11,581 bases of DNA from Bacteroidales bacterium UBA4345 (GTDB taxonomy: Bacteria; Bacteroidota; Bacteroidia; Bacteroidales; Paludibacteraceae). The stretch spans positions 1 through 11,581 of the forward strand of contig DGTD01000098.1 in the NCBI GenBank assembly GCA_002396385.1. Reading direction: 5' to 3'. The notes under the pieces were generated by a model. The model was not told the origin of the DNA and searched no databases. It saw only the letters and a program-made list of their open reading frames with translations. The position numbers and the translations under genes are program-made. Numbering within the stretch: the stretch's first letter is position 1; each line of letters opens with the position of its first letter. Below, piece by piece: positions 1-11,581 of the stretch.

Positions 1-446
1 GCCAGCGTGGCGGTGACGTGCAGAGTAACTTGCGCCTTAGCACCGAACCTATTTACAGCGACCTGATTCCCAAAGGCAAGGTAGATCTGATTGTTTCAAT
101 GGAACCAATGGAGGCCCTCCGCTATCTTCCTTATTTGGCGGCTGACGGTGTGGTGGTTACCAACAGCAAAAATTTCGTCAACATTCCCAACTACCCCGAT
201 GCTGCCGCCATTGAAGCTGAATTAAAGGCGCTGCCACATGCGGTTTTGTTAGACATTGAAGATCTGGCACAGCAAACCCACAACCCTAAGGGAGCAAACA
301 TGGTGCTCCTCGGAAAGGTAGCCGCACACCTCGGTATTCTTTCTGCCGACCAGTTGCGCAATGCTGTGGCACGCATTTTCCAACGTAAGGGCGAGGCTAT
401 TGTTGAGTCGAACTTAAAGGCTTTCGATTTAGGCCTTAACGCATAA
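1..446 (+). CDS. iorB: Indolepyruvate:ferredoxin oxidoreductase beta subunit, 3' part (5' end outside window)
   Basis: Small subunit of the thiamine-diphosphate, iron-sulfur 2-oxoacid oxidoreductase that interconverts aryl-pyruvates (indole-, phenyl-, hydroxyphenylpyruvate) and aryl-acetyl-CoA with ferredoxin and CO2 in the cytoplasm. The reading frame is open to the window edge. Codons from base 3 give QRGGDVQSNLRLS, the conserved subunit-beta segment that lies inside the protein, so the GTG at base 18 is an internal Val and not the start. About 147 residues are present; the family is usually near 190-200, so roughly 45 N-terminal residues are missing. Further family-like features are the VDLIVSMEPMEALRYLPYL stretch and the LLGKVAAHLGIL stretch. 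It is followed 92 bases later by paaK on the same strand, the common iorA-iorB-paaK order in Bacteroidales, so iorA is expected just upstream of the window. Confidence in the family is high. Confidence 0.9.
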   Translation, partial: QRGGDVQSNLRLSTEPIYSDLIPKGKVDLIVSMEPMEALRYLPYLAADGVVVTNSKNFVNIPNYPDAAAIEAELKALPHAVLLDIEDLAQQTHNPKGANMVLLGKVAAHLGILSADQLRNAVARIFQRKGEAIVESNLKAFDLGLNA

Positions 447-538
447 CCAGGGGGCAGGGACATACATCCTGCTTGAAATCTTTAAACATCCGATTCTAAC
501 AATTGGGGTTAAAGGAACAAATGACATAAATAAATAAA

Positions 539-1855
539 ATGGCTAACAATAATTCAGAATATTTCAATCCCGAAATTGAGACGATGTCTCGCGAGGAGAT
601 TAAGAAACTGCAGCTAGAGCGTTTACAGAAAACAATACGCCACTGCATGAATTCGCCTTTCTATAAGAAGCGCTTTGAAGAGGCAGGTCTGAAACCAGAG
701 GACATCAAGACACTTGAAGATGTCCGCAAAATACCGTTTACTACCAAACAAGATTTGCGCGACACCTATCCTTTTGGTCTTGCCAGTGTTCCCCTCTCAA
801 AATGTGTCCGTTTACACTCAAGTAGCGGTACAACTGGAAATCCGACTGTGATTTTACACACACAGAAAGATTTGGACGAATGGGCAAATGCTGTGGCACG
901 TTGTTTATGGATGGTAGGCTTGCGACCTGACGATGTCTTCCAAAATTCATCGGGTTACGGCATGTTTACAGGCGGACTAGGTTTCCAGTATGGAGCCGAG
1001 CGTCTTGGTATGCTTACCGTACCAGCTGCCGCAGGAAACTCTCTGCGACAGATAAAGTTCATTAAAGATTTCGGCACTACAGCCATCCACGCTATTCCTA
1101 GCTACCTTACCCGTCTGCACGAGGTAATGGAAAAAGAAGGAGTTGATCCACGGAAGGACACCAAGCTGAAAGTTTTTGCCATTGGCGCTGAACCCCATAC
1201 CGAAGAACAACGCAAACGTATTGAGGATATGTTTGGTGTAAAAGCCTACAACTCGTTCGGTATGAGTGAAATGTGCGGACCAGGCGTTGCATTCGAATGT
1301 AAAGAACAGAACGGTCTCCACTTCTGGGAAGACTACTACATTGTTGAGATTGTTGACCCTGAAACATTAGAACCAGTACCAGACGGACAAATTGGCGAAT
1401 TGGTACTTACCACCCTCAACCGTGAGGCGATGCCTTTACTACGCTACCGGACCCGCGACCTTACCCGTGTCTTACCTGGTGACTGCCCTTGCGGACGCAA
1501 GCACATCAGACTTGACAGAATGAAGGGCCGTAGCGACGATATGATGGTGTTGCGTGGGGTTAACATCTTCCCTATCCAAATTGAAAAGATTCTGTTGAAT
1601 TATCCGGAATTAAGCAGTAACTACCTGATTACACTTACGACCGATAACGACAACGACAACATGACCGTTGACGTCGAACTGGCCAAAGAGGGTATGACCG
1701 ACAGTCAGCTGAAAGATTTGGAAAAAGCGGTTTGCCGTGCTTTGAAGGACGAAATTCTGCTTACACCACGCATTCACCTGTTAGTGGCCGGTACGCTTCC
1801 GCAAACCGAGGGTAAGGCTGTTAGAGTTAAAGACCTGCGAAAGGTTTACCAATAA
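539..1855 (+). CDS. paaK: Phenylacetate (arylacetate)-CoA ligase
   Basis: AMP-forming ligase of the acyl-adenylate superfamily that activates phenylacetate or indoleacetate with ATP and CoA. The 438 residues match the usual PaaK length of about 430-440. Visible motifs are the P-loop SSSGTTGNPTV (94-104), the adenine/acyl pocket motif FGMSEMCGPGV (240-250), RYRTRDLT (302-309) and the hinge region GRSDDMMVLRGVNIFP (330-345). The C-terminal EGKAVRV segment (424-430) supplies the likely catalytic lysine. A CPCG pair (316-319), with C254 further upstream, is of the kind seen in several PaaK relatives. The ATG at 539 is preceded only by an A-rich leader, usual for this phylum. It sits between iorB and the nitrilase gene, 16 bases from the latter. 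With IorAB it would allow arylacetates taken up from outside to be reductively carboxylated to aryl-pyruvates, or run in the opposite direction. Which acid is preferred cannot be read from the sequence. Confidence 0.93.
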   Translation: MANNNSEYFNPEIETMSREEIKKLQLERLQKTIRHCMNSPFYKKRFEEAGLKPEDIKTLEDVRKIPFTTKQDLRDTYPFGLASVPLSKCVRLHSSSGTTGNPTVILHTQKDLDEWANAVARCLWMVGLRPDDVFQNSSGYGMFTGGLGFQYGAERLGMLTVPAAAGNSLRQIKFIKDFGTTAIHAIPSYLTRLHEVMEKEGVDPRKDTKLKVFAIGAEPHTEEQRKRIEDMFGVKAYNSFGMSEMCGPGVAFECKEQNGLHFWEDYYIVEIVDPETLEPVPDGQIGELVLTTLNREAMPLLRYRTRDLTRVLPGDCPCGRKHIRLDRMKGRSDDMMVLRGVNIFPIQIEKILLNYPELSSNYLITLTTDNDNDNMTVDVELAKEGMTDSQLKDLEKAVCRALKDEILLTPRIHLLVAGTLPQTEGKAVRVKDLRKVYQ

Positions 1856-1871
1856 AATAAACGGACCTATT

Positions 1872-2621
1872 GTGAAAGTAACCCTTTTACAGCGAGATAT
1901 TATTTGGGAAAGCCCCGCCGAAAATACTGAACGGTTGGGGATTTCCCTTTTATCGTTACCGAAGAGCGACCTTTACGTCTTGCCTGAGATGTTTAGCACA
2001 GGCTTTGTTGCTGAACCGGCTGGCAAAACAGAACTTGAAGAGGGGGAAACACTACAATGGATGAGGCTGACTGCAAAGAAGCTCGATGCCGCTATAGCCG
2101 GCTCGGTTGCTGTTTCTTCTGCTAGTGGCTGCTACAACCGGTTTTATTTTGTTAAGCCCGATGGCTCTGAAGTCCACTACGACAAACACCACTTGTTTAC
2201 TTATGGTGGTGAAAATAAGCGTTACACTGCTGGAAATGACAGAGTGATTATCGATTACCGAGGGGTTCGATTCTTGCTTTCTGTGTGCTACGACCTCAGG
2301 TTTCCGCTTTGGTTGCGCAACCACGAAGACTACGACTGCCTTTTGGTTGTTGCCAACTGGCCGACAGTACGTTTAAACGCATGGAACATTCTGCTGCATG
2401 CAAGGGCTATCGAGAACCAGTGCTATGTGTGCGGTGTGAACCGTGTCGGGAAAGATCCGGTTTGTGAATACAGTGGCGGTACACAGTGCATTGATGCATA
2501 CGGGCGCGATGTAGCAGTATGTCCGCCTGACAAGGAAAGCGCCATTACCATTGAACTCGATATGGAAAAACTTAACGCTTTCCGTAAGAAATTTCCAGTT
2601 CTAAAAGACAGAGACGTTTAA
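1872..2621 (+). CDS. Nitrilase-superfamily hydrolase, Nit2/omega-amidase-like
   Basis: Carbon-nitrogen hydrolase of 249 residues, the normal size for bacterial omega-amidases (YafV/Nit2 type). The catalytic triad is visible: E39 in LPEMFSTGF, K105 in YDKHHLF and C139 in SVCYDLRFP. The SVCYDLRFP motif and the HHLFTYGGE segment after the lysine are typical of omega-amidases, which hydrolyse 2-oxoglutaramate or 2-oxosuccinamate to the oxo acid and ammonia. No signal peptide is seen, so it should be cytoplasmic. The start is a GTG at 1872, 16 bases after the paaK stop; no in-frame ATG fits better, and the hydrophobic first strand KVTLLQRDI is needed by the fold. It lies directly upstream of an aminotransferase gene. 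This is the expected partnership, because glutamine transaminases leave the amide that this enzyme clears. The superfamily is certain; the exact substrate is inferred from the motif and the neighbour. Confidence 0.88.
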   Translation: MKVTLLQRDIIWESPAENTERLGISLLSLPKSDLYVLPEMFSTGFVAEPAGKTELEEGETLQWMRLTAKKLDAAIAGSVAVSSASGCYNRFYFVKPDGSEVHYDKHHLFTYGGENKRYTAGNDRVIIDYRGVRFLLSVCYDLRFPLWLRNHEDYDCLLVVANWPTVRLNAWNILLHARAIENQCYVCGVNRVGKDPVCEYSGGTQCIDAYGRDVAVCPPDKESAITIELDMEKLNAFRKKFPVLKDRDV

Positions 2622-2652
2622 CATACGTTTTTTATACAAAATTTATATTCAA

Positions 2653-3963
2653 TTGAATACTCCATTAGACTATCAAACAGTAACCGATGCCATCAACAGT
2701 ATGGCGTTAGGCGATTTTTCAAGCGCAACCATTCGCGACATACAGGCTCTTTCGCGTTTGCTGGAAGAGAAAACAGGTCAGCCTATCATACACCTTGAAA
2801 TGGGCGTGCCTGGCCTTAAACCATCTGAAATAGCCCTTAAGGCCGAACAAGAAGCTTTAGCAAACGGTTGTGCAACAATTTACCCTCCAAACGGGGGTAT
2901 TCCCCGCCTTAAAAGCGCTGCTTCGCAATTTGTCAAGGCTTTCATTGGCATCGATATTGACCCTCTTTGCTGCGTAGCTACAGCAGGTAGTATGCAGGGT
3001 ACATTCGCAACCTTTATGGCAATACACCACGCTACAGCTAACACGGCTAAAGATACTGTACTGTTTATCCAGCCTGGTTTCCCGGTGCAGACTACCCAAT
3101 GCGACGTAATAGGTTTAAAGCACGTTGGTTTAGATATTCACGATTTTCGTGGTGATAAACTCATCAAAAAATTAGACGAGATGATGTCGGCAGGTAACAT
3201 CAACAGCATTGTCTACTCTAATCCTAACAACCCTTCGTGGGTTTGTTTCACCGACGAGGAATTAAAGGGAATTGCAGGTTTGGCCGACAAGTACGATGTG
3301 ATTGTGTTGGAAGATTTGGCTTATTTTGCCATGGATTTCCGCCGCGACCTTTCGCATCCATATCAGTCGCCTTATCAGGCTACGGTCGCAAACTATACCG
3401 ACAATTATGTATTGTGGATTTCAGGTTCGAAGGCCTTCTCTTATGCCGGCCAGCGTATAGGTGTAACCTGCATTAGCAATAAACTCTATAAAAGGGTCTA
3501 TAAGCCGCTAACCGACAAGTTTGGTGTTGGAGAGTTTGGTAACTTCTTCTGCAACCGCCTGATGTACACTCTTTCGAGTGGGACTACACATAGTGTTCAG
3601 CATGCGATGTCGGCACTTATGGAAGCCGCTTGCGACGGCAAATACAACTTCCTCGACGATGTAAAGGAATATGGCCGCCGTGCCAAGTTTATGAAGGAAG
3701 TTCTGCTTGCAAACAACTTCTACTTGGTTTACGACAACGATATGGGTGCGCCTTTGGCCGATGGTTTTTATTTCACGGTCCAATATCCAGGTATGAACGA
3801 CTTGCAGCTTACCCGTGAACTAATGTACTACGGAATAGCCGTATTTCCACTCGACACGATGGGTTCGAACGAACAGGGCGTCCGTATTTGTACATCGTTC
3901 TTCAAGAAGGAACAGGAACCGCTCTTTAAAGAGCGTATTGAAGCCTTCAAGAAAAACCACTAA
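2653..3963 (+). CDS. PLP-dependent class I/II aminotransferase
   Basis: Fold-type I aminotransferase of 436 residues. Visible elements are the substrate-binding start EMGVPGL (49-55), IYPPNGGIPRLK (76-87), SNPNNPSW (189-196) with the cofactor-contacting Asn, LEDLAYF (219-225) with the Asp and Tyr that bind the pyridine ring, and SGSKAFSYAGQRIG (257-270) holding the Schiff-base lysine K260 and phosphate-binding R268. The chosen start is a TTG at 2653. No in-frame ATG lies between the upstream stop and codon 17, and the segment NTPLDYQTV before it looks like a genuine N-terminus of Bacteroidales relatives. The gene follows the nitrilase by 31 bases and closes the operon, with a strong terminator 27 bases beyond its stop. 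Its context with iorB, paaK and an omega-amidase suggests an aromatic or glutamine/aryl-pyruvate aminotransferase. The specificity is an inference; the enzyme class is not in doubt. Confidence 0.9.
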   Translation: MNTPLDYQTVTDAINSMALGDFSSATIRDIQALSRLLEEKTGQPIIHLEMGVPGLKPSEIALKAEQEALANGCATIYPPNGGIPRLKSAASQFVKAFIGIDIDPLCCVATAGSMQGTFATFMAIHHATANTAKDTVLFIQPGFPVQTTQCDVIGLKHVGLDIHDFRGDKLIKKLDEMMSAGNINSIVYSNPNNPSWVCFTDEELKGIAGLADKYDVIVLEDLAYFAMDFRRDLSHPYQSPYQATVANYTDNYVLWISGSKAFSYAGQRIGVTCISNKLYKRVYKPLTDKFGVGEFGNFFCNRLMYTLSSGTTHSVQHAMSALMEAACDGKYNFLDDVKEYGRRAKFMKEVLLANNFYLVYDNDMGAPLADGFYFTVQYPGMNDLQLTRELMYYGIAVFPLDTMGSNEQGVRICTSFFKKEQEPLFKERIEAFKKNH

Positions 3964-3990
3964 CACACAAATAGTGTACTTGTACTATAC

Positions 3991-4028
3991 AGAAAAGCAG
4001 GTCTCGGGGAGACCTGCTTTTCTTTTTT
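3991..4028 (+). terminator. Strong intrinsic terminator of the iorB-paaK-nitrilase-aminotransferase operon
   Basis: A perfect 15-bp inverted repeat (3991-4005 pairing with 4009-4023) has a 3-base GGG loop and is followed by five T at 4024-4028. It lies 27 bases after the aminotransferase stop. The opposite-strand gene ends at 4080, so the same hairpin may also stop transcription coming from the right. On that strand the T residues lie inside the stem, so it would be weaker there. Confidence 0.9.
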
Positions 4029-4079
4029 AGGACTTTTTCGTTCCAGCATGTTGGCTACATGCCGTTGTATATAGTTGTA

Positions 4080-4859
4080 CTATTTAACCACAGCGCGGAC
4101 ATATTTGCCCTGGAAGCGACTAACCGGTACGTATATTTTGTTATTGCCAATGTATAGAGCGTCGGAAGGCCGGGTAACGTCGAGAGTTGATGACCAGTAG
4201 CCATTAGCTTCGGGCAAGAAAATAACATTACCGTTCTTCTTGCTTGTTCCAACAAGGCCAGCAACTCCACTGCCATTGAAATTGTTTGTCAAAACCCATA
4301 CACAACCATCGAACAATTCCTTCAGTTCGGTAGCTGTAGGCATTCTCCAATCACCACCCCAGTTTACAGTTGCCGCATCGTCTTCCAATTCCAGGTTAAA
4401 CTTGCCGTCATCAACACAATTTACACCTGTGTATTGTTTTCCGCCAGCACCTGCACCCGACATCTCACCATTTAAGTAACCATATTTGGTGTATTTTTCA
4501 GCAGAAACGTCAAACCACTTATAGCTATCCAGACTGTAGTCATTTTTCGACTTGGTCTCACCCCATGCGAACAAGTCACCTGCTCCGGTAGGATTGCTTG
4601 CACCCACATTGTATGTGGCCCACTTGGTGCCACTTGGCAAATATAGGTCAACATAAGCGTATTCGCCAACTTTACCGTTTACGGAAACACCTTGTACAGT
4701 CGCAGCATCGTCCACCTCCTCATAAGACATTTCGGTGACGTGCTTCATTTCGTAAACATCTTCACTGCCATCGGCAGTTTTCACAACCATATAATCGGCG
4801 GCATTCGCAAAAAAAGAAAATGATGCCAAAGCCATTATCGATATTATTGTTTTATTCAT
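4080..4859 (-). CDS. Secreted protein with one FISUMP (major paralogous) domain
   Basis: Exported protein of 259 residues. Residues 1-20 form a signal peptide (MNKTII, hydrophobic core, cleavage after FFANA). Residues 22-48 form a short module, YMVVKTADGSEDVY to VTEMSYEE, that resembles the start of the two genes upstream. From about 67 to the end lies a FISUMP domain, the family first seen as a large paralogous set in Fibrobacter succinogenes. Its marks are YVDLYLPSGTKWATYNVGA (69-87), FAWGET (97-102), ELEDDAATVNWGGDWRMPT (157-175), VGTSKKNGNVIFLP (203-216), GYWSS (220-224) and the final VRAVVK. Family members are surface or secreted proteins of unknown biochemical role. It is the last gene of the minus-strand cluster, 56 bases after its larger paralogue, with a small hairpin between them. 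No lipobox or obvious type IX sorting tail is seen. Confidence 0.85.
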   Translation of the reverse strand: MNKTIISIMALASFSFFANAADYMVVKTADGSEDVYEMKHVTEMSYEEVDDAATVQGVSVNGKVGEYAYVDLYLPSGTKWATYNVGASNPTGAGDLFAWGETKSKNDYSLDSYKWFDVSAEKYTKYGYLNGEMSGAGAGGKQYTGVNCVDDGKFNLELEDDAATVNWGGDWRMPTATELKELFDGCVWVLTNNFNGSGVAGLVGTSKKNGNVIFLPEANGYWSSTLDVTRPSDALYIGNNKIYVPVSRFQGKYVRAVVK

Positions 4860-4885
4860 ATCTGTCTCATTTTAAAAATACTTTC

Positions 4886-4903
4886 GTCTCCAGAAAGGGA
4901 GAC
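4886..4903 (-). other. Short hairpin between the two FISUMP genes
   Basis: GTCTCC (4886-4891) and GGAGAC (4898-4903) form a 6-bp stem with a 6-base loop. On the minus strand an A/T-rich stretch follows but no clean T run. It could be a weak attenuator or an mRNA-processing structure between the two genes; a full terminator is unlikely. Confidence 0.35.
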
Positions 4904-4915
4904 ATTCTATGCAAC

Positions 4916-6445
4916 TTATTTCACAACCGCGCGTACAACATTAGCAATCGGACGGTTTGAAACCATGTTTTTGTATTTGAATTCCGTAGCGTTAAAACCC
5001 ATAATACAAGCATAGTCGCCCAGAACATTGTCATAGTTGAAAGAAGAAGACCAGTATTCACCGTTTTTCCCCACTCCATAACCATTGTTGGTGCCAGCAG
5101 CAGGTAGGAAGATGATGTTTCCATTCTTCTTGCTTGTACCAATTTGACCAGATATACCCGAATTATTGTAGTTGTCGGTCCACTCCCAAGAGCAACCAAG
5201 AACCAGCTCCGTCAGTTCCTCGTTGGTCGGCATACGCCAACCTTCACCCCAGTTTGCTGATGCCGCATCGTCTTCTGTGTCTAGAACCGTCTTGTTGTCA
5301 GTAGTGTTATACTTGGAATACTTACCGGGATCATCATCGTACATCCATTTATATGGCGCGCCTTCCATTTTAGGTTCAGTTTCACCCCAAGCGTAGTAGT
5401 TGCCGTATGCGCATACGCTAGAAGCGCCTACGTTGCAGGTAGCCCACTTCACACTCAAGCCCAAATCAACATACTCGTGTGCATCGACCACACCGCTAAC
5501 TGTTACATTGGCGACCTTTTTATATAAGGCGTAGACATCTAAGTTCCTCACAACCCTAGTGAAGGAAGAATCGCTCCACCTGTTAAAGTTATACCCGTTC
5601 ATAGCGGGTGCCACAACAGCATTTGCAGCCTTGCCTTCTTCAACAACCTGGCTTTCGAAAAGGGTACTGTCGGCATTGAAAAATCTGACGGTGTAGCTCT
5701 TTTTGTTTACAGCCACCGCACGAATGTTTTGGCCATAAAAACGGACTTGGTTTCTGATTTTTAACTGTTTAAGGCTACCAGCATAGTCGTACAAATCGGC
5801 ACCACTGAGTTCCGATGTCCAATAGTAGGCATTTTTACCAAAGTAGTACAGACTATCTTCATTATAGAAACCAGAGGCAGGCAGGAAGATAGTGTTGAAG
5901 TTGTTTTTACTGGTACCTACTAGTCCTGCAACACCCGTACCGTTGAAGTTATCGGTACTTTCCCAATAGCAGCCATCCTTCAATTCGCTGAGTTCATCAA
6001 TTGTAGGCATACGCCAATTATCGCCCCAAATTGCGGTGGCAGCATCGTCTTCAGCCTCAAGTACCAACTTATAATCTTTCGTACTGTTGTACTTTGTGTA
6101 TTGTTCATCGGTTTCAACATTGTTCCACCGGTAGTTTGTCAGCGAATAAGTAGTTTTTGCATTTGTCTCACCCCAGGCAAAATAACCGCCAATTTCACCA
6201 ATGTTAGTAGCACCTACATTATAAGTTGCCCACTTAGTGCCACTTGGCAAATCAAGATCAACATAGGCATAGCCGTCAATCTGTCCGGTCTCGCTCACGC
6301 CATTGCGGTAAAACACTTCCGATATATAATCAACAGCATAGCGGATTACTTTGCCGTCATCGGTTTTCACGCACATATTAGTCGCTGCATTAGCAACAGA
6401 TGCCACCGCTGCTAAAGCAACTAAAGATATTATAGTCTTTTTCAT
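4916..6445 (-). CDS. Secreted protein with two FISUMP domains flanking an InlB-type repeat
   Basis: The ATG at 6445 gives 509 residues. A TTG nine bases further upstream would add three, but the ATG gives a clean signal peptide (MKKTIISLVALAAVASVANA) and has AGAGG about 11 bases before it. After the signal comes the short module MCVKTDDGKVIRYAVDYISE. FISUMP domain 1 runs about 59-246 (YVDLDLPSGTKWATYNVGA, YFAWGET, EAEDDAATAIWGDNWRMPT). One Listeria-Bacteroides/InlB B-type repeat follows at about 250-310 (YTVRFFNADSTLFESQVVEEG, GYNFNRWSD, YALYKK). FISUMP domain 2 runs about 323-509 (YVDLGLSVKWATCNVGA, YYAWGETE, WGEGWRMPT, GEYWSSS, final VVRAVVK). It is exported and probably extracellular, with no known enzymatic activity. 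The two domains look like an internal duplication separated by an acquired beta-grasp repeat. It lies 19 bases after the 152-residue gene upstream, so the two are probably cotranscribed. Confidence 0.85.
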   Translation of the reverse strand: MKKTIISLVALAAVASVANAATNMCVKTDDGKVIRYAVDYISEVFYRNGVSETGQIDGYAYVDLDLPSGTKWATYNVGATNIGEIGGYFAWGETNAKTTYSLTNYRWNNVETDEQYTKYNSTKDYKLVLEAEDDAATAIWGDNWRMPTIDELSELKDGCYWESTDNFNGTGVAGLVGTSKNNFNTIFLPASGFYNEDSLYYFGKNAYYWTSELSGADLYDYAGSLKQLKIRNQVRFYGQNIRAVAVNKKSYTVRFFNADSTLFESQVVEEGKAANAVVAPAMNGYNFNRWSDSSFTRVVRNLDVYALYKKVANVTVSGVVDAHEYVDLGLSVKWATCNVGASSVCAYGNYYAWGETEPKMEGAPYKWMYDDDPGKYSKYNTTDNKTVLDTEDDAASANWGEGWRMPTNEELTELVLGCSWEWTDNYNNSGISGQIGTSKKNGNIIFLPAAGTNNGYGVGKNGEYWSSSFNYDNVLGDYACIMGFNATEFKYKNMVSNRPIANVVRAVVK

Positions 6446-6464
6446 GTTTTTCAACCTCTAAATG

Positions 6465-6923
6465 TTAATTACGGACCACTTTAAACGAGTTGTTCCCTAT
6501 GGTCAGGACATACACGCCGGTTTGTTTGGGGAACGAAAGAGAAGCAGCACCATTTTGGTCGGTTGTGCCAGTGGCGACAACAGAACCGCTTGCACTTACC
6601 AGTTTTACGGCAACTCCTGCAACTGCATTCTCCACACGAATGGTGTTCTCATCTGTTTTTACCACACTCAATACGTCAGTAGTTTGGTTTGCGACCCCAG
6701 AAAGATCTTCATCTGTAAAATAGAAGTTTTTTAAGTCATCAATTACAAAACTACTTCCAGAACCATTTACAACTAATTCATCGTTCTCGTAAGTAACAAT
6801 GGGCTTGTTGGCAAGGAGGAAACTGAACTTCTCACCTGTTTTTTGCTCCACTGTCATATACTTTGTACCAGCATGGGAATACAGAGTCGTCAATAAAAGA
6901 CATGTTCCTATTATTTTCTTCAT
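6465..6923 (-). CDS. Small exported protein with type IX-secretion-like C-terminal domain
   Basis: The protein has 152 residues. Residues 1-18 are a signal peptide (MKKIIGTCLLLTTLYSHA). Residues 20-72 carry a Prevotella/Bacteroides-type module: KYMTVEQKTGEKFSF, then PIVTYENDELVVNGSGSSF and DDLKNFYFTDED. Residues about 82-152 resemble a type A C-terminal sorting domain of the type IX secretion system: a strand VAVKLVSASGSVVATGT, an Asn/Gly turn, then TGVYVLTIGNNSFKVVRN to the end. There is no catalytic domain between module and tail, so it is a nearly bare carrier. It is the first gene of the minus-strand cluster and the FISUMP gene begins 19 bases beyond its stop. The ATG at 6923 is the first in frame and gives a complete signal peptide. 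The sorting-domain call rests on the pattern of the last 50 residues and is less certain than export itself. Confidence 0.75.
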   Translation of the reverse strand: MKKIIGTCLLLTTLYSHAGTKYMTVEQKTGEKFSFLLANKPIVTYENDELVVNGSGSSFVIDDLKNFYFTDEDLSGVANQTTDVLSVVKTDENTIRVENAVAGVAVKLVSASGSVVATGTTDQNGAASLSFPKQTGVYVLTIGNNSFKVVRN

Positions 6924-7277
6924 AATAACTGAAATTTTATGGTTTAAATAAAGTTTGGATGTTTTTTCAAAAAAAATCGTGTTTAATTTCTAATCTCAAC
7001 AAATATCAATCTTAAACAGTGCTAAATTATAAGTTTTTTTAATAAAACAAAAAGTTACCTATAAAAATTTTGTGCATATTTATGTTTGTATAATGTAGAC
7101 GACTGGAGGAAGTTTCAAAATAAATTTGTCCTACGAAATGTTTAACGTTTATGGGAACGCCCTGAATGGTTGCGACAGCCAAATGGAGTGTTGACAAATA
7201 CGAAATAAACCGCAAGACACGATTATCTCACTATTATTTTTTCGCCAATATCCAACAAGCGTGCTAATTGGTAGATT
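6924..7277. other. AT-rich intergenic region between the exported-protein cluster and the LRR gene
   Basis: 354 bases without a convincing gene. The part next to the 152-residue gene (about 6940-7090) is very AT-rich and must hold the promoter of the minus-strand cluster. The only near match I find to the Bacteroidetes -7 box TAnnTTTG there is GATATTTG (minus strand), without a clear -33 TTTG at normal spacing, so I do not call a promoter. The part from about 7095 to 7200 is richer in GC and has a + strand open stretch of 31 codons (7099-7191, stop 7192-7194) that I do not recognise; it may be a gene remnant. No strong terminator is seen after the LRR gene. Confidence 0.5.
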
Positions 7278-8714
7278 TTATTCTTCCATTGGCTCCGCAT
7301 CATCACTAAGTCCAACAAACTCTACATTCTCAGTTTGTAATTGTTCTGTAATTAGAAATTGGTTAATAAAGACCTTTTTCGGGGAGTCGCTTAAGAAACA
7401 GTCATTTCCCTCTATACTTTCAACCGACAAGGGAATATCGATGCGCTTTAGGTTGTCGCAGTATGCAAACGCTTCGTCATGTATAATTTTCAAACCGTCT
7501 GGCAAGACAAGACTCGATATTCTAGCATCACGAAACGCACTTTCACCTATAACTTTCACCTGTTTGGGAACCTTATATCTACCCCGTTTGCTCAAAGCAG
7601 GATAAGCAATCAACTTGGTTGTATCGGCAGAAAACAGCACGCCGTCAACAACACAATAACCGGCTTGAGCCGGATTACAGTTTCCACCTTTTCGGATAAC
7701 AAATTCACCGACATGTGTCGTTATCTTCTTTATCTCTTCGATGTTGTCATTAAGTACCAGTTTGTCAATTCCCTCTGACGTTCCTATGTCTCCTACCTTT
7801 TTCACACTACTAGGAATTACAAGTTCATCAAAATGACGATTAGGTAAACTATAGAGAATTTCTTTGTCCCTACTGAAAAGAATTCCATTTTCACTGCAAT
7901 ATATCGGATTCTCAGCATCAACATCCACATACGGACTATTGAAACATTCTGATATATTTTTTTGCGTTAAACACTTGGGAATATATACATGTTTCGCATA
8001 ATAAAGAGCTCGTTCTCCTAATTTTTCCAGTTTTGAGTTTTTAGGAATTTCAACATCTTCGATAGAATTATAACAAATAATTCCATCGCGCGTAAGGTAG
8101 CATCCAAAAGCATCGTCTCCCAATTCTTTTACTGTGGATGGCAGTTTTACATGTTTTAGTTTGTGACAACCAGAAAATGCTCCACCTCCGATAATTTCCA
8201 AGCCTTCTGACAACTCAATTTCCTCGATGTTCGAAAATTGAAATGCAAAACCATCTATTTTTTTAGTAGATGCAGGCACTTTATAGCTTTTTATTCTGTT
8301 TGGAGCCAGTATCAGCAAAGATGTGTCAGCAGAAAACAGCACACCATTTACAGAGGAATATCTAGGGTTTCCTGGTTCCACTGCAAACGAATCTATATCA
8401 AGTCCGTATTCCAAATCACAAAAGCTAAAGAAATCGGCATCAGTTTCCTTTGGTATAATAATTACATAAGAAGCTTCGTAACTTTTACCGTTTATTTCAA
8501 CGAAATTATTAAGCCATACACCAGGTTTTAGCACTTTTCGCAAAAGGACTTTTTCATCTATAAATCTGACGATACTGTCGTTTTGAAGCTTTTCGTTATC
8601 GATTTGTGTCGGAGTTTTTGAGGTGTTGTCAGTATTTCCACTAGAACAACAAATAAATATGTTGCAAACAAATAGAGAAACTCATAAAAAACTACAAACC
8701 TGTTTTATTTTCAT
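7278..8714 (-). CDS. BspA-like leucine-rich-repeat lipoprotein, reading frame broken by TGA at codon 11
   Basis: LRR_5/BspA-type repeat protein, a family of surface or lipid-anchored adhesin-like proteins in Bacteroidetes. Repeats are visible as IEEIELSEGLEIIGGGAFSG, LKHVKLPSTVKELGDDAFG and LKRIDIPLSVESIEG, with the interspersed phrases NGVLFSADTSLLILAPNR, NGILFSRDKEILYSLPNR and DGVLFSADTTKLIAYP. An uninterrupted frame from a TTG at 8543 gives 421 residues but starts inside the mature protein. Reading the same frame upstream gives an ATG at 8714 and a leader MKIKQVCSFL, then TGA (8684-8682), then VSLFVCNIFICCSSGNT, which is a lipoprotein signal peptide ending in a Cys lipobox. The natural gene is therefore 478 codons plus stop, with a nonsense codon inside the signal peptide (TGG to TGA would explain it). 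As written, a functional exported product is unlikely without readthrough, so it may be a recent pseudogene. Sequencing error remains possible. Confidence 0.8.
8682..8684 (-). other. In-frame TGA inside the lipoprotein signal peptide
   Basis: Codon 11 of the LRR lipoprotein frame counted from the ATG at 8714. Codons on both sides encode the halves of one signal peptide in the same frame, so this is a substitution-type interruption and not a frameshift. No in-frame ATG, GTG or TTG exists between the TGA and the TTG at 8543, so restarting translation would lose the lipobox. Confidence 0.85.
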
Positions 8715-9017
8715 AAATTACGCGTTATTTTACTAACATACTATAAAACTGAAAAATACCAAGACTTTTCATATATCAACAACAAAGGTGCATAAAAAGA
8801 GCAACTTTACAAAGAAGAAACAACAAAAACCTAGTAATGGCACATAAAAAAGTGAACGGTTACGCAGGTTGGGGTGGATGGATATTATCTATTTGTCAAC
8901 ATTATTTCAAAGACCACATTTTTTCTTATGAAAAACATGTACATCAACCAGATTTCTATACAACAACCTAAATTATTTATTACCATATCTTCTTAATTTT
9001 TCTGATATAGCAAGGTT
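8715..9017. other. Intergenic region between orphan Rhs tip and LRR gene, with two weak small ORFs
   Basis: 303 bases without a gene I can support. It must hold the promoter of the LRR gene near 8715-8760, but no exact -33/-7 pair is seen. Two small ORFs are present. On the minus strand, 8986-8885 encodes 33 residues, mostly hydrophobic, starting 31 bases after the orphan Rhs stop; this is where an immunity gene would be expected, but it is far too short to be convincing. On the plus strand, 8837-8971 encodes 44 residues (MAHKKVNGYAGWGGW...). Neither resembles a family I know. Confidence 0.4.
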
Positions 9018-9641
9018 CTAACTTGATGAAGTCTGGTCTTTTATGTAGTTTACGCCTCCATCAAAATCAAGAAGGTCGGTACTACTAGTATTATACATAT
9101 CTATTCTGCATGTATAGTCTCTCGTTAATGAATTGTTCTGAAGTCGCGCATTATCACAACATTTTGGCATTGTACCATATGGAATAAATTTTTTGTTTTC
9201 CAACACATTATTTACTGTATAAAAAAGATCTTCTCTTTCAGAACCTCGAGCTACAATTTCGGAATACAAGTTGTTGTTTTGATTAAATCCAATACTTTTC
9301 AATGTCTCATAGTCTTCGCCAACTATTTGTATAACTCTGTTTACATTGTCATCTACATATTGGTGCTCGTTTGTTTCTGCATTAATTATATCTCTTCTCC
9401 CATACGGGTCCACCAACTTCACCGGATTGTTGAGGCAATAATTATAAGGCGTCTTATCTGGGTCATTCTCCCACATCGGGTCCACACTCAGCCACCTAGC
9501 TACCGCAGGGTCCAAATACCTCGCCCCATAATAATACAACCCTGTCTCCTCATCCAGTTCCTTGGCATTGAAGAGGTAAGGTGAAGCCCAACTGCCATTG
9601 CGCTCTTCCACAAACACTTCACCGTACGGAATGTACACCAC
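9018..9641 (-). CDS. Orphan Rhs tip: partial Rhs core with an alternative C-terminal (toxin) domain
   Basis: A displaced Rhs fragment. Residues 1-82 from the GTG at 9641 are the end of the RHS-repeat-associated core (YIPYGEVFVEERNG, YLFNAKELDEETGLYYYG, ARYLDPAVARWLSVDP, NPVKLVDPYGR). Core homology to the upstream Rhs gene begins at base 9665, 24 bases before this GTG, and stops abruptly there. There is no normal gene start, so this is probably a silent cassette and not an independently translated gene. After the core motif DPYGR comes a unique domain of about 124 residues (84-207) with one Cys pair (161-162) and a further Cys at 178; I cannot assign it to a toxin family. It ends in a TAG followed in frame by 14 more sense codons before TAA, so the original C-terminus may have been longer. 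No convincing immunity gene follows. Orphan tips of this kind serve as donors for replacing the main gene's C-terminus. Confidence 0.75.
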   Translation of the reverse strand: MVYIPYGEVFVEERNGSWASPYLFNAKELDEETGLYYYGARYLDPAVARWLSVDPMWENDPDKTPYNYCLNNPVKLVDPYGRRDIINAETNEHQYVDDNVNRVIQIVGEDYETLKSIGFNQNNNLYSEIVARGSEREDLFYTVNNVLENKKFIPYGTMPKCCDNARLQNNSLTRDYTCRIDMYNTSSTDLLDFDGGVNYIKDQTSSS

Positions 9642-9665
9642 ATTCTGGGTAATGTGTCCGTCAAG
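9409..9665 (-). repeat. Rhs core direct repeat, orphan copy
   Basis: 257 bases aligned without gaps to 11144-11400 at an offset of 1735. Bases 9409-9497, next to the toxin junction, are identical to the other copy over 89 positions. The remaining 168 bases differ at about 25 positions by hand count, mostly at silent codon positions. Confidence 0.92.
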
Positions 9666-9703
9666 ATTTTTTCGACTGGTTAGTCTCCCTATAGTATGCT
9701 TAG

Positions 9704-9865
9704 TTGAAAGAGACGGGGTTGAAAGAGGGTGAGGCTATCGGCTTGGAGAAGGGTGTTCAAAAAGAAAAAAAAGACAACGCCCGCAAGATGAAAGAATGCG
9801 GTGTTGATACCAACATCATCTCCATCGTTACCGGACTTTCCGCCGATGAAATTGAAAAGCTCTGA
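9704..9865 (+). pseudogene. C-terminal remnant of an Rpn/PDDEXK-family transposase-like (recombination-promoting nuclease) gene
   Basis: A + strand frame of 53 codons directly after two in-frame stops (9692-9694, 9701-9703) and closed by TGA at 9863-9865. The translation starts LKETGLKEGEAIGLEKG, continues with RKMKECGVDTNIISIVTG and ends LSADEIEKL. The Gly/Glu/Lys-rich KEGxxxGLEKG stretch followed by 'cys/leu-G-x-d-x-x-I-x-x-x-TGLS-x-x-EIEKL' is the characteristic C-terminus of PDDEXK_2/Rpn-type transposase-like proteins common in Bacteroidales. Those proteins are normally about 280-320 residues long, so the catalytic nuclease part is gone. It lies between the immunity gene and the orphan Rhs tip, antisense to both, and begins within 40 bases of where Rhs core homology ends. 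It marks a rearrangement junction. The family call is from memory of the motif. Confidence 0.72.
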
Positions 9866-9986
9866 TGAAATACTTTAATGACTTAGGATGCTAGATTCAG
9901 CGCTTTCATTTTGATATTCCCAAAGGGCATTATGAATAAAAAAAAAGATATTCAAATTATGTCTAAATTTCGATGCTTTAGTAAAT
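9866..9986. other. Spacer between transposase-like remnant and immunity gene
   Basis: 121 AT-rich bases. An ATG at 9865 overlaps the remnant's stop (TGATG) but runs into TAG after nine codons. The minus strand has a run of T after the immunity gene stop (within 9940-9948 read in reverse), preceded by only a weak AT hairpin, so a terminator for the immunity gene is possible but not demonstrable. Confidence 0.35.
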
Positions 9987-10595
9987 CTACAAAGTTTTTC
10001 TTATTGTAAAGTATTCTTGTATATTTAAACCCATTTTATCAAATTCAATACCATAGTTTGATAAATACTCTTTTAGTATGTCAAGATTAAGTCTGTCTTT
10101 AATATACTTCTTTTGATAATACCGAAGATTCTCAAAACTTGCAGGTTCTCCCTTTTCATAAAAAGTCCATTTAGGCTCTTTATAAGCTAAAACGCACCTT
10201 TCAGTGTCTAAATCCCCATGCTTTATGTAGTTGAAACTATTTGTTGGATAAATATATTTAGTGTCGTTAGAAGTCATTCTGCACATTAGATAATCACAAC
10301 AAATTTTTTTGCTTAACCAATTACATAAAGTATATCTACCGTCGGCAGAGTTGGATACAAAAAAAGTAAAGTCATTATAATTGGTATCTTTCCAAAAAGT
10401 GAACACTTCATCTTTACAGCCACTTACTGATGGATTGTAATAATTTGCAATAGAAAAAGCTTCACTTATGAAGACAGCTTTACCCGAAACAAAGTTTTCA
10501 TGGTACAGATCTACAATCCTTTTTTTTATATCTTGAAACTGTAGAGCTTTTGTTTTAAAAACTGAGAATACAAAATATTCAAAATTACCAGTCAT
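9987..10595 (-). CDS. Putative Rhs immunity protein (family not recognised)
   Basis: The protein has 202 residues, with no signal peptide or membrane segment, so it is probably cytoplasmic. Its ATG begins 1 base after the stop of the Rhs gene upstream on the same strand, suggesting translational coupling. Such coupling, together with position directly behind a variable Rhs C-terminus and the low GC of both, is the standard layout of a toxin with its cognate immunity gene. The sequence is rich in aromatic residues (for example MTGNFEYFVFSVFKTKALQ and YYNPSVSGCKDEVFTFWKD) and has scattered Cys residues; I do not recognise a domain. The immunity role is inferred from context only. If correct, it should bind and neutralise the C-terminal domain of the gene before it, protecting the producer and siblings. 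Confidence 0.65.
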   Translation of the reverse strand: MTGNFEYFVFSVFKTKALQFQDIKKRIVDLYHENFVSGKAVFISEAFSIANYYNPSVSGCKDEVFTFWKDTNYNDFTFFVSNSADGRYTLCNWLSKKICCDYLMCRMTSNDTKYIYPTNSFNYIKHGDLDTERCVLAYKEPKWTFYEKGEPASFENLRYYQKKYIKDRLNLDILKEYLSNYGIEFDKMGLNIQEYFTIRKTL

Positions 10596-10596
10596 C

Positions 10597-11581
10597 TTAT
10601 TTTAATAAATAAAATTCATTAATAGCATCAGGGTCATTTTTGGGAATTTGTTGTTGATGATGTCTCATTTGTTTTGGATTATTATCATGCTCAACATTAT
10701 GGTGTTTTCCTCTTTTGTCGTATTGAATATCAGGACGGTTATCACCGACTTTGTTTCCATCTTTATCTACTTGAGTTTGATTTTTTCTTATATTAGAAAC
10801 TTCTGGGTCTTCTTTCAGTTCTTTAATGTGTTTGTCTATAGCGTCGTTATGTTTGTCTCCTCCATGCTTCTTTGCATTTCCTTCGTTAGGTGCTATCTTT
10901 TTTTTGACGTCTTTAGGCTTTGATTGTGAAGTCGATTTAGAGCCTGAAGATTGTCCAGATTTAGCTGATTGATTATTTTGATTTTTGCCTCGACTTTCGT
11001 GATAATGTGAGTTGTCGTTATTATTTTTATCTTCATTCCGCTTGGTGAGATAATTCTTGTAGGCAACAATCAAAGAACCAGCGATAAGGAATTCAAACGC
11101 TTTTTCTAGAACAGGAGCAAACCATACAAGTCTTCCATCCGGATCCACCAACTTCACCGGATTGTTGAGGCAATAATTATAAGGCGTCTTATCTGGGTCA
11201 TTCTCCCACATCGGGTCCACACTCAGCCACCTTGCTCCCGCAGGGTCAAGGTAGCGTGCTCCATAGTAGTACAGCCCCGTCTCCTCGTCGAGTTCCTTGG
11301 CGTTGAAGAGGTATGGAGATGCCCAACTGCCATTGCGCTCTTCCACAAACACCTCGCCATACGGAATGTACACCACGTTCTGGGTAATGCGGCCGTCAAG
11401 GTCGGTCACCATGGCAGTGCTGCCGAGGTGGTCGGGATGGTAGAAGTAAAGGGCTGGCGCAGAGTCGGTTGCTGACTGGGGGCCCAAACTTTCAGCCAGT
11501 TGGAAATCGCCGCCGTCGCAACAGAACGACTTGTTGTCCACATAGTCGTCAACCAAACGCACGTTGCACTCCCAGCCAAGG
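10597..11581 (-). CDS. Rhs-family polymorphic toxin, C-terminal part (5' end outside window)
   Basis: The frame is open to the window edge; the GTG at 11562 is internal, since LGWECN precedes it in frame. Numbering from that GTG, residues 39-143 are the end of the Rhs shell: YFYHPDHLGST (39-49), YLFNAKELDEETGLYYYG (84-101), ARYLDPAGARWLSVDP (102-117) and the junction motif VDPDGR (139-144). The variable C-terminus (145-321) has a hydrophobic segment AFEFLIAGSLIVAY (155-168), possibly membrane-spanning. A low-complexity N/K/S/Q linker follows (about 175-222). The final, probably catalytic domain holds NRPDIQYDKRGKHHNVEHD (275-293) and RHHQQQ (300-305). The RPD-x11-VEHD spacing resembles a PD-(D/E)xK-like nuclease, but this is a guess. 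GC drops sharply after the junction, as expected for a swapped tip. The gene is followed at 1 base by the putative immunity gene. Role: interbacterial competition toxin, delivery system not visible. Confidence 0.85.
   Translation of the reverse strand, partial: LGWECNVRLVDDYVDNKSFCCDGGDFQLAESLGPQSATDSAPALYFYHPDHLGSTAMVTDLDGRITQNVVYIPYGEVFVEERNGSWASPYLFNAKELDEETGLYYYGARYLDPAGARWLSVDPMWENDPDKTPYNYCLNNPVKLVDPDGRLVWFAPVLEKAFEFLIAGSLIVAYKNYLTKRNEDKNNNDNSHYHESRGKNQNNQSAKSGQSSGSKSTSQSKPKDVKKKIAPNEGNAKKHGGDKHNDAIDKHIKELKEDPEVSNIRKNQTQVDKDGNKVGDNRPDIQYDKRGKHHNVEHDNNPKQMRHHQQQIPKNDPDAINEFYLLK
11144..11400 (-). repeat. Rhs core direct repeat, main-gene copy
   Basis: Counterpart of 9409-9665. The identical 89-bp block is 11144-11232 and ends three codons inside the core, counted from the DPDGR toxin junction. 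To its left in + coordinates the two sequences diverge completely into unrelated C-terminal domains. To the right, past 11400, only this copy continues as core. Confidence 0.92.

Follow-up and report, generated by a model that had tools for sequence, protein, structure and literature searches.

Patchwork core ends in an Rhs toxin-tip array of Paludibacteraceae: an identical 89-nt block as a probable trace of recent exchange

Two Rhs-like genes on one contig of a Paludibacteraceae genome share an 89-nt block of perfect identity close to the junction of core and toxin tip. We consider it likely that the locus is the end of an Rhs-type tip array in which homologous exchange between paralogous core ends leaves mosaics, with the block being the product of a recent exchange. 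It is observed directly that identity is mosaic, that this holds generally for the core ends compared, and that modules have been reassorted between the two sister species. The locus is a case of C-terminal displacement of Rhs genes, recognized since 2009, here in a family for which a literature search on Rhs found no paper. Tip swapping is a known bacterial route to changing weapons. Here, C-terminal displacement is followed at base resolution in a Bacteroidales family, where a tip travels together with its presumed immunity gene and some of the core end, the core ends have become patchworks, and older tips fall into decay.

The host assembly is a draft genome of 3.47 Mb in 129 contigs. The window, meaning the whole stretch of 11,581 nt that was analyzed, is C66:1-11581 of a 29,010-bp contig and ends there because 157 N follow at 11582-11738, within the upstream gene and 181 nt beyond the compared repeat. 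All toxin-tip genes of the window lie on the minus strand. Read from upstream, the contig carries a tyrosine recombinase, a tip gene with a NucA/NucB domain, two SUKH-like ORFs, the upstream or 'main' Rhs-like gene (MAIN), an ORF abutting it (10595-9987), the orphan (9665-9018), and then an LRR protein (Table 1). MAIN runs beyond the N-run to C66:12798, where core homology stops. Both core copies contain the RHS-associated core domain, scoring above the TIGR03696 cut-off of 32.5 bits, and both reach a DPxG junction (DPDG, DPYG) followed by C-termini without visible similarity. Against the Pfam RHS profile, the MAIN core scores 22.8 bits, under the cut-off of 27.9, and a Pfam search with the orphan core fragment returned no match at E 1. 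The presumed immunity ORF gave a single Pfam match under the cut-off and none in NCBIfam or PADLOC (E 1). A 119-nt stretch at G000:C66:12811-12929 recurs inverted, with 87% identity, at G000:C84:12091-12209, and the two copies adjoin the 5' edges of two core fragments.

Table 1. Features of the locus and PDDEXK_2 genes beside related tips. Plain coordinates refer to the window; G000 is the window's own genome and G003 the sister-species genome.
Feature	Position	Strand	Remark
Tyrosine recombinase (PF00589)	C66:15561-16679	-	Pfam match
Tip gene with NucA/NucB domain	C66:15273-14284	-	
Two SUKH-like ORFs	between the NucA/NucB tip gene and MAIN		just under the PF09346 cut-off
Core end of MAIN	11131..11581	-	TIGR03696, 73.3 bits
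Identical 89-nt block, MAIN copy	11144..11232	-	
Tip 1 linker, hydrophobic start	10945..11130	-	common to P0007 and P0116; limits by eye
Tip 1, predicted nuclease domain	10597..10944	-	PD-(D/E)XK type
ORF abutting tip 1, presumed immunity gene	9987..10595	-	presumed from position only
PDDEXK_2 / Rpn-like nuclease gene remnant	9716..9862	+	C-terminal 53 residues
Leader of 41 nt	9666..9706	-	5' edge of orphan core fragment
Orphan core fragment	9396..9665	-	90% identical to 11131-11400; TIGR03696, 75.6 bits
Identical 89-nt block, orphan copy	9409..9497	-	
Tip 2 (orphan tip), truncated	9018..9395	-	relative to P0002
PDDEXK_2 genes or remnants beside orphan tips, own genome	9716-9862 (window); G000:C97:1565-2578; G000:C84:13778-14461	+ (window)	
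PDDEXK_2 genes or remnants, sister genome	G003:C14:167485-168390; G003:C30:53605-53853; G003:C2:23293-23513		

The earlier note on this DNA had reported a perfect block beside a less similar core, and both descriptions are exact. In an ungapped comparison (offset 1735), the block copies differ at 0 of 89 positions, while the adjoining core (9498-9665) differs at 25 of 168, mostly silently; on the tip side (9396-9408), 3 of 13 positions differ before homology ends. Across the full 270 nt, 23 of 26 differing codons are synonymous. At the rate outside the block, the probability of 0/89 is ~6e-7, and permutation of the 143 columns variable among 14 core ends produced an identical run this long in 0 of 200,000 trials. 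Variable third positions point the same way, with 0/27 differing in the block versus 20/47 outside (Fisher 2.1e-5). Recombination explains the perfect block, and the proposal of a recent recombination or conversion event is thereby supported.

These comparisons, and those of mosaicism, used 14 of the 16 core ends in the fetched G000 and G003 stretches, omitting C42:1716-1823 (36 residues only) and the copy on G003:C14 at 167 kb (two pieces). Significant changes in identity along 246 nt were found in 48 of the 91 pairs, where about one would be expected by chance at that level (pairs interdependent, uncorrected), and the split points are spread from column 14 to column 219. Given this spread, the earlier suggestion that the block is the one usable exchange site is not borne out; nor does the block demonstrate that either tip replaced the other. 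Over a stretch of 72 nt that overlaps the start of the block, the orphan matches the tip gene at the right end of G003:C14 without a difference. A three-sequence test resolves the orphan into a left part of sister-species (G003:C14) type and a MAIN-like right part (p 1e-4), and identifies MAIN as a mosaic too (p 0.0037); across the dataset, 550 of 2184 triples have p < 0.005, uncorrected and interdependent. Relative to the closest sister copy, MAIN differs at 15/144 positions outside the block and 7/89 within it, which is roughly even, and the orphan at 22/144 and 7/89. The third positions of MAIN are uneven against the same copy (12/47 versus 1/27), so its block may itself have been exchanged. 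The sister-genome counterpart of this site runs off its contig.

Tip exchange is directly seen elsewhere in the two sister genomes. On G000:C42 and G003:C14, one tip with its presumed immunity ORF, 93% identical over 1387 nt, sits on different cores; the module is 86-99% identical per 100 nt across ~1.4 kb, and leftward identity drops to 87% and 52%. As a yardstick, G000 and G003 are 92% identical in a gene identified by eye as gyrB. G000:C97 and G003:C30 share a PDDEXK_2 gene start and spacer (92, 99, 91, 95, 95, 79, and 80 identical per 100 columns), then a core end (93, 84, and 78), and continue into wholly unlike tips, a pattern that we read as one slot with two tips. Related proteins (P-numbered) came from the best 120 of 2654 listed, of which 17 were read, plus two from another search. 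Among them, P0002 has tip 2 attached to a different core variant, and P0004 and P0007 have the block, at the protein level, with other ends, that of P0004 being a further tip. The tip 1 linker carries other ends in P0007 and P0116, so that exchange takes place inside tips too, with the linker as a second exchange region. Separately, in P0125 the final third of tip 2 follows the start of an acetyltransferase, as either a real fusion or a metagenome chimera.

In the mechanism that we favor, short 3' core fragments would serve as recombination anchors within the array, and exchange between core ends, both within the genome and with relatives, would move modules of core end, tip, and immunity gene. 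The block would then be the conversion tract or crossover product of a recent exchange, its left edge marking the point of strand exchange and its right edge the place where a conversion tract stops as homology ends at the tip junction. Copying of MAIN-like sequence into the orphan, not the reverse, is the likely direction, though only weakly so; the exchange presumably occurred in cis and was probably carried out by the host's general recombination.

The main rival to this explanation inverts cause and effect: a core-end haplotype of the lineage would already have been identical in both modules before they came together and then served as the crossover site when one inserted next to the other, by a single crossover as described for enterobacteria (Jackson 2009). 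We regard this as possible, if on balance improbable, and its confidence overlaps with that of the preferred explanation because both invoke recombination. In keeping with it, the block occurs at the protein level with four ends (MAIN, the orphan, P0004, and P0007), and the sister species holds the near-match described above (7/89 positions and 1/27 third positions differing). Against it, the haplotype is rare in the genomes covered: only 25 of 358 family genomes contain any match (at most two candidates scored per genome), G003 is the only one besides the window's own genome to reach 94%, and a degenerate pattern for the middle of the block retrieved a single genome-contig record, that of G003, from a collection in which own-genome records are possibly absent. 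That the block is instead preserved by DNA-level constraint or codon bias is barely plausible. The earlier note had held that equal conservation of the block in all unrelated Rhs genes of the genome would refute its tip-switching reading; the five other own-genome core ends compared differ from the block at 29, 22, 12, 29, and 33 of 89 positions, so constraint of this kind does not explain the block. Low silent divergence does recur in three more pairs (MAIN and the orphan versus g3_170k, 1/27 each; C42 versus g3_171k, 0/27), but these pairs have a common block class or the same tip, and third-position differences from MAIN amount to 7-19 of 27 in 11 of the 13 other copies. A short-read mis-join or strain mixture at the 89-nt repeat must also be considered, in view of the fragmented draft and the nearby N-run, but we think it very unlikely. 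When direct repeats lie in tandem on a single contig, the other assembly path would yield a deletion plus a free circle, not a swapped order, and orphan-like and main-like junctions are found at the protein level in P0001 (5.2-kb contig) and P0007 (32-kb contig), albeit possibly from the same sample.

A further reading, proposed in the earlier note, treats the block as a ready toxin switch, maintained so that a 1.7-kb deletion between its copies can place tip 2 behind the main gene. The direct repeats are correctly oriented for this, and a main/orphan fusion in Salmonella LT2 provides an experimental precedent, involving 522 bp at 95% (Koskiniemi 2014, PMC3967940). LT2 resembles the present locus in having an orphan downstream of an rhs gene with a near-identical core overlap, but there the main gene is full-length and the orphan is a functional toxin with immunity, whereas here the upstream gene is truncated, as is the orphan tip. 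The MAIN core begins at residue ~1016 of the core frame of genome G023, a frame itself cut short by the limit of the fetched sequence, and a search with frame residues 700-1015 turned up nothing on that strand upstream of C66:12798; core matches located at C66:24916-26619 are part of a different, plus-strand gene. By this comparison, MAIN appears 5'-truncated, without at least the first ~1000 core residues. No intact N-terminus is present in the window, a SpvB-domain gene of C66 is cut off by the contig end, and a 2335-aa frame of the sister genome likewise runs off its contig, C11. Tip 2 in turn stops 104 residues before the end of P0002, a loss of nearly half of the tip. This truncation is not confined to C66, since P0001, from another contig and with five member sequences, ends at the same place. 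Between tip 2 and the LRR gene, the strand of tip 2 holds no ORF of at least 80 aa, a smaller one being possible, and an ORF in the position of an immunity gene adjoins tip 1 only.

If the stretch between the blocks were deleted, a truncated core would therefore end up fused to a truncated tip, tip 1 and its neighboring ORF would be lost, and the product would not be an intact toxin. No copy of the orphan tip was seen behind a proven full core, the same tip in P0002 lying on a 2.5-kb contig. A ready switch thus seems a distinctly improbable account of this pair. Of the layout first described, the succession of Rhs core, tip, and orphan stands, but the 'main' gene is truncated and lies within an array, and the orphan tip is truncated as well. 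Neither gene looks capable of working as a main gene or as a spare tip, and the pair is better seen as a leftover of earlier shuffling than as a switch ready for use. It serves as a warning that a perfect repeat between 'main' and 'orphan' Rhs genes need not be a usable switch. A good model of a complete locus of this kind is G023:C18:104676-143999, with 14 core-end matches, some partial, in or downstream of an Rhs frame that spans 1793 residues or more.

In enterobacteria, Rhs C-terminal displacement was described from core fragments with unrelated tips in arrays, with homologous recombination in the core and single-crossover insertion of modules put forward (Jackson 2009, PMC2935791). Those arrays match the present one in their short core fragments of variable length fused to unrelated tips; the present case differs in its host family, its truncated upstream gene, and the tracing of patchwork core ends in two sister genomes. 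The Rhs loci of the bee-gut bacterium Snodgrassella likewise have orphan-tip arrays exchanged between strains and species (Steele 2017, PMC5727410; 2021, PMC8125069), but they belong to another phylum and are linked there to a T6SS. T6SS effector clusters of V. cholerae are also mosaics with break points at no single site (Kirchberger 2017, PMC5361080), although they consist of effector-immunity modules, unlike the Rhs core fragments here. Bacteroidales rAID arrays (PMC12247911) share with C66, from 16679 downward, a tyrosine recombinase followed by co-oriented genes including SUKH-like ORFs. In contrast to rAID, toxin tips are present here, and the likeness of the recombinase is one of PF00589 match and position. 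A limited comparison of 19 intergenic stretches from two genomes found no motif common along the C66 array, which is reminiscent of rAID and is not classed as such.

Genes for PDDEXK_2 (Rpn-like) nucleases recur near the core ends. Counting 7 of the 8 G000 core ends (without C42:1716-1823) and all 8 of G003, 2/7 and 5/8, respectively, lie within 2 kb of such a gene; with chance proximity of ~0.027 and 0.014 per copy, the binomial probabilities are 0.014 and 3e-8, for array members that are interdependent. Two further core ends lie near remnants, one of which is 10 nt from the leader of the window orphan and the other ~230 nt from the G003:C2 core; the window remnant is 75% identical to residues 286-338 of the C97 protein. 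In E. coli, overexpression of Rpn proteins promotes RecA-independent recombination (PMC5350276). Conceivably, though we think it unlikely, the Rpn-like nucleases encoded near orphan tips in this genus drive tip exchange by cutting beside core fragments and so starting conversion and module insertion; the link to Rpn is one of resemblance, because the E. coli proteins belong to a different Pfam family (PF04754). If the link were true, these genes would be candidates for the exchange initiator. Leaders of ~228 nt before the orphan tips at G003:C14:167235-167485 and G003:C2:23514-23741 are 91% identical and show a short inverted repeat by eye. The window orphan retains only the last 41 nt of this leader, which recur at two sister-species orphans with 97.6% and 95.1% identity. 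In another species, a DUF1016/YhcG nuclease gene lies within a tip array (G040:C88:20710-21780).
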